From positions 1-64,000 of the forward strand of contig NZ_JAJOIL010000029.1 in the NCBI RefSeq assembly GCF_021209385.1: a stretch of 64,000 nt of DNA. Reading direction: 5' to 3'. Numbering within the stretch: position 1 is the stretch's first letter; each line of letters opens with the position of its first letter. Source of the stretch: Seleniivibrio sp. Lineage in GTDB: Bacteria > Chrysiogenota > Deferribacteres > Deferribacterales > Geovibrionaceae. The notes under the pieces are model-generated. The model was not told the origin of the DNA and did not search any database. It worked only from the letters and a program-made list of their open reading frames with translations. Shown here in pieces: positions 1 to 64,000 of the stretch. The position numbers were made by a program, and so were the translations under genes.

Positions 1-612
1 CGATTATCGCGGTTATATTGGGGTCTGTCGCCCTGTTGGCGGTTTTCGTCTCTGTTATACTGGGGGGCGATCCTCTCTTTGGGGACGGGGAGCCTGTGTA
101 TGCTGCTGGGGCTGTGCCTGTTTAACAGGTTCAGCAGATTCAGACTGAGCAGCAGGCTTGGCAGTTTCCTGAACTTCCGGTTTCACGGTTTTAACCTCTT
201 CCGCAGCGGGTGAAGAATTTGCAACAGTTTTCTCTTCAAAAGGAGCCTGCGCAACATCATCACGAGTAGTTTCTCTTATTTCGTCAACAGTACGAATTGT
301 ATTCTCAAGTTTTTTCTTTCTATCGATAAGCTCTTGTTTGGAAATCTTTCTGACTGCTTCATTATCTCCAGAACCCATTTTAACTTCTCTGGATTTAGGA
401 TATTTTTTATGGCGTTCCATAGCTTTTTTAAGCATCTCCTGTCTGCGGTCAAGATGCAGGTGTTTCGGGTCCAGCCCGAGCGACTTAACGGCGTCATCAG
501 ATATGGTGCCGTCGTCAGCCACGTTGTGTCCTGCTCCCTGTACGTTATTCAGAATCTCGTCTTCATTTTTTCCAAGTTTTTTCGCTACATCAGTCAGTTT
601 GATTCCAGACAT
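1..612 (-). CDS. infB: Translation initiation factor IF-2, N-terminal part (leaves window; apparent 1-base frameshift)
   Basis: IF-2 is the GTPase that places initiator tRNA on the ribosome. Only the N-terminal region is here; the G domains lie beyond base 1. The start shows the small IF2_N fold (MSGIKLTDVAKKLGK...), followed by a charged, then Pro/Gln-rich linker typical of long IF-2 proteins. The frame stops at 55-57 right after a six-G run (62-67, plus strand). Removing one G joins the frame to a linker that repeats DRPQYNRD, reading on to base 1. I therefore treat the stop as a sequence error in an essential gene. It follows ylxR by 14 bp, in the usual rimP-nusA-ylxR-infB order, and starts at ATG 612. 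Identity rests on the N-terminal domain plus this context. Confidence 0.9.
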
Positions 613-626
613 ATAATTTCACCTGT

Positions 627-848
627 TCAGCGGGTTCGTCTAAATTGGTTGCAAAGCAGTGATCTTGCCAGCTTCATTTTCTTCAGCCCGATATCTCTGC
701 ACTTTTCGTTATCGCAGACATAGGCTCCGCGCCCGTGCCTGCTCCCATTTGCATCCTCTTCGGGTTTATCGGAATAGACGAAGCGAACAAGCTCTGTTTT
801 TTCCTTTTTAATACCACAGGACACGCAGGTTCTAATGACCCTTTTCAT
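627..848 (-). CDS. ylxR: YlxR/RnpM family RNA-binding protein
   Basis: Small (73 aa) basic protein of the YlxR family, encoded between nusA and infB in most bacteria. In some firmicutes the protein binds RNase P RNA and modulates its activity (hence RnpM); the role in this organism is inferred. The sequence has the family's N-terminal RTCVSCG motif, a GRGAYVC motif near residue 40 and a further Cys in KCRD, with a Lys/Arg-rich C-terminus. The four cysteines (two CxxC-like pairs) may bind metal in this lineage. The ATG at 848 lies 6 bp after the nusA stop, so it is cotranscribed. Confidence 0.88.
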   Translation of the reverse strand: MKRVIRTCVSCGIKKEKTELVRFVYSDKPEEDANGSRHGRGAYVCDNEKCRDIGLKKMKLARSLLCNQFRRTR

Positions 849-854
849 GATCTT

Positions 855-2168
855 CTAATTTTCTTCTTGCTCCTCAGAATCCATATCTTCAAATTTACTT
901 GCAAGGAAGTCAATTGCGGCATTGATGATATTCACCGCTTCGTCCTCGCCTCTGCTTACCGCGTCAGCAACCTCATGAGGGCTGGCGTTTGACAGTTTTT
1001 CTATATCATCAAGCCCCGCTTCGATGAGCTTTGATACTTCATCGGCAGAGAGAACGGAAAGGTTCTCAAGGTTATATATTTCATAAAATTCTTTAAGTTC
1101 CTGTTCCTGATCCTGCATACGCTCTTTTCTGATTTCAGCGTATTCGGATTCTTTCAGGACATCAAGTCGCCATTCGGAGAGTTTAGCAGCCAGTCTTACG
1201 TTCTGACCTTTTTTACCGATTGCCAGTGAAAGCTGGTCGTCGGGAACCACTATCTCTATGGTGTCCTCGTCCTCAAAAACATTCGTGAGAACAACTTCCG
1301 CAGGGGAAATAGCGTTGCATACGAATTTGATGGGATCCGGAGACCATTCGATAACATCTATTTTTTCGCCTCTCAGCTCGTTACTGATGGCATTAATACG
1401 CACGCCTTTAAGACCGATACATGCACCAACGGGATCAATACTGCTGTTCATTGTGTAAACAGCCACTTTCGCTCTGTCGCCGGGTTCTCTGGACACAGCC
1501 TTAACGTCGATAATTCCTTCGTAAACTTCAGGGATCTCAACTTCAAACAGTTTCTTAAGGAACTGGGGATGTGTTCTGGAAAGGATAAGCTGAGGCCAGC
1601 CTTTCACTATTTTGATATCCAGAAGCAGCGCACGGACATAATCGCCGCGGTTATAGAAGTCGCCGCCGATCATCTCTCTCTTGGGGAGGATAGCTTCTGT
1701 TTTTCCAATATTTATAATAAGGTTGTCTCTGTCTGTCTTAAGCACGACACCGTTAACCACGTCGCCGACCCTGTCTTGGAACTGGTCGAGGACAACCTGT
1801 TTTTCAGCCTCGCGTATTTTTTCAAAAAGTTTCTGTTTAGCAACAAGGGCTGCCTGACGACCGAGTTCCTCAAGTGTTGTTGGAACCATGATAACGTCGC
1901 CGAGCTGCGCATTCTCTTTATACTGCTGAGCATCATCTATATATATCTCAGTCCATTTATCGTCAACACCTTCGCAAACCTCTTTAGGCAGCAGGATATC
2001 TATAATACCTTTGTCTATGTCAACTTCAACGTCGGGTTCGAGAAGTTTGCCGATCTTTCTTGCAACGGCAGCCAGAATAGCTTCTCTGAGAGCATCACAG
2101 AGAATATCTCTGGATATGCCTTTTTCTCTGCCCAGTTCATCGACAACTTTCGTCAGTTCCTTGCTCAT
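855..2168 (-). CDS. nusA: Transcription termination/antitermination factor NusA
   Basis: NusA binds RNA polymerase and nascent RNA and affects pausing, termination and antitermination. The 437-aa sequence shows the domains in order: N-terminal polymerase-binding domain (to about residue 125), S1 domain (about 133-190, [11 protein letters not shown]), KH1 (about 225-290, with GLKGVRI) and KH2 (about 305-345, [13 protein letters not shown]). It ends with one helix-hairpin-helix-like acidic region (about 375-425). Length is normal for a NusA with a single C-terminal repeat. Start ATG 2168 has GGAGG just upstream, and it lies 8 bp after rimP. Also likely to work with NusB, which is encoded at 15.4-15.9 kb. 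Confidence 0.97.
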
Positions 2169-2176
2169 TAGTCCTC

Positions 2177-2662
2177 CTAAAACTCAATCTCCAGATTGGC
2201 CTTGGAAATATTTTCTATATTAAGTTTAAATGTCTTGTTTTCTTTTTCAACGAACAGATCGACAACGCCGTTTTCGGCATTTCTGATAACGCCTGTGTAG
2301 TTTGACCTACCTGATTCGTCTTTGCTTTTTGTAACTACTTTGCATTTGCGCCCGACAAACCTTTTAAACTCGGTTTCTGTTCGCAAAGGACGCAGAAGTC
2401 CGGGTGTGGAAACCTCAAGCATGTAGCTTTCATAAGGAATGAGAGTTTCGTCAGCATCCAGATATGCAGAGATAAGCTTGCTGATCTCGGAACAGTCTTC
2501 AATACATGTCCCCTTCTCATTGTCGATGGTGATTCTCAGTATTTTGCCGCCCGGTTCGCTTCTGAGTGTCATATCAAAAAGCTCGCAGCTTTTGTTTTGG
2601 ACGATAGATTTGACCTGTGGTCTTATCTTATCAAGAATTATTTTGCTAACAGGGTTCTTCAT
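2177..2662 (-). CDS. rimP: Ribosome maturation factor RimP
   Basis: RimP assists 30S subunit assembly. The 161-aa protein has the family's N-terminal alpha/beta domain with the YMLEVSTPGLLRPL motif at about residues 80-95, followed by a C-terminal SH3-like domain (RFVGRKCKVVT...). The frame is open 18 codons further upstream, but I place the start at ATG 2662. That start has GGAG 4 bases before it, and the family sequence begins about there; the longer version would run into the terminator hairpin at 2692-2717. It heads the rimP-nusA-ylxR-infB operon. Confidence 0.94.
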   Translation of the reverse strand: MKNPVSKIILDKIRPQVKSIVQNKSCELFDMTLRSEPGGKILRITIDNEKGTCIEDCSEISKLISAYLDADETLIPYESYMLEVSTPGLLRPLRTETEFKRFVGRKCKVVTKSKDESGRSNYTGVIRNAENGVVDLFVEKENKTFKLNIENISKANLEIEF

Positions 2663-2691
2663 CTGTCTCCGAATAGCTGTGTATACCACAC

Positions 2692-2717
2692 AAAAAAATT
2701 GGCGGGCTATGCCCACC
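2692..2717 (-). terminator. Rho-independent terminator upstream of rimP (possible leader attenuator)
   Basis: On the minus strand a 7-bp GC-rich stem (GGTGGGC with GCCCGCC, one G-U pair, 3-base loop) is followed by AA and seven T. It ends only 30 bases before the rimP ATG. It may end transcripts from the upstream PHP gene. Because little room remains for a promoter between it and rimP, it may instead be a conditional terminator in the rimP leader. Confidence 0.72.
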
Positions 2718-2788
2718 TGAGGTTGTTTCTAGCACACGACTGGTTAAATAGCAAGCACTTTATTTCAAAATGCCCGATTAAAGCGGTT

Positions 2789-3694
2789 TCAGATAAAATA
2801 GAAACCATATTTAAGGTCAACCACTCTTTCGATGAATCCGTCCACGAACGTCGGGTCTGTGCATCCGTGCCCGCCGATGTGGATACCGGGTTTTATGCGT
2901 TCCCCATGGAAATCGCTTCCGGCTGTTACAAGCAGGTTGTGCTTTTTCGCCGTATCCAGATATTTCTGCACCTGTTCAGGAGTGTGATATGTACTGTATG
3001 CTTCAATACCGGCTATTCCGTCGGTGATGAGTTCTTCGATATCCCTGTCTTTATAAAGTCCGGGGTGAGCAATGCAGAGAACAGCGTTGTCCTTCAGCTT
3101 TTCTATGGTGTCGTAATAATCCAGCATACGAACGTCCACCCATGCCTTTCCGCCTTTAAAGAAATAGTCGAAATAGAAATTAGTAAACGGTGATATTGAC
3201 TTTTCGCCTTCAAGATAATCTTTGAGCGCTTCCCTGTTTTCGGGGTGTTTTGAAAGCACAGTAAGAAACGTTACACCCGAGGGGGTCTTTCCGCCCGCTG
3301 CCTTCATAAGCTCTGCATATTCGATATTGAATCCCATATCCTGAAGCCTTTCCACACGCATCTGAGTCTGTAGGTCTCGGTTCTGCTTAAATATCTCAAG
3401 AACCCCGAGAAGTGCATGACAGCCCTCGTTAAAGCCATATGCGCAAACGTGTATCTCTCTGTCACCGTGGTATGTGGAAAGCTCCACTCCGTTGATGAAC
3501 ATGGTCTCGGAACCATACCGTCCCTTGTTCCATTTCATCTCGTTACAGGCTGTCAAAGTGTTGTGGTCGGTTATGGAAAATGTGCTTATTCCCCTTGTGC
3601 GAACAACAGTCAGTATCTGCGCAGGGGTAAGAACACCATCGGAGCTGTGGCAGGAATGTATATGCAGATCGAAACTGCCCACAGAATATTCCAA
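2789..3694 (-). CDS. PHP-domain phosphoesterase, RNase AM (YciV)-like
   Basis: A 301-aa PHP-superfamily metal-dependent phosphoesterase. N-terminal HIHSCHSSDG (residues 11-20) supplies the first metal ligands. ITDHNT (about 42-47), a glutamate in GVELST (about 70), CIAHPG (about 207) and AGSDFHG (about 258-264) are the other signature motifs. Length and the large insert between the second and third motifs resemble the YciV group, which trims 5' ends of rRNA or degrades nucleoside 3',5'-bisphosphates; which of these it does is not decidable here. I choose the TTG at 3694 because a strong GGAGGT lies 6-7 bases upstream. It follows iorB by 22 bp. Confidence 0.8.
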   Translation of the reverse strand: MEYSVGSFDLHIHSCHSSDGVLTPAQILTVVRTRGISTFSITDHNTLTACNEMKWNKGRYGSETMFINGVELSTYHGDREIHVCAYGFNEGCHALLGVLEIFKQNRDLQTQMRVERLQDMGFNIEYAELMKAAGGKTPSGVTFLTVLSKHPENREALKDYLEGEKSISPFTNFYFDYFFKGGKAWVDVRMLDYYDTIEKLKDNAVLCIAHPGLYKDRDIEELITDGIAGIEAYSTYHTPEQVQKYLDTAKKHNLLVTAGSDFHGERIKPGIHIGGHGCTDPTFVDGFIERVVDLKYGFYFI

Positions 3695-3716
3695 ACCACA
3701 CCTCCGTCAGTAATTT

Positions 3717-4286
3717 TTAATAGTTAAATCCTGTGTCAAATGCCTTAAGGTTCAGTTCGATGGTTTTCGGAGGAACGCGGTCTTTAACTGCCTGTTCCCA
3801 TACCTCTTTTGCGAAAGGAACCGATTTCGCCAGAATACCCAGAACCACCATGCCGGCAATCTTCTGATTGCCAAGCTCTATCGCCTTGGATATGGCGTCA
3901 ATTTCGTACACTTTGCTGAATTTCGATTTAACAGAATCAACCTTGCTCTGCGGGTATTCCGCCGCACCATCCGCCACAGAGGGAGGAAGAATCATCTGTG
4001 TATTAAGAATAAGCGTTGTGTTGTCCGAAATATATTCAGAATATCTTAAAAATTCCATTCTTTCAAACGAAACTACAATATCTGCACTTTTGAGTGGGAT
4101 GGTCGGCGAATCAACCGTTTCGCCTATGCGTATGTGGGTAACAACACTGCCGCCCCTTTGCGCCATACCGTGAATCTCGCTTTTTTTAACGTCGTATCCC
4201 GCTGCCAGTGCAACATCACACACGATGTTGCTGGAAAGGACGGTACCCTGTCCGCCCACGCCTACCATAAGTATATCCAGTTTCAT
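3717..4286 (-). CDS. iorB: Indolepyruvate:ferredoxin oxidoreductase, beta subunit
   Basis: The gamma-domain-like partner of IorA. The complex oxidatively decarboxylates arylpyruvates (from Trp, Phe, Tyr) to acyl-CoA and reduces ferredoxin; it is cytoplasmic and found in anaerobes. The 189-aa protein opens with GVGGQGTVLSSN and shows EIHGMAQRGGSVVTHIRIG, both hallmarks of this family. ATG 4286 overlaps the iorA stop by one base (TGATG) and sits 6 bases from GGAG; an ATG one codon earlier is too close to it. Tight coupling with iorA supports equal expression. Confidence 0.93.
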   Translation of the reverse strand: MKLDILMVGVGGQGTVLSSNIVCDVALAAGYDVKKSEIHGMAQRGGSVVTHIRIGETVDSPTIPLKSADIVVSFERMEFLRYSEYISDNTTLILNTQMILPPSVADGAAEYPQSKVDSVKSKFSKVYEIDAISKAIELGNQKIAGMVVLGILAKSVPFAKEVWEQAVKDRVPPKTIELNLKAFDTGFNY

Positions 4287-6022
4287 CATTTGCTCCTTTG
4301 CTCAATAGCGCCGAATTTGCATACTTTTATGCAGAGATGGCATCCTGTGCAGAGGTTTTCGTCGATAAGCGCTATGCGTTTTGAAGCGTTCCAGGCTATC
4401 GCTGGGCAGCCGAGCTTAGTGCATACGCGGCACCCGCTGCATTTGTCCTCGTGTATGAAATAAGGTTCTTCAATGACTGTTCTGTCAGCGAAGATGCAAG
4501 GTTTGTTCGTGATGATAACGCTGGGTTCAGGCTTTGATGTCTCCTCTTTGAGCACTTCCATTGCGTTTGCGACATCAAACGGGTCGATAACACGGATATT
4601 CTCCTCTTTAACACCGACTGCCTTGCAGATAGCCGCAAAGTCTATCTTAGGCATGGGGTTGCCGTGGATATCCTTTCCTGAGCCTGCGTTGGGCTGGTGT
4701 CCGGTCATGCCGGTGATGGTGTTGTCGAGGATTACCACAGTTGAGTGACCCTGATTGTAAACAGTGTTCACCAGCGAGTTTATACCTGTGTGCAGAAAAG
4801 TGGAGTCGCCTATAACGGCAACGGATTTTTTGGACATATCGTCAGTAGCTTTGTCCAGACCGTGCGCCATGCCGATACTTGCACCCATACAGACTGTCGT
4901 GTTGATAGCCTGAAGGGGCGGAAGAAGACCGAGAGTGTAACAGCCGATGTCGCCAGTTACAAAAAGTTTCAGTCTGCTGATGGCATAAAAAATGCCTCTG
5001 TGGGAACAGCCGGGACACATATTTGGCGGACGGAAAGGAAGTGTTGTATCGACGTCAGCCTCAACAGGCAGGAGCCCGAAGAGTTCGCGGACAGCGTCAA
5101 CTGAAAGCTCACCGCAAAGGTCTCTGTCGAGAGGTTCAACCGCAATACCTTCCGCCTTTATCTCGGTTTCATAAAATTTATCAAGCTCTTCAACCACATA
5201 CATTTTATCAACTGACGCAGCGAATTCTGCTATTTTCTTCATGGGAAGCGGCCAGGCGAGGTCAAGTTTAAGTGTTGAAGCTTCGGGCATCGCCTCTCTT
5301 ACATAAGTGTAAGCAACACCTGAGCATACAACACCTATCTTCTTGTCTCTCATGGTTATTTTATTATATTTATCGCCTTCGGCAAGCTCTTTGAGAAGTT
5401 CGAGCCTGTTCTCCACAAACCTGTGTTTCTTCCTTGCGTTTGCAGGAATCATAACCCATTTGGCGATATTGTTTTCAGGTGCAAATTTTGGTGCCTCAAC
5501 TCTGTCTTCAAGTTCAACTATTGTCTGAACATGGGAAATTCTTGTGGTTGAGCGCACAAGTACGGGCGTACAGTATTCTTCGGACAGCGCGAATCCGTCT
5601 TTTGTAAACTGTTTGGCCTCCTGGCTGTCGCAGGGTTCAAACATCGGCACCTTGCCGAAACGGGCAAAATGTCTACTGTCCTGCTCGTTCTGAGAGCTGT
5701 ACATGTTGGGGTCATCTGCGACTATCACAACGAGACCTGCGTTAACCCCTGTGTATGAAAGGGTCATAAGCGGGTCGGCTGCAACGTTAAGCCCGACGTG
5801 TTTCATGCAGGACATAGCTCTTTTTCCGCCGAGGCTCGCGCCTATGGCAACCTCAAGACCGACTTTTTCGTTTGTCGCCCATTCGGTATATATCTCTTTA
5901 TAGTGTGCAACGTTCTCAGTTATCTCAGTGCTGGGTGTTCCGGGATAAGAACTGACAACACCCACGCCCGCTTCGTATGCTGCGCGGGCAAAAGCCTCAT
6001 TACCGCTTAAAACCTTCTTCAT
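4286..6022 (-). CDS. iorA: Indolepyruvate:ferredoxin oxidoreductase, alpha subunit
   Basis: Catalytic TPP-dependent subunit of IOR, with a two-cluster ferredoxin domain. Visible regions: pyrimidine-binding domain at the N-terminus (VVSSYPGTPSTEI, about residues 22-34); CPGCSHRG at about 340; the TPP/Mg site GDIGCY and GDSTFLHTG followed by NxxTGMTGHQ; and two C-terminal CxxCxxC type motifs (CSGCRVCTKLGCP and CTGCHLCIKVCK) for two [4Fe-4S] clusters. At 578 aa it is close to the usual size. The start ATG 6022 overlaps the upstream stop (TGATG) with GGTGG before it; four upstream codons are also open. It forms an operon with iorB and supports amino-acid catabolism or arylpyruvate interconversion. 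Confidence 0.95.
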   Translation of the reverse strand: MKKVLSGNEAFARAAYEAGVGVVSSYPGTPSTEITENVAHYKEIYTEWATNEKVGLEVAIGASLGGKRAMSCMKHVGLNVAADPLMTLSYTGVNAGLVVIVADDPNMYSSQNEQDSRHFARFGKVPMFEPCDSQEAKQFTKDGFALSEEYCTPVLVRSTTRISHVQTIVELEDRVEAPKFAPENNIAKWVMIPANARKKHRFVENRLELLKELAEGDKYNKITMRDKKIGVVCSGVAYTYVREAMPEASTLKLDLAWPLPMKKIAEFAASVDKMYVVEELDKFYETEIKAEGIAVEPLDRDLCGELSVDAVRELFGLLPVEADVDTTLPFRPPNMCPGCSHRGIFYAISRLKLFVTGDIGCYTLGLLPPLQAINTTVCMGASIGMAHGLDKATDDMSKKSVAVIGDSTFLHTGINSLVNTVYNQGHSTVVILDNTITGMTGHQPNAGSGKDIHGNPMPKIDFAAICKAVGVKEENIRVIDPFDVANAMEVLKEETSKPEPSVIITNKPCIFADRTVIEEPYFIHEDKCSGCRVCTKLGCPAIAWNASKRIALIDENLCTGCHLCIKVCKFGAIEQRSK

Positions 6023-6600
6023 CAGCCATTCCACCTTTTAAGCTGTTTAAGAAGTTCGCTTTCGGGGTACGCAGTTTCAAACTCTTTCATCAGTTTTTCT
6101 TTGTCTGCGCCGTTGGCTGCAAGGCAAGCTCTGTAATACCATACGGAACCGAGTTTACCGGAATTTATATAGGCTTTCGGGTCAACGCCCTGACCTTCGA
6201 TATCCGCTTTAAGGCTGTCGGCAAGTTCTTTCATCTCACCGCCTGATTTTGCCAGCATTTCGTCAGCGGCTTTGATATTTTTACCCTGAACATACATCTC
6301 TGCTGAGCGCAGACTTATGTAGTCGGATGCATTTTTGAATTCTGATGCAGATTTGCTGTATTCAGCAACTTTTGAAGCTTCGTAGTTGTTCATTATAGCG
6401 GTAAGCTCAAGCATACCGACCTTGTTAACCAGCATAGTATCTTTGGATTTGTTCATTTTTGTGAACGTATAACCAAGCACAAACAGAACAAGAAGGGCAA
6501 CAAGCCCGATAACCATCTTCTTAAGGTTTCTCGCTAAAAAATGCTCAACCTTATCAATAGGTTCTTCTTCGATGTCAATAACAGATTTTCTCTTGCTCAC
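6022..6600 (-). CDS. Single-pass membrane protein with helical repeat-like C-terminal domain, function unknown
   Basis: I do not recognise a named family with certainty. The 192-aa protein has a charged cytoplasmic N-terminus (about 27 residues), one transmembrane helix (about 29-47, MVIGLVALLVLFVLGY), then an Ala/Lys/Glu-rich alpha-helical region with a shape like TPR-type YfgM proteins, ending WYYRACLAANGA...ESELLKQLKRW. YfgM-like anchored TPR proteins act in periplasmic quality control; this is only a resemblance. It starts at GTG 6600, which overlaps the upstream PHP gene stop (GTGA) with GGAGG 7 bases away, and its own stop overlaps iorA. Cotranscription with iorAB may reflect operon position rather than shared function. 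Confidence 0.7.
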   Translation of the reverse strand: MSKRKSVIDIEEEPIDKVEHFLARNLKKMVIGLVALLVLFVLGYTFTKMNKSKDTMLVNKVGMLELTAIMNNYEASKVAEYSKSASEFKNASDYISLRSAEMYVQGKNIKAADEMLAKSGGEMKELADSLKADIEGQGVDPKAYINSGKLGSVWYYRACLAANGADKEKLMKEFETAYPESELLKQLKRWNG

Positions 6601-7265
6601 TTTCTTCCTCCGTAAAGTCTGTCAAAAAGAACTTTATTATTATTAATTACTTTCTCAACCTGATCATTATTAAGCCCTGCTCCGGCGAGAATCCTTTTCG
6701 CCTGTTCAAAGCTGACCCTATCGCCGGGTGCATGGTAATCGTTATTTATAACAAGCTCTCCGCCAAGCTCCAGCACTGTTTTTGCAACGTGACCGTTGGT
6801 GATGCTGTGTCCTTTGCGGGTTGATATCTCAAAGAAAACTCCGTTAGATATACCTTTTTTTACAACATCTTCTGTTATAAGCCCCGGATGCGCAAGGATA
6901 TCCACACCTGCCTCAACAGCGGCAAGATTTGTACCCTCTTCCACAGGTTCGACGATGGTTTCACCGTGTACCACGATGATATCAGCGCCCGCTTTGCGCG
7001 CCTTGACCGTAAGCTCGCCTATTCTCTCTGGGCTGACGTGGGTCAGCTCAAGACCGATTATGACCTTGAAATCGTCGCCGTTAGCGTTCACCTGTTCTTT
7101 GAAACGGAGCTGATTCTCCAAAATCAAAAGATAGTTGGACTCGTCAGCATGGTCTGTCAGAGCCATGCCGCCATAACCGTCGGTTTTTGCCCTGCGTACC
7201 GATTCTGCGGGGATAAGCGCTCCGTCGCTGAACGTGGTGTGTGTGTGCAGGTCATATAATTTCAT
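6597..7265 (-). CDS. PHP-domain histidinol-phosphatase-like protein
   Basis: A 222-aa compact PHP-domain hydrolase. Metal-binding motifs are DLHTHTTFSDG (residues 5-15), ALTDHAD (about 35-41), IGLELTH (about 70), VVHGE (about 98-102), AHPG (about 125) and NNDYHAPGD (about 173). This layout is that of short PHP phosphatases annotated as histidinol phosphatase or PHP family; no his operon is near, so the substrate is open. ATG 7265 follows the LOG-family gene stop by 1 bp, placing it in the same operon. Confidence 0.82.
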   Translation of the reverse strand: MKLYDLHTHTTFSDGALIPAESVRRAKTDGYGGMALTDHADESNYLLILENQLRFKEQVNANGDDFKVIIGLELTHVSPERIGELTVKARKAGADIIVVHGETIVEPVEEGTNLAAVEAGVDILAHPGLITEDVVKKGISNGVFFEISTRKGHSITNGHVAKTVLELGGELVINNDYHAPGDRVSFEQAKRILAGAGLNNDQVEKVINNNKVLFDRLYGGRK

Positions 7266-7266
7266 G

Positions 7267-7950
7267 CTACACCGTCCTGTTTGTATCCAGAAACTGTCTT
7301 ACTATTGTTATAACTTCATCAGGGGTATCCACAAGCTGGATATACTGAAGATCCTGCTTTTTAATGAAGCCGTTCTCAAGCATAGAGTTTTTCAGCCAGT
7401 CCAGAAGTCCGCCCCAGTATTCGGTACCGACGAGTATCATTGGGAAAGGTATTATCTTTCCTGTCTGAATGAGGGTAATCGCCTCAAAAAGTTCGTCCAT
7501 GGTGCCGAACCCGCCGGGAAGAATTATAAACGCATTGGCGTATTTAACCAGCATTACTTTTCTTACAAAAAAATAGTCGAAAGTCACTGACTTTTTTACA
7601 TAAGGATTGATTTTCTGTTCAAACGGAAGTTCTATATTAAGCCCTATGGACTGCCCTCCAGCCTCGAAAGCGCCTCTGTTCGCCGCCTCCATAACGCCGG
7701 GACCGCCGCCTGTTACAACGCTGATGCCTTCTGCGGCAAGTTTTCTGCCTATCTCTCTGGCAAGCTCGTATTTTGCGTCGCCCTCTTTCACCCTTGCGGA
7801 ACCGAAAACAGTTACAGCAGGGTCAATTCCGGAAAGTTTTTCAAATCCCTCTACAAATTCGGCGAGAATTTTGAAGATACGCCAGGTGTCACCCACCTTC
7901 ATATCATCAATTAAATACTGCATTCCGCCGATATCATTACAATCTTTCAT
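7267..7950 (-). CDS. LOG-family protein (TIGR00730), putative nucleoside-5'-monophosphate phosphoribohydrolase
   Basis: A Rossmann-fold protein of the lysine-decarboxylase-like/LOG family. Members release free base from (cytokinin or purine) nucleotide monophosphates. The signature GGGPGVMEAANRGA (about residue 65-78) and PGGFGTMDELFE (about 145-156) are both intact. The open frame runs 53 codons further upstream but that part is AT-rich and unlike the family; I start at ATG 7950, giving 227 aa. Upstream on the minus strand a good -10 (TATACT at 8058-8063) lies in the divergent region shared with marR, with only a weak -35. Confidence 0.85.
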   Translation of the reverse strand: MKDCNDIGGMQYLIDDMKVGDTWRIFKILAEFVEGFEKLSGIDPAVTVFGSARVKEGDAKYELAREIGRKLAAEGISVVTGGGPGVMEAANRGAFEAGGQSIGLNIELPFEQKINPYVKKSVTFDYFFVRKVMLVKYANAFIILPGGFGTMDELFEAITLIQTGKIIPFPMILVGTEYWGGLLDWLKNSMLENGFIKKQDLQYIQLVDTPDEVITIVRQFLDTNRTV

Positions 7951-8091
7951 AAACACCATCCATTGCAGGAAACAATTAAAATACACAAAATACGTTCTGT
8001 TTTCAATTGAATATTGAAAAGCACCGTAATGTTTGCGATGCAAATAGTAAAAGAAATAGTATAAATTTATTTTATTGACACAACTAATCTG

Positions 8092-8120
8092 TTGACAAAA
8101 ACCAAACACATCTCTAATGT
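8092..8120 (+). promoter_or_regulatory. Promoter of the MarR-family gene (implies leaderless mRNA)
   Basis: TTGACA at 8092-8097, a 17-base spacer and TAATGT at 8115-8120 make a near-consensus sigma-70 promoter. The start codon ATG begins at 8127, six bases after the -10, where transcription would be expected to start. No Shine-Dalgarno sequence precedes the ATG. A second TTGACA lies at 8075-8080, and CAAC-TAATCT-GTTG between the two copies could be part of an operator. Confidence 0.7.
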
Positions 8121-8126
8121 ACCACT

Positions 8127-8564
8127 ATGTTAGGACTTGACGATACACTCACATTTCTGATCAACAGGGCTTCAACACTTGCCAGACAAGAGTTTGAAGG
8201 CAGACTTCGTAAGTTTGACCTCACTCCGGCACAGTGGGCGGTTCTCATTCGCCTTTCCGAACAGGACGGGCTTAATATGACCGAACTGGGGCACCTTCTT
8301 TATTTTGACAAACCCACAACAACCGGAGTTGTCAACCGTCTCGTGAAGAAAAAATATGTCAAAAAGGTTAAAAACCGTAAAGACCGCAGGGTTACGCATG
8401 TTTTTATCACGGATGCAGGAAAAGATGCTCTCATTCCCGTTGAACCGATCATAAACTTCTACTCAGAGAACTTTCTTAAAGATATCTCCGAAGAAGAATA
8501 TGAAACGGCTAAAAATGTGCTTAAAACACTCATAAGAAATATCAAAGCTGTAGAAAACTATTAA
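8127..8564 (+). CDS. MarR-family transcriptional regulator
   Basis: A 145-aa winged-helix regulator of the MarR family, which usually acts as a homodimeric repressor released by phenolic or redox ligands. The N-terminal dimerisation helix is followed by the DNA-binding part: LTPAQWAVLIRLSEQDGLN (about residues 31-50), the recognition helix region DKPTTTGVVNRLVKK (about 63-77) and the wing KNRKDRRVTHVFITDAG (about 82-98) with the typical D-R pair. Together with the TolC-type gene 107 bp downstream it forms a plausible regulator-efflux pair, which is inference. The intergenic repeats upstream suggest autoregulation. Confidence 0.9.
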   Translation: MLGLDDTLTFLINRASTLARQEFEGRLRKFDLTPAQWAVLIRLSEQDGLNMTELGHLLYFDKPTTTGVVNRLVKKKYVKKVKNRKDRRVTHVFITDAGKDALIPVEPIINFYSENFLKDISEEEYETAKNVLKTLIRNIKAVENY

Positions 8565-8592
8565 TATCCGGTGTTCAATCGGATTAAATATG

Positions 8593-8621
8593 TTGAACAG
8601 GCGTTTAGTTTTTGATAATAT
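8593..8621 (+). promoter_or_regulatory. Promoter of the TolC-family gene
   Basis: TTGAAC at 8593-8598 and TAATAT at 8616-8621 are separated by exactly 17 bases, about 50 bases before the ATG at 8672. The start codon has its own AAGAGG ribosome-binding site. A separate promoter suggests the channel gene is not simply cotranscribed with marR. Confidence 0.6.
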
Positions 8622-8671
8622 CACTGCGTTTACTTCCTGCATCTGATATAATCGAAATATAAGAGGCTTGT

Positions 8672-9928
8672 ATGAACAAATATATTCTCGGCGCAATTCT
8701 TCTTTCCGCTGTTTCAGCGTCCGCAATGACGCTGGATACAGCAATAGATTCAGCTCTTAAAAACAACAGCTCACTTGAATCACAAAGATACACGGTCAAA
8801 TCATCACAATATCAGGCACAGGCACAAAAAAGCGGTTATTTTCCTAAAGCAGATGCCGGATACGCATATAAACACAGTTCCGAAAAAGCTTTCAATTACG
8901 TTGAGGAACAGTTTTCTCAGGTCGGGCTTGAAATATCCTATAACCTCTTCAGCGGCGGTGCTGACAAATACGGCTATCTTTCCGCCGAAAAACAATATGA
9001 AGCAGAAAAATATAACGAAACAGCCATGGAACACGACATTGAGCTGTCTGTAAAAAAAGCCTACATTCAAATACTCAAGGCAAAAGAAAACATAACAGTG
9101 GCAGAGCGTGCCGTTGCTCTGCTTGAAAACCAGCTTAAAGATATAAACCTTTCCTATTCCGTGGGATACGTCGCGAAAAACGAAGTGCTGAAAGTTGAAG
9201 CGGAACTGGCATCCTCAAAACAAACAAGACTCTCTGCCATCAGCGGCTACAAGACGGCTGTATTCACTCTGGAACAGCTGACTGGAACCGATTACCCTGA
9301 CAACGAAATATTTGAAGCTTTTCAGCTTTCAGATAATATTCCGCCTTATGACGAGCTAAAAAAGGAAATGTTTGAAAACCGCAGTGAGATAAAATACACA
9401 CGCAGACTTATTGAGTCGGCAGAATACTCCAAAAAAGCTGTTAAAGCAGGTTATATGCCGCGCGTGGATGTCGGAGCAGGATTCTATTCATACGGGCAGG
9501 ACATTTCCCCTTCGGACAGGGATTACGCTTACGATTCAGAAACACTGCTTTCCGCATCGGTCAATCTGAATCTTTTCGACGGTTTTACCAAAAAGAACAA
9601 TATCATGGCGAAGGAATCGACAAAAAATTCGCTGATTTATACTCTGACCGAACTTAAATCTCAAATGGAATTACAACTTAAGACCGCACTGGAAAATCTG
9701 GCACTGGCGAAAGCAAGCCTTGAAACGGCAAACAGCGAAGCGGATTCAGCGGCAGAAAACTACCGCATCACACAGAACAGGTTCAGGCAGAAAGTGGCAA
9801 CCAATACCGATCTGCTGGATGCCAGAGTGATGCTCACCCGCGCGGAGAGCAACCAGAACACTGCCCGTTACAACATCTATGAAGCCATTGCGGAAATAGA
9901 GAGAATAACAGAAAAAAAGGGGCTGTAA
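8672..9928 (+). CDS. TolC-family outer-membrane efflux/secretion channel
   Basis: A 418-aa outer-membrane factor of the TolC family. An N-terminal signal peptide (MNKYILGAILLSAVSASA) is followed by two internally related halves, each with long amphipathic coiled-coil helices (for example ALDTAIDSALKNN-like opening, and RFRQKVATNTDLLDARVML near residue 370) and a beta-strand segment rich in Tyr and Gly. These channels trimerise and connect to an adaptor and an inner-membrane pump. No adaptor or RND, MFS or ABC partner is encoded nearby, so the cognate pump must be elsewhere. Its 3' end overlaps the terminator of the convergent pilT gene. Confidence 0.9.
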   Translation: MNKYILGAILLSAVSASAMTLDTAIDSALKNNSSLESQRYTVKSSQYQAQAQKSGYFPKADAGYAYKHSSEKAFNYVEEQFSQVGLEISYNLFSGGADKYGYLSAEKQYEAEKYNETAMEHDIELSVKKAYIQILKAKENITVAERAVALLENQLKDINLSYSVGYVAKNEVLKVEAELASSKQTRLSAISGYKTAVFTLEQLTGTDYPDNEIFEAFQLSDNIPPYDELKKEMFENRSEIKYTRRLIESAEYSKKAVKAGYMPRVDVGAGFYSYGQDISPSDRDYAYDSETLLSASVNLNLFDGFTKKNNIMAKESTKNSLIYTLTELKSQMELQLKTALENLALAKASLETANSEADSAAENYRITQNRFRQKVATNTDLLDARVMLTRAESNQNTARYNIYEAIAEIERITEKKGL

Positions 9929-9936
9929 AAACAGCC
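9912..9936 (-). terminator. Terminator of the pilT end of the long gene run
   Basis: On the minus strand GGCTGT, TTTT loop, ACAGCC is followed by CC and seven T (T run from 9918 down to 9912). It lies 9 bases past the pilT stop and inside the last codons of the convergent TolC gene. The hairpin is symmetrical but the plus-strand copy lacks a T run. Confidence 0.8.
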
Positions 9937-9944
9937 ATGAGTAT

Positions 9945-11021
9945 TTACATAAAACCTTCGCGCTTCATCAACTGCTTTACCTCTTCTGGGTAAATTGCTC
10001 TGTTTATTGCCTCTTCTTTAGTTATAAGCCCCTTACGGAAGTTATCCATAAGCGATTGGCTCATGGTCTGCATCCCATGCTCACCTTGTCCCGCCTGCAT
10101 GGAAGAATAGACCTGATGTAGCTTGTCTTCGCGTATCAGGTTGCGTATGGCAGAGGTGGGGATAAGCACTTCGCAAACCATCACTCTGCCCTTTCCGTCA
10201 GCTTTCTGAACAAGCTGTTGGGAAATAACACCCTCAAGAACAAAAGACAGCTGCGCCCTGACCTGCGACTGCGCATGGGATGGGAAAACGTCTATTATCC
10301 TGTTTATGGTCTGCACCGCGCTGTTGGTATGCAGAGTCCCCATGGCAAGGTGACCAGTCTCAGCTATGGTGAGAGCTGCTTCGATGGTTTCCACGTCGCG
10401 CATCTCACCTATCAGACACACATCAGGATCCTGTCTCAAAAGGTATTTAAGTGCGTTAGCGAATGATTTCGTATCGGCGTTTAGCTCTCTCTGGTTCACA
10501 GTAGCCATTTTGTGCGGATGCACAAACTCTATGGGATCTTCTATGGTAACAATATGAACGGGTTTTTCGGAATTTACTTTGTCTATCATTGCCGCAAGTG
10601 TGCTGGATTTACCGCTTCCGGTGGGGCCTGTGACAAGCACAAGCCCTCTGGGTTTATCGCAAAGTCCTGCTACCACTGGCGGAAGATTGAGTTGCTCAAA
10701 ACTTCTTATTTTATAAGGAATTAAACGGAAAGCGGCGGCAACAGCACCCCTTTGCATAAAGAAATTTGCTCTGTAGCGGCTTACATTCTTTATTCCGAAC
10801 GAGAGGTCAAGTTCCCATTCTTCTTCAAAACGCTTTTTCTGGGATTCGTTCAGGATACTGTAGCACATAGCCTTAGTATCTGCGGTTGAAAGAGGTTCGC
10901 CGTCCATCTTAACTAGGTCGCCGCTTATCCGGAATGCAGGCGGTGAACCGGCTGTGATATGAAGGTCGCTTGCATCCATCTCAACCATTTTTGTAAGCAG
11001 TTCCTGCAAGTTATAAGACAT
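9945..11021 (-). CDS. pilT: Type IV pilus retraction ATPase PilT
   Basis: Hexameric cytoplasmic ATPase that depolymerises type IV pili and drives twitching motility. The 358-aa protein shows the N-terminal PAS-like domain, Walker A GPTGSGKS (residues 132-139), the Asp box VTIEDPIEF, Walker B LIGEMRD and the His box (about 223-232, GHLAMGTLHTN). The AIRNLIRE sequence near the C-terminus is the PilT motif that separates it from PilB. ATG 11021 follows GGAGG closely. It is the last gene of the run and lies 9 bp after aroE; no other pilus genes are in the window. Confidence 0.96.
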   Translation of the reverse strand: MSYNLQELLTKMVEMDASDLHITAGSPPAFRISGDLVKMDGEPLSTADTKAMCYSILNESQKKRFEEEWELDLSFGIKNVSRYRANFFMQRGAVAAAFRLIPYKIRSFEQLNLPPVVAGLCDKPRGLVLVTGPTGSGKSSTLAAMIDKVNSEKPVHIVTIEDPIEFVHPHKMATVNQRELNADTKSFANALKYLLRQDPDVCLIGEMRDVETIEAALTIAETGHLAMGTLHTNSAVQTINRIIDVFPSHAQSQVRAQLSFVLEGVISQQLVQKADGKGRVMVCEVLIPTSAIRNLIREDKLHQVYSSMQAGQGEHGMQTMSQSLMDNFRKGLITKEEAINRAIYPEEVKQLMKREGFM

Positions 11022-11030
11022 ATCCGCCTC

Positions 11031-11837
11031 CTAAAGACCAAGCTCTCCGGCAATCTCCTTAACAGTGAACACGGGACTAAGCCCTGTCCATATTTCAAAA
11101 GCTTTTGCCGCCTGATAGACAAGCATAGGGAAACCGTCCAGAAGTTTGCACCCGCAGCCGGACATCTGCATCAGAAACGGAGTCAACCCCTTCTTATATT
11201 GGAGATCGACGGCCGCTTTTCCGCAGCCCACACTGGACATATCTGCGAAAACTCCGTCTTTCAGCCCCATGCTGGTGCCGTTTATAACATAGTCAAAATT
11301 TCTGTCAGTCTTAATAAAATTATAATCCTGAACAGATGCTCTGTCAAAGTTCATTGCTTTCAAAATTCTTTCGGCCTTGCCAGTGTCGCGGTTGACAACG
11401 GTGAGCTTCACATCGCTGTTTTTCAGTGAATAAAGCACTGCCTTCGATGCCCCGCCACAGCCCAGAAGCAGAACCTCTGAACCTTTCATATCGCATCCGC
11501 CGTCTTTAAGCATCTCTTCAAAACCATAAACGTCCGTATTGAATCCTTTCAGTCCGTTGTCGTTAAGAACCGTATTCACTGCTCCGACACCTGAAGCGAC
11601 TTCGTTTTCCGAGATAAGATATTGTCTTATCTCTTCCTTATGGGGAACAGTGACGTTGAAGCCTTTGAATGAGTATTTTTTAAGTGTGTCAATAGTTTCA
11701 GCGAGTGCATGACCGCCGTCCGTTTCAAAACAACAGAAACCGCCGTTAAGACCGGAACTCTTTAGAAATCTGGTCTGGATAAACGGTGAAAACGTATGGC
11801 TTAACGGATTCCCTATGAGCGCCAGATTAAGAAACAT
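11031..11837 (-). CDS. aroE: Shikimate dehydrogenase
   Basis: Reduces 3-dehydroshikimate with NADPH in aromatic amino-acid synthesis. The 268-aa protein has the substrate motif IGNPLSHTFSP (about residues 7-17), catalytic Lys in FNVTVPHKEE (about 62-71), GAVNTV (about 88), the Rossmann loop LLGCGGASKAVL (about 125) and NGTSMGL (about 180). The frame is open upstream, but ATG 11837 gives the family N-terminus and overlaps the preceding DUF502 gene by 11 bp. Confidence 0.95.
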   Translation of the reverse strand: MFLNLALIGNPLSHTFSPFIQTRFLKSSGLNGGFCCFETDGGHALAETIDTLKKYSFKGFNVTVPHKEEIRQYLISENEVASGVGAVNTVLNDNGLKGFNTDVYGFEEMLKDGGCDMKGSEVLLLGCGGASKAVLYSLKNSDVKLTVVNRDTGKAERILKAMNFDRASVQDYNFIKTDRNFDYVINGTSMGLKDGVFADMSSVGCGKAAVDLQYKKGLTPFLMQMSGCGCKLLDGFPMLVYQAAKAFEIWTGLSPVFTVKEIAGELGL

Positions 11838-12480
11838 CTTTTCCCTCGATGCTTTTGCCGTCATCAGGCTCAACAAGTCCTGCTGAGATGATGAACTTAA
11901 CTCCGTCATCCACAGATATTTCGGCATCCACTATCTCTTTCTTCGGGATGATAAGCACGAAACCGGAGGTAGGGTTAGGTGTTGTGGGGATGAATACGTT
12001 GATGCAGACCTCTCCTGTCGCCTTATTGAAGAATTCACAGGATTCTCTGGTCAGAAACCCAATACTGTACATCCCTTTTCTGGGGTATTCCACAAGCACT
12101 ACCTTTTTAAAGCTTCCGCCCCCAGCCGTCTGAACAGCGTGTACGACCTGCTGGATGGATGAATAGATACTGCGCACAACCGGAATTTTGTCTGCAATAC
12201 GCTCCACAAGACGCAACGTGACTTTGCCGATATAGTGCTTAGCTGCAACGCCTATCAGAACAAGAAGGACAAGTATAATAACAAATGAGATAACCTTCTG
12301 TATATAAATGTGTATCTCAACTTCCATGTGCCTGGTTATCATACCCAGATAAGGCAGAAAGAAGCTGGAAAATTTCTCAAAAAGAAATTTTATGACCCAG
12401 AAGGTCACAATAAGAGGAAGCGTAGCCAGAATACCTGTTATCAGCGAACGCTGAACGAACACCCGGAACTTGCCAAGCAT
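11827..12480 (-). CDS. DUF502 family membrane protein
   Basis: A 217-aa protein of the DUF502 family, common in Gram-negative bacteria and of unproven function; plant homologues (LCV/COV1) affect development. Two N-terminal transmembrane helices are visible (about residues 13-43 and 60-85), followed by a soluble domain with the conserved VPVVRSIYSSIQQVV (about 105-120), VLVEYPRKGMYSIGFLT (about 135) and FIPTTPNPTSGFV (about 166-178). The start ATG 12480 follows yhaM by 20 bp and its 3' end overlaps aroE. Confidence 0.85.
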   Translation of the reverse strand: MLGKFRVFVQRSLITGILATLPLIVTFWVIKFLFEKFSSFFLPYLGMITRHMEVEIHIYIQKVISFVIILVLLVLIGVAAKHYIGKVTLRLVERIADKIPVVRSIYSSIQQVVHAVQTAGGGSFKKVVLVEYPRKGMYSIGFLTRESCEFFNKATGEVCINVFIPTTPNPTSGFVLIIPKKEIVDAEISVDDGVKFIISAGLVEPDDGKSIEGKDVS

Positions 12481-12500
12481 TTAATGCCTCCCAAAAATAA

Positions 12501-13409
12501 TCAGCTATGTTTAAAGAGCTGCCTTTCAAGCAGCCTGTCGTAACCGCTCCATCCTTTTTCCACCCCGTCTCTTTCAAAGATAGAGAAAAAGGTGTTAAGT
12601 TTTGCGTCCATGTCGTCCAGATGATGAAGGATGAACGCTTCTGGGGTTTTCGGTTTCTTAGGCGAGCCGTATTCAAGAAGTCCGTGGTGGCTCACAATGA
12701 GGTGGGATATAAGATATTTCAGGTCTTCGGGGAAACCGTCTATTTCTGAAATGTATTTATTCAGCATCTCAACGCCGAGCAGAAGATGTCCGAGGAGTTT
12801 GCCGCTGTCGGTATACTCAAGCCCTGTTCCTGCCTGCATCTCCTTCACCTTGCCGAGATCGTGAAACAATGCGCCCATGATAAGATGCTGTGTGTTTACA
12901 AGGTCTTTATAGTAATCGCCCACAAGAACTGAAAGGCGAACGATGCTCAGAGTATGCTCCAGAAGCCCGCCGACATACGCATGATGTACTGATTTTGCCG
13001 CAGGCATCTTTTTGAAGCTTTCAAGAGCTTCCGTGTCTTTAAAAAATCTGTCAACAAGCGCTGCCAGATAGGGGTCTGTTATCTTTTCCAGAAGGAGGAG
13101 TTCAAGTTCCTGAATCAGTTCTTCAGAGTTTATACCGTGTTTCGGCAGAAATTCAGACGGATCGGCATCCTTAACGACGGTCATGGTGGATATTTTGAGC
13201 TGATCCTGTCCGCCGAACTGCTGAATCATACCCACGGCATCCACTATATCGCCGTTTTGCGGGTCAAATTCCAGTTTGTTGCTCTCGAACATGATACCGT
13301 TGCGTCTGTTGCCTTCTCTGTCGCACATAATAGCCCGAAGGTAGGGTTTACCGTCCTTTGTCTTGCTTTTGATGATGTCTGTAAGCATATATCTGCCGGG
13401 TATTTCCAC
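12501..13409 (-). CDS. yhaM: YhaM-like 3'-5' exoribonuclease (OB-fold plus HD domain)
   Basis: A 302-aa protein with an N-terminal OB nucleic-acid-binding fold (about residues 10-85) and a C-terminal HD phosphohydrolase domain. HD ligands are seen in SVHHAYVGGLLEHTL (about 140-154), LFHDLGKVKE (about 182-191), SHHG (about 240) and HHLDDMDAK (about 265). This architecture is that of YhaM/CBF1-type exonucleases, which degrade RNA and single-stranded DNA. It starts at GTG 13409, overlapping the tldD stop (TAGTG) with GGAGG 6 bases upstream. A role in mRNA turnover is inferred from the family. Confidence 0.85.
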   Translation of the reverse strand: MEIPGRYMLTDIIKSKTKDGKPYLRAIMCDREGNRRNGIMFESNKLEFDPQNGDIVDAVGMIQQFGGQDQLKISTMTVVKDADPSEFLPKHGINSEELIQELELLLLEKITDPYLAALVDRFFKDTEALESFKKMPAAKSVHHAYVGGLLEHTLSIVRLSVLVGDYYKDLVNTQHLIMGALFHDLGKVKEMQAGTGLEYTDSGKLLGHLLLGVEMLNKYISEIDGFPEDLKYLISHLIVSHHGLLEYGSPKKPKTPEAFILHHLDDMDAKLNTFFSIFERDGVEKGWSGYDRLLERQLFKHS

Positions 13410-14776
13410 TAGCGCCCTCCGACTGTTATTTCAGGTATGCGCAGCGTAGGCTGTGCATCTGTAATCGGTACACTCTGCCATTCTTTTCCGCATACTCCTA
13501 TGCCGAAACCAAGGTCAGAACCCACCATATCTATGTTTGCCATAACCTCCGGACCATTGCCCGTCAGAGTGGCGTTTCGTACAGGTTCGCCGATCTTGCC
13601 GTTCTCAATGAGATAACCTTCCGTTACCTCAAAAACAAAATCTCCTGTGACAGTGTTCACCTGTCCTCCGCCCATTCCTGCAACATACAGTCCTTTCTGA
13701 ACGGAAGCTATTATATCTTCGGGCTTTGTCACGCCCGGTTTTATGTATGTGTTGGTCATGCGTACTATCGGTCTGTATCTGAAACTCTGTCTGCGACCGT
13801 TTCCAGTGGATTTTTTGCCCTCTTTCATTGCATACAGTCTGTCATACATATAGCTTTTAAGTACACCGTTCTCTATAAGAACGTTCTCCGATGAAGAAGT
13901 TCCCTCATCATCGTATAAATAACTGCCGCGTTTGCCAGCCAGTGTTCCGTTGTCAACAACAGTAATCAGTTCTGACGCCACTTTCTCGCCGGTTCTTCCG
14001 GCAAAAACGCTCATGCCGTTACAGGCGATATCAGCCTCCAGCCCATGCCCCACAGCCTCATGCACCATAGTGCCGCCCGCTTTGGAACCAAGAACAACAG
14101 GCATCATCCCTGCCGGAGCGTTCTTCGCCCTGAGATTCTGCATCGCAAGTTTTCCGGCACGATCGCCTATGGATGCGAAATCCATTTTTCCTGCCTCTTC
14201 CGCGCCGAAAGCACCGCCTTCGGATATTACTGCTGTCTGCATTTCTTTACCGTTGGAAGCAGTAACGATGGAGTGAGCAATCACATAATTAAGACTCTGG
14301 GATATATCATCTCCTAAGCTATTGATAACCCGTGTATTGCGGACAGTTTCCATATATTTGCCGGTTTTCTGTATTATACAGCTGTCGACGGATGCCGCTC
14401 TGTCCATTTCGGAGATTATCGCTATTCTCTTTTCTATGGGCAGTCTGCTCAGAGTCTTATAGTTCTTAACGGAAACCGGAGCCCCGAAAGCGATATCCCG
14501 CGCATCGTTCTTAACAGAATATAAAAGCGCTTCCGCTGTGTCCCACATGGACATTTCATCCGTATCTGTGGTGTAACCGAAAAATGTCTTTCCATCGTCT
14601 ATGAGCCTGAAAGCAATTCCCTGCTCAACAGTGTTTTCAAATCTGTCCGGCTTACCGTTTTCAAAAACAGCCGCCAGCCGTTCGGTTTCCTCTGCAAATG
14701 CTTCCGCATAAACCCCGTGAGCTGAAAGTTTTTTCAATATCCGGTGAATGACAGCTTCTGAGAAATTACCATTCAT
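13409..14776 (-). CDS. tldD: Metalloprotease TldD/PmbA family
   Basis: TldD-type zinc protease, in many bacteria part of the TldD/TldE heterodimer that cleaves unfolded or modified peptides. The 455-aa protein has the HEAVGHGLEAD metal-binding motif (near residue 240), the glycine-rich GTSSSENVLIENG region and the C-terminal GGGQVNTVTGDFVFEV segment. The HExxxH motif identifies the catalytic TldD member rather than the TldE/PmbA partner, which is not in the window. I start at ATG 14776; it overlaps the upstream small gene by 11 bp. Confidence 0.92.
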   Translation of the reverse strand: MNGNFSEAVIHRILKKLSAHGVYAEAFAEETERLAAVFENGKPDRFENTVEQGIAFRLIDDGKTFFGYTTDTDEMSMWDTAEALLYSVKNDARDIAFGAPVSVKNYKTLSRLPIEKRIAIISEMDRAASVDSCIIQKTGKYMETVRNTRVINSLGDDISQSLNYVIAHSIVTASNGKEMQTAVISEGGAFGAEEAGKMDFASIGDRAGKLAMQNLRAKNAPAGMMPVVLGSKAGGTMVHEAVGHGLEADIACNGMSVFAGRTGEKVASELITVVDNGTLAGKRGSYLYDDEGTSSSENVLIENGVLKSYMYDRLYAMKEGKKSTGNGRRQSFRYRPIVRMTNTYIKPGVTKPEDIIASVQKGLYVAGMGGGQVNTVTGDFVFEVTEGYLIENGKIGEPVRNATLTGNGPEVMANIDMVGSDLGFGIGVCGKEWQSVPITDAQPTLRIPEITVGGR

Positions 14777-15014
14777 CAATTTTTTCGCTCACTTCGGTAT
14801 GGATATTCTCTATGGTCATTCCATGATTTCTTAGATCTTCAAGAACCAGAAGAACTTTTTCATACTGATCATCGGTGGAGTATATTACCATAGCGCCTTT
14901 TTTTGCATCCACAGTACGCACCAGTCCGATCCCCTCGTGAGAATCTATAATACTGTTGACGATAAGCACATTCTGCTTATCGATGTTGAATTTAACTCTG
15001 ACAGTATGCGGCAT
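14766..15014 (-). CDS. DUF4911-like small protein
   Basis: An 82-aa protein starting at ATG 15014, directly after the stop of the upstream gene. It resembles DUF4911 proteins: a beta-rich start (VRVKFNIDKQNVLIVNSIIDS), the EGIGLVRTVDAKKGAMVIY segment and a helical end. These small domains look like regulatory or ferredoxin-like folds that replace amino-acid-binding modules; function is unknown. It overlaps tldD. Family assignment is from memory of the pattern and is moderate. Confidence 0.65.
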   Translation of the reverse strand: MPHTVRVKFNIDKQNVLIVNSIIDSHEGIGLVRTVDAKKGAMVIYSTDDQYEKVLLVLEDLRNHGMTIENIHTEVSEKIDEW

Positions 15015-15416
15015 TTAAAACTCCAGAAGCTCAATACGGCATTTGACACCGGCACCGATCAGCGGTGTAAGATCAAACCTGTCCGAGTTTTCAATGTAAA
15101 CAAGAGGCATATTAAGACTGTTTATTTTTTCTGCAAATTTTTCAATATTTTGCATATAATAGTTAAAGTCAAACAAGAAGAATCCGCTACTGAATATCAG
15201 ACCTTTTTTACGGATTATTACGCCTTCTTCCACTGCAAACCGGAGACCTTCGCCTTTCAGTTTGTCAATCTCTGCGGTCAGAGCGCCATAACTGAAAAGG
15301 TCGATGCGGGCACTCATGCCTCTGCATTTGCCCGCTTCCATATCGTAATCCACAATCACGGGGAAGATATCAAGGTCTCTGAAAGTGATTTTTGTTGCGG
15401 GGAAATCAGGACTCAA
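15015..15416 (-). CDS. Hypothetical cytoplasmic protein
   Basis: I do not recognise this 133-aa protein. It has no signal peptide or membrane segment. The N-terminal half (KITFRDLDIFPVIVDYDME, then ARIDLFSYGALTAEI) is beta-rich, with a basic VIIRKKGLIFSS strand in the middle and a helix around QNIEKFAEKINSLN. TTG 15416 is chosen as start because GGAGG lies 6 bases upstream inside the nusB 3' end. It overlaps nusB by 11 bp and abuts the DUF4911-like gene, so it is translated as part of the same transcript. Confidence 0.6.
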   Translation of the reverse strand: MSPDFPATKITFRDLDIFPVIVDYDMEAGKCRGMSARIDLFSYGALTAEIDKLKGEGLRFAVEEGVIIRKKGLIFSSGFFLFDFNYYMQNIEKFAEKINSLNMPLVYIENSDRFDLTPLIGAGVKCRIELLEF

Positions 15417-15851
15417 CCTTGTCCTCCGCAAGATTATATTTCTTTCTGATATTTTCCAGAATACCGTTTACCAGAGAAGCCGATTTTTCATCGGAATATT
15501 TTCTTGCAAGCGTAACAAAATCATTCACAACCGCATAAAAAGGAGCGTTGCCTCCGAAAAGCTCATGAACGGCAACACGCAGAATACTTCTGTCCACCTC
15601 ACCCATCGGTCGTAATTCCAGTCTTCACGAATGAAAGATTTGATTATTTCATCGTTGGTATCCACGCCCGCAGACGCACCAAGGAAAAGAGAACAGGCGA
15701 ATTCTTTCGTATCTTCACTCTCTTCCTCTACAGATTTCCAGTATGAATCGGAGATGTCCTTAGGGTTTTCATCTGCGTTGACAGAGAACCTGTACATCAT
15801 CTCAAATGCGTATCTTCTTCCTTTTGTGCGTTCTTTGTATTGTTTCTTCAT
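15406..15851 (-). CDS. nusB: Transcription antitermination factor NusB (apparent 1-base frameshift)
   Basis: NusB pairs with S10/NusE in rRNA antitermination. The reading frame is split. The N-terminal part (from ATG 15851) has KGRRYAFEMMYRF, the family's arginine-rich start, and reaches DWNYDR. The C-terminal half (GEVDRSILRVAVHEL ... VNDFVTLARKYSDEKSASLVNGIL) is in another frame from about 15606. Adding one base between 15606 and 15607 joins them into the normal NusB sequence of about 149 aa. I annotate one gene with a probable base-call deletion. It overlaps the ribH stop by one base (TAATG), the common ribH-nusB pairing. Confidence 0.88.
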
Positions 15852-16319
15852 TATACCAGCTTCAGCACGTTAACCATTTCGAGTGCGGACATTGCAGCCT
15901 CAGCACCTTTGTTGCCGTGTTTTGTTCCGGCTCTCTCAACAGCCTGCTCAATAGTGTCTGTTGTCAGAACACCGAAGATTACAGGAACACCTGTATCCAG
16001 AGATACTTTCGCCACACCCTTTGAAACTTCGGATGAAACAAAGTCAAAATGGGGGGGTTGAACCTCTGATAACTGCGCCAAGAGTGATGATTGCATCATA
16101 TTTTCCAGTCATAGCCAGTTTTTTTGCCATAAGCGGAATCTCGAAAGCGCCGGGAACCTTATAAACAACAACGTCCTCTTCAGCAGCTTCGTGACGAACC
16201 AGAGCGTCTACAGCGCCTCCTATAAGGCTTTTAGATATAAAGTCGTTGAATCTGCCGCCAACTATGGCAAACTTCATTCCTTTGCCGCTGTATATCCCCT
16301 GTACGGTTTTAATTTCCAT
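15851..16319 (-). CDS. ribH: 6,7-dimethyl-8-ribityllumazine synthase (apparent 1-base frameshift)
   Basis: Condenses the RibA/RibD-derived pyrimidine with dihydroxybutanone phosphate to lumazine, the step before riboflavin synthase. From ATG 16319 it shows ARF-type substrate segment [28 protein letters not shown] and [12 protein letters not shown] run of seven G (16051-16057, plus strand) then breaks the frame. With six G the protein continues [30 protein letters not shown] and [14 protein letters not shown], all lumazine synthase landmarks, and totals about 155 aa. It lies between ribBA (9 bp) and nusB (overlap). Confidence 0.93.
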
Positions 16320-16328
16320 CGTTTTCTC

Positions 16329-17552
16329 CTATATGTCCAGATGGTGTCCCATCTTTTCTTTTTTGGTCTTCATGTAATATTCGTTGTTGGGGTTCACACC
16401 GCATGTGATACCCACACGTTCAACAATCTCAAGTCCATAGCCGGAAAGACAACGCATTTTTTTAGGGTTGTTGGTGATAAGTCTTATCTCTCTGATGCCC
16501 ATATGTCTGATTATCTGCGCACCGAAACCGTAGTCGCGCAAATCCTCCTCGAAACCAAGCTGAATATTTGCCTGAATGGTATCGAGTCCTTCGTCCTGGA
16601 GGTGGTAAGCATTTATCTTGTTAAGGATGCCGATACCTCTGCCCTCCTGAAAGAGATAAAGTACCATGCCTCTGCCCTCTTCTTCCACCATTTTCATAGC
16701 GGCGTGGAGCTGGTCTCGGCAGTCGCAGCGTTCCGAACCGAAAACATCACCGGTCAGACACTGGGAATGTATACGCATAAGAACAGGATTCGGTGTTTTA
16801 AGATCACCCTTCCAGATAACAACGGCTTCCTGTCCGTCAACACTGCTTTTGAAACCGGTTATGTTGAAATCGCCGAATTCTGTGGGCAGGTGGGCTGTTG
16901 TTGTCTCCTTGATGAGCTGTTCGGTATCCATTCTGTATTTTATCATATCAGCAATTGTGAGTATTTTTAAATTATGCTCTTTTGCGAACTCAAGAAGCTG
17001 AGGCATTCTTGCCATGGAGCCGTCGTCGTTCATTATCTCACAAATGACAGCGCCGTAGTTGTTAAGACCTGCCATCATGGCAAGGTCAACAGAGCCTTCA
17101 GTCTGCCCAGCGCGGACAAGAACTCCGCCCTCTCTCGCACGCAGAGGAAATATATGTCCGGGGCGGGCAAGGTCTTCTGCTTTTTTGGTGGGGTCGTTTG
17201 CAACTCGCACGGTCTGCGCCCTGTCGTGCGCAGATATACCTGTTGTAACACCGTCCTTTGCCTCTATGGAAACAGTGAAAGCTGTGCCGAAGCGAGCAGA
17301 ATTGCGGTCTTCCCGAACCATCAGGTCAAGACCAAGCTCATCGCATCTTTTCGACGGCATCGCAAGACAGACAAGTCCGCGTCCGTATTTCGCCATAAAA
17401 TTTATCTTTTCCGGTGTAACGAAATCTGCGGCAAAAACAAGGTCGCCCTCATTTTCCCTGTCCTCGTCATCCACCAGAATGATCATCTTACCGTTTCTTA
17501 TGTCCTCAAGCGCTTCTTCAACAGTGCAAAGCGCCTTTTTCATATCGCTCAT
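16329..17552 (-). CDS. ribBA: Bifunctional DHBP synthase / GTP cyclohydrolase II
   Basis: A 407-aa fusion making both riboflavin precursors. The N-terminal RibB half (about 1-205) has DDEDRENEGDLVFAA, the acidic Mg site, and THxxAQTVR-like HDRAQTVRVANDPT. The C-terminal RibA half (about 210-407) has RIHSQCLTGDVFGSERCDC, with the three zinc cysteines, and LYLFQEGRGIGILNKI. Length is normal for the fusion and both active sites look intact. It lies within ribD-ribE-ribBA-ribH, 9 bp after ribE. No FMN riboswitch is possible directly upstream because the genes abut. Confidence 0.96.
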   Translation of the reverse strand: MSDMKKALCTVEEALEDIRNGKMIILVDDEDRENEGDLVFAADFVTPEKINFMAKYGRGLVCLAMPSKRCDELGLDLMVREDRNSARFGTAFTVSIEAKDGVTTGISAHDRAQTVRVANDPTKKAEDLARPGHIFPLRAREGGVLVRAGQTEGSVDLAMMAGLNNYGAVICEIMNDDGSMARMPQLLEFAKEHNLKILTIADMIKYRMDTEQLIKETTTAHLPTEFGDFNITGFKSSVDGQEAVVIWKGDLKTPNPVLMRIHSQCLTGDVFGSERCDCRDQLHAAMKMVEEEGRGMVLYLFQEGRGIGILNKINAYHLQDEGLDTIQANIQLGFEEDLRDYGFGAQIIRHMGIREIRLITNNPKKMRCLSGYGLEIVERVGITCGVNPNNEYYMKTKKEKMGHHLDI

Positions 17553-17561
17553 GATAACTCC

Positions 17562-18197
17562 TTAATCCATAAGGCTGTTCAGATTTTCCAGAAAATCGCC
17601 GCTGCCTTTCTCTTTTTTCAGCAGTTTTTCCAGATATCTTGCCACCGTATCCACTTCAAGATTTACGATGGAGCCATGTTTTTTATCTGCAAGAGCAGTG
17701 TTCTCGTATGTATGCGGAATCACGGCTACATCGAACGTAAGCCCGCCGACGCGTGCCGTAGTAAGACTTATGCCGTCCACACATATAGAACCCTTCTCAG
17801 CTATATACCTGTCTATGCTCTGCGGGTACCTGACCGTCAGTATATACGCATTGCTTTTCTTCTCAAGCTTTTCTATTGTACCAGTGGCGTCAACGTGTCC
17901 GCTGACAAGGTGTCCGCCCAGCCGGGTATTAAGTGTAAGCGCCCTTTCAAGATTCACCTTGGTACCGTTTGGTGCCGAGGCAAATGCGCTCTTTTTAAGT
18001 GTCTCGTAAGAAATATCCGCTTTGAAAGTGTCTCCTGACATAGACGTAACGGTAAGGCATGTGCCGTTCACCGCTATTGAATCGCCGATAGCGGAACCTT
18101 CCAGCACTTTCTTACAGCCCACCATAACAATGGCGAAATCACCCCTGCGCTCGATGGAAACGATCTTTCCGGTCTCCTCAACAATACCTGTAAACAT
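17562..18197 (-). CDS. ribE: Riboflavin synthase alpha subunit
   Basis: Converts two lumazines into riboflavin plus pyrimidine. The 211-aa protein starts MFTGIVEETGKIVS, the near-universal family N-terminus, and contains two lumazine-binding repeats (about 1-95 and 96-200) with AVNGTCLTVTS and VDGISLTTARV as the equivalent substrate loops and GGHLVSGHVDATG at the domain junction. ATG 18197 abuts the ribD stop (18198-18200). Confidence 0.96.
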   Translation of the reverse strand: MFTGIVEETGKIVSIERRGDFAIVMVGCKKVLEGSAIGDSIAVNGTCLTVTSMSGDTFKADISYETLKKSAFASAPNGTKVNLERALTLNTRLGGHLVSGHVDATGTIEKLEKKSNAYILTVRYPQSIDRYIAEKGSICVDGISLTTARVGGLTFDVAVIPHTYENTALADKKHGSIVNLEVDTVARYLEKLLKKEKGSGDFLENLNSLMD

Positions 18198-19367
18198 CTA
18201 TCCCTTGTGTGCCGAACATCCGCATGAACTGCACCCTCTTATTTTTTCAGTAAGCTCCAGAACAGGTTTCGTAAAATCCGTCACCTTGCCGCTGTAGAGC
18301 ATATCGCCCTCAAACATTCTGGTCTGTACATCTGTTAATTTATGCGCAAGCGAAACGGATTCAACACCGTTTCCGCAAACTGACACTCTGTCGCCGCCTA
18401 TAACTATGGGAGCGATAATAAAATCCGCCTTGTCAATAAGCCCTGCATCGAAAAATGAACCGACAGTTTTGCCGCCGCCTTCTATCATAACGTTAAGAAT
18501 CTTTCTTTCTATCAGTTTCTTAGAAAGATATTGCAGATCCAGTCCATTTTCCGTGCACGGAACAGATAATACATCTATGCCACATTTTTCATATTTATCA
18601 ATATTTTTATTGCGATCAGACGTAACATATATAAGTTTATCCTTCGAGTTTTGAACCAGTTTGCGTTCAAGACTCATGCGACCGTTGGGATCAAGCACTA
18701 TTTTATAAGGCTCACGATCGGATTTGATAAGCCTTACGGTGAGTTCAGGGTCGTCCTGCTCAACTGTGGAAACGCCAACCAGAACAGCATCGGAAACGGC
18801 GCGCAGATAGTGTGCATAGGCTCTTGAGGAATGGGATGTTATCCATTTTGAATCACCCGTGCGGGAAGCTATCTTTCCGTCAACAGATTGCGCAAGCTTA
18901 ACTGTGAAGTACGGCATCCCAGTGTATATGAATTTTGAGAAATCTTCTATAATAGAGGCGCAAAGCTCTTCCATGTAGCCGATGAAAACCTCGACTCCGT
19001 GCTGTCTCAGATACTCAACACCCTTTCCTGCATTAACTGGGTTCGGGTCGACTACACCAATGAAAACCCTTTTAATACCTGATGCAACGATTTTTTCTAC
19101 GCAAGGCGGTGTCTTCCCGAAGTGGGAACAGGGTTCGAGGGTGACATAAATATCCGCGCCTTCAACGCTTTCGGGGCAACTGTCAATTGCGTTTACCTCT
19201 GCATGTGCCTCGCCGTATGCCATGTGCCAGCCGCGGGAGATTATTTTATTATCTTTCGCAACTATAGCACCGACACAGGGATTGGTTTTCGTATATCCCT
19301 TGCCCATAAGAGCAAGCTGGACACACTCCTGCATCACATCCAGCGGATTAAGGAGTCCTTTTTCCAA
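18198..19367 (-). CDS. ribD: Bifunctional deaminase/reductase RibD with Cys-rich C-terminal tail
   Basis: Deaminates and then reduces the pyrimidine intermediate of riboflavin synthesis. The N-terminal deaminase (about 1-150) has GEAHAEVNAI and EPCSHFGKTPPC, which give the zinc ligands; the C-terminal reductase (about 155-370) has KLAQSVDGKIASRTGDSKWI and MIEGGGKTVGSFF. The 389-aa length exceeds the usual 360-370 because of a tail ending RGCSSCGCSAHKG with three clustered Cys, absent from the standard domain. The start is TTG 19367 with AGGAG 7 bases upstream, overlapping plsY by 20 bp. Confidence 0.94.
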   Translation of the reverse strand: MEKGLLNPLDVMQECVQLALMGKGYTKTNPCVGAIVAKDNKIISRGWHMAYGEAHAEVNAIDSCPESVEGADIYVTLEPCSHFGKTPPCVEKIVASGIKRVFIGVVDPNPVNAGKGVEYLRQHGVEVFIGYMEELCASIIEDFSKFIYTGMPYFTVKLAQSVDGKIASRTGDSKWITSHSSRAYAHYLRAVSDAVLVGVSTVEQDDPELTVRLIKSDREPYKIVLDPNGRMSLERKLVQNSKDKLIYVTSDRNKNIDKYEKCGIDVLSVPCTENGLDLQYLSKKLIERKILNVMIEGGGKTVGSFFDAGLIDKADFIIAPIVIGGDRVSVCGNGVESVSLAHKLTDVQTRMFEGDMLYSGKVTDFTKPVLELTEKIRGCSSCGCSAHKG

Positions 19368-19956
19368 TTCTTCTCTCCTCGCCCCTGACCATTCTGGCTA
19401 TGTTTCCTCTGTGGAGCCAGATTATAAGCAGGGCAATGACAACGGTTATATACCGCAGATGATCCCATTCGGAAGTAAACCACACCATCACAGCGAGAAA
19501 AGCCGCAGCGGTTACGGAACCGATGGATACAATCTGGAAAACTGCAAGCATTATTCCGAAAATTACGGCAGCCACAAGAAGCTGAAATGGAGCCAGAGCC
19601 AGAAAAACGCCCACTCCTGTGGCAACCCCTTTGCCGCCTTTAAATTTCAGAAAGCAGGTGAAGCTGTGTCCTATGATCACCGCAACAGCACCGATAAGAA
19701 CTATCCAGCCTTCTCCGTAAAAATGTTTGATGACGAATACAGGGATGAAACCTTTCATCATATCGACGAAAAGCACGCCGATGAATCCCCATTTTCCAAG
19801 TACGCGGGCGGCATTGCTTGCCCCTACGTTACCGCTCCCCACGGTTCTGATGTCAATACCCTTGATCTTTTTCACCACCAGATATGCAGTGGGAATAGAC
19901 CCGATCACATAACATGCCGCTATGATTGCAACGGCAGGTAAAACAGAAACTATCAT
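19348..19956 (-). CDS. plsY: Acyl-phosphate:glycerol-3-phosphate acyltransferase PlsY
   Basis: Integral membrane enzyme that makes lysophosphatidic acid from acyl-phosphate and glycerol-3-phosphate. The 202-aa protein has the three conserved loops: GSIPTAYL (about 19-26), GSGNVGASNAARVLGK (about 41-56) and GHSFTCFLKFKGGKGVATG (about 97-115). Five or more hydrophobic helices separate them. ATG 19956 overlaps the DUF362 stop by 4 bp. Together with pgsA two genes upstream it forms a phospholipid segment of the long gene run. Confidence 0.95.
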   Translation of the reverse strand: MIVSVLPAVAIIAACYVIGSIPTAYLVVKKIKGIDIRTVGSGNVGASNAARVLGKWGFIGVLFVDMMKGFIPVFVIKHFYGEGWIVLIGAVAVIIGHSFTCFLKFKGGKGVATGVGVFLALAPFQLLVAAVIFGIMLAVFQIVSIGSVTAAAFLAVMVWFTSEWDHLRYITVVIALLIIWLHRGNIARMVRGEERRIGKRTP

Positions 19957-21035
19957 GATCTCACCATAATCTTATGCAGCCATGACCTCTGTAAACCAAC
20001 AGCGTCGGATTCGCAGACCTCGTGACAGCAAAAACATTCGATACATTTGTTTTTATCAATAAAAGGATAGGAATCTACAACCGAAATGGCGTCAACAGGA
20101 CAGCTCTTTTTGCAGAGCATGCACTTTATGCAGGGTTCCTTCAGAACCACAGGTTTCACATAGACCTGTTCCGCAACGAATTTTTTCATGAACAGCGGTA
20201 CGCGAACCTTTCTGGACATGGGTATTTTTATCAAAGAAACATTCGTTTCCGGCACATCCAGCCATGAAGCGTCATAACCCGTGCGCAGTGCTTCAGCAGT
20301 TGTCAGACAAAAAGAATCTTTCAGTCCGATCATGCGGGTCACAGCAATATCAAGCCCGACCGCATCCGAGCAGGCGGCGGCTATGCCAAGCTGTATGGGT
20401 GTGCCTCTGGAGGGTCCGTCTCCTTCATGGGCGATTATGCCGTCCATGATGTGCAGCGTTTTATCACCGAGGAGCGTAAAATACTGGTATATCTTAGCTC
20501 CAAGCTCTGTATCGGAAGGATATTTTCTATGAAAGCCGACTTTTGCCGTACCGGGAACAAGCCCGAAAAGATTTTTTACGGACAGAGTAAGCCCTGTCAG
20601 TGAGTGAGTTTTGAGTTTCGGAAGATTTATAATTATGTCCACTTCATCTGCGAGTGAGGAGAACATAAAGCCGTCCTTCTGAACAGGCTCATAACTCTCA
20701 ACACGAACGATTCCGACACCCTCTTCCTCTGCAACCCTGCCTATACCCGTAACATCAAGCACTTTCTCATATTTACCGAAGTTTGCACCAGGGCTGTCGC
20801 CGAGTATAAGCTCCGCTTTTGTGAAATGTTTAAGTGATGAAATCACGGCACGAACAAAGTCGGGATGAGTCGTCACAGCCCTGTCCGGCGGCGTTGCGGA
20901 AAGTAGATTGGGTTTTATGAGGATTTTGGACGCAGAAGCAAGTCTGTCTTTTTCAGATTCAAAATATATGTCTATCAGCTCTTTAAGGCTATCATCCTGA
21001 TAGCTTCCGCATTGCGCGGTGAATAGTTTACGCAT
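19953..21035 (-). CDS. DUF362 domain protein with two [4Fe-4S] ferredoxin motifs
   Basis: A 360-aa protein with an N-terminal DUF362 domain (IKPNLLSATPPDRAVTTHPDFVRAV near residues 41-65, LPKLKTHSLTGLTLSVKNLFG near 135-158) and a C-terminal ferredoxin domain with CIKCMLCKKSCPVDAI and CIECFCCHEVCESDAV motifs, enough Cys for two cubane clusters. DUF362 proteins are widespread in anaerobes; their reaction is unproven. It sits between pgsA and plsY, overlapping both, which hints at but does not show a role in membrane lipid or quinone redox chemistry. Confidence 0.87.
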   Translation of the reverse strand: MRKLFTAQCGSYQDDSLKELIDIYFESEKDRLASASKILIKPNLLSATPPDRAVTTHPDFVRAVISSLKHFTKAELILGDSPGANFGKYEKVLDVTGIGRVAEEEGVGIVRVESYEPVQKDGFMFSSLADEVDIIINLPKLKTHSLTGLTLSVKNLFGLVPGTAKVGFHRKYPSDTELGAKIYQYFTLLGDKTLHIMDGIIAHEGDGPSRGTPIQLGIAAACSDAVGLDIAVTRMIGLKDSFCLTTAEALRTGYDASWLDVPETNVSLIKIPMSRKVRVPLFMKKFVAEQVYVKPVVLKEPCIKCMLCKKSCPVDAISVVDSYPFIDKNKCIECFCCHEVCESDAVGLQRSWLHKIMVRS

Positions 21036-21582
21036 TTTCGGATCTTATAAAGTTCCTGTAGTATACCCATGCGGACTGGACAGAAAGAATAACTGACAGG
21101 TAAACAAGTACTTTTCCTATCAGCATCACATCCAGACCAAACAGCGGGTTTTTAAAGATTATACAGCCAACCCCTACCATCTGAAAAGCGGTTTTTATCT
21201 TTCCGCCCATTCCGGCGGCGATAACCTGTCCCTTGCTGGCGGCAAAACTGCGCAGTGCATTTATGGCAAGATCGCGCGTGATAAGGATGATAACGACCAC
21301 CGCTTCAAGCCTATGAAGTTCAACAAACACTACCAATGTGGCAGTTACAAGAACTTTATCAGCTATTGGATCAAGTATTTTACCTAAGTCAGTAATAAGA
21401 TTGTATTTTCTGGCAATATAACCATCAACATAGTCAGTTGAGGCTGCAATTGTATAAAGAACAGTGGCAATAACATCGCTCCAGAAAGTATCCAGATACA
21501 TCAGCCATATAAATACGGGTACCATGACTATCCTGAATATTGTGAGCCAGTTTGCAATGTTCATCTGAGCTGATAACGACAT
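21028..21582 (-). CDS. pgsA: CDP-diacylglycerol--glycerol-3-phosphate 3-phosphatidyltransferase
   Basis: Makes phosphatidylglycerol phosphate at the inner membrane. The 184-aa protein carries the CDP-alcohol phosphotransferase motif DG-x2-AR-x8-G-x3-D-x3-D, seen as DYVDGYIARKYN...LGKILDPIADK at about residues 49-77 (the first Asp pair is spread over TDYVDG). Four or five hydrophobic helices follow. ATG 21582 is chosen over an in-frame ATG at 21564 because AGAGGG stands 9 bases before it. It overlaps DUF362 by 8 bp. Confidence 0.93.
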   Translation of the reverse strand: MSLSAQMNIANWLTIFRIVMVPVFIWLMYLDTFWSDVIATVLYTIAASTDYVDGYIARKYNLITDLGKILDPIADKVLVTATLVVFVELHRLEAVVVIILITRDLAINALRSFAASKGQVIAAGMGGKIKTAFQMVGVGCIIFKNPLFGLDVMLIGKVLVYLSVILSVQSAWVYYRNFIRSENA

Positions 21583-21607
21583 AATTAAATTCCCTCTGTA
21601 AGGGGTG

Positions 21608-21613
21608 ATTATA
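21608..21613 (-). promoter_or_regulatory. Possible internal promoter (-10 box) upstream of pgsA
   Basis: The only sizeable gap in the long gene run (21583-21647) holds a perfect minus-strand TATAAT at 21608-21613, about 26 bases before the pgsA ATG. The -35 region is weak (TGGATA at 17 bases). No terminator hairpin is visible in the gap, so transcripts from the PTS genes may also read through. Confidence 0.4.
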
Positions 21614-21647
21614 CAGCCATCAGAAGTATTTATCCACTAAATTTTTT

Positions 21648-23391
21648 TTAATGGAAATATACGTCAGTTGACTTATTCCTTATAAATTCCATGAGTCTGC
21701 TCTCTGAATCCTGAGCATACGCACACGAATTAAGGTCACGTACAAGTTCTTCGCAGTCTTGGACATTAAGTGAGCGAATTATCATTCTCGCCCGCAAAAT
21801 TGAAGAAGGACTCATACTGAGCTGTCTGTAACCCATACCGATAAGCATGGGGATATATTTCGGCTCGCCAGCCATTTCACCGCATACGGTACATTCGATA
21901 CCAGCGCTGTCGGCGCTTGCTACAATTTTTTTTGAGCAGAGTGCGTACCGCCGGATGACACGGTTCATAGAGATAAGCAACAAATTCGTTGTTGCGGTCT
22001 ATGCCCAGAGCATATTGTATAAGGTCGTTTGTGCCGACGCTGAAAAAATCAACCTCAAGCGCAGCCATTTCACTTATGACAGCCAGTGACGGAAGTTCCA
22101 TCATAACGCCGACCTTTATATTTTCATTAAACGGCATATTCTCTTCACGAAGCTGTCTTTTCGCATCATTCAGAGCAGTTTTGCAGTCTCTCAGCTCTTC
22201 AAGTCCTGATATCATAGGGAACATCAGCTTAACGTTTGCAATGGCAGAGACCCGCAGAACAGCGCGAAGCTGTTTCATGAAAAATTCCTGATATTTCAGG
22301 GAATATCTGATAGCCCGCAATCCCATTGCGGGGTTATGCTCTTTCGGGTGCGGCATATATTTTGAAAGCTTATCCGAGCCGAGATCGAAAGTTCTTATTG
22401 TCAGCGGACGACCGTAATTAAGCTCCGCCGCTTCTTTAAGAATATTGAACTGGGTATCTTCATCAACGTCCCCATGCTGCATGTAAATGTATTCTGTTCT
22501 GTAAAGCCCCACTCCGTCGGATTTGTATTCGTTAGCTTTTTCCAGTTCATCATTCATTTCCACGTTGCTGAACAGCTTTATAGTACACCCGTCCCTTGTC
22601 ACGGAAGATTCACCGCGCATCTGTCCGAGTTCGCACACATAGTCTGTGTATCTGCTGCCTTTCAGCTTATATGATTCAAGGGTCTCATCGTTCGGATTGA
22701 TGATAACAAGTCCTTCAAACCCGTCTATGATAATGAAATCGCCCGTCTGCGCTATTTTTGCTATGTCCACAAGCCCCACAACGGCAGGTATGCCCAGCGA
22801 ACGGGCAAGGATGGAAGTATGGGCGGTTTTACTGCCCAGATCGGTTGCAAAACCTCTGATATTGTTCTTTTTCATATGGGAGGTGTCGGCAGGCGTGAGG
22901 TCGTGAGCAATTATTATCTCAGCATCCTCAATTTTAAGGATTGAATCGGGACCGCCGCCGGTCATGAACCGCAGAACCTTCTGCACGACGTTTATAACGT
23001 CAGTTTTCCGTTCGCGCAGATATCCGTTTTCAGACATATTGAATCGCTCCACAAGACCGTTACAGGCGGTTTCAAGAGCATATTCGGCATTTATCAGCTT
23101 TTCGGCGATAAGCTTTTCCGCCTCGCCTATAAGCATGGTATCTTTAAGAAGCATGAGATAAATATCAAAAATGAATGAATTTTCCTCGGAAAGAGAATCT
23201 TTGCTGATGTTCTTGGACTGCTGAATGAACCACGCGGTCTTTTCAACAGCTTTTCTAAGGCGTTCGGTCTCCGGCTCTATCTCACTTTGGGCAATAGTAT
23301 ATTTACCGACAGCAACTTTCGCTCTGTCCAGAATATAGCACACGCCGTAAGATATGCCCTCGCTGGAAGCAATACCTTTAAGAACCTTCAA
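21648..23391 (-). CDS. ptsI: PTS enzyme I, phosphoenolpyruvate-protein phosphotransferase (apparent 1-base frameshift)
   Basis: Enzyme I takes phosphate from PEP and passes it to HPr. From TTG 23391 it has the N-terminal HPr-binding helical domain, the active-site His in TAHTSILARSLGIPAVVG (His at residue 191), and the TIM-barrel motifs GLYRTEYIYM and RTFDLGSDK. At a run of eight T (21926-21933, plus strand) the frame breaks after CHPAVRTLLKK. With seven T it continues IVASADSAGIECTVCGEMAGEPKYIPMLIGMG, holding the catalytic Cys, and ends at 21648. The joined length, about 580 aa, is normal for enzyme I. It overlaps the HPr gene by 4 bp. Confidence 0.93.
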
Positions 23392-23660
23392 CGTTCCTCT
23401 CCGAACTTATTACAGATAAGTTCCTCAAGTGCCGTAAAAGCATCCTCTTCGTCACCTCCGGTGCAGCAGACGGTTATGAAAGAGCCTTTAAACGCCGCAA
23501 GCATCATAAGTCCCATAATACTTTTGCCGTTGACCTCCATCCCGTCCCTCTCCACCTTTATTTCTGAAGAGAATTTTTCGGCGGTTTTTACGAATGCACC
23601 TGCAGCCCTTGCGTGCATTCCGAGTTCGTTAACGATCTCTAATTCCTTTTTAATACTCAC
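23388..23660 (-). CDS. ptsH: Phosphocarrier protein HPr
   Basis: A 90-aa HPr that carries phosphate from enzyme I to the EIIA domains. The catalytic His16 lies in GMHARAAG, and the regulatory Ser47 in KSIMGLMMLAA, the site phosphorylated by HPr kinase; hprK is encoded in the same run (26755-27747), so this Ser is probably used. Start is GTG 23660 with GGAG upstream. Lying between the EIID and enzyme I genes, it completes a full phosphorelay. Confidence 0.96.
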   Translation of the reverse strand: MSIKKELEIVNELGMHARAAGAFVKTAEKFSSEIKVERDGMEVNGKSIMGLMMLAAFKGSFITVCCTGGDEEDAFTALEELICNKFGEER

Positions 23661-23661
23661 C

Positions 23662-24360
23662 CTATACTCCTGTTATGAAAAGAAAAAATCCTGTAGTAAT
23701 TATTATAAGCACAAGTCCGAAAACAATATCCAGCTTCTTTGCCAGTGCCATGCCCAGCATGATGTAAACCGTGAGAGTGCCGATCAGCACAGAGCTGAAA
23801 TCAGCACTGGTTTTTGCCATATACGACAGCAGGATACCCAGCATAAGCGAAGAACCCAGATCAAAATATGTCGCCCATTTATTAAAACGTATTCTGTTAA
23901 AAAACGTTATAACGTCTCTGCCAAGGCTGTAGCCTATCCTGAATCCGGTGAAACGGAAGGAAAGGTGAAACAGGTTATACAGCAACAGATATGAAAGTAT
24001 GCCTGCAAACGGGTTATAAAGCCCTGCGATTGCGGCGGTTGCGAAACAGAGCGGACGAAGGGAGTGCCAGAAAAAACTGTCGCCAAGCGCTCCGAATGCA
24101 GAGGAATATATCTTTTTATGAAAATCCTCTTCACCGTTCTGCTCAAACTCGCGTACCCACATACCCACTATAAAATTCACCAGATAAGGGTGGGTATGGA
24201 AGTACGAAGTCTGTTCATACACCTTCTTAACCTCAAGCTCCATGCCTTTGAGCCTCGCAGCCTTTCTTATAAGGTATGCAAAGCCGGTTCCCTGCATATT
24301 CTCATGGTTAAGGTTCGCCTGATAAAAAAAGCTGAAAAATCCGACTATCAGGCTTTTCAT
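23662..24360 (-). CDS. PTS mannose/fructose/sorbose family EIID membrane component
   Basis: One of the two membrane subunits of a mannose-class sugar permease. The 232-aa protein matches the EIID pattern: FFYQANLNHENMQGTGFAYLI (about 10-30), FHTHPYLVNFIVGMWVREFE (about 54-73), GALGDSFFWHSLRP (about 90-103), then hydrophobic helices to the C-terminus. It is shorter than typical EIID (about 275 aa), mostly in loops. ATG 24360 overlaps the EIIC stop (ATGA). The transported sugar cannot be read from the sequence. Confidence 0.9.
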   Translation of the reverse strand: MKSLIVGFFSFFYQANLNHENMQGTGFAYLIRKAARLKGMELEVKKVYEQTSYFHTHPYLVNFIVGMWVREFEQNGEEDFHKKIYSSAFGALGDSFFWHSLRPLCFATAAIAGLYNPFAGILSYLLLYNLFHLSFRFTGFRIGYSLGRDVITFFNRIRFNKWATYFDLGSSLMLGILLSYMAKTSADFSSVLIGTLTVYIMLGMALAKKLDIVFGLVLIIITTGFFLFITGV

Positions 24361-25007
24361 AAGATCACCCAGCCAATGAAAAGTCCCAGCATAAAGAACG
24401 CATATTTAAGGTACGTCTTCGCCGAAAGAAACCGCAAAACATAACCGGAAAGAAACGCAAACAGCATCAGCGAATAGATATAAAAATTCATCTCAGTATT
24501 CTTGCTGCCGTGCAGAAACATATATAAATGGTAAATGATGAAAGTGCCAAGTGTGTAAAATACCACCCCGCGCATGTATGAAAAGCAGAAGCCTGTAACA
24601 AGCAGACGCAGAGGATATATCCGTCCGGCTCTCTGCTGGCGGGTATAGAGGGCTTTGTTAACCCCTCTAGTGATATAAAGTGAAAGAGTCACGGGATACA
24701 TCATAAGCAAAATAAGAAGAAACAGAAGAACATAGTTAGGTTCGTGTGCCTGCGGCATAAGCGACAGAAGCGCGCAGCCTGCAAAAGCTCCGAAACTGTC
24801 CTCTTTCGGCACACGGGTACCGAACGGGACATCCACAAGACCAATTGCCTCGAAAATTATACCCACATAGAAACATTCCATGCTGTTCCCAAGCAGAAGC
24901 CCCATTATCATCGAAATTACGATGGGGCGAGAGAGCATCACGTTGAACGCGGCGAACCTGTCCACCGAGATTACCCCTGCATAAAGAACGGCAAAGGCTA
25001 TGTTCAC
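24357..25007 (-). CDS. PTS mannose-family EIIC-like membrane component (short)
   Basis: The translocating membrane subunit of the mannose-class PTS. The 216-aa protein has about six or seven hydrophobic helices. The N-terminal part follows the EIIC pattern (FNVMLSRPIVISMIMGLLLGNSMECFYVGIIFEAIGL is EIIC-like across about residues 22-58; note GNxxxCFYVGIIFEA). At 216 aa it is shorter than common EIIC (about 260). It starts at GTG 25007 with GGAGGG upstream and overlaps the EIIB stop. Similarity is clearest at the N-terminus. Confidence 0.82.
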   Translation of the reverse strand: MNIAFAVLYAGVISVDRFAAFNVMLSRPIVISMIMGLLLGNSMECFYVGIIFEAIGLVDVPFGTRVPKEDSFGAFAGCALLSLMPQAHEPNYVLLFLLILLMMYPVTLSLYITRGVNKALYTRQQRAGRIYPLRLLVTGFCFSYMRGVVFYTLGTFIIYHLYMFLHGSKNTEMNFYIYSLMLFAFLSGYVLRFLSAKTYLKYAFFMLGLFIGWVIL

Positions 25008-25495
25008 AGATTGCCCTCCAGTATGTTGTTAAAATTCCTGATCTCCACACTGGGTTCCCATGCAACCTTGTGTATGAACACCTCGTGGTTCTGTCTGATC
25101 TCACATATCTTCTTTATCTCGTCCGGATTGAGGAATACTGTGTTTGAGACCTCTATTTTGTGTTCGCGGCAGGCGACACAGCCGATATTCACATAAATGT
25201 CGTCGTTTATCATTGTTTTGATGGCGTAAAGGTCGTCAACACTCTCCAAAAGGACGAGAACGTAGTCTTTTTTATACCGGTCTGAACGAAATGAGCTGAT
25301 GAAATCGGCAATTGTCAAAATAGATATCTCCGTACCCGGCGGCAGAGTGCTGGCATATATCATCTTTTGCAGCGGGTTCTGGGCAACTTTATCATTTGCG
25401 ATAATGACATGGTTGATCTTGAAGTGTTTGAGCCAGCCTTCGATCACCTGTCCGTGTATAAGTCTGTCGTCCACCCGGAAAATTATTTTTTTCAT
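25004..25495 (-). CDS. PTS mannose-family EIIB component
   Basis: Cytoplasmic EIIB of the mannose class, taking phosphate from EIIA and giving it to the sugar. The 163-aa protein opens with FRVDDRLIHGQVIEGW, with the phosphorylated His at residue 14, and has the family's VIIANDKVAQNPLQKMIYA segment (about 31-49). ATG 25495 overlaps the EIIA stop. It is a stand-alone domain rather than the EIIAB fusion of E. coli ManX. Confidence 0.95.
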   Translation of the reverse strand: MKKIIFRVDDRLIHGQVIEGWLKHFKINHVIIANDKVAQNPLQKMIYASTLPPGTEISILTIADFISSFRSDRYKKDYVLVLLESVDDLYAIKTMINDDIYVNIGCVACREHKIEVSNTVFLNPDEIKKICEIRQNHEVFIHKVAWEPSVEIRNFNNILEGNL

Positions 25496-25896
25496 GCCTT
25501 TCCTTTCAGAAGCTGTCCGGCAACGATTATGCTGTTTTTGCCGGATTCCGCACAGTCCTCACAAATTGCCGTGAGTGATTTGTTCTCCTTTCTGGCGCTC
25601 AGCGCTTTGATGAGCATAGGCAGATTCACACCTGAAACAACCTCAACATTTTTTGTGCCGAGATATGCCATTGATATATTTGAAGGGCTGCCTCCGAACA
25701 TATCTGTAAACACTATTGCTCCGGTTGAATCGTATTTCTCTATAGCTTTTTCAATTTCGTCAGCAACACCTGCAAGCGACGAACCGTCCAGCATTGAGAT
25801 AGTCTCGATACAGTCCTGATGTCCGACTATCATCTCTGCTGTTTTGATAAGTTCCTCGCAAAAAAGTCCGTGAGTAACCAAGATTATTCCGATCAT
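25492..25896 (-). CDS. PTS mannose-family EIIA component
   Basis: Cytoplasmic EIIA of the mannose class. The 134-aa protein begins MIGIILVTHGLFCEEL with the phosphorylated His at residue 9, and has IVFTDMFGGSPSNISM (about 61-76) and VVSGVNLPMLIKAL (about 86-99). An upstream ATG (25914) is in frame but lies inside rapZ; ATG 25896 follows AGGTGA by 5 bases and the rapZ stop by 4 bp. Confidence 0.94.
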   Translation of the reverse strand: MIGIILVTHGLFCEELIKTAEMIVGHQDCIETISMLDGSSLAGVADEIEKAIEKYDSTGAIVFTDMFGGSPSNISMAYLGTKNVEVVSGVNLPMLIKALSARKENKSLTAICEDCAESGKNSIIVAGQLLKGKA

Positions 25897-25900
25897 CTGA

Positions 25901-26755
25901 TCACCTGTTAACATCCCTATGTCTGATATTTACCTTGATCTTTGCTTTCTGATCAAGGTATTTGGCAATAAATTCCGCAATGGCGACAGACCTGTGCCGT
26001 CCGCCTGTGCAGCCTATGGACACGGTGAGGAATTTTTTCCCTTCCCGTATGTAGTTTGGGATAAGAAATCCCAAAAGCCCCTTCAGTTTGAACAGAAACT
26101 GTTTTGCGTTGTGGTCGGACAGCACATAATCGCTGACCGTCTGTTCAAGTCCGGTTTTTTCCCGCAGTTCATCAACAAAGTACGGGTTCTTCATAAAGCG
26201 CACGTCAAAAACAAGGTCGGAATCCTGCGGCAGACCATATTTGAAACCGAACGACTGAACTGTTATGATAAGTCCCGACTGCATCTCGGTTGAGAAAAAG
26301 TCCTCGACACGTCTTTTAAACTCATGAACGTTCAGCGTAGATGTGTCTATAACAAGGTCTGCGTAATCCCTTATGGGGGTGAGTTTTTCCTTTTCCGAAG
26401 CTATCGCCTCGGTGAGGTTGTCGCCCATAGGGTGCTTCCTTCTGGTCTCTTTGAAACGTCTTATGAGAACATCGTCGGACGCATGGAGATAAACAACTTT
26501 TGCGGAATATTTCTCCTGCAAAACTTTTATCTTCTCCACAGCGGCGGAGATGTCCTTGCTCCTGCTGTCTATTACGAGGGCAACTTTATTCAGCTCATTT
26601 TCATACATAAGCATAAGCTCAACAAACTTGTCCAGAAGCCTTAGCGGCAGGTTATCAATAGTATAAAACCCCAGATCTTCAAGTGTTGCCGCCGCAACGG
26701 ATTTTCCGCCGCCTGACAATCCTGTGAGAACCACAAGGGATTTGTCACTCTCCAT
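25901..26755 (-). CDS. rapZ: RapZ-family nucleotide-binding protein (RNase adapter family)
   Basis: In enterobacteria RapZ binds GlcN-6-P and the sRNA GlmZ and steers RNase E; elsewhere the family (YvcJ) hydrolyses nucleotides and affects competence or wall synthesis. The 284-aa protein has Walker A GLSGGGKS (residues 12-19; the common form is GLSGAGKS or GLSGSGKS), FYTIDNLPLRLL, FKETRRKHPM and the C-terminal SIGCTGGRHRSVAI motif. It overlaps hprK by one base (TAATG). Lying with hprK, PTS genes and, further on, glmM, it may link sugar supply to amino-sugar synthesis, which is inference. Confidence 0.93.
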   Translation of the reverse strand: MESDKSLVVLTGLSGGGKSVAAATLEDLGFYTIDNLPLRLLDKFVELMLMYENELNKVALVIDSRSKDISAAVEKIKVLQEKYSAKVVYLHASDDVLIRRFKETRRKHPMGDNLTEAIASEKEKLTPIRDYADLVIDTSTLNVHEFKRRVEDFFSTEMQSGLIITVQSFGFKYGLPQDSDLVFDVRFMKNPYFVDELREKTGLEQTVSDYVLSDHNAKQFLFKLKGLLGFLIPNYIREGKKFLTVSIGCTGGRHRSVAIAEFIAKYLDQKAKIKVNIRHRDVNR

Positions 26756-27747
26756 TATTCAACCCCTCTTCTTCCCATACGTTTTTCCAGTTCATCGGAG
26801 ATTATCGTCTGGGATTCCCCTTCGCTTATAGTATTCATCAGCCTTTCGGAAAACTCCTGAGCGGAGTTATAGCCCATTATCTTAAGCAGGTGGTTTCTGG
26901 CTGCTATCTCAACGATAACTGCCATGTTGCGTCCCGCGCTTATGGGCAGGATTATTTTCGGCACCTTCTGCCGGAGTATCTCTTCGTAAACGTTATCAAG
27001 CCCCAGTCTGTCGTATGAAACATTGGGGTTCCAGTCGGTGAACTCGATGACAAGTTCCAGTTTTTTCCGCAGTCTGATAGCGGCGACGCCGAACATGTCC
27101 TTTATGTTTATGATGCCAAGCCCTCTGACCTCCATGTGATAACGGAGCATGTCGGAGCTTGAGCCTTCCAGATAGTCCTGTATACGCTTAACTCGGACGG
27201 CATCGTCCGCAACAAGCCTGTGGCCGCGCTTGATAAGCTCAACGGCACATTCACTCTTTCCTATCCCGCTTCTGCCTGTAATCAGCGTTCCGATACCGAA
27301 AACGTCAAGAAAGACACCATGGCACACTGTGTCGGGAGCCAGTCTGTCTTCAAGGAACACGGAAAGGTCGATTATTGTTTCCGAGCTTACTCTGTCGGTC
27401 TTGAAAAGCGGTATTGAGAATGCCATGACGGTTTCAGTAACTTCGTCAGGCAGTTTGAGGTCTTTTGTAACAATGAAGCAGCAGACATCTTTTTTGCAGA
27501 TGCCCGCCACTGACTGTCTTCTTAGTTCCGGTTCCAGCGTCCAGAGGTAAGATACCTCGGTATTTCCAAGTATCTGGACGCGTCCGCTATGTATATGGTC
27601 GCAATACCCTGCAAGGGCAAGCCCCGGCTTCTGGATGCGAAAATGCGTTATCTGTTTATCATCAAGTATGTTTTCGCCGAATAAAACCTTAAGTCCCAGA
27701 TGTTCAGCATCCGGCGAGACAAGTTCGGCAACAGGTACACTTTTCAT
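26755..27747 (-). CDS. hprK: HPr kinase/phosphorylase
   Basis: Phosphorylates and dephosphorylates HPr at its regulatory Ser. The 330-aa protein has an N-terminal domain (to about 130), Walker A GRSGIGKS (158-165), the ADDAVRVKR segment and the HPrK signature MEVRGLGIINIKDMFG (about 205-220), followed by the C-terminal helix with AARN. Both domains of the full-length enzyme are present. It overlaps ptsN and rapZ. With HPr Ser47 intact the regulatory pair looks functional, as known in several Gram-negative groups where it governs PTS output rather than catabolite repression. Confidence 0.95.
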   Translation of the reverse strand: MKSVPVAELVSPDAEHLGLKVLFGENILDDKQITHFRIQKPGLALAGYCDHIHSGRVQILGNTEVSYLWTLEPELRRQSVAGICKKDVCCFIVTKDLKLPDEVTETVMAFSIPLFKTDRVSSETIIDLSVFLEDRLAPDTVCHGVFLDVFGIGTLITGRSGIGKSECAVELIKRGHRLVADDAVRVKRIQDYLEGSSSDMLRYHMEVRGLGIINIKDMFGVAAIRLRKKLELVIEFTDWNPNVSYDRLGLDNVYEEILRQKVPKIILPISAGRNMAVIVEIAARNHLLKIMGYNSAQEFSERLMNTISEGESQTIISDELEKRMGRRGVE

Positions 27748-28211
27748 CCCAGTCGCGACTCCTCCTCTCTAAGTATAGCATATATCTGTTCAGCGGTTAT
27801 GTTTTCTGCCATAATGCGTTCTTTAAAATCCGTCAGCTTTACAAGTTTGCTTATCTTTGCAAGAGTTTTCAGGTGCATGTTCATCTGCTTTTCAGGTGAT
27901 ATAAGCATAAAGAACAACCTGACCGGTTTCCCGTCCGCAGAGTCAAACTCAATACCTGAACGTTTAACGCCTATCACTATAGATACTTCTTCAATATCGG
28001 CTATCTTGGCGTGTGGTATTGCCACCTGCTCGCCAACGCCTGTGCTGCCGAGTGCCTCCCTCTCCATTACAGCGGAGAGGGCGGCTTCGGCATCTATTTT
28101 GTTTTCTGTTTTTGCCAGCGTGTTCATCATCTCCCGGAGGATGTCGGACTTGGAATCGCCTTTCAGTCCAGAAACAATGCAATCTTCGCAGACAAGTTCA
28201 GTAAGCTCCAT
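27744..28211 (-). CDS. ptsN: PTS EIIA-Ntr-type regulatory protein (fructose/Ntr EIIA domain)
   Basis: A single EIIA domain of the fructose/Ntr class, 155 aa, with the phosphorylated His67 in VAIPHAKI. Linked to rpoN and hpf, as in proteobacteria where EIIA-Ntr regulates K+ uptake and stress functions. It probably receives phosphate from the HPr encoded here because no separate NPr or EI-Ntr is present. ATG 28211; the gene lies 8 bp after hpf and overlaps hprK. Confidence 0.93.
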   Translation of the reverse strand: MELTELVCEDCIVSGLKGDSKSDILREMMNTLAKTENKIDAEAALSAVMEREALGSTGVGEQVAIPHAKIADIEEVSIVIGVKRSGIEFDSADGKPVRLFFMLISPEKQMNMHLKTLAKISKLVKLTDFKERIMAENITAEQIYAILREEESRLG

Positions 28212-28219
28212 TATCTCTG

Positions 28220-28759
28220 TTACGCCTCTATCAGACCGATGTTGCCATCGTCGCGCTGGTAAACAACAGCAATCTGACCGTCTTCTGCATTTCTAAATAC
28301 AAAGAACTGTTTGTTAAGAAGATCCATCTGCATAACAGCTTCTTCAACATCCATGGGCTTAACAGGTATATCTTTTGTGATGACAATCCTGTTGTCCTCA
28401 TCCATGCTTTCAACACTTGCAGTATCGAATACGTTCAGTTTAAGGGGCGCTTCAAACTCTTTGTCCTGAAGTTTTTTTGATTTCAGCTTTTCTTTATATT
28501 TGACAAGCTGTTTCTCAATTTTATCAGTTGCGAGGTCAATCGAAGCGTACAGGTCTTCGGATTTTTCCAGACCTTTCATGAAAACGCCTTTAGTTGAGAT
28601 CAGTACTTCGACGGTATGCAGGTTCTTGTGAACATCAAGAAGCACTGTTGCTTCTGTTGAGCCGTCAAAATATTTTTCGAGTTTGCTCACTTTTTTCTCT
28701 GCATAGCTCCTGATCGCATCGGTGACGGCGATGTTTTTTGAGTTGATTAGAATTTGCAT
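28220..28759 (-). CDS. hpf: Long-form ribosome hibernation promoting factor
   Basis: A 179-aa HPF of the long type: N-terminal ribosome-binding domain (about 1-100, with AIRSYAEKKVSKLEKYF and LYASIDLATDKIEKQLVKYK) joined by a linker to the C-terminal dimerisation domain (about 120-179, IVITKDIPVKPMDVEEAVMQM and FFVFRNAEDGQIAVVYQRDDG). Long HPF dimerises 70S ribosomes into 100S particles without RMF. ATG 28759 is 2 bp after rpoN, the common rpoN-hpf arrangement. Confidence 0.95.
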   Translation of the reverse strand: MQILINSKNIAVTDAIRSYAEKKVSKLEKYFDGSTEATVLLDVHKNLHTVEVLISTKGVFMKGLEKSEDLYASIDLATDKIEKQLVKYKEKLKSKKLQDKEFEAPLKLNVFDTASVESMDEDNRIVITKDIPVKPMDVEEAVMQMDLLNKQFFVFRNAEDGQIAVVYQRDDGNIGLIEA

Positions 28760-28761
28760 AC

Positions 28762-30195
28762 TTACCTCCTGATACGTTTACGTTGTGATTTTGTCGGTAT
28801 GCTAAGTTCGTCTCTGTATTTAGCCACGGTTCTACGGGCAATGTTGATGCCCTGACCATTCAATAACTCGACTATCTTCTGGTCGCTGAAAGGCTTATCA
28901 GGATTCTCGCTGTCAACGATATCCTTTATCATGTTCTTAACCTTCTGGGTGGACATATCGCCTGTATCTGTGTCCAGCCCTTTGACAAAGAATGATTTAA
29001 GCTCTATCAGTCCCTGCGCTGTCATGGCATATTTGCCTGATGTAACACGGCTGACAGTTGATTCGTGCAGTCCGGTCTCATCGGCAACATCTTTAAGTTT
29101 AAGGGGTTTCAGGTAGTTTATACCCTTTTCGAGGAAGTCTGTCTGGACTTCTGTCAGAACTTTAACGACACGATATATCGCTTTCTGACGCTTATTTAAA
29201 CTTTTGATGAGCCAGAGAGCGTTTTTAACTTTTTCTTCGATATACTCCTTTGTGTCGCCGTCCAGAGCCTTGTTTTTAAGAAGGTTCAGGTAATAGGTAT
29301 TCATCCGGAGTGATGGAATTCCCTCTTCATTAAGTATAATATCGTACTCATCGTCTTTTTTTACAATATAAACATCGGGTTTTATAGCCTGATTTCCTCT
29401 GCCGCCGAAATTAAGCCCCGGTTTCGGGTCGGTCTTGCGCATGAGGAACATCATGTATTCAAAAGTATCGTCCTCTATGGAAAGGGACGACCTTATTTCG
29501 TCATACTTATATGCTATCAGGTCTTTCTCGTGTTTTTCAAGCATTTCAGCTATGAAATCTACATATACCTGTTCCACGTCAAACTGGGAAAGCTGTATAT
29601 TGATACATTCTTTCAGACTTCTGGCTGCAATACCTGCCGGGTCGAACGTCTGCACCAGTTCCAATGCTTCTTCGACATCGGATTCCTCAACGTCAACGTC
29701 CTCAGCCACCTCAAAGAACTCGTCCAGAAAATATCCTTCATCGGAAAGGTTTCCAATAATATTTTCAGCCGCCAAAGCCACTTCCCTGCGGCATCCGGAC
29801 ATTTTGAGCTGTTCTATAAGATGTTCGTAAAGTGTCTTTTCGCCTGAAATGAATTTTTCAAGATCATACCCTTCCTCATCGGAGGGGGTAAAGGTTATAT
29901 CATTGTTATCCCTGTAGAATTCTTCCCAATCTATCTTATCCAGCTCGTCTCCGTCCGTATCTTCACGAATCGGTTCTTCTTCTTTTTTATCTTCCGGTGA
30001 CTGGGCAGATTCTTCGGTTTCTTTGTTTTCGGATTCTTCAAGAACAGGGTTATCCTCAAGATAACTGTTCAGTTCCTGCAGCAGTTCAGTGATAGGCATC
30101 TGAAGGATAGAAAGGGACTGCTTCATCTGAGGCGTGATGTGAAGTTTTTGTGATAGTTTACCGCTTATTTCAAGGTTAAGCTTGCCGCCTTTCAC
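28762..30195 (-). CDS. rpoN: RNA polymerase sigma-54 factor
   Basis: Alternative sigma factor needing bacterial enhancer-binding proteins. The 477-aa protein has region I with the Gln/Leu-rich helix LHITPQMKQSLSILQMP (about 17-33), an acidic region II (about 55-100), the core-binding domain, the helix-turn-helix in region III (LHESTVSRVTSGKYA) and the C-terminal RpoN box ARRTVAKYRDE. Start is GTG 30195, overlapping the lptB stop (GTGA). I found no convincing -24/-12 promoter inside this window, so its targets are likely elsewhere. Confidence 0.96.
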   Translation of the reverse strand: MKGGKLNLEISGKLSQKLHITPQMKQSLSILQMPITELLQELNSYLEDNPVLEESENKETEESAQSPEDKKEEEPIREDTDGDELDKIDWEEFYRDNNDITFTPSDEEGYDLEKFISGEKTLYEHLIEQLKMSGCRREVALAAENIIGNLSDEGYFLDEFFEVAEDVDVEESDVEEALELVQTFDPAGIAARSLKECINIQLSQFDVEQVYVDFIAEMLEKHEKDLIAYKYDEIRSSLSIEDDTFEYMMFLMRKTDPKPGLNFGGRGNQAIKPDVYIVKKDDEYDIILNEEGIPSLRMNTYYLNLLKNKALDGDTKEYIEEKVKNALWLIKSLNKRQKAIYRVVKVLTEVQTDFLEKGINYLKPLKLKDVADETGLHESTVSRVTSGKYAMTAQGLIELKSFFVKGLDTDTGDMSTQKVKNMIKDIVDSENPDKPFSDQKIVELLNGQGINIARRTVAKYRDELSIPTKSQRKRIRR

Positions 30196-30910
30196 AATGA
30201 GAAGTCCTTGCCAAGGTACCTGTCGATGACCTGCGGATCCTGTACTATATCCTGCGGTTTTCCGTGGGTCAGCACGCTGCCGTCGGCTATAATATACGCT
30301 CTGTCAGTTATTTTAAGTGTTTCACGAACGTTGTGATCGGTAATGAGAACGCCTATACCTCTTTTCTTGAGGTCGAATATCATCTTCTGTATGTCACTCA
30401 CAGAGATAGGGTCTATACCTGAAAAGGGTTCGTCAAGAAGTATTATGTCAGGTTCGCCCGCCATGCATCTGGCAATTTCCACACGTCTTCTCTCGCCGCC
30501 TGATAATGCATATCCCTGTGATTTCCAGACTTTTTCCAGTCCAAAGTCGGAGATAAGAAGCTCGGTGCGCTCCTGCATAAACTTTTTATCGTCATATTTA
30601 AGCTCAAGCGCTGCATAAATGTTGTCGTAAACGGACATTTTGCGGAAAATGGACGCTTCCTGAGGAAGGTACGCAATCCCGCTGTGGCTGCGTTTGTGCA
30701 TAGAACTTTTCGTTATGTCCTCGTCGTTAAGGAACACTGAACCGGCGTCCGGTCTTACCAACCCTACGATCATATAGAACGTCGTGGTCTTTCCGGCACC
30801 GTTAGGTCCCAACAGCCCCACTATCTCACCTTTGCTGACAGAGATACTGACGCCGTTAACAACGGCACGTTTTTGTATACTTTCTTTAAGTGTTCTGCTT
30901 TAAGTCCCAA
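30192..30910 (-). CDS. lptB: LPS export ABC transporter ATPase LptB (apparent 1-base frameshift near start)
   Basis: ATPase that powers LPS extraction from the inner membrane with LptFG. Walker A GPNGAGKTTT, Q-loop YLPQEASIF, signature LSGGERRRVEIARC, Walker B IILLDEPF and the switch His ITDHNV are all present. The N-terminus is broken: GLKAEHLKKVYK from TTG 30910 is one frame away from RAVVNGVSISVSKGEIVGLL. A five-T run (30870-30874, plus strand) with one base added joins them into the standard LptB start. Joined length is about 240 aa. The TTG start is 1 base after the lptA stop with GAGG upstream. lptF and lptG are not in the window. Confidence 0.93.
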
Positions 30911-30911
30911 T

Positions 30912-31406
30912 TTACTTTTTCGCCTCTTTCGGTGCTATGATGATCTTGACCCTTTTGTTTGAACCGCGGTCGACAAATATCCTGTTATTCTGATTATAAA
31001 TGGTAACTTTCTCACCCTCAAGATAATTATCGCCCTGCCAAACCCTGACGTTGTTATAAAGAATTACTTTCTCTTCTGCAGCATAGAGTCTTGCCTTATC
31101 CGAAAGAGCTAAAAGACCCTCTTTCTCGATTTTTACGTTTCCCTGCGCATATATCTCTTTAACGTTATTCTGTTTATCGAACGATACGTCCATGTTGTCG
31201 GATGTAACGCGCATTTCGCCGTCAGTAACGATAACGTTTCCTGAAAACCTTGATACGTTGTCGTCGCCTGTGTATTTCATGTAATCGGAAAGTATCTTTA
31301 TAGGTTTTTTGCCGGCAGGTTTAACAAGACCCTCCGCCGCATAAGCAGTGAGTGCGAAAACCATAAGCAGAGCAACGAAACTATTTGTTATAAATGACCT
31401 GAACAT
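30912..31406 (-). CDS. lptA: LPS transport periplasmic protein LptA
   Basis: Bridges inner and outer membrane LPS transport. The 164-aa protein has a signal peptide (MFRSFITNSFVALLMVFALTAYA) and OstA/LptA beta-jellyroll segments (FSGNVIVTDGEMRVTSDNM, IYAQGNVKIEKEGLLALSDKA, ILYNNVRVWQGDNYLEGEKV). An open frame extends to 31472 but that part overlaps lptC; ATG 31406 has GGAG about 10 bases upstream and gives a proper signal peptide. It overlaps lptC by 26 bp and is followed at once by lptB. Confidence 0.88.
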   Translation of the reverse strand: MFRSFITNSFVALLMVFALTAYAAEGLVKPAGKKPIKILSDYMKYTGDDNVSRFSGNVIVTDGEMRVTSDNMDVSFDKQNNVKEIYAQGNVKIEKEGLLALSDKARLYAAEEKVILYNNVRVWQGDNYLEGEKVTIYNQNNRIFVDRGSNKRVKIIIAPKEAKK

Positions 31407-31918
31407 GACCAATGAACTCCGCATAATTATTTTTCGAGAATACCAGCATCTTGTCGGCAGAAATAGTACCATCGTTATGGCTTATCTCAAATCTTCCGAG
31501 CAAAGTGCCAATTCCTGTAAGGAAATCATAGTGGAAACGTCCGTCCTTCCCCGATGAAAAATCGAGTTCATTAAAACGGCCTTTTATAGTACCGTTGACG
31601 CTTACCATATATTCCTTTTCCAAATATCCGACCGGAGCGTAAAGCTCTACATCGGTCTTACCTTTTTTGTAGACAGCGCCGAAGTCCGTAAGTTTAGCAG
31701 TTTCCTTTTCGCGGTTTATCCTCGCCTGTCTGGCGGTCACCTTGTAAAAGTTGTTCTGCTCGTCCAGAACCTTGCCCATCTCAAAATCGTCTATTACAAC
31801 CTCATTCTCTTTCAGATCGAATTTGATCTTGTTCTTGTCGCTTTTAAAAAAGTGTCAGCGAAGCAAGAGCAAGAACCAACGCCGATACTATAAGAATGAG
31901 TTTAGTATATTTTCCCAT
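31381..31918 (-). CDS. lptC: LPS export inner-membrane protein LptC (apparent 1-base frameshift)
   Basis: Bitopic protein that passes LPS from LptB2FG to LptA. The coding region begins at ATG 31918 with a transmembrane helix (LILIVSALVLALASLTLF) and then hits a stop after a six-A run (31853-31858, plus strand). Dropping one A lets it continue KSDKNKIKFDLKENEVVIDDFEM into the large periplasmic LptC domain (NNFYKVTARQARINREKETAKLTDFGAVY ... HNDGTISADKMLVFSKN). Corrected length is about 179 aa. The start overlaps kdsC by 31 bp and the end overlaps lptA. Confidence 0.88.
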
Positions 31919-32382
31919 ACGCCGTTCTTTTCCAGAATCTTTTCAATGAATTCACGAACGGCTCCGTGTCCGCCCGTTCTGACAGTGACATAATGCACCT
32001 GTGACTTAATATAGTCAAAAGAATCGGAAGTTGTTGCAGAAAATCCTGCCTTTCTCAAAAGAGCGAGATCGTTAATATCATCACCGATGAAAGCGGTCTC
32101 CGCCGCCGTGATACCCATCTCTTTTTCAAGAGCCTCGAAACACTCGGACTTATTCTTAACACCTGTGAAACAGCGTCTTATCCCAAGTTCGCGGCATCTT
32201 ATCTCAGTAACTTTCGATTTTCTGCCGGATATTACAGCAACCTCAACGCCTGAATTCTGAGCCAGCTTAATGCCCAGTCCGTCCTTAACGTCAAAACGCT
32301 TTGTTTCAAAACCATTCTCATCGTAAATTATTCCGCCGTCGGTGAGAACTCCGTCAACATCCAGCACAAGGAGTTTTATCAT
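31888..32382 (-). CDS. kdsC: 3-deoxy-D-manno-octulosonate 8-phosphate phosphatase KdsC
   Basis: HAD phosphatase that frees Kdo from Kdo-8-P. The 164-aa protein has motif I LLVLDVDGVLTDGGIIYD (about 4-21), motif II AVISGRKS (about 49-56) and motif IV FIGDDINDLALLRKAGFS (about 98-115). It lacks a cap, as expected for KdsC. ATG 32382 overlaps the kdsD stop. It sits in the classic kdsD-kdsC-lptC-lptA-lptB-rpoN order. Confidence 0.95.
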   Translation of the reverse strand: MIKLLVLDVDGVLTDGGIIYDENGFETKRFDVKDGLGIKLAQNSGVEVAVISGRKSKVTEIRCRELGIRRCFTGVKNKSECFEALEKEMGITAAETAFIGDDINDLALLRKAGFSATTSDSFDYIKSQVHYVTVRTGGHGAVREFIEKILEKNGVWENILNSFL

Positions 32383-33350
32383 ACTATACCCTCCCTGAGC
32401 AGGTCGTGAAGATGTATCAGACCATCCGGTCTGCCGTTCTCGTCAACGGAGAAAAGAGACGTTATGGAAAATTCCTCCATTATCTGAAGAGCTTTCGCCG
32501 CTAATGCCTTCCTTTCTACAGTTCTGGGATATTTTAAAGGCAAATCTTTTATATTCATAGAGAAAATATCTTTATATTTTTCAAGTCCGCGTCTCAGATC
32601 TCCATCTGTTATAATGCCCACCAGCTTTCCGTCGGAATCTGTTACCGCTGTACACCCGAAACCTTTCGCGCTCATAACGAATACTGCATCGGAGACTTTC
32701 TTGCTGTTGTCAATGACGGGTACGCTGTCGCCTGTGTGGCAAAGGTCGTTGACACGGGTAAGCAGTCTTTTACCGAGTGAACCTGAGGGATGATAAAGCG
32801 CAAAATCGTCTGCGCTGAACCCGCGTTTTTCAAGGAGTGCAACACTGAGAGCGTCACCAACGGCAAGCGCCGCAGTTGTACTTGAAGTCGGAGCGAGATT
32901 GAGTGAACAAGCCTCGCGTTCCACAGAAGCATCCAAAACACAGTCGCTTCTCTCCGCCAAAGTTGAAGGAACCCTGCCCACTATGGATATAAGCGGTATC
33001 TTGAAACGCTTTATCAGGGGAAGAAGTTTTATCACTTCCGCTGTTTCGCCGCTGTTTGACAGCGCAATACATACGTCGCCCTTAACTATCATGCCAAGGT
33101 CACCGTGTACACCTTCCGCAGGATGCAGAAACAGTGAAGGAGTACCGGTACTCGACATTGTGGCGGCTATCTTTCTGGCGATTATGCCGCTTTTGCCCAT
33201 TCCAGTTATGACAAGTCTGCCCTTGCAGGACATGATGATATCAACAGCCCTGACAAAGCTTTCATCGAGCCTGTCTTTAATGGCGGAAAGCGCGTCTATT
33301 TCACTCTGTATTGTTTCCCTGCCTATTTGCAGAATGTCTTTATCAGCCAA
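32379..33350 (-). CDS. kdsD: Arabinose-5-phosphate isomerase KdsD
   Basis: Makes arabinose-5-phosphate, the Kdo precursor. The protein has an N-terminal SIS domain (about 35-165: [39 protein letters not shown], split here as motifs GMGKSG and HGDLGM; SNSGET) and two C-terminal CBS domains (about 190-320). I prefer TTG 33350, which gives a normal family N-terminus and overlaps pyrG by 8 bp. An ATG at 33383 extends it by 11 codons without a ribosome-binding site. Confidence 0.93.
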
Positions 33351-34965
33351 TATTGCCGTTTTCCTTATCTTTTTTGTAAGCATAAGCCGCTTTTATAAAG
33401 CTTGCGAACAGAGGGTGCGGCTTAGACGGTTTGGATTTGAATTCCGGATGGAACTGGCATCCGAGGAACCATCTGTGGGATTTTGACTCGAAAATTTCGG
33501 CAAGTCCGCGCTCCTCGTTAATACCTGTCATCTGAAGTCCGTTCTTCATCATATCTTCTTTGAACTCATTATTGAATTCCAGTCTGTGTCTGTGGCGTTC
33601 TGAAATGTTTTTAGTACCGTATGCTTTAAAAGCAGTGCTGTCCTCTTCAAGAGAACAGGCATAAGCACCGAGACGCATTGTTCCGCCCATCTGTTTTATG
33701 TTTTTCTGTTCATTCATGTAGTCAATTACAGGGTAAGGAGTTTTAGGGTTAAACTCAACACTGTGCGCATCTTCCATTTTAAGAACGTTGCGGGCAAATT
33801 CTATCACCATACACTGAAGACCCAGGCATATTCCAAAAGTGGGAATATCCTTTGTACGTCCGAAGTTTATAGCGACTATTTTACCTTCGACACCGCGTTC
33901 GCCGAAACCGCCGGGAATAAGTATCCCGTCAACGTCGGAGAGATAAGCATCAGGTTTTGCGCCGTTCTCAAGTTTTTCAGCATCTATGCGTTTAACGTTG
34001 ACCTTAAGCTTATTAGCGATACCGCCGTGGATAAGTGATTCATTTATACTGATATAAGCGTCTTTAAGGTCTATGTATTTACCGACAAGACCGATAGTCA
34101 CTTCGTCGTCAGGCTGTTTAATCCTGTGCACGATATCTTCCCATGAAGAAGTGTCAGATTCACGCTCTTCCATTCTGAATTTCTTCAGAACAAGCCTGTC
34201 GATGCCCTCTTTTCTCATGGAAAGAGGCGATTCGTAAATAGTGCTGACATCTATAGCATTTATAACGTATTCTTTTGATACGTTGCAGAAAAGACCTATT
34301 TTGCTTCTGATGGAATCATCAAGGGGATACTCGGAACGGCAAACAAGGATATCCGGCTGGATGCCTATCTCGCGCAGAGCCTTAACGGAGTGCTGGGTGG
34401 GTTTGGTTTTAAGCTCTCCCGCACTTTTGATGTAAGGAACGAGTGTAAGGTGAACGTAGCATACGTTATCCTCACCTGCATCGAATTTAAACTGCCTGAT
34501 GGCTTCAAGAAATGGCAGTGATTCTATATCGCCAACTGTGCCGCCTATTTCAATGATTATGATATCGTATTTGTCTGCCTCTTTATATATGTTGTTTTTG
34601 ATTTCGTCTGTGATGTGGGGAATTACCTGAACTGTACCACCCAGATAGTCGCCGCTTCTCTCTTTATCTATAACGGTTTTGTATATTTTTCCAGTGGTAA
34701 CGTTGCTGACTTTCGATGTATTGAAGTTAAGAAATCTTTCGTAATGTCCGAGATCGAGGTCAGCCTCTGCACCGTCTTCAGTAACAAATACTTCTCCATG
34801 CTGAAAGGGACTCATCGTTCCGGGGTCAACGTTAAGGTAGGGATCATATTTCTTTATGGCTACTTTATAGCCTCTGGATTCCAGCAGTGCGCCGAGTGAT
34901 GCCGCCGTGATACCCTTTCCAAGTGATGATAAAACTCCTCCGGTTGTAAAAACAAACTTAGCCAT
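33343..34965 (-). CDS. pyrG: CTP synthase
   Basis: Amidates UTP to CTP with glutamine. The 540-aa protein has the synthetase domain (about 1-265, start [22 protein letters not shown] reading as [23 protein letters not shown]) and the C-terminal class I glutamine amidotransferase (about 290-540, with PGGFGERG, nucleophile Cys in GICLGLQC and the His-Glu pair in FHPEF). It supplies CTP for KdsB (CMP-Kdo) encoded just upstream and for phospholipid synthesis. ATG 34965 overlaps the kdsB stop by one base. Confidence 0.97.
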
Positions 34966-35693
34966 CAGTTTTTCCTGCCCATAATTTCTTCTGCTTTAAT
35001 AAGGTCCTCTTCGGTGTCCACCGACACCGGCTTATAATCGGTCTTTATAACTTTTATGCTCACGCCGTTTTCCAGCGCCCTGAGCTGTTCCAGCTTTTCA
35101 ATATTTTCAAGTTCTGTCTGCGCAAGGGATGCGAACTGCATCAGCCAGCTTTTTCTGAAACCGTAAATACCGATGTGTTTATAATATGTTACGCCGCCCC
35201 TTCCGTCTCTGTCATAAGGAATGGGCAACCTAGAAAAGTACAGTGCAAATCCGTTTTTGTCCAGTACAACCTTAACGCAGTTCGGGTCTTTTACGTCTTC
35301 ACCTTCAGTAAACGTACAGGCGGCTGTATTCATGAGCACCTGAGGGTTCTCCTTAAGGTCGTTTATCAATTTGTTGATGAGCTCAGGATCAATGAACGGT
35401 TCATCACCCTGAACATTTATGATGATGTCGTCGTCAACAAACTTTGCAACCTTTGCAACTCTGTCTGTTCCCGACTGAATATCATCTGCGGTCATTGTGG
35501 ATTCCAGACCTGAAAAACCCTCGCAGGTTTCGAGTATCTCCTTTGAATCCGTGGCAACAATAACTCTGTCGGCAACTGTTTTCAGACAGTTTTCAGCAAC
35601 CCGCAGTATCATGGGAACACCTGCGATCTTGCGCAGCGGTTTTCCGGGCAGTCTTGTGGACGCCATTCTGGCGGGGATAACAACAACACTCAT
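34965..35693 (-). CDS. kdsB: 3-deoxy-manno-octulosonate cytidylyltransferase
   Basis: Activates Kdo as CMP-Kdo for lipid A core synthesis. The 242-aa protein has the nucleotidyltransferase start [18 protein letters not shown] (about 4-21), [32 protein letters not shown] (about 93-106) and the C-terminal [12 protein letters not shown] (Asp of the metal site). All key motifs are intact. It lies 3 bp after acpS. Confidence 0.96.
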
Positions 35694-35696
35694 GAT

Positions 35697-36041
35697 CTAC
35701 CTCTTAAGCAAACTGACAGCCATGGCATAATGCCTGTCATGGGAAATACTTATCTCAATATCAGAACGCAGTACACCCTTGATATAAACAAGGGGAGCGC
35801 CTTTCTCGTCGTTTAATATCTCTATATCGGTAAACGAGTAATCGCCTCCGATACCCGTTTTAAAACTCTTTGAAATTGATTCCTTAGCGGCAAAACGTCC
35901 GGCGAGGAAATGTATCTTTGCTCCCTTCGCTTCAAAAAGTTCCTGTTCGCGCAGGGTCAGTATCCTATCAAGAAAACGTTTACCAAGTCTGTTATATACC
36001 GCTTCAATCCTGCCGACTTCGGCAATATCACAGCCCAGCAT
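35697..36041 (-). CDS. acpS: Holo-[acyl-carrier-protein] synthase
   Basis: Transfers phosphopantetheine from CoA to ACP. The 114-aa protein starts [16 protein letters not shown] with the Mg-binding Asp, and has [22 protein letters not shown] (about 45-66; the AAKE core holds the Glu ligand) and [16 protein letters not shown] at the end. Overlaps the 3' end of pdxJ by 14 bp, the frequent pdxJ-acpS pair. Confidence 0.94.
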
Positions 36042-36762
36042 CCATCAATGCCCTGTGGATCGTTTCTTTCATCTCTCTGACAGCTCTTTCAAGCCCAACA
36101 AATATTGCACGGGCGATGATAGAGTGACCGATATTAACTTCGTTCATCCCGGGTATAGTAATAATTTCGCCGACGTTCTGATAGTTCAGACCATGTCCGG
36201 AATTGAGTATCAGCCCCAGTTCGCGGCACTTTTCGCCTGCAAAAATGATCTTTGAAAGTTCTTCGCGCTGTGCGGCACCTTTTGCGTCTGCATAATGTCC
36301 GGTATGTATCTCAACAGCATCGGCACCAATGTCGGCGCATTTTTCCATCTGGTCAGCATCCGCATCAACGAACAGACTGACGAATATACCGCCATCCTTA
36401 AGCTTCTGAACGTTTTCTGCCAGTGAGTCATAGCCGCCCACTACGTTAAGACCGCCTTCGGTTGTCAGCTCCTGTCTCTTTTCAGGAACCAGAGTGACCA
36501 TATCCGGCTTTGTTTCAAGTGCGATACGAACCATCTCTTCTGTGCATGCCATCTCAAGATTCAGCCTTGTTTTGATGGTCTGGCGCAGAATAGCGAGATC
36601 GCGGTCGCATATGTGCCTTCTGTCCTCGCGAAGATGTATAGTTATCTGATCAGCACCGCCCAGTTCCGCCAGAACTGCCGCATGAACAGGATCCGGTTCA
36701 ACAGCCAACCTCGCCTGACGAACAGTGGCAACGTGATCTATGTTTACTCCCAGTCTAACCAT
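36028..36762 (-). CDS. pdxJ: Pyridoxine 5'-phosphate synthase
   Basis: Closes the pyridine ring in the DXP-dependent vitamin B6 pathway. The 244-aa TIM barrel begins [15 protein letters not shown] and shows [16 protein letters not shown] (about 40-55, catalytic His/Glu/Arg region), [22 protein letters not shown] and GHGLNYQNV (about 193). It lies 1 bp after glmM and overlaps acpS. Confidence 0.96.
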
Positions 36763-36763
36763 T

Positions 36764-38128
36764 TTATGAAAGCTCCTCTATCTCTTTAAGAGCAACATTG
36801 CCGATGTTCTCGGCATATTCCTCTATTTTAGCAAGATCAGCACCTTCAAGCATAACGCGAAGCTTGTTCTCTGTGCCGGAATAGCGGACGAAAACGCGCC
36901 CTGTCTTACCCAGTGCCTTTTCCACAGCAGATATCTCCGCTGTGGTCTTCGGCAGTTCGGAAAGCGGTATCTTATTTGAAACTTTATAGTTTTTAAGCGT
37001 CTGCGGATAAAGCTCAATTATCTTTTTCAGCTCGCTCAAAGGTTTTCCTGAACGGACAAGCACTTTTAAAAGCTGCATGGCGCTGACCATGCCATCGCCT
37101 GTTGTGTTGTAATCGCTGAATATAATGTGTCCGGACTGCTCTCCGCCGAGGTTATAGCCGCTTTTCAGCATCTCCGCCATAACGTATCGGTCGCCGACTT
37201 CGGTGCGCACAACGTCTATGCCCAACCCGTTCATGGAACGCTCGAAGCCGAGGTTGCTCATAACAGTGCTGACCATGGTGTCGCCGTGGAGAAGTCCGCT
37301 CTCTTTCATATGCGCGGCGCAGATTCCCATAATGATATCGCCGTCAACCTCTTCGCCGTTCTCGTCGGAGAAGATAACTCTGTCACCGTCGCCGTCAAAA
37401 GCTATACCGATGTCGGCTTTTCTCTTTTTGACGGTCTCACACATAACTTCGGGATAAACGGAACCGCAGTTCTCGTTTATGTTAGTTCCGTTGGGTTCGT
37501 TACCTATAACGGTGATTTTAGCTCCGAGCTCTTCAAAAGCAAGAGGAGCTACCTTGTATGTGGCGCCGTTTGAACAATCCACAACCATTTTAAGTCCCAT
37601 CAGGTCGATATCCTTGTCGAATGTATTCTTTGCAAACTCGACATAACGCCCGATGGCAGTATCTATCCGATAAGCTTTCCCTATTTTTTCTGCCGAAAGC
37701 GGTATGTTACCGGTTTCTATAAGCTCATCGGTGAATTTTTCTATCTCGGCTTCCACTTCATCTGGAAGTTTATGCCCTGTTGCCGAAAAGAATTTTATTC
37801 CATTGTCATAATAAGGATTATGCGAGGCAGAGATTACAACTCCCGCGTCTGCACGGAGGCTTCTTGTTATGAAAGCAATGGCAGGTGTCGGCAGAACACC
37901 GACAAGTACAACATCCATACCCATGGATGTGATGCCCGCCACCAGTGCAGATTCAAACATATAGCCTGAAATTCTTGTATCTTTACCTATAACGATTCTG
38001 TGAGTCTTCTTTCCGCTTGTATAAAACTGACGGGCGGCAGCCTGTCCCAGTCTCAGCGCGAAAGTCGCCGTCATGGGAAACTGATTTGCAAGTCCTCTTA
38101 CGCCGTCCGTTCCGAAATGTTTGCGCAT
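36764..38128 (-). CDS. glmM: Phosphoglucosamine mutase
   Basis: Interconverts GlcN-6-P and GlcN-1-P for peptidoglycan and LPS. The 454-aa protein has [11 protein letters not shown] (about 5-15), the phosphoserine loop [17 protein letters not shown] (about 97-113), the metal loop [11 protein letters not shown] (about 242-252), GEQSGHII and the C-terminal [15 protein letters not shown] phosphate-binding loop. Its place right after cdaA and ybbR is the conserved cdaA-cdaR-glmM arrangement; in Gram-positives GlmM binds and restrains CdaA. Confidence 0.96.
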
Positions 38129-39028
38129 TTATTCTACCTCAACCCGCACGCGTGCAGGTTTTGCATCAATTACTTTTAATATTTTTGAATCATTGAATAC
38201 GACCGTTCTCTTGTATACACCCCCTGCTTCTATATCTGAGAGATCGACATGGGGGTTCAGAACGTTCGCAATTGTCTGCTCGTTTAAGAGATCTGCTCGT
38301 CCGCTCACCGTCAGAGTAAGCTCACCGGTGATTTTTGCATCCATACCTCTTTTCAGTCCGACAGGAGCGACCTCTATCTCGTGAAAGGTCTTCTCCTGTA
38401 TATCCTCTTTGAACATAACGAAGACCTCGACAAACTCCGGCGCGGTTTTTTGTATGCCTTCATAGAACTTAAGACCGATGCTGTACGTTATCGGATCTTT
38501 CTTACCGGAAAGGTTAACGGGCATGGTCTCAATGGATTTAAGCCCTCTTATTTTGGACATAGCAGCATTTATCTCAACAGTTTCTGGTTTTATAACAACC
38601 GAACCTATCTTATACCCCGGCATGGGTTCGCCCACAAACGTAGGTGTGACCTTCATCTGCTTTTTAACCAGCGAATCCACGGTCACGTCTATGGTTTTTG
38701 GATGAATATTAGTAACTTCAATTCCGGCGGGCATCTGAACGTCCTCCGGATTTATATACACGCTTTTGGTGCCTGATTCTATCTTTGAAACGTCAATAGC
38801 TATCTGCACCTTATTGAACTGCTTATTGTTAACGAGAAACTTGGGACCTTTCGCCATAACATTTATGAGGTTCTCATCAGTAACGGCTACTGATCCCTCT
38901 GGGATATTTGTAAGTTTAACAGGCACATAGAGTGAAATCTCCTGAAACTCGCCCGTAACGATATAAAGCCAGAGACATATGGCAAGGACAACGCTGATAA
39001 TTCTTAAGTGTGTGTTAGTTATTATCAT
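38129..39028 (-). CDS. cdaR: YbbR-domain protein (CdaR-like regulator of CdaA)
   Basis: A 299-aa protein with one N-terminal membrane helix (about 8-25, LRIISVVLAICLWLYIV) and an extracytoplasmic series of about three YbbR repeats, each ending in a strand such as VDVTVDSLVKK or FHEIEVAPVGLKRG. In firmicutes CdaR/YbbR contacts the membrane-bound diadenylate cyclase CdaA and modulates it. The gene overlaps cdaA by 14 bp and abuts glmM, which supports that role here. Confidence 0.88.
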   Translation of the reverse strand: MIITNTHLRIISVVLAICLWLYIVTGEFQEISLYVPVKLTNIPEGSVAVTDENLINVMAKGPKFLVNNKQFNKVQIAIDVSKIESGTKSVYINPEDVQMPAGIEVTNIHPKTIDVTVDSLVKKQMKVTPTFVGEPMPGYKIGSVVIKPETVEINAAMSKIRGLKSIETMPVNLSGKKDPITYSIGLKFYEGIQKTAPEFVEVFVMFKEDIQEKTFHEIEVAPVGLKRGMDAKITGELTLTVSGRADLLNEQTIANVLNPHVDLSDIEAGGVYKRTVVFNDSKILKVIDAKPARVRVEVE

Positions 39029-39800
39029 TTTTCTTTACGCTCTTTGCCTGTTGATTAAAAATCGAATCCAGCAGTTTTCTGAGTTTGTCAGCGTTAAGCT
39101 CCTCGCTCAGTTCACCGTTCTGTGCAACGGTTATGGAACCCTTCTCCTCGCTCACTGCAATCGCTATAGCATCCGTCTCCTCGGTAACACCGACGGCGGC
39201 TCTGTGGCGCGTTCCGTAATTTTTTCCGAGGTCTGTCTTGCGTGTAAGCGGCAGAATACTGCCAGCAGTTGAAATACGTCCGTTGGATATTATCACCGCA
39301 CCATCGTGGAGCGGAGAATAAGGGATAAAAATACTTATAAGTATCTCTCTGGATATCATACAGTCCAGCTTCTGACCCGTATCATCCAGAAAGTGTTCAA
39401 GGTCTGTGTTTCTCTGAAGAACGATAAGTGCGCCTATCTGTCTGTTGGCAAGTACAGTGGCGGCTTTCACTATCTCGTCAAGAATAACGGATTTTGCCTT
39501 TGCCTGCGTGCCGAACACCTTCGTTTCGCCTATGAATGCGAGCGCGCGCCGTATCTCCTGCTGGAAAAGGACGACAATGATGATGAACAGGTAACCTGTG
39601 AAATTGTCCAGAACCCAGCTTGTGGTTTTCAGTCCAAGATATCTTGCAGCAAAGGAAACAATTACGATGAGCATGATGCCCATAAGCATGGGGAGCGCCC
39701 TTGTACCCTTGATGAGCAGAAGGAGATTGTAGACAACTATGGCTATGATAGCCATGTCAATAATGTCAAACAATCCGATAGATTTGATTATCTCTAACAC
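39015..39800 (-). CDS. cdaA: Membrane-bound diadenylate cyclase CdaA
   Basis: Makes c-di-AMP from two ATP. The 261-aa protein has three N-terminal transmembrane helices (to about residue 80), a cytoplasmic helix, and the DAC domain with LHDGAVII (DGA at 166-168) and GTRHRAAVG (RHR at 198-200), both catalytic motifs intact. Start is GTG 39800, overlapping folP by 7 bp. c-di-AMP is best studied in Gram-positives, where it controls potassium and osmolyte transport; no receptor for it is obvious in this window. Confidence 0.95.
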   Translation of the reverse strand: MLEIIKSIGLFDIIDMAIIAIVVYNLLLLIKGTRALPMLMGIMLIVIVSFAARYLGLKTTSWVLDNFTGYLFIIIVVLFQQEIRRALAFIGETKVFGTQAKAKSVILDEIVKAATVLANRQIGALIVLQRNTDLEHFLDDTGQKLDCMISREILISIFIPYSPLHDGAVIISNGRISTAGSILPLTRKTDLGKNYGTRHRAAVGVTEETDAIAIAVSEEKGSITVAQNGELSEELNADKLRKLLDSIFNQQAKSVKKNDNN

Positions 39801-40636
39801 TTGCCACCCGCTTTTTTCAGCATACGAAGTACCTTGAGCATGTCAGCCGTCTCTTCGATATCATGCGCCCGAATGATATCCGCACCGTTCATAACAGCCG
39901 CAGTGTGAGCCGTTATTGTCCCCGCAAGACGTTTCAGCGGCGGTTTGTTCACGACGTTTCCGATCATGGATTTGCGTGAAATACCCGCCAGAACGGGAAA
40001 GCCGGCAGATTTGATCCATTCAAGACCTGCCAGCATTTTATAATTATCTTCAAGCGTCTTCCCGAATCCGAAACCGGGGTCGACGCATATGGAACTCTCT
40101 TTGATCCCCGCCTTGACACACCTTTCGGCGGCTTCGGTAAGGTATCTTCTGACGTCTTCGACAACGTCCGTGTATTCAGGGTTCTCCTGCATGGTTCTCG
40201 GCTCGCCCAGCATATGCATTATACACACCGAGCATCCGAACTCCGCACAAACGGCTATCATATCCGGATCGCGGAAGCCTGATACATCGTTTATCATAGC
40301 CGCGCCTGCCATCAGGGATTCGTAGGCAACCTGCGGTTTCATAGTGTCCACGGAAACGTATATACCGTTTCCCACACAATGTACCACTGCGGGAAGCACT
40401 CTGGTCAGTTCCTCTTCAATGCTTACCCCATCGGAACCGGGTCTTGTGGACTCTCCGCCGATGTCGGCGATATCCACTTTATGAAACAGGAACTCATCAA
40501 CTCTGCTCACAAGTCCGTCGGCGCTGTTAAAAGAACCTCCGTCACTGAAAGAGTCGGGCGTCACGTTCAATATCCCCATAAGGAGAGGATATTCGAGCGA
40601 CAGATCGCCCCTTGATGATGTCAGGACATTAGACAA
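39794..40636 (-). CDS. folP: Dihydropteroate synthase
   Basis: Joins p-aminobenzoate to the pterin in folate synthesis and is the sulfonamide target. The 280-aa TIM barrel has [33 protein letters not shown], the basic DTMKP strand, [10 protein letters not shown] and [13 protein letters not shown]. The open frame reaches 40690, but TTG 40636 gives the usual 18-20 residues before MGILN, overlaps ftsH by 8 bp and has GGTGGA upstream. The ftsH-folP-cdaA order is shared by several bacterial groups. Confidence 0.94.
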
Positions 40637-42461
40637 CAGTAGTTTCCACCGGAGCGGCTGTCTCTCCGCCGAGTTCTTTGAGAAGAACATCTATCTCGTT
40701 TCCGTCGATAGTCTCTTTCTCAAGAAGAAGCTTCGCCGTGCGGTGAAGCAGTTCGGTGTTGTCTTCCAGAATCCTTCTGGCTCTGTTATATCCGTCCATG
40801 ACAAATGCTTTCACTTCGTCGTCGATAGCTATTGCAGTTGTCTCGCTGTAGTCTTTCGCGTGTCCTATCTCCTTGCCGAGGAACACCTGCTCCTCTTTTT
40901 TACCGTATGCAAGGGGCCCCATCTTTTTACTCATACCCCATGAGCAGACCATTTTTCTTGATATGTCGGTGGCTCTTTCGATGTCGTTGCCGGCGCCTGT
41001 GGAAAGCCTGTCAAAAATGACCTCTTCCGCAACGCGTCCGCCCATAAGAACAGCGAGCATACCTTCCATATATTCTTTCGTATACATGTGTCTGTCGTCA
41101 ACGGGGAGCTGAGTTGTAACGCCGAGCGCCATTCCTCTGGGGATGATGCTCACTTTATGCACCGGATCAGCTTCGAGAATGAATTTAGCCACGATAGCGT
41201 GTCCTGCCTCGTGATAAGCCGTATTCTCTTTCTCTTTATCGTTAATAACCATGCTTCTGCGCTCTTTACCCATAATGACCTTATCTTTCGCCTCTTCAAA
41301 GTCTGCCATCTGAACGGCTTCTTTGTTTTTGCGGGCGGCTATGAGCGCCGCTTCGTTCACAAGGTTCGCAAGGTCTGCACCTGCAAAGCCGGGTGTACCT
41401 TTCGCGATAACTTCAAGGTCTATTCCTTCGTCCATCTTCACTTTTGATGAGTGGACGTTGAGTATCTCAAGTCTTCCGTGCATATCGGGTCTGGGAACGA
41501 CAACCTGACGGTCGAAACGTCCGGGACGAAGCAGAGCCGGGTCAAGAACATCCGGTCTGTTTGTTGCGGCTATCATGATAACACCTTCGTTGGACTCGAA
41601 ACCGTCCATCTCAACAAGCATCTGGTTAAGTGTCTGCTCTCTTTCATCGTGTCCGCCGCCGAGACCTGCGCCTCTGTGGCGACCGACTGCGTCAATTTCA
41701 TCTACGAAGATGATACAGGGTGCATTCTTTTTACCCTGCTCGAAAAGGTCGCGCACGCGTGCAGCACCGACGCCGACGAACATCTCAACGAAGTCCGAAC
41801 CGGATATGGAGAAGAAAGGAACTCCTGCCTCTCCTGCAACGGCTCTGGCAAGCAGTGTTTTACCTGTTCCTGGAGGTCCCACAAGCAGTACGCCTTTGGG
41901 GATTTTTCCGCCGAGCTTCTGGAATTTCTGCGGGTCTTTAAGGAAATCAATGATCTCCTCAAGCTCCTCCTTTGCTTCTTCGATACCTGCTACGTCTTTG
42001 AAAGTAACTTTATGCTGATCCTGCGTAAGCAGTTTCGCTTTAGATTTTCCGAAGCTGAAAGCCTTGCCTCCGGCTCCGCCCTGCATCTGACGCATAAAGA
42101 AAATCCATATACCGATGAGGATAATCATAGGTAGCCACGAAACAAGAACCTGCATATACCAGGGACTTTTGTCGGGCGGCTGAGCTGTTATCTCCACCTT
42201 GTGTTCTCTGAGCGTCTTTATAAGGTCAATGTCGTCCGGCGCGTATGATTCAAACTGACCGCCGTCAACGAATGTACCGTCAATTTTGTTCTGCTTTATG
42301 ATGACGGTCTTAACCTTGTTTTCAGCCACCTGAGTCATAAACTCAGAGTAGTTGACATTCTTTTTGACCGCCTGTGTGCCGCTTATCACGTTGAACAGAA
42401 ACACCATGATGAAAGCGATCACCAGCCACAAAGCCAGATTTTTGTAAAATCCGTTATTCAT
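40629..42461 (-). CDS. ftsH: ATP-dependent zinc metalloprotease FtsH
   Basis: Membrane-anchored AAA+ protease that degrades membrane and regulatory proteins, including LpxC in some bacteria. The 610-aa protein has two N-terminal helices (about 8-27 and 104-123) flanking a periplasmic domain, Walker A GPPGTGKT (195-202), Walker [10 protein letters not shown], the second region of homology [19 protein letters not shown] split over about 300-318, and the zinc motif HEAGH (417-421). Length and motifs are normal. It follows hpt by 20 bp and tilS-hpt-ftsH is a widely conserved order. Confidence 0.97.
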
Positions 42462-42481
42462 TAATCACCTTTTTCCAGTCA

Positions 42482-43018
42482 TCAGTCGGTAAATTCGACC
42501 GTGCATATATTTTTTAAATTTCTGTAATATCCGTCGTAATCAAGTCCGTAGCCTACAACGAACCTGTCAGGTATTTCAAACCCTCTGTAGTCAAGGGTTA
42601 TCTGCGCCTTACGTCTTTCCGGTTTGTCCAGAAGAGCAACCAGCTTCATAGACGCGGGATTGCGCAGCGTCAGCATATTCGTAAGATATGACAAAGTGTT
42701 TCCCGTATCCAGTATATCTTCAACTATCAGCACATGTGTGTCTTCAAGAGGTCTGTCGAGGTCAAAAAGAAGCCTTACACTGCCGGAGCTGTCGGTTCCC
42801 TCATAGCTGGAAACAGCGAGAAAGCCTATCTCAACGTTGGAACCTTCCATCTCGCGAACAAGGTCGGACATAAATATGACAGAGCCTTTAAGCACGCCGA
42901 CTGCAAGAACGTTCTTGTCCGCGTAGTCCGCGCTTATCTGTTTTCCAAGCTCTGCGACCCTCTTTTTAATTACTTCTTCACTCAGCATCTCTTTAAGAAT
43001 GTGCGGTTTCAAATCCAT
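42482..43018 (-). CDS. hpt: Hypoxanthine phosphoribosyltransferase
   Basis: Salvages hypoxanthine and guanine with PRPP. The 178-aa protein has GVLKGSVIFMSDLVREM (about 41-57), the PRPP motif VLIVEDILDTGNTLSYL (about 95-111) and DRFVVGYGLDYDGYYRNL near the C-terminus, all typical of bacterial HPRT. ATG 43018 is 10 bp after tilS. Confidence 0.95.
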   Translation of the reverse strand: MDLKPHILKEMLSEEVIKKRVAELGKQISADYADKNVLAVGVLKGSVIFMSDLVREMEGSNVEIGFLAVSSYEGTDSSGSVRLLFDLDRPLEDTHVLIVEDILDTGNTLSYLTNMLTLRNPASMKLVALLDKPERRKAQITLDYRGFEIPDRFVVGYGLDYDGYYRNLKNICTVEFTD

Positions 43019-43028
43019 CTCTCCCGTA

Positions 43029-44264
43029 TCATTTCACATAAAGGGTTATAGTACCATCATGTGAGATATTTTCAACCCATACGATCACATTTTTTTCAAG
43101 AATTATTAGTGCGGTATCCCTTGTGTAGAGGTCAAGCTTTCTGTCTATGAAGACATCTTTGACCTTTTTCATCTTTATTCTGTCACCGATACGCCTGTTT
43201 CGTATCAAAAGTTCCTTTTCTTTCCACTTTCCAGTGAACCGGAGCTCTTTTCCGGTCTGCGGAACGACAACTCTGTCCGCTCCGGCAGGCTTGAATATTT
43301 CAAAAGGAGCCACGTTTCTGCCGTGAAACAATCTTAGGTATTTATCGCTCTTCTCAAATTTATATCCGTCGGGCATATCGCCGCGAACGGAAAATTCGTT
43401 TTCAAGTATTTTCTGCATTTCGATAAGATGCCTGCGTTCAAACCTGAAACATTTTGAACCAAGTCTGTGCAGGACATATTCCTGTTCCAGTTCGGAAAGT
43501 CCGTTGAAAACGCCTGTTTTAACAGCCATAACACCCGTTTCAGGCGTTTCTATCAAAGGTCCAAGCCTGTCCGACAGGTAATTGTCAAACCTGATATTGT
43601 CTTTCATTATAGAGACAATATTGTCTTCGTAGCCTTTTCTGAACTCCGCCAGCTTCGCCGTTATGTTCTTACGGATGAAGTTGCGGAGATACTTCTCATC
43701 ATTATTGGTCTCATCAATGACATAGGCAATGCCATATTTGTTCAGGTACTCATAAATTTCTTCGGAAGAAATGTCGAGCATCAGTCTGCAAATCAGACCG
43801 TCGCGATCGCTTATGCCTTTCAGAGAGAACGCAGACGCTCCCTGAACCGCCTGAATGAAAAACGTTTCGACAACATCATCTTTCGTATGTGCCGTAAGTA
43901 TCAGGTCGGAACCGAAATGAGCCGCCGCCTCGTGAAGCGCTCTGTAACGTATCACCCTTGCGCCGTGTTCAAAGCTCAGCTTTTTAACTGCACAGTATCT
44001 GGGTACATCGCACCTGTATGATATGAAAGGTATTGAAAGCTTTTCACAATAGTCAGAGCAGAACTTTTCATCCCACCACGCGGTCTTTCTGTACATGTGG
44101 TTAACATGACAAGCGGCAATCTGATAACTCTTTATCCCTTCATTCTTTTTAAGAAAGTGCAGCAGAGACACCGAGTCCTTGCCGCCGGAGAGCGCCACCA
44201 GCAGTTTTTTACCGTTCAGTTCACCAAGTCTTGCGGACAGCTTTTTCTCAAACGATAAAATCAT
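43029..44264 (-). CDS. tilS: tRNA(Ile)-lysidine synthase
   Basis: Converts C34 to lysidine in the AUA-reading tRNA(Ile). The 411-aa protein has the PP-loop LLVALSGGKDSVSLLHF (about 20-36), AACHVNHMYR, the family's LTAHTKDDVVETFF (about 131-144; TilS usually HHxDDQ) and DETNNDEKYLRNFIRKNI (about 180-197), followed by the divergent C-terminal tRNA-binding domain. It overlaps pgi by 17 bp. The hpt and ftsH neighbours support the call. Confidence 0.93.
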   Translation of the reverse strand: MILSFEKKLSARLGELNGKKLLVALSGGKDSVSLLHFLKKNEGIKSYQIAACHVNHMYRKTAWWDEKFCSDYCEKLSIPFISYRCDVPRYCAVKKLSFEHGARVIRYRALHEAAAHFGSDLILTAHTKDDVVETFFIQAVQGASAFSLKGISDRDGLICRLMLDISSEEIYEYLNKYGIAYVIDETNNDEKYLRNFIRKNITAKLAEFRKGYEDNIVSIMKDNIRFDNYLSDRLGPLIETPETGVMAVKTGVFNGLSELEQEYVLHRLGSKCFRFERRHLIEMQKILENEFSVRGDMPDGYKFEKSDKYLRLFHGRNVAPFEIFKPAGADRVVVPQTGKELRFTGKWKEKELLIRNRRIGDRIKMKKVKDVFIDRKLDLYTRDTALIILEKNVIVWVENISHDGTITLYVK

Positions 44265-45606
44265 CCTGTTTTTTGTAAATCTCCGTGAATTTTGCTTTGG
44301 TAGCGTCGTAGCCTTTTCTGCCCAGAAGTGCGTAAGCGTAGTCTTTACCCTCTTCCACTCCTGGCTGATCGAAGGGATCTATATCACAGGCAAGACCTAT
44401 CACAGGCACAATATACTGCCATATCATAAAAAGTCCGCCTATAGTAAATTCGTCAACCAGATCAAGAGATATCTTGACGGATGGTTTTCCGGCATTTTTA
44501 AGAGCCGCCTCCGTTCCTTTAAGCTCAATGTTGCAGAGGTTTCCCATACCGTGACCGTTCAGATAATCGTATGCTTCATATGGGGAAGTTATCTTCCTGT
44601 CCTTGTCGTGATTCAGAACCTCTATGAATGTGAAAACCTTATCATTAGGTCCCTCTTTGTAAAGCTGAACCTGCGAGTGCTGATCTATTGTTCCGGTTGC
44701 GCGGACAGGCGTTGTACCGAAAGCGATCTCTTTACCGTCTGTCGTCCTGCTCTTGCCAAGGCTCTCGCCCCAAAGCTGGCAGTACCAGTCGGCAAAAGAA
44801 ACGAGCCTTGAAGAATAAGGCATCATAACGTTTATGTTTTTACCCTGATCCATAAAATACATATAGATAGCGGACAGTGTGAGTATCTGTTCATAGTTGT
44901 CTTTATGAACCGACATAGCGCCTTCCAGCAGCTTGTCGATATCAAGCCCCAATATCGCCGCGGGAATCAGCCCCACCGGAGACAGAACGCTGAAACGCCC
45001 GCCCACGTTGGGCTGAACATCAAACGATACAAATCCTTTTTCGTTTGCCATGGCGCGCAGAGCACCCTTTTCAGGGTCTGTGATGGCACAAATCTGTTTT
45101 TTCGGATTTTTGACCTTAGCCATAAGCCATTCGTAAATTATGCCGAAATTTGCCGCAGTTTCAACCGTACTGCCTGATTTCGTGATTATGCATACGAAAG
45201 TATCTTCCGGCTGGCACTCGGAAAGGATTGAGCTTATCTTCGTGGGGTCAACGTTGTCTGCCACCCACACGCGCGGGAAGCAGCCGCGTTCCGCGAACGA
45301 ACGCGCATTATATCCAAAGGGCAGCATGGCATTGCACACGGTTTCGACACCCAGTGAGCTACCGCCTATTCCTATCACGATAAGGTCGTTAAACTTACCG
45401 CTTATCTCTTTCGCAAATTTTTTGATTGGTGCAAGGTTCTGTTCAGGCAGTCCGATGAATCCGGCCTGACCGTCATCGAACATGCGAAGCAGACGTGAAA
45501 GCCCAAGCTTTGCCTTCTCTTTGTACTCATCGAGTTTTTCCTCGCTGAGCCCGCCTGCAACAAATTTGTCCATGACGTAGTTATAATCGACTTTAATCCG
45601 TTTCAT
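44248..45606 (-). CDS. pgi: Glucose-6-phosphate isomerase
   Basis: Interconverts glucose-6-P and fructose-6-P. The 452-aa protein is of the short bacterial type. It has VIGIGGSSLGVETV (about 66-79), CIITKSGSTVETAANFGI (about 142-159; the SGST phosphate loop), the PGI signature GGRFSVLSPVGLIPAAI (about 202-218) and QHSQVQLYKEGPND. The frame is open upstream but ATG 45606 has GGAGGT 6 bases before it and overlaps the helicase gene by 14 bp. Confidence 0.95.
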   Translation of the reverse strand: MKRIKVDYNYVMDKFVAGGLSEEKLDEYKEKAKLGLSRLLRMFDDGQAGFIGLPEQNLAPIKKFAKEISGKFNDLIVIGIGGSSLGVETVCNAMLPFGYNARSFAERGCFPRVWVADNVDPTKISSILSECQPEDTFVCIITKSGSTVETAANFGIIYEWLMAKVKNPKKQICAITDPEKGALRAMANEKGFVSFDVQPNVGGRFSVLSPVGLIPAAILGLDIDKLLEGAMSVHKDNYEQILTLSAIYMYFMDQGKNINVMMPYSSRLVSFADWYCQLWGESLGKSRTTDGKEIAFGTTPVRATGTIDQHSQVQLYKEGPNDKVFTFIEVLNHDKDRKITSPYEAYDYLNGHGMGNLCNIELKGTEAALKNAGKPSVKISLDLVDEFTIGGLFMIWQYIVPVIGLACDIDPFDQPGVEEGKDYAYALLGRKGYDATKAKFTEIYKKQDDFIV

Positions 45607-47368
45607 CAGTAACCTCCAGAAAACGAACCGCATCATCAATTGAATCTATCTTCGGTACATTATTTAACACATCGCGGAAATACTTTCCATAATTTTTGGT
45701 CTCAATCCGGCTGTCCAGAACTGCCCAGACACCGTGGTCGTCCTCGTGACGTAGCAGTCTTCCAACCGCCTGTCGATAGTATATCACAGCCCGTGGTAAA
45801 AAATAGTCTTTAAAAGGGTCAAGCCCTTTATTTTTCAAAGAAGCAGCGCGTTCTTTAAGAACTATATCTTCAAAATATTCAAACGGAAGCTTATCAAGCA
45901 CGACAAATGAGATGCCCGTATGTGCAAAATCCATACCTTCGCGAAAGACGGCGCATCCGACAAAAAAAGCGTCTGTAAGTCCTTCCGTATCGCTGATATC
46001 TATCTCAGTCTGGGCAAAAACCCTTTCAGGTATGATATTTTTCAGTAATTTCGTAACTTTGTTCATGCGGGAAACACTGTTGCATATGACAAGAACCGAG
46101 CTTTTCGCCTTAAGAGCCAGCTCCTCATAGAATGCATCGTCACAATCCCTGACCATCAGCCTGCCCTGTTCACCCATGTTGAAAACGGGTTCAAGGCTCT
46201 TCGCCTGCACCTCGTCCTCCGCATACCCCGTTTCATTGAGGAAATATTCAAAACTGCCTTTAACGGACAGGGTTGCGCTGACAAAAACAGGTGACAGGCA
46301 GGAGTTTTTCAGACCTTCCCGAAGCTTTTCAGATGCATCGAACGGAATATACTGCAAAACGATATCGCCACGCTCCGTATCGACAAATCGCACGCCCTCG
46401 CTGCCGCCCAGAACGCTCTCTGCCTTGTCGTTCAGTCTTTTGCTTATCTGTTTAAGGTCATCGACGTCCTTTTCGCCTATCGACTTGTTGGCAAATTCTA
46501 TATAGCTGATAAGTCTGTCTTTAATCTCAGATGTATAGCGGCGCTCCGTTATATCTTCAAGCAGTCCTGAAAGCATCCCGGCGGTGATCTCTATCTCGCG
46601 CGGATCAAATACTGGTCTGTTCTCGTTCATCACACGCAGAAAACTGCGCAACGAAAGTTCGGTTCCCGCAAATCTGGGGAATATATCGGGTATGGAGTGC
46701 GCCTCGTCCATTATTATATGGTCTGCAAAATCAAAAATGCTTGCATGTTCGCTCTCTGCTTTGAGAGCAAAATCACTCATAAGCAGATAGTGATTAGTTA
46801 TAACGATATCCGCGTCGTTTGCATTCTGTTTCGCGCGGTAAAATGAGCAGATGTCATAAAATTCGCATTTGGAAGCGGTACACATCCACGAATCCGTGGT
46901 CATGTTCTCTATCTCCGCCATATTGAAAAGCCCCACAGGCATTTCGATTATCTCCTGTCTGGCGACCGATTCGTACCATTCCATAACTTTTTCGTATCTG
47001 CCCGGATGCGGGTACATAAGTTTAAAAAAACGGAAGTGACAGAAATAATTCTTGCGACCCTTAAGAACAGCGACGTATTTGTCGTCACCGAATATCCTGC
47101 GGGCGGAATTGATATCCTTTCCTGCAATCTGCGACATCAGCTGCTTTGTTTTAGTGGAAATAATGATTCGGCGGTTCAGCTCGAAGGAGGGTACAAGGTA
47201 TGCCATGGTCTTTCCGGAACCTGTAGGGGCTTCCAGAACAGCCGGAACACGGCTTTCCATGGATGAATAGATGAATTCTGAGGCGTCTATCTGCGCCTGT
47301 CTTTTGCGATATCTGGGGAGAGCTTTTTCAAGCTCGCCACCCTCCTCAAAAAAGTGTTTAACAGACAT
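45593..47368 (-). CDS. dinG: DinG/XPD-type Fe-S DNA helicase
   Basis: Superfamily 2 ATP-dependent 5'-3' helicase of the XPD/DinG group. The 591-aa protein has Walker A APTGSGKT (47-54), four cysteines placed for a [4Fe-4S] cluster (110, 163, 168, 174), the DEAH box (221-224), SATLSVKGSFEYF (motif III) and QAVGRLLRHEDDHGV (motif VI). It lacks an exonuclease domain, so it is the E. coli DinG/YoaA-like form rather than the firmicute type. Promoter spacing suggests a leaderless mRNA. It is the first gene of the 44-gene run. Confidence 0.87.
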   Translation of the reverse strand: MSVKHFFEEGGELEKALPRYRKRQAQIDASEFIYSSMESRVPAVLEAPTGSGKTMAYLVPSFELNRRIIISTKTKQLMSQIAGKDINSARRIFGDDKYVAVLKGRKNYFCHFRFFKLMYPHPGRYEKVMEWYESVARQEIIEMPVGLFNMAEIENMTTDSWMCTASKCEFYDICSFYRAKQNANDADIVITNHYLLMSDFALKAESEHASIFDFADHIIMDEAHSIPDIFPRFAGTELSLRSFLRVMNENRPVFDPREIEITAGMLSGLLEDITERRYTSEIKDRLISYIEFANKSIGEKDVDDLKQISKRLNDKAESVLGGSEGVRFVDTERGDIVLQYIPFDASEKLREGLKNSCLSPVFVSATLSVKGSFEYFLNETGYAEDEVQAKSLEPVFNMGEQGRLMVRDCDDAFYEELALKAKSSVLVICNSVSRMNKVTKLLKNIIPERVFAQTEIDISDTEGLTDAFFVGCAVFREGMDFAHTGISFVVLDKLPFEYFEDIVLKERAASLKNKGLDPFKDYFLPRAVIYYRQAVGRLLRHEDDHGVWAVLDSRIETKNYGKYFRDVLNNVPKIDSIDDAVRFLEVTDETD

Positions 47369-47374
47369 TTAAAC

Positions 47375-47403
47375 AGAATACTTGAATTAATCAGCCTGTT
47401 CAA
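47375..47403 (-). promoter_or_regulatory. Promoter of the dinG-to-pilT gene run (implies leaderless dinG mRNA)
   Basis: Minus-strand TTGAAC (plus GTTCAA at 47398-47403), a 17-base spacer and TATTCT (AGAATA at 47375-47380). The -10 ends six bases before the ATG at 47368, so transcription would start at or next to the start codon; no Shine-Dalgarno sequence is present. It occupies the same DNA as the divergent degP promoter. Confidence 0.62.
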
Positions 47404-47410
47404 ATATATT
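47382..47410 (+). promoter_or_regulatory. Promoter of the DegP-like lipoprotein gene
   Basis: TTGAAT at 47382-47387, a 17-base spacer and TATATT at 47405-47410; the gene begins at ATG 47443 after GAAGGG. The two divergent promoters overlap almost completely (47375-47410), so polymerase at one should exclude the other. Confidence 0.65.
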
Positions 47411-47442
47411 CTTTAGATAATCAAAAAAATGAAGGGCGTTAT

Positions 47443-48786
47443 ATGAAAAAGTTACTACTGTTCATTGCCATGATCCTTATGATATTCGGATGCGGGGAGG
47501 AAAAGAAACAGGGACAGCAGACGCCGCAGGAACAAACCACTCAGCAGGCAGAGACACCCGCGCCGCCAAAAGAGGGAAGCAACAGATATTCCCCTGTTGT
47601 TACAGCGGTTAAAAACATTGAAAACTCCGTAGTAAACATAAGAACTGAAAAACTGGTGCGCACATCCGTGGGACCTTTCGGACAGGAAACACCCCACGGA
47701 GAGAACTACCTCAACGACTTTTTCGGATACGACAGAACATACAAAACCCAAAGTCTCGGCTCCGGTTTCATAGTCCGCACAGACGGAACAATTATCACCA
47801 ACTATCACGTCATTGAATCAGCCACAAAGATATATGTCATAACAACTGACAACAAAAGCTATGAAGCTCGTCTTGTGGGCGGCGACAAGATACTCGACAT
47901 CGCAGTGCTTAAGATAATCACCGCAGGGAAATTCCCAGCTGTCAAAATCGGCAACAGCGACGGCGCCATGCTCGGCGAAACAGTAATAGCGATGGGCAAC
48001 CCCTACGGACTTAACAGCTCCATAACCACCGGCGTTGTCAGCTCCGTAAAACGCATCCTCAACATAGGTAACGGATACTCACTTTACATACAGACAGATG
48101 CGCTCATCAACCCAGGCAACTCCGGCGGACCACTTATAAACCTTGACGGCGAGGTCATAGGCATCAACTCTGCAGTTGTTCAGGAGGCACAGGGCATAGG
48201 CTTCTCAATACCCATAAATACGGCGGTTCGAGTTCTGCCTGAAATTCTTAAAAGCGGGAAGGTCACTGCCGGATATATGGGATTCTCAGCCAAAGAGGTC
48301 AAAGACAAAAACAGCATCAGCCTTATAGTGACACGGGTGGAAAAAGGCTCCAACGCTGAGGGCATCGGCATGAGATCCGGCGACAGAATTTTGCAGGTGA
48401 ACGGACTTCCGGTTTCATCAATACTTGCAATGAGCAATATGCTCAGAAGCTATCCCCCAGGTTCAGCAGTTCAGGTTGTTGTAGAGCGCGGAGCAAAGAC
48501 ATTTAAAGGTCAGATACTTCTGACAACCTATCCTGACAATTACGGACTTAGTGTTCTGCGCAATATATACGGACTGACATTCACACAGAAAGAAGACTAT
48601 CTGACCGTAGCTTCCACCGGAATAGCTGATACTGTACACGAAGGCGACGTTCTGGTTGCGATAAACGATACTGAAATAAAGGATATCAACCACCTGAACA
48701 GCTACATAATGGACAACATGGGAACAGAAACCGTAATGACACTTTACAGGTACGGTCAGCTTTTCAGAGTGAAATTTCAGCTTTAA
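47443..48786 (+). CDS. degP: DegP/HtrA-type serine protease, predicted lipoprotein
   Basis: Envelope quality-control protease. The 447-aa protein starts with a lipoprotein signal (lipobox IFGC, Cys17), then a Gln/Pro/Thr-rich linker to about residue 50. The trypsin-like domain has the catalytic triad His122 (NYHVIE), Asp152 (DIAVLK) and Ser227 (NPGNSGGP). PDZ1 is about 280-360 and a second, weaker PDZ-like domain about 370-447 (TVHEGDVLVAINDTEI). Most DegP proteins are soluble in the periplasm; lipid anchoring here is a prediction from the lipobox. Its own promoter faces away from dinG. Confidence 0.9.
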   Translation: MKKLLLFIAMILMIFGCGEEKKQGQQTPQEQTTQQAETPAPPKEGSNRYSPVVTAVKNIENSVVNIRTEKLVRTSVGPFGQETPHGENYLNDFFGYDRTYKTQSLGSGFIVRTDGTIITNYHVIESATKIYVITTDNKSYEARLVGGDKILDIAVLKIITAGKFPAVKIGNSDGAMLGETVIAMGNPYGLNSSITTGVVSSVKRILNIGNGYSLYIQTDALINPGNSGGPLINLDGEVIGINSAVVQEAQGIGFSIPINTAVRVLPEILKSGKVTAGYMGFSAKEVKDKNSISLIVTRVEKGSNAEGIGMRSGDRILQVNGLPVSSILAMSNMLRSYPPGSAVQVVVERGAKTFKGQILLTTYPDNYGLSVLRNIYGLTFTQKEDYLTVASTGIADTVHEGDVLVAINDTEIKDINHLNSYIMDNMGTETVMTLYRYGQLFRVKFQL

Positions 48787-48794
48787 GTGCTTTT

Positions 48795-48808
48795 TTGACA
48801 TAGCTCAA
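48795..48808 (+). promoter_or_regulatory. FNR/HcpR-like operator upstream of hcp
   Basis: TTGACATAGCTCAA is an imperfect palindrome matching the CRP/FNR-family pattern TTGAC-N4-GTCAA at nine of ten arm positions. Its centre (48801.5) would be at -41.5 if transcription starts near 48843 from a TATTGT -10 (48831-48836), the classic activator position. HcpR, a CRP/FNR-family regulator, binds such sites before hcp in many anaerobes; the regulator gene is not in the window. Confidence 0.6.
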
Positions 48809-48832
48809 TTTATTCTGCACGCAAATGCATTA

Positions 48833-48867
48833 TTGTCCTCCTATGAGCAATAACATAAGGAGGACAA
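48833..48867 (+). promoter_or_regulatory. Inverted repeat enclosing the hcp ribosome-binding site
   Basis: TTGTCCTCC (48833-48841) and GGAGGACAA (48859-48867) are exact inverse complements. TATG and CATA inside them extend the pairing with one bulged A, leaving an 8-base loop. The right arm contains the GGAGG Shine-Dalgarno sequence 8 bases before the hcp ATG. As RNA it would hide the ribosome-binding site; as DNA it could be a dyad operator overlapping the -10. Confidence 0.6.
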
Positions 48868-48871
48868 CATT

Positions 48872-50491
48872 ATGAGTATGTTCTGTTTTCAATGTCAGGA
48901 AGCAGCAAAAGGTACAGGCTGCACAGTAAGAGGGGTCTGCGGAAAAACAGATACCTGTGCAGCTCTTCAGGACGCACTGGTCTATACACTGAAAGGCATC
49001 TCCCTTTATGCCGAAAACGCGAACGTCGATAAAAAATACGGACGTTTCGTATCACAGGCGCTTTTCGCCACCATCACAAACGCAAACTTTGACGATGCAC
49101 GCATCTATGAACTTATCCTTGAAGGTGTTAAACTTCGCAATGAGCTGAAAGCCGTTTCAGGCACCACAGTAACTTGCGACTGCGCAAACTGGATTCCCGC
49201 AAGCATGGAAGACGCTATAGCAAAAGGCGGTTCATTCGGCGTTCTTTCACAGGAAAACGAGGATATCCGCTCACTGCGCGAACTTCTTATCTATGGTCTT
49301 AAAGGCGTTGCGGCATATGCCGACCACGCATACGTTCTCGGTTTCGAGGACACAGCAATCTACGACCACATGTTCAAAGCACTTGCAGGAACAACAAAAG
49401 AGCTTTCTGCTGACGAGCTTATCGCTCTCATCATGAAAACAGGCGAAATCGCCGTTACAACAATGGCTCTGCTGGACAAAGCGAACACATCCACCTACGG
49501 CAACCCCGAAGTTACAGAGGTCAACATCGGAACAGGCGCAAAACCCGGTATCCTTATCTCAGGTCACGACCTGAGAGACCTTAAAGACCTTCTGGAACAG
49601 ACAAAAGGTACAGGCGTGGACGTATATACCCACAGCGAGATGCTCCCCGCTCATTACTACCCTGAATTCAAAAAATATGAAAACTTCGTAGGTAACTACG
49701 GAAACGCTTGGTGGAAACAGGACAAGGAATTTGAATCTTTCAACGGTCCCATCCTTATGACCACCAACTGTATAGTACCTGTAAGAGATTCTTACAGAAA
49801 CAGAATGTTTACAACAGGCATGGCAGGCTATCCAGGTCTTAAACATATCGCCGACAGAAAAGACGGCGGTCAGAAAGACTTCAGCGAGATAATCTCACTT
49901 GCTAAAACTTGCCCTGCACCCACACAGATTGAATCCGGCAAAATCGTCGGCGGTTTCGCACACGCACAGGTAATGGCTGTTGCAGACAAGGTTGTTGAAG
50001 CTGTTAAGGCTGGCGCAATCAAAAGATTCGTCGTTATGGCGGGTTGTGACGGACGCCATAAAGAAAGAAACTACTTTACAGAAGTGGCTGAAAATCTTCC
50101 TCAGGATGCAGTTATCCTTACAGCAGGATGCGCAAAATACCGTTACAACAAGCTGAACCTCGGCGACATAGGCGGCATCCCCAGAGTACTCGACGCAGGT
50201 CAGTGCAACGACAGCTATTCGCTTGCAGTTATCGCCCTTAAACTGAAAGAGGTATTCGGACTCGATGACATAAACAAACTTCCTCTTTCATTCGACATAG
50301 CATGGTATGAGCAGAAGGCTGTTGCAGTGCTTCTTGCCCTGCTCTTCCTCGGTGTGAAAGGCGTCCGCCTCGGACCGACCCTTCCCGCTTTCCTTTCTCC
50401 CAACGTGGCGAAAGTACTTGTGGAAAACTTCGATATCAAGCCCATCGGCGATGTGGCTGGCGACGTCGAAAAAATCATGGTCGGCGCTTAA
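48872..50491 (+). CDS. hcp: Hybrid-cluster protein (hydroxylamine/nitric oxide reductase)
   Basis: Hcp reduces hydroxylamine in vitro and nitric oxide in vivo under anaerobic nitrosative stress. The 539-aa protein has the N-terminal cubane cysteines at 5, 8, 17 and 23 ([13 protein letters not shown] then RGVCGK). The hybrid Fe-S-O cluster ligands include GHDLRDL, the ACPAP-like [11 protein letters not shown] region, [29 protein letters not shown] and [17 protein letters not shown]. The length fits the short class with a CX2C start. It appears monocistronic, with an operator and hairpin upstream and a terminator downstream; no hcr reductase gene is adjacent. Confidence 0.97.
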
Positions 50492-50504
50492 CATATTATT
50501 CACT

Positions 50505-50529
50505 GCCCCGCTTAACAGGCGGGGCTTTT
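50505..50529 (+). terminator. Terminator of hcp
   Basis: GCCCCGC, loop TTAACAG, GCGGGGC (50505-50525) followed by four T. It lies 14 bases after the hcp stop. Confidence 0.8.
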
Positions 50530-50609
50530 CCATTTCAATTCCCCTTTTCCGGCATAATTTCTTTCTATTCACATGATATTGTTACTCATATTATTTATAT
50601 GGGGTACAT

Positions 50610-52085
50610 ATGAAAACAATCAGTATGATTATCGCAGTTTGTCTGAGTGCCGCTGTTTTCGGCTGTGCAGGCAGATATGACGAAGAGAATGACCCTTCGG
50701 TCTCATTTAACGCGCGTGCCGGAAATTACGGACCGGGATCTGAAATGGGCATGGGGGTCGGATTCGGCTCACAGCAGGGAGGGATGCCTCCGATGGGTGA
50801 CGGTCAGCCTCCGCAGGACGGAAAACGTCCGGGACCGCCTCCTGAAGGTTTCAGAAATAAAATTCAGACAGCCAAAGCAATTCTTGACAAGATAGACGGT
50901 GTTTATGTGGTTCAAAGATCTTCCGAAACACAAACCGGAAAAACATATGATGCAACACAGCCTGATCAATCAGCTGTAGTGGTTAAAATAAACGGTGAAC
51001 TCAACCTCAATCAAACCGTTATCACCAAAAAAGGAAGCACGGCTGATGAGGAATCCAGCAGTTTTTACGGGATAAACTCGGCTGTGCTTGTCATCGGCAG
51101 ATCAGCACTTAATATGGACAAAACAAGTATCACAACTGATGCGGCAGGCGCTAATGCCGTTGTTGCAGTCGGGAAGCGCGCCAATATTACCATCAATGGA
51201 ATAGACATAAAAACATCCGCAAACTCATCAAGAGGACTGCACGCAACAAGAGAGGGAAGTATCACCGCTAAAGATGTCAACATCAGCACCCTAGGCGCTC
51301 ACAGCGCGGCGCTTGCAACAGACAGAGGCGGCGGTACGGTTACAGTTGAAAACGGTACTCTTAAAACAGAAGGCGAAGGCTCGCCGTCAATATATTCCAC
51401 AGGCAATATCTCCGTTAAAAATGTCAAAGGCGAATCAAAAGGCGCGGAATGTGCTGTTATAGAAGGCAAAAACAGTGTATCCATCACAGACAGCGAAATG
51501 ACATGTTACAGAAGAAACGGTGTAATGCTGTATCAAAGTTTCTCCGGCGACGCTGAAGTGGGAGAAAGCCATTTTACCATGAACGGTGGAAGCATAACAT
51601 CATATGAAGGCGCGGTTTTCTACACAACAAACACTAAAGCCGAATTCATGATAAATAACATTAAAATAACAAACAAAGACAGTGAAAACACCCTCTTCCG
51701 TGCATCAGCGGACAGATGGGGACGAACAGGCAGCAACGGTTCCGAAGCAAGTTTTACAGTTACGGATACAAACACTGCGGGCAATATTCTTTGCGACAGC
51801 TTAAGCAGTGTTAAAGCTTATCTGAAGGGAACAACTGTCTGGACAGGCGCGGCGAACACTGATAAAACTGCCGGATTCATATCTGTTTCACTGGAAAAAG
51901 ACGCAAAGTGGAACCTTACGGCGGACACATATTTAACAGAGTTCCGCAATGATGACAAAACGCTGGCAAACATAAACAGCAACGGTTTCAATATCTATTA
52001 CAACGGAAATAATTCAATGAATAACTGGACGGGCGGAAAAGAAATTACATTGACGGGAGGAGGGAAACTGATTCCGGTTTTCTGA
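50610..52085 (+). CDS. Secreted lipoprotein with right-handed beta-helix-like repeats
   Basis: A 491-aa predicted lipoprotein: signal MKTISMIIAVCLSAAVFGC with lipobox Cys19, then a Gly/Met/Pro/Gln-rich low-complexity stretch (about 38-80), then about 20 short Thr/Ser/Asn/Gly-rich strands (motifs such as VENGTLKTEGEGSPSIYS and FTMNGGSITSYEGAVFY) typical of a parallel beta-helix. It ends LTGGGKLIPVF. I recall similar uncharacterised proteins in firmicutes and other anaerobes, with the same DRGGGTVTV and GVMLYQSFSGDAE segments; no enzymatic motif is visible. Likely surface-exposed, perhaps adhesive or polysaccharide-binding, but this is inference. It is single-gene, with a strong terminator behind it. 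Confidence 0.75.
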   Translation: MKTISMIIAVCLSAAVFGCAGRYDEENDPSVSFNARAGNYGPGSEMGMGVGFGSQQGGMPPMGDGQPPQDGKRPGPPPEGFRNKIQTAKAILDKIDGVYVVQRSSETQTGKTYDATQPDQSAVVVKINGELNLNQTVITKKGSTADEESSSFYGINSAVLVIGRSALNMDKTSITTDAAGANAVVAVGKRANITINGIDIKTSANSSRGLHATREGSITAKDVNISTLGAHSAALATDRGGGTVTVENGTLKTEGEGSPSIYSTGNISVKNVKGESKGAECAVIEGKNSVSITDSEMTCYRRNGVMLYQSFSGDAEVGESHFTMNGGSITSYEGAVFYTTNTKAEFMINNIKITNKDSENTLFRASADRWGRTGSNGSEASFTVTDTNTAGNILCDSLSSVKAYLKGTTVWTGAANTDKTAGFISVSLEKDAKWNLTADTYLTEFRNDDKTLANINSNGFNIYYNGNNSMNNWTGGKEITLTGGGKLIPVF

Positions 52086-52090
52086 CATAA

Positions 52091-52123
52091 ATAGCCCCTT
52101 AGAAAAACTAAGGGGCTATTGTT
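52091..52123 (+). terminator. Bidirectional terminator between the beta-helix lipoprotein and flavodoxin genes
   Basis: A perfect 12-bp stem ATAGCCCCTTAG / CTAAGGGGCTAT with an AAAAA loop (52091-52119) followed by TGTTTT. It lies between convergent genes and can serve both. Confidence 0.85.
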
Positions 52124-52152
52124 TTATCCGAAGAAGTCTCTTTTTTAACTGC

Positions 52153-52665
52153 TTATGCCATCTGTGCTGTGAGCATTTCCGCCCAGTCAGCAATTCGTTT
52201 TTTGGTCATGGAAGACTGGTTGTCCTCATCAATGGCAAGTCCGATAAACTCACCATCCACAACAGCCTTTGAATCACCAAAGCTGTAACCGTCAACAGGC
52301 CAGCATCCGACAATATTCACTTTGCTGTCAACCACCTTCTCATAGATAGTTCCCATGGCATCAAGGAACGTATCAGCATAAGTTTCCTGATCTCCGGTAC
52401 CAAAGAATGCTACTGTCTTGCCATTGAAATCAACATCTTCAAGATCGCTTATGATATTTTCCCAGTCATCCTGAAGATCGCCCATACCCCATGTGGAAGA
52501 GCCGAGTATAAGTTTGTCATACTTTTCAAAAGAGTTTTTAGAAGCGTTTGCCACATTGATGACATCCACAACAAAACCCTTTGCATTAAGCGCCGCAGCA
52601 ATCTTCTGCGCTACTGTCTCCGTAACCCCGCTGCTTGATCCGTAAAAAAGTCCTATGCTTCCCAT
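52153..52665 (-). CDS. fld: Flavodoxin
   Basis: Small FMN electron carrier that can replace ferredoxin. The 170-aa protein has the FMN phosphate loop FYGSSSGVTETVAQKI (about 7-22; the T/S-rich loop), the aromatic loop SSTWGMGDLQDDW (about 56-68) and the second loop FFGTGDQETYADTF (about 88-101) with long-chain insert (GCWPVDGYSFGDSKAVVDGEF). It resembles the nif/Fld long-chain group. The promoter is covered by a Fur-like box, consistent with induction under iron limitation. ATG 52665 follows AGGAGG. Confidence 0.95.
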   Translation of the reverse strand: MGSIGLFYGSSSGVTETVAQKIAAALNAKGFVVDVINVANASKNSFEKYDKLILGSSTWGMGDLQDDWENIISDLEDVDFNGKTVAFFGTGDQETYADTFLDAMGTIYEKVVDSKVNIVGCWPVDGYSFGDSKAVVDGEFIGLAIDEDNQSSMTKKRIADWAEMLTAQMA

Positions 52666-52703
52666 AGCAACCTCCTTTTACATGTAATGATGTAACCAGA
52701 CAC

Positions 52704-52735
52704 ATCTTACATAGTTGATACTGATTGTCAATATC
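52704..52735 (-). promoter_or_regulatory. Flavodoxin promoter with overlapping Fur-like box
   Basis: On the minus strand TTGACA (plus 52726-52731), a 16-base spacer and TAAGAT (plus 52704-52709), about 40 bases before the ATG. The plus-strand 19-mer GATACTGATTGTCAATATC at 52717-52735 matches the classic Fur consensus GATAATGATAATCATTATC at 15 of 19 positions and covers the -35. This predicts iron-dependent repression. Confidence 0.68.
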
Positions 52736-52751
52736 AGATTAAAAGAAGGCG

Positions 52752-52779
52752 AAAAAAAAAGCGGAGCATTAAGCTCCGC
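52752..52779 (-). terminator. Terminator of the 72-aa hypothetical gene
   Basis: Minus-strand GCGGAGC, loop TTAAT, GCTCCGC followed by nine T (52760 down to 52752), seven bases after the stop of the gene at 52786. Confidence 0.85.
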
Positions 52780-52785
52780 CTCTGC

Positions 52786-53004
52786 TTATTGTTCTTCTTC
52801 CTCTATTAAAGCCCCGACTATCTGAGCTTTGAATTCTGAATATGATTTTTTATTATCGAAGTCCACGTTCCTTTCGGATGTTCCGTGGTCAATCATAACC
52901 GACATATTAGCATCGTCAAACTCTATGGTGTTGAAATTGTTCAGGTTTATCACCAGAGCGTTCTTTCCGTTCTCAAGGATGAAAACCAGATCTTTGTTAA
53001 GCAT
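52786..53004 (-). CDS. Small hypothetical protein
   Basis: I do not recognise this 72-aa acidic protein. It has no signal or membrane segment. An N-terminal beta-rich stretch (DLVFILENGKNALVINLNNFNTIEFDD) precedes a helix (KSYSEFKAQIVGALIEEEEQ). ATG 53004 follows a GGGGG sequence by about 5 bases, and the gene ends at a strong terminator, so it is probably a real expressed gene. It lies between the TRAP permease and flavodoxin genes. Confidence 0.6.
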   Translation of the reverse strand: MLNKDLVFILENGKNALVINLNNFNTIEFDDANMSVMIDHGTSERNVDFDNKKSYSEFKAQIVGALIEEEEQ

Positions 53005-53056
53005 TGCTACCCCCTGTTTTCAGCTACAGTATTCATCTTTTTGCTTTTTAGCAACT

Positions 53057-53082
53057 AAAAAGGCTGTCATGCGACAGCCTTT
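53057..53082 (-). terminator. Terminator overlapping the TRAP permease stop codon
   Basis: Minus-strand AAAGGCTGTC, loop GCAT, GACAGCCTTT followed by TTAG. The 10-bp stem includes the stop codon (53067-53069), so the final codons double as terminator. Confidence 0.75.
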
Positions 53083-55106
53083 CTCACTCTGAATTTCTGT
53101 CCCGCATAGACAAGCGCCAGAAGGAGCAGTCCGGGAATATACATAATATATTTATCGTCAATATGATATCCAAGCATATCGTGTATGCCCGAAGGGTTGA
53201 AAAGCAGCAGAGAAGCCACAAGAAGAAGAGGTATCTCCCAGATTCTATTCTTAGTAATGAACCACTTCTGTATGACAGACGTAAAGGCGAATGCCCCCAG
53301 ACATGCCATTGTAAAAATAAGTATGGCAAGCGGCCAGCTGTATATGTTGTCAAGAATAAGGTCGTGGTTAAATATGAACATAAACGGTATTATGGCTGTA
53401 CGCATATCATACAGAAAACCCTGAATACCGGTCGGTATCGGATCTGAGCCGGCAAGCGCCGCCGCTGCGTAGGACGCAAGCCCCACAGGCGGAGTATCAT
53501 CCGCAAGAATCCCGAAATAAAAGCAGAAAAGATGCGCTGCCATAAGAGGCACAATAAGCCCGTAGGTGGCGCCGAGTTCAACGATTATAGGTGCCGTGAG
53601 AGATGCCATAACAATATATGTAGCAGTGGTGGGAAGTCCCATACCAAGGAGCATACTGGCAATTGCTGTTATAATCAGCAGGACAAATACATTGCCCTGT
53701 GAAAGCGTCTCGACTATCTGGGTTATCATACCGCCGATGCCCATACCGACTATACCGACAATGATTCCGGCAGCCGCTGTTGCCAGAGCAACAGATACCA
53801 TATTGCGTGAACCTGCTATGAAGCCCTGTCCGACAAGTTTTATTGATTTTATGAAGATATCCAGAAAGCTCTTCTGTTCGCCTTTTACAAAGTTAACTAT
53901 TTCACGTACAAAAATGATGCCTATGAGAAGCAAAATAGCGTTAAAAGCCGCTCTTTCAGGCGAATGTCTCATTACAACCAATTCAAATATAAGAACGAAG
54001 ATAGGAATAAGGAAATGAAGTCCGCGCTTCACTGTTTCAAAAAATTTAGGACATTCATCTTTCGGAAGCCCTTTCATACCAAGCTTTGAAGCTTCAAGGT
54101 GAGTAACGTAAAACAGTGCAAAATATGAAACAAATGCGGGGATTATAGCCGCCTTGCAGACGTCGATATAAGGTACGTTGACATATTCCGCAATAATGAA
54201 CGCCGCCGCTCCCATGACAGGGGGCATAAGCTGTCCGTCCGTGCTGGCGGCAACCTCTGTCGCTGCCGCTTTTGTTGCGGGATAGCCTACTTTTTTCATA
54301 AGAGGGATTGTAAACGTTCCGGTGGTCACAATGTTGGCAACGCTTGAACCTGAAATAAGCCCTGTGAAACCGCTGGCAACCACAGCCGCCTTTGCGGGAC
54401 CGCCCTTGAACCTGCCGAGCAGAGAGAGCGCAAGGTCTATAAAGAATTTACCCGCGCCAGCCTTATCCAGCATAGCACCCAGCAGAACGTAAAGATAAAC
54501 TATAGATGCGGAAACACCCAGCGGGATACCATATATGCCTTCCGATGAAAGGGATATCTGATTCAGATATTTATTCATCGAAACGCCTTTGAAAGCCATA
54601 AAATCAGGCATATAGGGTCCGAAGAAAGAATAACCTGTAAATACAAGGACTATTATAACAAGTGCGGGACCGATTGCTCTTCTTGTCGCTTCAAGCAGGA
54701 AAAAAATTGTCAGAAAACCTACGACAACATCCGTTGTGGAAGGATCGCCTGCTCTTATGGCAAGCCCCTCCTGATCAAGAATTATGTAAACTGCCGCAAA
54801 AGCGCCGGCCGCGGCAAATATATAGTCGATGAAAGGAATTTTATGCACTGCGCTGAAAAAGCCCATCCATTTTTTAGGGCGTTTGAACATGGGGACGCTG
54901 AGAAAAAGAATAGCAATGGCAAATGCAAGGTGGACAGCTCTTATGGTTGTTCCGTCGAGAATGAGAAAACTGGCAAGAGAGAGCTGAAAAATTGCCCAGG
55001 CGATAGCAATGACTCCAATGAGTCCTTTTTCAAACCGCCCCGTGGATCTGATCTCTCCAGTTTCTTCCCGCAGTATCTCTTCTGCGGTGCGTTGAGTTTT
55101 AGACAT
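53067..55106 (-). CDS. TRAP transporter permease, fused 4TM/12TM subunit (TAXI type)
   Basis: Inner-membrane permease of a TRAP-TAXI importer, driven by ion gradients. The 679-aa protein is a DctQM fusion with about 16-18 hydrophobic helices. Landmarks of the large subunit are FTGLISGSSVANIVTTGTFTIP (about 250), AAATEVAASTDGQLMPPVMGAAAFIIAEY (about 275-305) and LLGMGLPTTATYIVMASL (about 480-500), ADDTPPVGLASYAAAALAGSDP. This fused form goes with a TAXI binding protein, which is the upstream gene. Substrates of the class include glutamate, 2-oxoglutarate and other carboxylates; none can be assigned here. Confidence 0.93.
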   Translation of the reverse strand: MSKTQRTAEEILREETGEIRSTGRFEKGLIGVIAIAWAIFQLSLASFLILDGTTIRAVHLAFAIAILFLSVPMFKRPKKWMGFFSAVHKIPFIDYIFAAAGAFAAVYIILDQEGLAIRAGDPSTTDVVVGFLTIFFLLEATRRAIGPALVIIVLVFTGYSFFGPYMPDFMAFKGVSMNKYLNQISLSSEGIYGIPLGVSASIVYLYVLLGAMLDKAGAGKFFIDLALSLLGRFKGGPAKAAVVASGFTGLISGSSVANIVTTGTFTIPLMKKVGYPATKAAATEVAASTDGQLMPPVMGAAAFIIAEYVNVPYIDVCKAAIIPAFVSYFALFYVTHLEASKLGMKGLPKDECPKFFETVKRGLHFLIPIFVLIFELVVMRHSPERAAFNAILLLIGIIFVREIVNFVKGEQKSFLDIFIKSIKLVGQGFIAGSRNMVSVALATAAAGIIVGIVGMGIGGMITQIVETLSQGNVFVLLIITAIASMLLGMGLPTTATYIVMASLTAPIIVELGATYGLIVPLMAAHLFCFYFGILADDTPPVGLASYAAAALAGSDPIPTGIQGFLYDMRTAIIPFMFIFNHDLILDNIYSWPLAILIFTMACLGAFAFTSVIQKWFITKNRIWEIPLLLVASLLLFNPSGIHDMLGYHIDDKYIMYIPGLLLLALVYAGQKFRVRKAVA

Positions 55107-55123
55107 AGATTACCTCTTTCGAG

Positions 55124-55154
55124 TAAATAAAACGGGGGTCGGAATACCGACCCC
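55124..55154 (-). terminator. Terminator between TAXI binding protein and permease genes
   Basis: Minus-strand GGGGTCGG, loop TATT, CCGACCCC (55135-55154) followed by CGTTTTATTT. It sits between two genes of one transport operon, so it likely lowers permease expression relative to the binding protein. The permease keeps its own AAGAGG site. Confidence 0.75.
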
Positions 55155-55175
55155 GCTGAATTGATTTTTGAAAAA

Positions 55176-56168
55176 TTATCTGAGGTTAGAGCTGATGTAT
55201 TTGTCCAGTCCGGCTTCTTTGTAGTATTTCATTGCGCCGGGGTGAACTGGAGCAGTCAGACCTTCAAGCATTTCCTGTTTTGTAAGGTTAGCAAATGCAG
55301 GGTGAAGGGTTTTGAACTCGTCAAAGTTGTCAAATACTTCCTTAGTGATGGCGTAAACAACTTTATCCGATACATCGGAAGAAGTTACCAGTGTTGCTTT
55401 AACGCCGACAGCAGGAACGTTTTTACCGTCGCCTGATGCTGTGGGATAATCTTTAATATTGATATATGTTTTTACATAGTAAGGGAATTTTTTAACGAGA
55501 TAGTCGGCCTGTGCGCCTTCAACTGGTACGAAACGGACTTTGATACGACCGGATGTAGCCTCTTTTATGTTGCTGTTGGGATGACCTACAGTATAGAAGA
55601 AAGCGTCAATTCTTTCATCCTGAAGAAGAGCGGGTGATTCAACGGCTTTTGCTTTCTCAACTTTAACGTCGGAAAATTTAAGACCTGCCGCATCGAAAAC
55701 ATCTTCGGAGTTGATGTACTGACCGGAACCGGGGTTGCCGATGTTGATTCTTTTGCCCTTCATGTCGGCAAGTTTTTTGATTCCGCTGTTTTCAGAAGCA
55801 ACTATAGTAACAATTTCAGGGTGCAGTGAAAAAACTGAACGAAGTTTTTTCTGGGGTCCTTTGTCTTTCCATGATTCAAGACCTTTGAAAGCCTGATATT
55901 GAATATCTGACTGAGAGATACCGAACTCAAGGTCTCCGGCAACAACAGCGTTAACATTATAAACAGAGCCGCCTGTTGATTCTACAGTGGATTTAATGTC
56001 GTATACATCGGATTTCTTGTTTACCATACGGCTGATAGCACCGCCGGTGGGATAGTAGACCCCCGTAACGCCACCAGTACCGATGGTTACGAAAGTTTTA
56101 GCAAATACAGTTGGAACAAGCGAAACCGCAAAAAGTGCGGCAGTAATGAATAGAAAAAACTTTTTCAT
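55176..56168 (-). CDS. TRAP transporter solute-binding protein, TAXI family
   Basis: Periplasmic receptor of the TRAP-TAXI importer. The 330-aa protein has a signal peptide (MKKFFLFITAALFAVSLVPTVFA) and the family hallmarks FVTIGTGGVTGVYYPTGGAI, STVESTGGSVYNVNAV, DLEFGISQSDIQYQA, KRINIGNPGSGQ and DAFFYTVGHPNSNI. An ATG four codons earlier is in frame; ATG 56168 has GGAGG 5-6 bases upstream. The 73 bp upstream hold a TATAAT (56206-56211). Confidence 0.95.
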   Translation of the reverse strand: MKKFFLFITAALFAVSLVPTVFAKTFVTIGTGGVTGVYYPTGGAISRMVNKKSDVYDIKSTVESTGGSVYNVNAVVAGDLEFGISQSDIQYQAFKGLESWKDKGPQKKLRSVFSLHPEIVTIVASENSGIKKLADMKGKRINIGNPGSGQYINSEDVFDAAGLKFSDVKVEKAKAVESPALLQDERIDAFFYTVGHPNSNIKEATSGRIKVRFVPVEGAQADYLVKKFPYYVKTYINIKDYPTASGDGKNVPAVGVKATLVTSSDVSDKVVYAITKEVFDNFDEFKTLHPAFANLTKQEMLEGLTAPVHPGAMKYYKEAGLDKYISSNLR

Positions 56169-56205
56169 ACGATCCTCCAAAATTAATCTGTTAACGGCAA
56201 AGCAA

Positions 56206-56211
56206 ATTATA
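56206..56211 (-). promoter_or_regulatory. Candidate -10 box for the TAXI/TRAP genes
   Basis: A minus-strand TATAAT lies 38 bases before the ATG at 56168 in an AT-rich region; the -35 (TGGAAA at 17 bases) is poor. It is the only promoter-like element in the 73-bp gap after malic enzyme. Confidence 0.35.
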
Positions 56212-56241
56212 ACAAATTAATTTTATAATTTCCACAATGCA

Positions 56242-57582
56242 TTATTCATCTATGAATTTTGCTGCTCCGGAGCGGTATGCCGCAGTTTCAACTTCTTTTG
56301 CAACTGCATCGTGGACGTTTTTATCGAGGATATTAGGTACAAGGTCGCCTTCCAGTGCGAACGCGGCGATCGCCTTTGCCGCGGCTATCTTCATCTGATC
56401 GTTTATTGTTATTGCGTTTGCTGTCAGTGCTCCTTTGAAAAGCCCCGGGAAAGCGAGCGCATTATTGACTGATTTACCATCGGCGGCAAATATTGCACCG
56501 TGTTTTACAGCAAGGTCAGGGTCTATTTCGGGATTCGGGTTTGAAAGAGCGAGAATCACCTGCCCTTCCTGAACCATGTCAGGAGTAATCAGGTTCGGAC
56601 ATCCTGTAGTGGCAATCACAATTCTTGATTCCGCAACCACCCCGCGCAGGTCTTTTCTGTTTCCGCCGAGAGTCTCAAAGCGTTCCATAGCAGAAACGTC
56701 AAGGTCGACACCGTTGAAAGTTTTCACGCCGTATGCTTTCAGCAGCTTCATGATACCAGTTCCCGCAGCGCCGAGACCTATGATGCCGACGCTTGATTCA
56801 CGAAGGTTTATGAAAGTATATTTGGCTATATTGAGAAGCGCGGCAAGTACAACAACGGCTGTTCCGTGCTGGTCGTCGTGCATTACCGGGATATCAAGCA
56901 TTGCGTCAAGCTTTTCCTCTATCTCGAAACACTCAGGTGCCTTGATATCTTCAAGTTTTATAGCGCCGAAAGTAGGCGAAATATGCTTAACGGTGTTTAT
57001 TATCTCTTCAGGATCCTTGGTATCAAGGAGTATCGGTATACCGTTGATACCTGAAAGTATCTTAAACAGCATCCCCTTTCCTTCCATAACGGGCATCCCC
57101 GCAACAGGTCCGATGTCGCCGAGACCAAGTATAGCGGTTCCGTTGGTAACTATCGCAACGTTGTTGCTGATGGTTGTGAATTTGCGGGCAAGAGCAGGAT
57201 TCTTATGTATCTTATGGCAGATTGACGCAACACCGGGAGTGTAAACAATGCGCAGGTCGTCCAGACTGTTGATGTTAACTGTCGGGCGTATCTCTATCTT
57301 TCCGCCTTCGTGTGTCTCTTCCACAATGTCTGTGACAGAAACAAGCTCAACCCCTTCCAGTGTTTTAATGGCGGCGAACATGTCGTTAAGAGCGTTTTCG
57401 TCCTCTGCATAAACATCAAGTGCGCGTATCTTGTACCCTTTTCCAAGATGCGCTGTGGACACCTCGCCTATAAGCCCGCCGCATCTGCCTATCACAGTTG
57501 TAAGCTGACCTAAAAATCCGGGTTTATCAGTAACTTTAACCGTAAGTTTTTTTATTACTTTGTTAGAATATTCAATTCTCAT
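56242..57582 (-). CDS. NAD(P)-dependent malic enzyme with N-terminal ACT domain
   Basis: Decarboxylates malate to pyruvate. The 446-aa protein starts with an ACT-type regulatory domain (about 5-80, LTVKVTDKPGFLGQLTTVIGRCGG) followed by the malic enzyme core: RIVYTPGVASIC (catalytic Tyr), TNGTAILGLGDIGPVAGMPVMEGK (about 148-171), metal ligands in PVMHDDQHGTAVV, the Rossmann motif GLGAAGTGI and LSNPNPEIDP. It lacks the phosphotransacetylase-like tail. I start at ATG 57582, six bases after GGAG; it overlaps the upstream Cys-rich gene by 11 bp. It can feed pyruvate from C4 acids imported by carriers such as the TRAP system next door (inference). Confidence 0.93.
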   Translation of the reverse strand: MRIEYSNKVIKKLTVKVTDKPGFLGQLTTVIGRCGGLIGEVSTAHLGKGYKIRALDVYAEDENALNDMFAAIKTLEGVELVSVTDIVEETHEGGKIEIRPTVNINSLDDLRIVYTPGVASICHKIHKNPALARKFTTISNNVAIVTNGTAILGLGDIGPVAGMPVMEGKGMLFKILSGINGIPILLDTKDPEEIINTVKHISPTFGAIKLEDIKAPECFEIEEKLDAMLDIPVMHDDQHGTAVVVLAALLNIAKYTFINLRESSVGIIGLGAAGTGIMKLLKAYGVKTFNGVDLDVSAMERFETLGGNRKDLRGVVAESRIVIATTGCPNLITPDMVQEGQVILALSNPNPEIDPDLAVKHGAIFAADGKSVNNALAFPGLFKGALTANAITINDQMKIAAAKAIAAFALEGDLVPNILDKNVHDAVAKEVETAAYRSGAAKFIDE

Positions 57583-57799
57583 CTTCATCTCCGATATCGA
57601 GAAATTTCTCCCATGTCTCAGGTTCAAACATGGTGCAGGATTTTCTTGGTGTTTTCATATATTTATCCGCCGCAGCGCATTTAAGGCTGAAGCAGGTTTT
57701 CATTTCCGGTATAAGCAGTCTTCTGAGGTGGACGCACTGGGCACATTTTGAGTCTTCGACTATGATATTTTTACCGGAACACTTTGATGTTTTTGCCAT
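57572..57799 (-). CDS. Cysteine-rich small protein
   Basis: A 75-aa protein I cannot assign. It has six cysteines at 7, 19, 22, 36, 40 and 55 in the pattern CxxC plus CxxxC, with Lys-rich surroundings (KTSKCSGKNIIVEDSKCAQC start) and an acidic end. This spacing could bind zinc or an Fe-S cluster. It precedes malic enzyme with an 11-bp overlap, so the two are translated together, and follows the EAL-HDOD gene by 29 bp. Confidence 0.65.
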   Translation of the reverse strand: MAKTSKCSGKNIIVEDSKCAQCVHLRRLLIPEMKTCFSLKCAAADKYMKTPRKSCTMFEPETWEKFLDIGDEDEN

Positions 57800-57828
57800 A
57801 TCCCGCCTTCAGGACAAGTATAGTGCTT

Positions 57829-59085
57829 TCAGATGCTGTTGTAAACGGATTGCTGTTCCGCCAGCCAGTCAAGCCCTTTGAATTTGATATCGCTGATATC
57901 CTCTTCGGTAAGTTTCAGAACTGCCAGCTTATTCTTTTTTATCTCGGAATTGTTGTCGTCCACATCTTCAAGTATAGCAAGAAGATTCCCTATTTCTCCC
58001 TTTCTGTCAAGCACTGCTTCTTTGATAAGCGGTTTTACGTTGATGGAATCCATAAGATCCTCTTTAGTAATCCCCAGAACCACATCAACATATGACAACA
58101 ACCCGATGAAGAAAGCATCGGCTCTTCCATGATAGTTTTCACCGAAAACCCTCACACAGAGCAGTTCCAGCGTGTGTGCGCGAAGCATTGCCGTTTCAAG
58201 CATTGTGGATTTAAATCTTTTGCCGCCTGTGCTGGCGTAAAGCATAATGGTGAGCCATTTGCGCATATTTTCTCTGCCGATAAGCGTCAAAGCATGCCGG
58301 ATGCTCATTATCTCATTGCGAAGGCAGTATGAACAGGCATTTATGAGTTTAAGGAGTTTAAGAGTCAGCTCCGGCTGAATTCTGAACTCCGCTTCTATCT
58401 TATCTATTTCAGCATTCTGGGAAAGATGCGAAAGCAGGCGAAGTATGGTCGCTTTTCCCGGTTCGATATTTTTTTTGTTCATTATCGTCGGTTTCTCGAA
58501 AAAGAATCCCTGAAAAAGCTCAAATCCGCAGTCTCTCGTAAAATCAAAATCCTCACGCGTTTCAACTTTTTCCGCCAGAAGCTTCATATGCCGCCCGTGG
58601 AATATCTTCTCAACACGCTCCATCTTCATCAGACAGTTCTCTTTCATATCGACTTTCAGACATTCGACATATGGAAACAGAGGCATGAACATTGAAAAGT
58701 ATTCTGAACTGAGAACAAAATCATCCAAAGCAAAAAGATATCCTTCTCTGTGATAAGCCGCTATCCTTTCAACTACGTCTTTTTTGACGTTTGTGGTCTC
58801 AACTATCTCAAAAACAACGTTATCTTTCGGCAAAACGTCAAGAACATCCTGCACGATTATATCGTCATCAATATTTATGAAAGCATATTTGCCGTTTGTA
58901 AGGCTTTTTATACCGAAATTCTGGAATATGTTGACCAGCACCCTTGAGGTTGCAACAACCGAATCATATATTTCTGCTTTGTTTTCAGTGCAGCCGGCCT
59001 TTCTGAACAGAAATTCGTAACCGAATATTTCCTCGTTCACATCAAGGATAGGCTGGCGTCCCACCAGAAAGTTATCGAATATCAT
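57829..59085 (-). CDS. EAL plus HDOD domain signalling protein (YuxH/CdgJ-like)
   Basis: A 418-aa protein with an N-terminal EAL-like domain (about 1-205) and a C-terminal HDOD domain (about 205-400). EAL landmarks seen: FLVGRQPILDVNEEIFGYEFLFR (the ExLxR position), FINIDDD, LDDFVLSSEYF (usual LDDFG), CLKVDMKE, LAEKVET and FQGFFFEKP. HDOD landmarks: ILRLLSHLSQNAEIDKIE, IRHALTLIGRENMRKWLTIMLYA. Proteins of this build (CdgJ of Vibrio) control motility and are often inactive as c-di-GMP phosphodiesterases. Which applies here cannot be judged from sequence alone. Confidence 0.88.
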   Translation of the reverse strand: MIFDNFLVGRQPILDVNEEIFGYEFLFRKAGCTENKAEIYDSVVATSRVLVNIFQNFGIKSLTNGKYAFINIDDDIIVQDVLDVLPKDNVVFEIVETTNVKKDVVERIAAYHREGYLFALDDFVLSSEYFSMFMPLFPYVECLKVDMKENCLMKMERVEKIFHGRHMKLLAEKVETREDFDFTRDCGFELFQGFFFEKPTIMNKKNIEPGKATILRLLSHLSQNAEIDKIEAEFRIQPELTLKLLKLINACSYCLRNEIMSIRHALTLIGRENMRKWLTIMLYASTGGKRFKSTMLETAMLRAHTLELLCVRVFGENYHGRADAFFIGLLSYVDVVLGITKEDLMDSINVKPLIKEAVLDRKGEIGNLLAILEDVDDNNSEIKKNKLAVLKLTEEDISDIKFKGLDWLAEQQSVYNSI

Positions 59086-59189
59086 TTGCCTGCACGCTTT
59101 GCTTTTTTATAAATATAACATCTCAAAAATAAAAAATCATCACTAAACATCTTATATTTTTATGCGATACCATAATTAGGGAGGACGAA

Positions 59190-59765
59190 ATGGGACTTGG
59201 ACAATATCTTCTTGCGGCAAGAAAACTTAATCATATCAGCAGATGGGCAAGCGATTTCATGCATGTGCGATCGTCCGTCTCAGAACACTCTTTTCTCGTG
59301 ACACAAATAGCACAAATGCTCGGAATCATAGAAGAACAACACGGCAGCAGCGTAAACTGGGAGATTCTTTATAAAAAAGCACTCAACCACGACGTTATAG
59401 AAGCTTATACCGGAGATATCCTTAGCCATATAAAGAACAAAACTCCGAAGATGAAGGCTGCAGTTGCCGATATCGAAAACATGATTGTGGATGAACTGCT
59501 CTTCTCTGACATTGAAGAACCTTACAAAGAGATATACCACGGACTGCTTTTCAACGGAAAGGACGAAACCCTTGAAGGCAGAATACTCAAATATGCTGAT
59601 TACATAGACGCAATGCTTGAATGTCTCACCGAGGTCAAGCTGGGCAACAACTCGCCATTCAAACGCAAGTATCTTGAAATAAAAGAAAAATGTGCAAAAT
59701 CCGATCTGGTCAGCGTAAAATACTTTCTTGATGTTATCCTGCCGGAACTGGATAATATTATCTGA
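59190..59765 (+). CDS. HD-domain hydrolase, YfbR-like
   Basis: A 191-aa HD-superfamily protein. Metal-binding motifs are RSSVSEHSFLVTQIAQMLG (His near residue 33), KALNHDVIEAYTGDILSHIKN (HD near 68-69) and LKYADYIDAMLEC (Asp near 140). The SEHS and NHDVIEAYTGDI sequences are those of the YfbR 5'-nucleotidase group, which removes phosphate from deoxynucleoside monophosphates. ATG 59190 has GGGAGG upstream. It is divergent from the EAL-HDOD gene across a 104-bp AT-rich gap with no clear promoter. Confidence 0.85.
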   Translation: MGLGQYLLAARKLNHISRWASDFMHVRSSVSEHSFLVTQIAQMLGIIEEQHGSSVNWEILYKKALNHDVIEAYTGDILSHIKNKTPKMKAAVADIENMIVDELLFSDIEEPYKEIYHGLLFNGKDETLEGRILKYADYIDAMLECLTEVKLGNNSPFKRKYLEIKEKCAKSDLVSVKYFLDVILPELDNII

Positions 59766-59820
59766 TGTTCATATTTTTCTTGCTTTAAACAAAGGTTTGA
59801 TGGATATTTTCCGAAAATAG

Positions 59821-59838
59821 TTATACACTTATGTATAA
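59821..59838. promoter_or_regulatory. Palindrome upstream of the cytochrome b gene
   Basis: TTATACA-CTTA-TGTATAA is a perfect 7-bp inverted repeat with a 4-base centre, 18 bases before the ATG at 59857 and overlapping plausible -10 sequence (TATACA or TATGTA). It may be a repressor operator; the regulator is unknown. Confidence 0.45.
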
Positions 59839-59856
59839 AAAACTCAGGAGGATGTC

Positions 59857-60552
59857 ATGTCAGCAGCAGCAGCAACGGAAGACCTCCGCCAGGACTGTCC
59901 GGCAAGGGGATTTGTATATGTCTGGCAGGCGGTTGTGCGTATCACACACTGGGTGAATGTGCTTTCCATCATCATTCTTGCCATGACCGGACTTTATATG
60001 CATTACCCTTTCCTGAAACCAAATCCGGTGGATTTCCCTTACATGATGGGTTATGCAAGGTTTATCCATTATCTCACAGGAGTTATTTTTTCCATAAGCG
60101 TGCTTTCCCGTATGTGGTGGGGCATCGTTGGCAACAAATACTCCAATATCCGAACCTTTTACAACCCGTTTAATAAACAAGACAGGAAAATGATAATAGC
60201 CTATCTAAAATATTACGGATTTCTGGATAATAAAGCTCCGCACATGCTGACACACAACCCCATGGCGCAATACGCTTATATAGCCATATTTCTGGTATTC
60301 CTGTTTCAGATATTCAGCGGATTCGCACTCTGGTCACAGATAAACACCGACAGCGGATACTACGCGTTCTTCGGCTCAATATTCAGTATTATGTCGAACC
60401 AATGGGTAAGATATCTGCACTATTTTGTTGTATACGTTACGCTTACGTTCCTTATCGTTCACCTGTATGCGGCTGTTCTGGTTGACTTCAGAACCCATTC
60501 CGGTGACATAAGTTCCATTTTCAGCGGATGGAAAGCAGACATTCAGGACTAA
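59857..60552 (+). CDS. Ni/Fe-hydrogenase b-type cytochrome subunit (HyaC/HydC-like)
   Basis: A 231-aa di-haem membrane cytochrome b that would pass electrons between a periplasmic oxidoreductase and the quinone pool. Four transmembrane helices are visible (about 35-53, 68-88, 143-163, 187-210). Haem-ligand histidines lie in VVRITHWVNVLS, RFIHYLTGV, and near YLHYFVVYVTLTFLIVHLY. The opening FVYVWQAVVRITHW is typical of the hydrogenase cytochrome group. No hydrogenase large or small subunit gene is present within several kb; it stands alone between an HD hydrolase and a terminator. It could serve another periplasmic enzyme. Confidence 0.85.
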   Translation: MSAAAATEDLRQDCPARGFVYVWQAVVRITHWVNVLSIIILAMTGLYMHYPFLKPNPVDFPYMMGYARFIHYLTGVIFSISVLSRMWWGIVGNKYSNIRTFYNPFNKQDRKMIIAYLKYYGFLDNKAPHMLTHNPMAQYAYIAIFLVFLFQIFSGFALWSQINTDSGYYAFFGSIFSIMSNQWVRYLHYFVVYVTLTFLIVHLYAAVLVDFRTHSGDISSIFSGWKADIQD

Positions 60553-60558
60553 AAAAGT

Positions 60559-60586
60559 AAAGCCCGCTTGTTATAAGCGGGCTTTT
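60559..60586 (+). terminator. Terminator of the cytochrome b gene
   Basis: AAAGCCCGCTT, loop GTTAT, AAGCGGGCTTT (60559-60585) plus one more T. It lies six bases after the stop and is nearly identical to the terminator at 60820-60850. Confidence 0.8.
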
Positions 60587-60819
60587 CAGGCTGATGACCA
60601 AGAGGAGAAAAGACTAGATTGCGTCGCTTTATTCGACAAATAGTTTAAAGTGGACTCATTTCAGCAAGCTCGGTACAGAAACATTTGCAAAAATAGGCAA
60701 ATGTTTTCAGCCTGCGGCTAGTGCTCGCAAAGACGAGAAGAAAAATCTGTCTCTGCGAGGGCTTTAGCCCGAAGCAGTCTAATGGTTTTGTATGAATATG
60801 TAGTTTATTAACAAACTGT
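60587..60819. other. Structured intergenic region, possible palindromic repeat element or small RNA
   Basis: No open reading frame of note. It holds a 10-bp perfect hairpin AAACATTTGC/GCAAATGTTT (60679-60706), AGCC/GGCT (60709-60719), and CTGC..GGGCT-TT-AGCCC..GCAG (60752-60778). Its ends, AGACTAGATTGCGTCGC (60611-60627) and the inverse of GCCCGAAGCAGTCT (60767-60780), are an imperfect inverted repeat resembling common dispersed palindromes that read GCGAAGCAATCT. It is bounded by two near-identical terminators. Whether it is transcribed is unknown; I see no convincing promoter. Confidence 0.45.
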
Positions 60820-60850
60820 AAAGCCCGCTTTAAGCAAGCGGGCTTTTTTT
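60820..60850 (+). terminator. Second, stronger terminator after the structured region
   Basis: AAAGCCCGCTT, loop TAAGC, AAGCGGGCTTT (60820-60846) with the T run reaching 60850. It touches the stop codon of the convergent STAS gene and can partly serve that strand too. Confidence 0.8.
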
Positions 60851-61166
60851 ATATCGTGTCGTCCTGAATTATATCGAATATCAGATCCAGCTTCATAAGC
60901 GAAAGCACCTTCAATATCCTTTCAGGCACATTGGCAAGCTGCATCTTCCCTTCGTATTCCTTGAGATTTTTAAGGGATTCCAGAAGTGTCGCAAGACCGG
61001 ATGAATCAAGATATGTCACCTGTGCGAGGTCAACTATTATCTTCATAACTTTCTTTTTAGTGAGTTCGCTGAGGGTTGAACGCAACTCGGAAGATGTAAG
61101 AATGTCTATCTTTCCGTATGGACGTATAACCTTTGCGCTTCCTTTATCATCAATCGTAATCTTCAT
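60849..61166 (-). CDS. STAS-domain anti-sigma factor antagonist
   Basis: A 105-aa stand-alone STAS protein of the SpoIIAA/RsbV type, which binds an anti-sigma or switch kinase when unphosphorylated. KVIRPYGKIDILTSSELRSTL, KIIVDLAQVTYLDSSGLATLLESL (the phosphorylatable Ser in DSSGL, near residue 57) and LANVPERILKVLSLMKLD follow the family. ATG 61166 is used; an in-frame TTG two codons earlier is less likely. No kinase or PP2C phosphatase partner is in the window. Confidence 0.9.
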   Translation of the reverse strand: MKITIDDKGSAKVIRPYGKIDILTSSELRSTLSELTKKKVMKIIVDLAQVTYLDSSGLATLLESLKNLKEYEGKMQLANVPERILKVLSLMKLDLIFDIIQDDTI

Positions 61167-61266
61167 GACCAACCTTTGATTTTATTTAAGATGGTATGTT
61201 ATATATTTAAATTCATTCCGTTAAAAAAAGCAAGCAAATATGGAAGCCTATATCTATTGTCAGGAT

Positions 61267-61896
61267 TTATTTTTCAAGCACCATCCAAACGTAATACTCT
61301 CCTGTTCTGTCGTCTATCCATTCGTCTTTAACCTTATAATTTGACAGATACTGATCTGCACTCTCTTTTGTGAGGGTGGAAAGTTTCTGTTCATAGTATT
61401 TGACAGTAGCACGGTCAACATTGGTGGATTCAAGATTAAGTTCTGTCTTTACAAGAACATCTATCTGCTTTGCAAGTCCGCTCTGAGCGTTCATCCGCGC
61501 AACTCTCTTCTGCTGGGCAAGCCCCCCGTTCGGCTGTTTTGGAGCTATCCCGACCGCACCGATATAACCGTCGTAAGTGGGAGTGTAGAACCATTCGGGG
61601 TACCCGTTTTTAATGGGATATTTTGTAACAGGTTTAAGCGACATTACACTGGAAACTTTTTTCTCAGGAAGCGGCTGTTTAGGCTCTTCGGCAGGTTTTA
61701 CCGCCTGAGGAACGCCCAAAACCGGTTCACGAAGAGTGACAGTACCATTCTGAATGTCCTCCTCCATCTCCTGTTGTGCCGCATCAGCCATCATCTGCTG
61801 TGAAGATGCGGAATTATGTCTGACAACCTTTTTTTTCTCTGCTGCGCATCCGAAAACAACTGCAGACGCTATCATTAAAACTGCTATAGTTTTCAT
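61267..61896 (-). CDS. LPP20-family lipoprotein (paralogue 1)
   Basis: A 209-aa predicted lipoprotein: signal MKTIAVLMIASAVVFGC (Cys17), a Gln/Glu/Pro-rich linker to about residue 85, then an LPP20-type domain: YPEWFYTPTYDGYIGAVGIA, a helix ARMNAQSGLAKQIDVLVKTELN and the closing strand TGEYYVWMVLEK. LPP20 was named from a Helicobacter outer-membrane lipoprotein; FlgP of Vibrio is related. The gene lies 4 bp after the MltC-like gene. The shared PEWF and GE-YVWMV elements link it with the two other paralogues here. Confidence 0.8.
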   Translation of the reverse strand: MKTIAVLMIASAVVFGCAAEKKKVVRHNSASSQQMMADAAQQEMEEDIQNGTVTLREPVLGVPQAVKPAEEPKQPLPEKKVSSVMSLKPVTKYPIKNGYPEWFYTPTYDGYIGAVGIAPKQPNGGLAQQKRVARMNAQSGLAKQIDVLVKTELNLESTNVDRATVKYYEQKLSTLTKESADQYLSNYKVKDEWIDDRTGEYYVWMVLEK

Positions 61897-61900
61897 AAAC

Positions 61901-63088
61901 CTACTCCGTATAATCCTTTATCTTACCATTCACTCTGACTATATAGTTGCGTGCCTCTTCGTATCTCAGGTTATTTTTGAGATGGTTATAGACAGCATCG
62001 GGAGACATAGCATTTATCGCGGGCAGAGCCGCAGAAACATTATATTTGTTTTTGCCGCCGTTCTTATTGAATGCGTATGCGACGTTTCCAGCTCCTGTGT
62101 TATAAGCCGCTATGGAGCAGTAAAGCCGACTTGTATCATTGGTCACGCCTTTGAAGTATTTATAGTACAACAGATAAAAATAGGCGGCGCCTATCTTGAC
62201 ATTGTTTTCAGGATTATACAGGTACGAAGGTGCAAGCACTCTCTGCGTTCCTTCAAGAAATTCGGTTGCGTCAAGACCCGCTGATTGCGGAACTATCTGC
62301 ATGAGTCCGTATGCAGGAACGTATGACTTTGCCATGGGGTTAAATCTGCTCTCCGTATAGATAACTGACATTACCAGCGCGGGGTCAAGATTGAACTGTT
62401 TTGCATATGTCAGCACATGGGGTTTAACTTCGTCTGCACCCTTCTTATAAATATCATCAGGAAGTTTTACCGTCATGCTGTAAACGGTCTGTCCGGTTTT
62501 GTCCGATGGTTTCTGTGAATAATCAGCGCCGGAAACAAGCTGTTTCGCAAGGTTATTGACCTGACTGTCTGTCATGGATTTATCTGAATAAAGATTCTGC
62601 ATTATGGGTTCCGCCCTCACTTTATCCGTGGTAACACCCTGCACCTGTTCTTTAAGCTTCTGCTCTGTGTTTGAGGTAACCGGGTCTCTGCGGAATGCAG
62701 TTGCGGAATCTTCATTCAGCAGATCTTTGACAACAGGAGTGAAATCCGGTTTAGCTTTGTCTGAAACAACCTCAACCGTTATGGTGCGCTTATCGAAATC
62801 CACAATCTTTCTTATCTTGTAACCGTTAAGATATTCAACCCATTTATAGTTGTCTGAAACGACAACATCGTCCCATACTTTAGAGATATCATTTTTGTAT
62901 TTGGCAAACTCTTTATCCATAATATCCTTATACACTTCAAAGTTATTGAGTGTATCGGACTTATAGGTTGACCATTCCTCTTTTCTGCTTTCAAAACCGC
63001 CGGTCTGCGCTTTTTTAAAATCGTCAAAACTGTCGGCGTATGCAACAAAAGCGGTCAGAACAAAAGAAAGTATCAGTAATCTTTTCAT
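61901..63088 (-). CDS. MltC-like membrane-bound lytic murein transglycosylase
   Basis: A 395-aa enzyme predicted to cleave peptidoglycan glycan strands with 1,6-anhydro ends. Signal peptide MKRLLILSFVLTAFVAYA has no lipobox Cys, unlike E. coli MltC. The N-terminal MltC_N-like domain (about 20-215) has YKWVEYLNGYKIRKIVDFDKRTITVEVV-type strands and AFRRDPVTS. The SLT catalytic domain (about 225-390) has IYTESRFNPMAKS (catalytic Glu), PAYGLMQIVP, and AAYNTGAGNVAYAF. ATG 63088 overlaps the upstream lipoprotein stop (ATGA). It is flanked by LPP20-type genes on both sides. Confidence 0.88.
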   Translation of the reverse strand: MKRLLILSFVLTAFVAYADSFDDFKKAQTGGFESRKEEWSTYKSDTLNNFEVYKDIMDKEFAKYKNDISKVWDDVVVSDNYKWVEYLNGYKIRKIVDFDKRTITVEVVSDKAKPDFTPVVKDLLNEDSATAFRRDPVTSNTEQKLKEQVQGVTTDKVRAEPIMQNLYSDKSMTDSQVNNLAKQLVSGADYSQKPSDKTGQTVYSMTVKLPDDIYKKGADEVKPHVLTYAKQFNLDPALVMSVIYTESRFNPMAKSYVPAYGLMQIVPQSAGLDATEFLEGTQRVLAPSYLYNPENNVKIGAAYFYLLYYKYFKGVTNDTSRLYCSIAAYNTGAGNVAYAFNKNGGKNKYNVSAALPAINAMSPDAVYNHLKNNLRYEEARNYIVRVNGKIKDYTE

Positions 63089-63501
63089 TCAGTCACCATC
63101 CAAACATAAAGCTCCCCTGTGTAAGGGTCTTCCCACATCGCTTTTATGCGTGCTTTGACCTCACTGCCGTCAACAGTGAAAAAGGAGCTGCTCTCACCGC
63201 TGACTGCTGAGCCTGTGGAGTCTGAAACAGATTTCAGAGATGAAAAACTCTGAACTTTTACACCCATCTGGCGGGCTATCTCCTCCAGCGCCCTCTGCAT
63301 GGCAAGTGTCTTCTGTCCGGTCTTTCCGTCAACATGTATACCGCTTACGCCCACCCCGCCGATGTTTGAACCGTCAGACGGATGGTAGAACCATTCAGGT
63401 TTACCGTTGATAAGTTTAACGCCATCGGTCTTGTCGGCGAAACATCCGGAAAAAGTCAGGCAGAAAACAGCCATTATTATTAAGGTCAATGTTTTATTCA
63501 T
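63085..63501 (-). CDS. LPP20-family lipoprotein (paralogue 2)
   Basis: A 138-aa predicted lipoprotein with signal MNKTLTLIIMAVFCLTFSGC (lipobox FSGC), then KPEWFYHPSDGSNIGGVGVSG, a helix KTLAMQRALEEIARQMGVKVQSF and the closing DPYTGELYVWMVTE. It is a minimal LPP20 domain without the long linker of paralogue 1. I start at ATG 63501, six bases after TAGGT; an ATG two codons earlier is possible. It overlaps the transglycosylase gene, and is separated from paralogue 3 by a terminator. Confidence 0.8.
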   Translation of the reverse strand: MNKTLTLIIMAVFCLTFSGCFADKTDGVKLINGKPEWFYHPSDGSNIGGVGVSGIHVDGKTGQKTLAMQRALEEIARQMGVKVQSFSSLKSVSDSTGSAVSGESSSFFTVDGSEVKARIKAMWEDPYTGELYVWMVTE

Positions 63502-63513
63502 ATACATACCTAT

Positions 63514-63542
63514 AAAAAAAGGGCAGTGACTAGCTGCCCTTT
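63514..63542 (-). terminator. Terminator between LPP20 paralogues 3 and 2
   Basis: Minus-strand AAAGGGCAG, loop CTAGTCA, CTGCCCTTT followed by TTTTATA (A run 63514-63520 on the plus strand). It separates the distal LPP20 gene from the transglycosylase operon, so the downstream genes need read-through or a promoter close to 63510. Confidence 0.8.
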
Positions 63543-63566
63543 GTTAGTGTTTGAGATCGTTCTCTG

Positions 63567-64000
63567 TTACTGCTTAGGGAACTCTTTGTTGATAGCTGCG
63601 TCGAGTTCATCCTGAGCTTTTTGTGCCTGAAACTGCTGCCACAGAGCGGCATCGTTTTTCAGACTGGAAGTGACCTGCTGTTTTGTAAGGTCAGCAACCT
63701 TTGAGGGGTTGAGTACAACGAGAACATAGAGTTCGCCGCAAGGGGACATCCATATCTCTTTTTGTGATGTACCCTGAAGTGACTGGCTTGCAATCTGTTT
63801 GGAAACAGACGATGTAACTTTGTCAACAGTCTGAGCATCGCCCACGCCTGTAACCTGAGTGAAATCCTTCATCATAGTGTTGACCTTAACATCTATCATT
63901 CTTGCAAGCTCGCTTCTGGCGTTAGCCATTGCGGAATCTCTGGTGAACTGCATTCCGGCAGCGGATTTTGCAGCTGAACCTACAGCGGCAATAGTACCTT
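63567..64000 (-). CDS. LPP20-family protein (paralogue 3), N-terminus beyond the window
   Basis: Reading from the window edge the frame is GTIAAVGSAAKSAAGMQFTRDSAM, continuing upstream without a start, so the in-frame ATG at 63953 is internal. It has the LPP20 helix MANARSELARMIDVKVNTMMKDF, a Ser/Gln-rich part, and the strand CGELYVLVVLNPS that matches GE-YVWMV of the other two. A Gln/Ala-rich helical tail (about the last 40 residues) follows. Signal sequence and any PEWF motif are outside the window. Confidence 0.8.
   Translation of the reverse strand, partial: GTIAAVGSAAKSAAGMQFTRDSAMANARSELARMIDVKVNTMMKDFTQVTGVGDAQTVDKVTSSVSKQIASQSLQGTSQKEIWMSPCGELYVLVVLNPSKVADLTKQQVTSSLKNDAALWQQFQAQKAQDELDAAINKEFPKQ

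Follow-up and report, generated by a model that had tools for sequence, protein, structure and literature searches.

In the transposase genes of IS10 and IS50, transcripts arriving from outside fold over the ribosome site and those from the internal promoter do not; this fold-back protection serves a mobile-element gene and lacks an activator box, such as hcp has. In long transcripts of the bacteriophage T4 genes e (lysozyme), soc, 49, and I-TevI, the ribosome site is covered by a helix, and the late promoter of gene e lies in the region encoding the 5' strand of this helix, its transcripts being devoid of that strand (PMC3014915). Repression of gene e is 100-fold (McPheeters et al. 1986, cited in PMC3014915). 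HcpR-controlled hcp promoters carry an FNR-like box, TTGACnnnnGTCAA, upstream of the gene, the regulator gene often adjoins hcp, and the published HcpR1 consensus is wyTTGACnnnnGTCAArw (PMC1274295).

Here, we scrutinized a 64,000-nucleotide stretch of a Seleniivibrio sp. genome (the window), in which hcp follows an htrA/degP-like gene. T4 gene e is the closest precedent for this locus, given that the 5' strand of the helix lies in the promoter region and that only read-through RNA is locked, which for hcp is a prediction. Unlike T4 gene e, hcp is a nitrosative-stress gene on a bacterial chromosome, its promoter is of the HcpR type, and its lock is predicted from sequence. In agreement with HcpR-controlled hcp promoters, the box lies upstream, and the regulator gene is found beside hcp in several relatives. 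In contrast to those systems, this genus has htrA upstream, an unlinked HcpR-like gene, a CTCAA box half, and an added dyad over the Shine-Dalgarno sequence (SD).

A predicted hairpin encloses the hcp Shine-Dalgarno sequence

Features of the locus, and of two further genes with comparable stems, are collected in Table 1. The two arms of the hcp hairpin share 10 nt of exact complementarity (48833-48842 with 48858-48867), and the stem grows to 13 bp through ATG/CAT (48843-48845/48854-48856) with one bulged A. A preliminary description of this DNA had placed the arms, the 8-base loop, the bulge, and the GGAGG of the right arm correctly, including the length of the stem, and had recognized the exact complementarity, but counted nine bases of it rather than ten. 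RNA spanning 48825-48875 folds at -17.6 kcal/mol, compared with -6.4 +/- 2.5 for shuffled sequences (z -4.6), and, as that description had anticipated for the folded leader, the SD is hidden in the predicted full-length RNA. A search of the 2.9 Mb genome for TGTCCTCC-N5..25-GGAGGACA gave a single occurrence, with 0 control matches. An Rfam search returned no family at or above its gathering score, the only match being a sub-threshold one to MicA elsewhere and on the other strand.

Table 1. Coordinates of the hcp locus and of two further genes with SD-hiding stems (window positions unless a locus or contig is named)
Feature	Position	Strand	Remark
htrA/degP-like serine protease gene	47443..48786	+	codirectional with hcp
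HcpR/FNR-type box TTGAC-ATAG-CTCAA	48795..48808	+	by comparison with HcpR1 consensus
Possible outer helix, 5' strand: box sequence GACATAGCTCA	48797..48807	+	could pair with hcp start-codon region
-10-like element TATTGT	48831..48836	+	22 bp after box, class II spacing, box center about -41.5
Left arm TTGTCCTCCTATG	48833..48845	+	48833-48842 upstream of putative +1, overlapping -10
Putative transcription start (+1)	48843, about 2 nt uncertainty	+	from box and -10 positions
Hairpin loop, 8 nt	48846..48853	+	from fold
Right arm CATAAGGAGGACAA, one bulged A	48854..48867	+	contains Shine-Dalgarno
hcp Shine-Dalgarno AGGAGG	48858..48863	+	from sequence
hcp, hybrid cluster protein (hydroxylamine reductase family), 539 aa	48872..50491	+	PF03063 (E 5e-174), TIGR01703
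Possible outer helix, 3' strand: TGAGTATGTT of first hcp codons	48873..48882	+	
TonB-dependent receptor gene, SD-hiding stem	L157:15770-15835 (G000 contig C5); also L280, L281, L282		
Tat-signal metallophosphoesterase gene, dyad AGAGACCT...AGGTCTCT over SD	L266-L270, G000 contig C9 about 87357	-	

The chance level of such pairing was assessed against 827 genes with a good SD, sampled from about 82% of the genome, with gene starts in the background sets set by a simple ORF and SD rule. Equal pairing of the hcp SD region was obtained with P = 0.001 when its own upstream sequence was shuffled and with P = 0.004 per gene when upstream sequences of other genes were permuted. Stems as strong as that of hcp made up 0.41% of permuted SD/upstream pairs, or approximately 3 expected among the 827 genes, and hcp ranked fourth of these 827 genome-wide. 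The dyad is thus unusual for a gene chosen beforehand and not exceptional across the genome; what lends it weight is that five congeners conserve it, not single-genome statistics.

A conserved box and -10 element point to a start within the dyad

The stop codon of htrA lies at 48786, 8 bp before the HcpR-type box. The predicted HcpR1 site upstream of hcp (TTGACATAGCTCAA, from 48795) has one mismatch to the consensus in its core halves. In the class II arrangement of FNR and CRP, the box center lies at -41.5. Of 34 hcp loci of the order, 16 have a -10-like hexamer (A2 and T6) at offset 22 after the box, and 12 have it at offset 21. Genome-wide, the combined pattern of box and -10 is matched perfectly only once, at hcp. 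The FNR-like box named in the preliminary description is thereby substantiated as an HcpR/FNR-type box with a -10 at fixed spacing, conserved across the order. Because most hcp genes in the order keep this spacing, we infer that hcp transcription starts near 48843.

With that start, 48833-48842, which corresponds to approximately -10 to -1, would be absent from the mRNA of the promoter itself, and the dyad would matter, if at all, for RNA derived from upstream or as DNA. RNA begun at 48843 has an ordinary predicted fold (z -0.3) and an SD openness of 0.32. In RNA begun further upstream, the predicted openness is 0.08 and the SD is hidden, as is the T4 ribosome site in the longer RNA. No terminator was found between htrA and hcp in this genome (G000) or in congeners G001 and G004, and in G003 a 5-bp hairpin followed by a T-run at the htrA end was scored as terminator-like by a simple criterion. 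The layout is best fitted by RNA reading through from htrA, a case that the preliminary description had overlooked.

The right half of the box is CTCAA in all five genomes of the genus, compared with RTCAA/RTCAT in 29 other boxes, and it pairs better with the hcp start-codon region in the predicted read-through RNA. In the modeled fold, the CTCAA variant would bring the AUG into the lock as well; changed specificity of the regulator explains the variant as well. Several related genera have a Crp/Fnr-family gene adjoining hcp and divergent from it, and the closest homolog of that HcpR-like regulator in G000 is unlinked to hcp, on contig C25.

The putative hcp mRNA (window 48843-48875) opens with an ATG that is conserved in all five congeners. 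This ATG is in frame with hcp in G002, G003, and G004, while in G000 it begins a 10-codon frame that ends overlapping the hcp start. A conserved leader peptide (ATGAGC... at +1) was rejected, since the frames differ, the G000 stop overlaps hcp, and G001 stops after two codons. A start on the minus strand behind a mirrored SD (AGGAGGACAATAATG) was likewise rejected, as it is not conserved.

The stem is a trait of one genus

Comparison covered the five genomes of the genus (G000-G004) and 107 other hcp loci. In all five genomes, htrA directly precedes hcp on the same strand, and the box, the -10, and an SD-hiding stem are retained. In each, the -10/start segment forms at least 8 contiguous pairs with the SD, at -12.1 to -17.2 kcal/mol, and the random-sequence P for this hairpin between promoter strand and SD is 0-0.005. 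Within the genus, the SD is predicted to be less open in read-through RNA (0.00-0.17) than in RNA from the putative start (0.32-0.44). Outside the genus, only one of the 107 loci pairs as well, reaching -12 kcal/mol, so that the inverted repeat sought in relatives exists among congeners (5/5) and not, as a rule, in other genera.

Substitutions within the genus left the stem in place. In G002 and G004, left-arm C to U changes keep RNA pairing as G-U at the cost of DNA symmetry, G001 still forms 8 bp of stem after a shift of register, and the stems of these three genomes are weaker than those of G000 and G003. The compensating changes that the preliminary description had looked to did not materialize: none of 13 pairs in the five genomes showed a two-sided compensatory change, the substitutions being tolerated by wobble or register shift instead. 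Shuffled controls equaled the hcp compensation test on four of five measures and in 103/500 cases on the fifth. Arm swapping between genomes gave no sign of co-adaptation, the left arm of G001 fitting its own right arm no better than the left arm of G003 does. These sequence comparisons are compatible with selection on the dyad, which they do not prove. The five genomes form one clade with one gene order, hence the htrA association counts once. When all 112 hcp loci were compared, 42 with a close codirectional neighbor and no terminator proved to have no hairpin either, so there is no general rule for hcp.

Two further hcp copies were seen. A sister genus (G009, contig C22, 1083 bases to the contig end; L117) carries the 5' end of another hcp, preceded by its own HcpR-type promoter and truncated where the contig stops, possibly a duplicate hcp or an assembly split. 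Congener G004 has a second hcp on contig C5 (L116), 72% identical, with neither an HcpR-type box nor a hairpin.

Other Shine-Dalgarno-hiding stems in the genus

Behind codirectional genes 60-250 nt apart, pairing of the SD with upstream sequence was -7.91 vs. approximately -7.4 after permutation in 1.25 Mb. This excess was not replicated in the 1.14 Mb hold-out (-7.72 vs. -7.46 +/- 0.22), and a general genome rule was rejected because the hold-out half carried no signal. Individual strong SD-hiding stems nevertheless look real. Strong SD-hairpins picked as chance controls proved partly conserved themselves and were therefore unfit as neutral controls.

Upstream of a TonB-dependent receptor gene, the left arm falls between the two hexamers of an invariant TTGACA/TTTAAT promoter, in their 17-bp spacer. 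When G000 is compared with G002, three variable spacer columns and three pre-ATG columns covary to give three new perfect pairs. These compensated pairs are adjacent, two are broken in G003, and 32/500 shuffles equal the compensation across the three sequences. One template-switch event could yield such a paired change without selection (PMC8794818). The arms of the dyad at the metallophosphoesterase gene are invariant in five genomes, one of them at 63% protein identity, and the loop varies.

At an OprD-like porin gene (L288, L289), an SD-hiding CTTCTTGAGTA/TACTYAAGGAG stem is kept in G004, with a U-G to C-G change, and a flavocytochrome-type reductase gene (L272, L273) has an SD-hiding stem whose left arm overlaps TATAAT in G000. 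The G000 genome encodes more than 10 full-length paralogs of a secreted flavocytochrome/vinyl-phenol-reductase-like flavoprotein and many OprD-like porins, some close together.

Interpretation of the hcp dyad

Tentatively, and as a prediction from sequence, the most likely reading is that the dyad acts as a fold-back shield against RNA reading through from htrA. The -10 to +1 segment of the putatively HcpR-activated hcp promoter (48831-48842) would itself be the strand complementary to the hcp SD. RNA begun at approximately 48843 would lack this strand, leaving the SD relatively open and hcp translated when HcpR is active. RNA running in from htrA would contain both strands, form the 13-bp stem, and hide the SD; an outer helix joining the HcpR box to the first hcp codons might add to this. 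In this way, hcp would stay silent without inducer although a terminator between the genes is absent. This reading presumes both read-through from htrA and a block of translation by the stem. The shield is supported by the box/-10 spacing fixed across the order, by the SD-hiding stem behind htrA in 5/5 congeners, by the rarity of comparable pairing at the 107 other hcp loci, by the predicted contrast in SD openness between the two RNAs, by the G-U pairing kept in G002 and G004 and the shifted stem of G001, by the CTCAA box variant, and by the TonB-receptor gene of the same genome, which is laid out alike and has three compensated pairs. It is weakened by the uncompensated hcp stem, which in a single genome lies within genome-wide chance, by the failed replication of the genome-wide excess, and by the 42 comparable loci without a stem.

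The strongest rival, itself a serious though doubtful possibility, is that the stem is a by-product, whereby a pyrimidine-rich -10 to +1 segment happens to meet a purine-rich SD, having arisen by ancestral drift and been inherited without function. Sister genera also have pyrimidine-rich segments before +1 (TATTATCCCTCAT, TATTCTTCCTCAT), one such locus (L088) pairs at -8.9 kcal/mol, and AGGAGGACAA is shared by relatives that lack the hairpin, which makes an ancestral origin of the right arm probable. The 3.4 or so of 827 genes expected by chance and the absence of compensation fit the same account, which sits less well with at least 8 contiguous pairs persisting in all five congeners, each at the random-sequence P given above, despite left-arm substitutions. 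Should the hairpin instead be a 3'-end structure of htrA mRNA (a stabilizer or part of a terminator), its overlap with hcp would be incidental; it does form a stable stem 47-81 nt past the htrA stop, yet a U-run after it is absent and its 3' strand coincides exactly with the ribosome site of hcp, which makes this account improbable.

The two roles proposed in the preliminary description both appear to have little chance of being correct. A riboregulator within the leader of hcp itself would require a promoter above 48833, leaving both arms in the mRNA, where a protein, a small RNA, or some condition would open them. The full-length predicted fold does hide the SD, but the conserved box and -10 set the start at about 48843, which would probably leave out the left arm, a consensus scan of the plus strand at 48600-49000 gave no sigma-70-like promoter, no Rfam family exceeded its threshold, and the stem is absent in other genera with the same promoter; the proposal is thus unsupported. 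The same start near 48843 was the premise of the alternative role, a DNA operator for a second regulator over the -10 and start site. This premise is favored, and the dyad spans 48833-48867, about -10 to +25, with near-perfect symmetry in G000. The operator itself is weakened, being unique in the genome and hence without a regulon, and the left-arm C to T changes of G002 and G004 break DNA symmetry while G-U pairing is kept. Its arms are also 15 bp apart, and the right arm coincides with the SD.

Implications

It is conceivable, if rather unlikely, that promoters in the genus more widely double as anti-ribosome-site RNA, at hcp (through the -10/start region and possibly the HcpR box), at the TonB-receptor gene (through the -35/-10 spacer), and possibly at the metallophosphoesterase and OprD-like porin genes. 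Read-through RNA of such genes would be locked and RNA from the promoter of each gene itself open, which would amount to insulation without a terminator on a bacterial chromosome. If the fold-back shield is real, a tightly induced stress gene can follow another gene directly without a terminator, its promoter doubling as the strand that silences messages not begun there. This would account for the terminator-less state of some inter-gene regions. T4 already provides the logic; to meet it on a chromosome, under the control of an activator, would be reason to look for complementarity between promoters and ribosome sites generally.
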